DNA of 6,260 bases. Source: JACPSX01 sp035288405 [NCBI: bacterium]. Its GTDB lineage: Bacteria; JACPSX01. The stretch's first letter is position 1. Every line of letters starts with the position of its first letter. Location of the stretch: positions 1-6,260 of the forward strand of contig DATEAK010000391.1 of NCBI GenBank assembly GCA_035288405.1, written 5' to 3'. Position numbers and translations under genes: made by a program. Of the stretch, positions 1 through 6,260 are shown piece by piece. The notes beneath the pieces are model-generated. The model searched no databases. It worked only from the letters and a program-made list of their open reading frames with translations, and was not told where the DNA came from.

Positions 1-730
1 CCCGAAGGAGTCCTTGCCAGATGCCGAACCACTTGAGGTTGCGCACGGCCTTCATGCGATCATCCGTGGTTTCAGCTGTGATAAAGCGCTCGAACACCTT
101 GAACAGGGAAGCGACACCGAACTCCTGAGCCACGGTAGCACAGGCCCTCTTGTCGATCCCCCAGTGCAGCACGGCGCTGGAGGGGCAAGCGTAGAGACAG
201 CGGCTGCAGGTCTCGCCGATGCAGACCTGCTCGGTCATCTTGGCGTCGGGCTCCAGCTCCGCAGTTGTCAGGATGCAGGTGGTGTAGCAACGCGGACCGA
301 ATTCGCGGGTCATAAGATTCAGCTCGAGCCCCAGCGTGCCCAGGCCCGCCTCGATGGCCACGTGGCGGGTGGAGAGATATCCGTAGCTGCCGTGCTTCAT
401 CTCCCAGGAGGTCTCCTGGGCGGCGGTTTGAAAGGCGTAGGATCCTTCCTGCTCCAAATAGCGGGCGATCCGGTAGGCGATCTTGTCGTGCTCGCGCAGG
501 ACGAGCTGGTCCAGGTGGTGCACGCAGGCCATGCTTTTGGCGCGAAAGGCCCCCGCGGGGATGCGCTTCACGATGGCGACTAGACTTTTCATCTCGGGGG
601 AAATATTCGCAGGAATCTGGGGAACCTTGAGATCCGGGGGATTCTTATTTATCGTTTGGGCACTGCAGATTCCCACCAGGTCTGCACCAAGTTCTTTCCC
701 CTTCTGTTTTACTTTCTCAGCGGTAAGCAC
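1..730 (-). CDS. QueG-like 4Fe-4S protein (epoxyqueuosine reductase-related), 3' end missing
   Basis: This is a partial gene: 243 codons are open from a GTG at 730 to the left edge, and the C-terminus is outside the window. The GTG is chosen because GGAGG lies 6 bases upstream (737-741) within a G-rich run. The N-terminus (LGADLVGIC, residues 14-22) and the segment HVAIEAGLGTLGLELNL (123-139) resemble the cobalamin/Fe-S family that includes epoxyqueuosine reductase QueG and reductive-dehalogenase-like proteins. A ferredoxin-type cluster follows with C170, C175, C178 and C182 before Pro, and a further C197 that could serve the second cluster. QueG itself reduces epoxyqueuosine in tRNA, but many relatives have other or unknown substrates, so I assign the family only. 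No Tat or Sec signal is seen, so it is probably cytoplasmic. Third-position G+C rises abruptly after codon 50, and the first cluster cysteine is spaced unusually (CxxxxCxxCxxxCP). Family call is firm; exact function is not. Confidence 0.82.
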   Translation of the reverse strand, partial: MLTAEKVKQKGKELGADLVGICSAQTINKNPPDLKVPQIPANISPEMKSLVAIVKRIPAGAFRAKSMACVHHLDQLVLREHDKIAYRIARYLEQEGSYAFQTAAQETSWEMKHGSYGYLSTRHVAIEAGLGTLGLELNLMTREFGPRCYTTCILTTAELEPDAKMTEQVCIGETCSRCLYACPSSAVLHWGIDKRACATVAQEFGVASLFKVFERFITAETTDDRMKAVRNLKWFGIWQGLLR

Positions 731-736
731 TAGGAA

Positions 737-741
737 CCTCC
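737..741 (-). promoter_or_regulatory. Ribosome binding site deciding the GTG start at 730
   Basis: On the minus strand GGAGG, inside the run GAGGGGGGAGG, sits 6 bases before GTG at 730. There is no in-frame ATG near this point: the first methionine codon downstream is residue 47, which would remove the conserved LGADLVGI segment. Confidence 0.75.
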
Positions 742-814
742 CCCCTCAAGGGAATTGCCCATTTCTAACAGGCTTCATTTTAGAAGGTTGCCATGTCGCT
801 GGATTTCTTAGTAG

Positions 815-823
815 TTTATACCA
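815..823 (-). promoter_or_regulatory. Possible extended -10 promoter for the QueG-like gene
   Basis: The minus strand reads TGGTATAAA, an extended -10 form (TGn plus 5 of 6 matches to TATAAT), about 85 bases upstream of the GTG start. A perfect TTGACA lies further up at 849-844, but the 23-base spacing is too long for a standard sigma70 pair. With the better spacing of 17 bases the -10 would be TAATGG, which is poor. The start of transcription would fall near 808, giving an untranslated leader of about 78 bases. Confidence 0.35.
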
Positions 824-962
824 TTACCATCCCAACGCTTTGGTGTCAACGAAGCCGCTATCGTTTGCCCGCTTCACGTCTCACAGAAAGGTATGGGCAC
901 AGGCCAGATTGTTTTCTATACAACGGGGAAGACACATGGGACCGGGTAGTGGTGATTCCACA

Positions 963-991
963 TTGACAGGCAGTTAGCCGTGGTGTAGAAG
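963..991 (+). promoter_or_regulatory. Sigma70-type promoter of the CRP-like regulator gene
   Basis: A perfect -35 box TTGACA (963-968) is followed by 17 bases and then TAGAAG (986-991, 4 of 6 matches to TATAAT). Transcription would start near 998, leaving a leader of about 19 bases that contains the ribosome binding site GGAGG (1007-1011). A short inverted repeat, GTGG-TGATT-CCAC (949-961), abuts the -35 box and could be an operator, but it does not match the TGTGA-N6-TCACA pattern. Confidence 0.55.
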
Positions 992-1016
992 GCAAAAGAA
1001 TCCACTGGAGGCAGAG

Positions 1017-1715
1017 ATGATGAACAAGGAAGCCTTTTTGCGGCAGGTCAGCCTCTTTAGCGACCTCTCCGATGAGGAGATCCGGGAACTGGAGACCGTC
1101 GTCCAGGAACGTTCCTTCCGGAAAAATGAGGTCATCTTCCACGTGCAGGATCTGGGTAGTGCTCTGTTTGTTATCAAGAAAGGGAGCGTCAAGGTGAGCA
1201 TGGAGGACCGGCACGGAAAAGAGCTCATCTTACGGATTCTGGAAGAGGGGGAGTTTTTCGGGGAGATGTCCTTGCTTGATGGTGATTATCGCTCGGCCAC
1301 CGTGACGGCACTGGAGCCTTGCCAGGCCATGGTTCTCTTTCGTGACGAGTTCTTGAAATTTATCCCAAGACATCCCAAAGTGGTTATGAAGATCCTCACG
1401 ACGCTGAGTCTGCGACTCCGCAAGGCCAATGAGAAGATCCGGCGCCTGGTCTTTGCCGATGCCTATGAAAAAGTGGCCTCGATTCTTCTGGATTTGCTTG
1501 AAGAGAGAAAAATTCCCTTGAGTGCCGGAGCCGAGATCCCCCTTTCGCTAACGCGTAAAGAACTCGCGGATCTGGTTGGGATTTCCCGTGAGACACTAAC
1601 CCGAGTTTTGGCCGATTTTCAAAAGGCAGGCTTGGTTCGAATCGAGCGTCGGCGGATTGCGATCATTCACCCCGACAAGCTCAAGCGGGAAGCAGCAGGT
1701 TCCTTTTCTGTGTGA
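1017..1715 (+). CDS. CRP/FNR-family transcriptional regulator
   Basis: A 232-residue protein with the usual CRP two-domain layout: an N-terminal cyclic-nucleotide-binding beta barrel (about 7-125), a dimerisation helix (about 120-155) and a C-terminal winged helix-turn-helix (about 175-217). The phosphate-binding cassette is intact (FGE at 81-83, RSA at 92-94), so it may bind a cyclic nucleotide, though the ligand cannot be named from sequence. The recognition helix SRETLTR (190-196) keeps the Arg-Glu-x-x-x-Arg pattern of E. coli CRP, which predicts TGTGA half-sites. There is one cysteine only (C102) and none at the N-terminus, so it is not an oxygen-sensing Fe-S FNR. GGAGG lies 5 bases before the first of two tandem ATG codons (8 before the second), so translation may begin at either. 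It appears to be a single-gene unit, divergent from the QueG-like gene and convergent with the membrane-protein gene. Confidence 0.93.
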   Translation: MMNKEAFLRQVSLFSDLSDEEIRELETVVQERSFRKNEVIFHVQDLGSALFVIKKGSVKVSMEDRHGKELILRILEEGEFFGEMSLLDGDYRSATVTALEPCQAMVLFRDEFLKFIPRHPKVVMKILTTLSLRLRKANEKIRRLVFADAYEKVASILLDLLEERKIPLSAGAEIPLSLTRKELADLVGISRETLTRVLADFQKAGLVRIERRRIAIIHPDKLKREAAGSFSV

Positions 1716-1726
1716 TCGAAGTCACG
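1711..1726 (+). promoter_or_regulatory. CRP-type operator overlapping the regulator stop codon
   Basis: TGTGA-TCGAAG-TCACG matches 9 of 10 conserved positions of the TGTGA-N6-TCACA site expected for the recognition helix of the gene it terminates. The stop codon TGA lies inside the left half-site. More half-sites follow: GTGAC at 1735-1739 and TGTGA at 1748-1752. No gene start follows on the plus strand within this window before the convergent gene, so the target is unknown and chance occurrence cannot be excluded. Confidence 0.4.
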
Positions 1727-1972
1727 AAAATAAAGTGACCCACCTCCTGTGATTCTCCCCTTCCCCCATCTATGGTAACAATTAGTTCCTTTCCATGCGC
1801 TGTCACCCTAGCCCCCAGGTGGGTATGTAGGGCTTGGCCAAAAGGGAGAGAGGGAGCGGGACAGGCCTTGCGTTACCCATCTGGGGTCTCCTTTTCTCGA
1901 TTTGCATGTCTGCATTGAAGAGTTCCTGAACTCAGGCTTGATCAAATTGGCTGAGAACCGGAAGAGAAACCT
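1716..1972. other. Convergent intergenic region with no credible gene
   Basis: This 257-base stretch separates two convergent genes. It holds the rest of the CRP-type half-site cluster at its left end and a compact pair of overlapping palindromes at 1920-1936. A weak hairpin, ACCC-ATCTG-GGGT followed by a pyrimidine-rich CTCCTTTTCT, at about 1874-1896 might stop transcription from the regulator gene, but its stem is only 4 base pairs. No open frame here has a ribosome binding site or protein-like composition. A small RNA is possible but unsupported. Confidence 0.5.
1920..1936. repeat. Two overlapping perfect palindromes
   Basis: The stretch can form GAGTT-CCTG-AACTC (1920-1933) or CCTGA-AC-TCAGG (1925-1936), two mutually exclusive 5-base-pair hairpins. 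It lies about 37-53 bases beyond the stop codon of the minus-strand membrane-protein gene. No T-run follows on either strand, so it is not a classical intrinsic terminator; it could be a protein-binding site or a 3' end structure. Confidence 0.4.
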
Positions 1973-2923
1973 TTAGCTTCCCCAGGAATGCCTCAGGTAG
2001 TGCCGCTTCTTATCCATTTCAATGGTCAAATGGAACCAGCGTTGGGGGCCTCTGTCTGGGCGGACAAAGCGGACATCGTAAAGTATGACGACCGGACCTT
2101 CCCCGTCTTTTTCCACGAGAGCCGCAGGAGCTTGAGCCCACTTCAGGTAGGCCTTGCCGGGAGGAGTGGCGAGTGCGGCTTGGACGTCCGGGTTATCCAA
2201 GTTCCGATCGAAGGTGCGATTGGGGCGTTGTCGTAGAGTGGCAAGAGAGTCATACGTGTGAAAGAAGACTTGATGGAATTGACCGTCGACTTTCACAATG
2301 GCTCCCCAATTGAGAGGGGAAAGTGGTTCAGGATAGACTCCCAGGAGAGTCGCCTGAGGTCCGATCTCAGCAGCTAATTCCCTTCCCATAATCCTGGCCT
2401 TCTCCCAATTGACTCCGCAAAATCCGATGTAGAGGGCCAGAGCGGCTAGTGAAACTCGGCTCCATTTCTTCAGATCAGTTTTCCAGAAAATCCGGACAAG
2501 AAGCGGCAGGCCCAGAATCCCCCAGAAGAAAAAATCCACGATGAACACCCAGCCCAAAGAGAACCGTTGCTGGCTCAGCGGGTGGAAGACGAGGGTTTCC
2601 CAGGAAGTGATGAGATCAAAGATTTGATGTGAGAGGATCCCCAGGAAAGAGATCCAGTAAAAGGTCCAGAAACGCTTTTCGGGCCAGAAAATTCGAATGA
2701 ACGCCGCTACCAGAAGTGGGATGGTAAAAAGTCCCACCACCGAATGGGTAAAGCTTCTGTGGTAGAGGATATAGTAATCCGGTCCCCAGAACCGGAGGAT
2801 CGCGTCGATATCGGGTAAATTCGCGGTTACCAAAAGGGTCCAGGTAGCAGATTTCCCGAGCTTTTGGCGGGGCCCGCAGTTGGCAATGGCGGCTCCAACG
2901 AGCGTGTGGCTGAGATTATCCAT
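1973..2923 (-). CDS. YdjM/DUF457-family membrane-bound metal-dependent hydrolase
   Basis: A 316-residue integral membrane protein of the family annotated as metal-dependent hydrolases (E. coli YdjM type). The N-terminus MDNLSHTLVG, the segment NLPDID (35-40), HRSFTHS (55-61) and SHQIFD (98-103) carry the family's conserved His and Asp residues: H6, D38, D40, H55, H60, H99, D103, with H114 and D130 further on. Hydrophobic segments lie near 60-79, 87-105, 125-146 and 153-170. The remaining 145 or so residues are soluble and rich in family-variable sequence, probably extracytoplasmic. Start: the frame is open further upstream, but that part overlaps the preceding gene and does not look like the family, so ATG at 2923 is used. 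It has no good ribosome binding site; it begins 8 bases after the stop of the upstream hydrolase gene, so it is probably translated by coupling. Catalysis and substrate are not established for this family. Confidence 0.88.
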   Translation of the reverse strand: MDNLSHTLVGAAIANCGPRQKLGKSATWTLLVTANLPDIDAILRFWGPDYYILYHRSFTHSVVGLFTIPLLVAAFIRIFWPEKRFWTFYWISFLGILSHQIFDLITSWETLVFHPLSQQRFSLGWVFIVDFFFWGILGLPLLVRIFWKTDLKKWSRVSLAALALYIGFCGVNWEKARIMGRELAAEIGPQATLLGVYPEPLSPLNWGAIVKVDGQFHQVFFHTYDSLATLRQRPNRTFDRNLDNPDVQAALATPPGKAYLKWAQAPAALVEKDGEGPVVILYDVRFVRPDRGPQRWFHLTIEMDKKRHYLRHSWGS

Positions 2924-2931
2924 GGAGGAGA

Positions 2932-3564
2932 CTACAATACCTCGCCAGTCAGAAATGGGTTTGTGCGGCGCTCCCAGCCCACGGTCGTTTCGGGGCCGTG
3001 ACCGGAATAGACGACCGTATCCTCCGGCAGGGTCAGAAGCCGGTTCTTGATGGACGAGATCAGAGTCTGGTAGTCCCCTCCGGGAAAATCGGTACGTCCT
3101 ATGGAGCCGGCAAAGAGAGCATCTCCCACAAAGACGCAATTGTCGATGAGGAAACTGACGCCGCCGGGTGAATGTCCTGGAGTTGCGAGCACTTTGATGG
3201 TCTTATGACCAAGCGGTAGAAGTTCTTCCGCTTGCAGAAACCGGTCCGCTTCCGGCTTCCGAAAGTTGGAGATGCCAAACATGGCGGCAGACTGTGGAGC
3301 GTTTTCCAGGATGCGGAGCTCCCCTGCATGAATTGCGAAGGGTATCCCCGTTCGTTCCCTTAGTTCCTGGACTCCCGCAATATGGTCAATATGCCCGTGG
3401 GTGTTGATGATGCTTTGCAAGGTAAGTCCGTGGTTCGAGACCAGCTGCAGTAGCCGATCCGTGTCACCACCTGGATCAATGACATAGGCGGTCCGGCTCT
3501 GCTCATCTCCCAGGAGATAGGTATTTTCTGCAAAGGGTCCAACGGTCAGGCATTCGATGATCAA
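2932..3564 (-). CDS. Metallo-beta-lactamase-fold hydrolase, glyoxalase II-like
   Basis: A 210-residue cytoplasmic protein of the metallo-beta-lactamase superfamily, hydroxyacylglutathione-hydrolase-like branch. Visible metal ligands are THGHIDH (55-61), H131 in TPGHSPGG, D148 in GDALFAGSIGRTDFPGGD (147-164) and H189 in SGHGPETT. It ends with the branch-typical ERRTNPFL. It lacks the extra C-terminal glutathione-binding domain of classical GloB, so it may hydrolyse a different thioester; the substrate is open. Start: TTG at 3564 is preceded by GGAAGGAG with 5 bases spacing and gives the N-terminus MIIECLTVGPFAENTYLL typical of the family and of its usual length near 210. A longer TTG start at 3600 falls inside the predicted -10 box and is rejected. 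First gene of a two-gene operon with the downstream membrane protein. Confidence 0.92.
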   Translation of the reverse strand: MIIECLTVGPFAENTYLLGDEQSRTAYVIDPGGDTDRLLQLVSNHGLTLQSIINTHGHIDHIAGVQELRERTGIPFAIHAGELRILENAPQSAAMFGISNFRKPEADRFLQAEELLPLGHKTIKVLATPGHSPGGVSFLIDNCVFVGDALFAGSIGRTDFPGGDYQTLISSIKNRLLTLPEDTVVYSGHGPETTVGWERRTNPFLTGEVL

Positions 3565-3569
3565 ATTTG

Positions 3570-3577
3570 CTCCTTCC
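3570..3577 (-). promoter_or_regulatory. Ribosome binding site fixing the TTG start at 3564
   Basis: The minus strand has GGAAGGAG, then 5 bases (CAAAT), then TTG. This is the strongest Shine-Dalgarno sequence near the gene and places the start where family members begin. Confidence 0.75.
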
Positions 3578-3598
3578 TTTGATCGGGAAAGGATCTTC

Positions 3599-3627
3599 AA
3601 AATACTTCATTTTTAGGGAACTGACAA
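3599..3627 (-). promoter_or_regulatory. Sigma70-type promoter of the hydrolase/membrane-protein operon
   Basis: On the minus strand TTGTCA (3627-3622, 5 of 6 matches) is followed by exactly 17 bases and TATTTT (3604-3599, 4 of 6). Transcription would begin near 3592, about 28 bases before the TTG start at 3564, leaving room for the ribosome binding site. It faces the plus-strand promoter at 3677-3705, so this is a divergent control region. Confidence 0.55.
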
Positions 3628-3658
3628 GGGAGGGGCGGACATTTCACATGCTACCAAC

Positions 3659-3677
3659 AGCTCCTGGGGAAGCTCCT
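3659..3677 (+). repeat. Short direct repeat at the -35 region of the plus-strand operon
   Basis: AGCTCCT occurs at 3659-3665 and again at 3671-3677, a 12-base period, the second copy ending in the first base of the -35 box TTGACA. It could be a regulator-binding direct repeat, but 7 bases is short enough to arise by chance. Confidence 0.3.
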
Positions 3678-3705
3678 TGACAGATAGGGACCATTCCGTT
3701 AGCTT
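3677..3705 (+). promoter_or_regulatory. Possible sigma70 promoter of the cysteine-rich protein/redoxin operon
   Basis: A perfect TTGACA (3677-3682) is followed by 17 bases and TAGCTT (3700-3705), a weak -10 with 3 of 6 matches. Transcription would start near 3712, about 44 bases before the ATG at 3756. A weak -10 with a perfect -35 would be consistent with activator help, but that is inference. Confidence 0.4.
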
Positions 3706-3755
3706 AAAGGCCCCTGCTCGAAGGGATCGGCTTTCTGGAAGAAAAGAGTCAAACC

Positions 3756-4388
3756 ATGACACAGTGCGTTTACTGTCAGAAACAAAAAGGCAAACGAAAC
3801 TGTCCTGCCCTGAAAGGGCTGATTTGTCCCCAGTGCTGCGGCCAATACCGCCTGGCAAAAATTTCTTGTCCCAGCGATTGCCCTTATCTGGAAAGTCATG
3901 GAGCCTACCAGCGGGGCAAAGCAGGAGAGCGCTTTACCCATGAGAGGCGTAAGCTTTATTACGAGATTTATCAGCAGGGTGGTGAGCAGGCTGCCCAGTT
4001 CTTGAACCTGCTCGATAACCTCTTCTATCTTCATTTTTCTCGTCGGCCGAATGGCCAGGACTGGGAAGTTCACTCGGCCCTGGAGGAGATCCGGCGCCGG
4101 ATGAGCCCGGTTACGATCCCTGGGGTCAGCGGTCTAGCCGCTGGTGAGGCGATCTGGAAGGAGTTAAAGGAAATCCTGGACAGGCAACCCATCGACCAGG
4201 ACATGGGAAGGCGGGTTCTTGACAAGGTGCTGGAAAATTTGAAAGCCATTTCTCCTGATTATCATCATTCGAATCGTTTCTTGAGCGGCCTCTTGGGTTA
4301 TGTAGAGTCCACCTCTCCAGAGATGGTCGAGAAGCTTAAGCAATCTCGACAGCAGGAAGCGACCTCCCTGATTTTTCCGGCCCGCTGA
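3756..4388 (+). CDS. Cysteine-rich N-terminal zinc-finger-like protein, function unknown
   Basis: I do not recognise a named function. The 210-residue protein begins with a compact block of eight cysteines (C4, C7, C16, C24, C27, C28, C38, C42) in the pattern CxxC...CPAL...CxxCCG...R...I.CPxDCPYL, which resembles two treble-clef or zinc-ribbon-like sites; I recall similar uncharacterised proteins in environmental bacteria. The rest (about 50-210) has no cysteine, is charged and mostly helical in look, with Glu/Lys-rich stretches near 108-120 and 133-165. There is no signal peptide or membrane segment, so it is probably cytoplasmic. The ribosome binding site is weak (AAGAG about 7 bases before the ATG). 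It is the first gene of an operon, 21 bases before the redoxin gene. Possible roles include metal or redox sensing or nucleic-acid binding, none shown by the sequence. It is certainly a real gene, judging by its conserved-looking motif and operon position. Confidence 0.85.
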   Translation: MTQCVYCQKQKGKRNCPALKGLICPQCCGQYRLAKISCPSDCPYLESHGAYQRGKAGERFTHERRKLYYEIYQQGGEQAAQFLNLLDNLFYLHFSRRPNGQDWEVHSALEEIRRRMSPVTIPGVSGLAAGEAIWKELKEILDRQPIDQDMGRRVLDKVLENLKAISPDYHHSNRFLSGLLGYVESTSPEMVEKLKQSRQQEATSLIFPAR

Positions 4389-4409
4389 CTTCCGAGGAAA
4401 TGAGGATTT

Positions 4410-4970
4410 ATGAATCCATTTCCCGGCCATCCCCCCGGACTTGGTGATCGGGCTCCGGATATAAGACTGCAATGGAAAGATGGAGAATTCGTTTCCCTCT
4501 CTTTTTTTTGGACGCAGAGTCCAATTCTTCTCGTTTTCTTGCGCCATTTTGGTTGCATTTTCTGTCGGCAGCAGCTCGGCGAGTTGCGTTTTTCCTACGG
4601 AGAGATCCGGCGGCTGGGAACAGAAGTGGTTACCGTTTCCCTGGCTGGCCCACAAAGAACAGAAGCATTTTGCCAGGATCAAGGCGTGGCTTTCCCTTGC
4701 CTGGCTGACCCTGAAGGCAAAGCGTTTCAGGCTTACCGTTTGCCGAGAGGAGAATTTTGGCAAATTTTAGGCCCACCGGTTTTGGGAAGGGGAATTCAGG
4801 CCTTTCTACGCGGAGCCCGGTTGGGTCGCCCCGAGGGCTCGGTGAGACAACTTCCAGGCGCCTTTCTCGTGAATCAGCAAGGGTTCATCCAGATAGCGCA
4901 CCGGGCCAGGCATGCTGGAGATATCCCACCCGTGGATTTCTGGCTTCAGGCGATGCGGGGTTCAAGGTAG
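4410..4970 (+). CDS. AhpC/TSA-type redoxin (peroxiredoxin-like, CxxC active site)
   Basis: A 186-residue thioredoxin-fold protein. The N-terminus LGDRAPDI leads into a beta strand and the active-site segment FLRHFGCIFCRQQ (43-55) with C49 and C52, followed by a helix. The C-terminal part has features of the peroxiredoxin-like/SelL-related redoxin group: a Pro-Gly turn (QLPGAFLVNQQG) and the ending HRARHAGDIPPVDFW. Members are expected to reduce peroxides or act in thiol-disulfide exchange, but the physiological substrate is not known for most. No signal peptide is evident, so it is probably cytoplasmic. The start ATG at 4410 has GAGG (4402-4405) 4 bases upstream and another GAGGA 11 bases upstream. 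It lies 21 bases after the cysteine-rich gene, so the two are probably co-transcribed. Its stop is only 12 bases from the stop of the convergent oxidoreductase gene. Confidence 0.88.
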   Translation: MNPFPGHPPGLGDRAPDIRLQWKDGEFVSLSFFWTQSPILLVFLRHFGCIFCRQQLGELRFSYGEIRRLGTEVVTVSLAGPQRTEAFCQDQGVAFPCLADPEGKAFQAYRLPRGEFWQILGPPVLGRGIQAFLRGARLGRPEGSVRQLPGAFLVNQQGFIQIAHRARHAGDIPPVDFWLQAMRGSR

Positions 4971-4982
4971 CTTCCAAAATCC

Positions 4983-6134
4983 TCAGACCGGCAAGGCGGT
5001 GGAGCGGGTGGCGGCCAGCAGCTTATTGGCCAGGAGAGGGCTAGCTGCCAGCCCCTTCAACAGGAGTTTGCTGAGGAAAGTCGAGCTCGTTCCCAAAGAC
5101 AATAACGCGGCAATTCGGTACTGGCTCCGGAGTTCCCGGTTCCACATGCGGTCATAGACTGATGCCGGCGTCACTTCCCCTATCCCATTTTCGAAAGCTC
5201 TCGCAACAGCCGACGCCGCAAGCTGCCCTCCTCGAAGAGCCATGGAGATTCCTTCTCCTAAAAACGGGGGGATTGTCGCGGCTGCATCTCCGATAAATAG
5301 AACTCCGGATCGCGAGGGGCTGCGTGCCCCCCAGGCAAGGTTGCTCATTCCCTGCCAGCGGCTTACCCGGCGGGCGCTGAGAAGCCTTTCCCGAGCGACA
5401 GGGTTCTTGAGAACCGTAGAACCGAAAATCATCTCTGCGTTTGCCCCTCTTGGCAGGTCGTGCTTCGCCCGAACCAGGAGGCAGAGATTCCACAGGTCTT
5501 CCTCGATATGGACCAAACCTGCATAGCCCCCCGGATAAAAGAAAAGCTCTACACTCCTTTTTCCTGCCTCCACTCCTTGAAAATGGGCCTGGAGTGCCAG
5601 ATCTCCATTTCTACGGACCTGCCAGTCCGGATCGGCCCATTGGCGAAATCGAGAGTGGTGTCCGTCAGCGGCAAGCAGGTACCTGGTTTCCAGAATTTGT
5701 TCTCGACCGGAATGGGAGTCTCGCACGTGAACGCCGCAGATGCGCCCCTGGTCCCAAATGACCCCTGTAGCTCGGGTTCCGGATAGTACCTCGGCCCCGC
5801 ACGCAGCAGCTTTTTCCAAGAGAAGGCCGTCGAGCCGGCTCCTGCTGAGTCCAAAGCCTTCACTTTTTTCCGGAAATGGAATTCTCACCTGCGTCCCCTG
5901 CAGGGAATACAAGGAGCCTTCGCTGATTTTCGAAGCTTCCTGGCGAACCGAATCCAAAACGCCTAACTTATCTAGAATCGTCTTTGCCTCAGGGCTTATG
6001 AAATCTCCGCACAGCTTGGTTCGAGGAAATGTCCGGGCTTCAATTACCGTAACCGGTATTCCTTTGGCAGCGAGAAGAGCCGAGGCTGTTGCTCCGGCCG
6101 GTCCACCACCGATCACCAAGACTTGCCGCTTCAT
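4983..6134 (-). CDS. FAD-dependent oxidoreductase, geranylgeranyl-reductase-like
   Basis: A 383-residue flavoprotein of the geranylgeranyl reductase / p-hydroxybenzoate hydroxylase-like superfamily. The N-terminal Rossmann motif GGGPAG (9-14) ends its second strand with an acidic residue (E32) for FAD ribose binding. The segment KLCGDFISP (40-48) is typical of the geranylgeranyl reductase branch. A second FAD motif is the DG pair in AADGHHS (155-161), and the third is the GD in GVLFIGDAAATIPPFLGEGI (277-296). The family reduces isoprenoid chains or oxidises aromatic and polyketide rings; the substrate here is not determinable. The start ATG at 6134 is favoured over an open upstream extension because GGGPAG then sits at the usual position and because the codon overlaps the upstream stop as ATGA. 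AAGGA about 9 bases upstream can act as ribosome binding site. It probably works with the methyltransferase encoded immediately upstream. Confidence 0.92.
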   Translation of the reverse strand: MKRQVLVIGGGPAGATASALLAAKGIPVTVIEARTFPRTKLCGDFISPEAKTILDKLGVLDSVRQEASKISEGSLYSLQGTQVRIPFPEKSEGFGLSRSRLDGLLLEKAAACGAEVLSGTRATGVIWDQGRICGVHVRDSHSGREQILETRYLLAADGHHSRFRQWADPDWQVRRNGDLALQAHFQGVEAGKRSVELFFYPGGYAGLVHIEEDLWNLCLLVRAKHDLPRGANAEMIFGSTVLKNPVARERLLSARRVSRWQGMSNLAWGARSPSRSGVLFIGDAAATIPPFLGEGISMALRGGQLAASAVARAFENGIGEVTPASVYDRMWNRELRSQYRIAALLSLGTSSTFLSKLLLKGLAASPLLANKLLAATRSTALPV

Positions 6135-6260
6135 TTCCCGGATTCCTTTGATTCGATGAGGAGGCAGTAACGGTAGGGGAAGTGGCGAAAGAGATCCCAC
6201 CGTGTGGCGCCCGTGGCTTGCGCCAGTACCCGAACCTCACTCGCGGAAAAACCCCTGCGC
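6131..6260 (-). CDS. Probable SAM-dependent methyltransferase, C-terminal 42 residues only
   Basis: An open frame enters from the right edge and ends at TGA (6133-6131); only 42 residues are present. The tail contains GFSASEVRVLAQATGA followed by WDLFRHFPYRYCLLI, which resembles the last helix and the final beta strands of class I SAM-dependent methyltransferases (an 'F.P.R' turn before the last strand). No catalytic motif is inside the window, so the family call rests on this short tail and on the common pairing of such genes with geranylgeranyl-reductase-like flavoproteins. Its stop overlaps the start of the oxidoreductase gene as ATGA, a sign of translational coupling. Confidence 0.6.
   Translation of the reverse strand, partial: RRGFSASEVRVLAQATGATRWDLFRHFPYRYCLLIESKESGK

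Follow-up and report, generated by a model that had tools for sequence, protein, structure and literature searches.

The locus and its close relative

The DNA analysed here (the window) is a stretch of 6,260 nucleotides from the bacterium JACPSX01 sp035288405 (assembly GCA_035288405.1, contig DATEAK010000391.1), at whose left edge lies the truncated gene of an iron-sulfur protein, followed by a divergent intergenic region and the gene of a regulator (Table 1). The sole close ortholog of the truncated gene that was found belongs to a Candidatus Tectomicrobia MAG (G001, locus L001), with 89% protein identity over residues 2-243. Contig C83 of this MAG tracks the window from its left edge to position 4021 and contig C287 tracks it from 4013 to 6255, so that the window is collinear with the MAG genome on each of two contigs. 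Positions 4013-4021 bridge the ends of C83 and C287 inside one gene, which suggests the order of these two contigs in the MAG.

Table 1. Features at the left end of the window (GC3, fraction of third codon positions that are G or C).
Feature	Position	Strand	Remarks
5' part of the QueG/reductive-dehalogenase-like iron-sulfur protein gene	2..730	-	243 codons; GTG start at 730; 3' end lost at the window edge
Codons 1-50	581..730	-	GC3 0.50, in line with the rest of the window
G+C-rich tract, codons 51-196	143..580	-	GC3 0.88; stretched by the paired scan to codon 203 (window position 122)
Codons 197-243	2..142	-	GC3 0.70, still above 0.59
Antisense open frame	2..583	+	Ends in a stop codon formed opposite codon 50 (CTA in the sense strand)
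Divergent intergenic region between the QueG-like and regulator genes	731..1016		48% G+C at 701-1000
CRP/FNR-family regulator gene	1017..1715	+	Open reading frame and profile matches

Positions 729-953, upstream of the truncated gene, were not aligned to the relative by blastn; the 225 unaligned bases face 129 in the relative (about 96 longer here), so an insertion or deletion probably adjoins the gene. Further along, positions 3756-4388 encode a protein of 210 residues whose N-terminus is rich in cysteine (CVYCQKQKGKRNCPALKGLICPQCCG) and whose counterpart in the relative shares 84% identity with it; neither Pfam nor NCBIfam gave a match to it at 0.001.

Past the point at which the window ends on the left, the MAG contains the rest of the gene, a tandem paralog and a uroporphyrinogen-III-synthase-like/hemE frame, and further on hemH, a protoporphyrinogen oxidase gene and an adenine-deaminase-like gene. 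The frame after the paralog (L001, 5820-7742) joins a uroporphyrinogen-III-synthase-like part and a uroporphyrinogen decarboxylase in a single 640-residue product, which scores 142.5 bits for the former (below the cut-off of 273) and 397.5 bits for the latter (cut-off 302.95).

Among 78 genomes around G001, 35 (G001 counted) had some match to the gene, the next best being G048 with 50% identity. A tandem paralog of the QueG/reductive-dehalogenase-like gene is present in both G001 (L001, 3603-5542) and G048 (L034, 8477-10691); the pair is accompanied by heme-synthesis genes in the former and, in the latter, by genes named by eye from their translations as ABC-transporter, nitrilase-like and dehydrogenase-E1-like. 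The retention of the pair in both genomes suggests that the two proteins work together. A search of the phylum set, which comprised G001 alone, returned nothing besides this genome, and six peptide patterns run against the genome collection identified one locus only, that of G001 itself. The same six patterns and a regulator query gave no match in IMG/VR, such scans reaching close relatives only, and plasmids yielded three weak matches with identities of at most 41.3%.

Nature of the encoded protein

Against TIGR00276, the equivalog profile of QueG with a curated cut-off of 200, the window fragment scored 44.3 bits over residues 119-197 and the full-length ortholog of the MAG scored 42.1 bits. 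Against the reductive dehalogenase profile TIGR02486 (curated cut-off 160.35), the corresponding values were 26.4 bits (residues 58-191) and 33.5 bits, and the fragment had no Pfam match at 0.001. The full ortholog matched PDB chains weakly, namely the reductive dehalogenase/epoxyqueuosine reductase structures 8q4h (5e-8) and 5d08 (1e-5). The likeness to QueG and the reductive dehalogenases thus consists of weak profile and structure matches, whereas the scores lie far under both curated cut-offs and the gene is paired in tandem in G001 and G048. The label "QueG-like" attached to the gene by the original prediction holds only in a broad sense; judged by its profile scores, the gene is not QueG proper. 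Two cysteine-rich stretches in the full ortholog, picked out by eye from a known motif and with no more than sub-threshold Pfam matches, are presumably iron-sulfur sites, and the window fragment ends ahead of the second of them.

The expectation that one protein reads across the joint without a frameshift was borne out, since residues 2-243 align with the relative without a gap at the identity given above. This gapless alignment excludes a frameshift or a wrong start as the source of the altered composition. In all 10 codon blocks set against the relative, moreover, the third positions were the most variable ones, which also counts against a frameshift.

A step in synonymous codon choice

The GC3 counts from which the analysis started are exact (25 of 50 in codons 1-50 and 44 of 50 in codons 51-100), and over the whole of codons 51-243 third positions are G or C in 161 of 193 cases. 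Across the 243 codons the best single change point falls after codon 50, where GC3 passes from 0.50 to 0.83 with a log-likelihood gain of 11.0 (11.02), a value matched by 0 of 5000 codon shuffles in one run and by 1 of 1000 in a second. Alternative breaks that score within 2 log units of the best lie after codons 43-44 or 49-54, corresponding to window positions of about 569-602, which agrees with the break previously placed near 580. The step concerns synonymous choice and shows up both in two-fold and in four-fold codons.

The other six genes of the window, pooled, have a GC3 of 0.59 (1573 codons), and the rich stretch, with 0.88 in codons 51-196, is indeed unlike them, as had been noticed. 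When the 1795 codons of the window that are aligned to the relative were scanned for the best segment, codons 51-196 were selected with a gain of 27.0 (0 of 200 shuffles). The original prediction had the rich style run on to the left edge, which is not simply the case: the tract is followed by a stretch of lower GC3 (0.70), which nevertheless stays above the value of the other genes. This second boundary rests on the segment scan (codon 196) and on the paired comparison described below (codon 203), which nearly coincide. The tetranucleotide profile of positions 1-580, suggested as a further check, is the most distant one among 40 overlapping 580-base segments and so does stand out from the rest, which restates the difference in composition.

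On the opposite strand, an open frame covers most of the truncated gene (Table 1). Sense codons CTA, TTA and TCA are stops in the phase of this frame, which we read as a by-product of the high GC3. An antisense gene is not needed as a cause of the rich stretch; the matching strand of the MAG contains two separate open reading frames (3927-4418 and 3516-3908). The repeats recorded in positions 1-1016 comprise two direct pairs, short and imperfect, and an inverted pair of 15 bases, none of which lies at the joint (580). A pair of 16-base segments (138-153 and 897-912, 81% alike) has one copy at the other end of the tract, near 143, and looks like a chance match.

Comparison with the gene of the relative

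The gene of the MAG has no such step, as its best change point gains only 1.6-1.7 and is matched by 637-680 of 1000 shuffles, and the step therefore looks specific to the lineage of the window. The same step in close relatives, which had been named as evidence against recombination or misassembly, was accordingly not seen in the one close relative found. At codon 50, GC3 in the gene of the MAG does rise by 0.09 (0.66 before, 0.75 after), and the two genes have this portion of the 0.33 step in common. Along the MAG, GC3 is 0.60-0.66 in g5, g4 and ggr, 0.68-0.70 in mbl, ydjM and crp, 0.71-0.72 in the QueG-like gene and its paralog, 0.81 in hemDE and 0.72-0.73 in hemH, hemG and the last gene.

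A paired comparison with the relative, from which matches below 60% identity were left out, largely frees the contrast from effects of site and amino acid. The window is poorer than the relative in its other six genes, with 211 discordant codons in which only the window has G or C at the third position and 335 in which only the relative does. Codons 1-50 follow this direction (6 window-only and 14 relative-only), codons 51-203 reverse it (30 and 9), and in codons 204-243 the relative is once more the richer one (3 and 7; GC3 0.72 in the window vs 0.82). When all 615 discordant codons were put through a likelihood scan, which pays for the choice of a segment within the window, codons 51-203 were picked; 5 of 300 and then 25 of 2000 permutations matched this result. 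The significance of the paired scan hinges on the statistic, however, because a cruder maximum-sum version was not significant (251 of 2000 permutations; 225 of 2000 with blocks of 10 and 242 of 2000 with blocks of 25). Gene-level heterogeneity of the paired differences was not significant either (p 0.17), and Fisher tests of codons 51-243 (p 0.007 against codons 1-50 and p 0.0001 against the rest), for which the region was chosen from the same data, are not relied on. With moderate confidence, the composition of the tract differs from that of its flanks beyond site effects, on the basis of the likelihood scan (25 of 2000).

Mosaic genes produced by short-tract homologous recombination are of a known kind in bacteria, and the bounded tract, its different synonymous style, the orthologous gene and the conserved gene order resemble them. 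Homologous recombination (gene conversion) would here have replaced about 440-460 bases, from codon 51 to about codon 196-203, by the version found in a G+C-richer congener, the remainder of the gene being of vertical descent, which we consider possible but doubtful. It is favored by a tract that seems bounded on both sides within the gene, by a relative that has neither tract nor step (a gain of 1.7, matched by 637 of 1000 shuffles) and by the likelihood scan, although the window was picked because it is striking and a p of about 0.01 is weak for that reason. The present case differs from known mosaic genes in that neither a donor nor a divergence break nor a tree conflict emerged from the data, and these three points count against a replacement.

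With regard to divergence, the fraction of synonymous codons that are identical in the relative amounts to 0.56 ahead of the tract, 0.60 within it and 0.65 beyond it, compared with 0.55 in the other genes; it does not fall off inside the tract, and no change in divergence to this one relative appears at a tract boundary. Identity at the amino-acid level is 0.84 before, 0.92 inside and 0.85 after the tract. Trees were built from 14 sequences including that of the window, after a search of 14 loci (L001, L034 and L006-L017) in which homologs that span at most 170 residues or start after residue 14 were left out. Conflicting trees for residues 1-50 and 51-243, as the hypothesis of a foreign segment might lead one to expect, were not obtained: both parts have the same nearest ortholog, with support of 0.386 for the short part and 1.000 for the long one, each with a single close relative in the tree. 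Given the lack of a divergence break and the shared neighbor, a donor outside the clade of the window and the relative, or on the side of the relative, is not indicated. Judged from these identities, the distance of any donor from the relative would need to be similar to that of the recipient. No donor was found in the 78 genomes, which have no near relative besides G001, in the genome collection or in IMG/VR. The tandem paralog is an unlikely conversion donor, because the paralog of the MAG has about 40% protein identity to the window protein.

The same comparisons bear on a chimeric metagenome assembly, in which the contig would cross within the gene from the copy of one species to that of a G+C-richer congener. 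In favor of such a switch, the step does lie near one edge of the window, and the sequence may be a metagenome record. However, the genes to the left and right of the joint stand in the same order as in the relative, so no unrelated DNA has been joined. GC3 is partly back down before the left edge, and a single switch, as in an end-of-contig chimera, therefore fits poorly; synonymous identity is also steady. On account of this fading ahead of the edge and of the preserved gene order to either side, we have marked this explanation down and regard it as improbable. The original prediction had offered recombination and misassembly as the possible causes; the step looks lineage-specific (absent in the MAG), as both require, but neither has gained positive support.

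A third possibility is that local GC-biased conversion, or selection for G- or C-ending codons on the gene body, enriched the tract with no foreign donor. Consistent with this, the effect consists chiefly in a scarcity, within the tract, of codons with A or T in the window and G or C in the relative (9 of 153, vs 335 of 1553 in the other genes). However, the gene body shows no sign of being special; the relative does not keep the antisense frame open throughout, synonymous identity is just 0.60, and such a bias appears very improbable.

Frequency of comparable steps in the relative's genome

An empirical null was drawn from open reading frames (ORFs) of at least 150 codons in 59 pieces of G001, amounting to 582 kb of about 2.9 Mb (about a fifth). 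The pieces came from contigs C1-C38 and C40-C59, with no more than the initial 20 kb taken from any of these, and from C83; ORFs of fewer than 150 codons or with N were excluded, as were those that failed an amino-acid score filter set at 0, -2.2 or -5. The value of -2.2 was tuned to the truncated gene of the window, which narrowly clears it and fails at 0. The filter matters greatly because false ORFs make false steps, so that counts under looser filters are inflated.

From the strictest filter to no filter, a change-point gain of at least 11.02 was reached by 2 of 104, 3 of 199, 7 of 289 and 16 of 391 ORFs (1.5-4.1%), and, when ORFs were cut to their first 243 codons, by 0 of 69, 1 of 145, 3 of 218 and 5 of 282. 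By our arithmetic, the chance of at least one such step among seven genes is about 10-25%. Adjacent 50-codon blocks that jump by at least 19 were present in 2 of 104, 2 of 199, 4 of 289 and 11 of 391 ORFs in the same order of filters. A fixed contrast (codons 51-243 minus codons 1-50) of at least 0.334 was rarer, with 0 of 69, 0 of 145, 2 of 218 and 3 of 282 ORFs, and it has a mean of 0.06 and a standard deviation of 0.08 in the 69 strictest ORFs. Stretches of 193 codons that are at least 0.23 richer than their neighbors (0.25 in the window) were found in 1 of 232 ORFs, or in 5 of 232 when either direction is counted; the rarity of an equally rich stretch beside such neighbors (1 of 232) speaks for recombination. 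Among 1800-codon stretches, a scan gain of at least 27.0 occurred in 0 of 21 with the filter at -2.2, 11 of 49 at -5 and 27 of 84 unfiltered.

Real genes are also more variable than shuffled ones. In 621 blocks of 50 codons from the 104 filtered ORFs, the standard deviation was 4.9 vs a binomial 3.1, and codon shuffles overstate the step because of this overdispersion. Mean GC3 in G001 is 0.65 in codons 1-20 and about 0.72 later, a comparison made in unfiltered ORFs, in which misplaced starts add to the dip. Taken against this null, the step in the window is real, uncommon and by some measures rare, and the window was selected for it.

Origin and significance of the step

Ordinary synonymous-site heterogeneity inside an orthologous gene, to which we give about even chances, would account for the step as follows. 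Third-position G+C in genes of this lineage varies beyond what random codon choice produces, and gene starts are somewhat poorer in GC3 than gene bodies. GC3 in the relative climbs along this stretch toward the QueG-like gene and on to the heme genes, and the window gene would sit at the rich end of the gradient, so that a poor start and an unusually rich middle could together mimic a step. Overdispersion, the start effect, the gradient and the lack of a divergence break are all seen in the data; that these effects suffice without imported DNA is a plausible extension of them. Further in favor of this reading are the equally strong steps and block jumps in the genome of the relative, as well as the non-significant outcomes of the maximum-sum scan and of the gene-level comparison. 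Against it stand the likelihood scan, the rarity of the fixed contrast and of so rich a stretch, the scan gain of 27.0 (0 of 21 with the filter at -2.2) and the tetranucleotide profile of 1-580. Lower GC3 at the 5' ends of genes is a general effect in bacteria, and here too the poor part is the gene start, but the mean effect in G001 is about 0.07 over some 20 codons, compared with 0.33 over 50 codons in the window. Overdispersion, the dip at gene starts and the gradient explain a part of the step; what is left over is due either to a fluctuation or to a short segment taken over from a G+C-richer congener.

Most likely, then, the step reflects ordinary variation or a short swap with a close relative, the former being a little likelier than replacement from a congener and misassembly being unlikely. 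A recent conversion tract of about 450 bases inside the iron-sulfur protein gene, derived from an unsampled G+C-richer congener, is somewhat unlikely. If ordinary heterogeneity is the correct reading, codon-shuffle tests overstate steps inside genes, since one ORF of the relative in 24 to 66 has a step as strong. If the tract was instead acquired by conversion, it would be direct evidence that species of a poorly sampled lineage exchange short homologous segments, and it would reveal congeneric exchange where one close genome was found, on a scale that is missed by ordinary composition screens.
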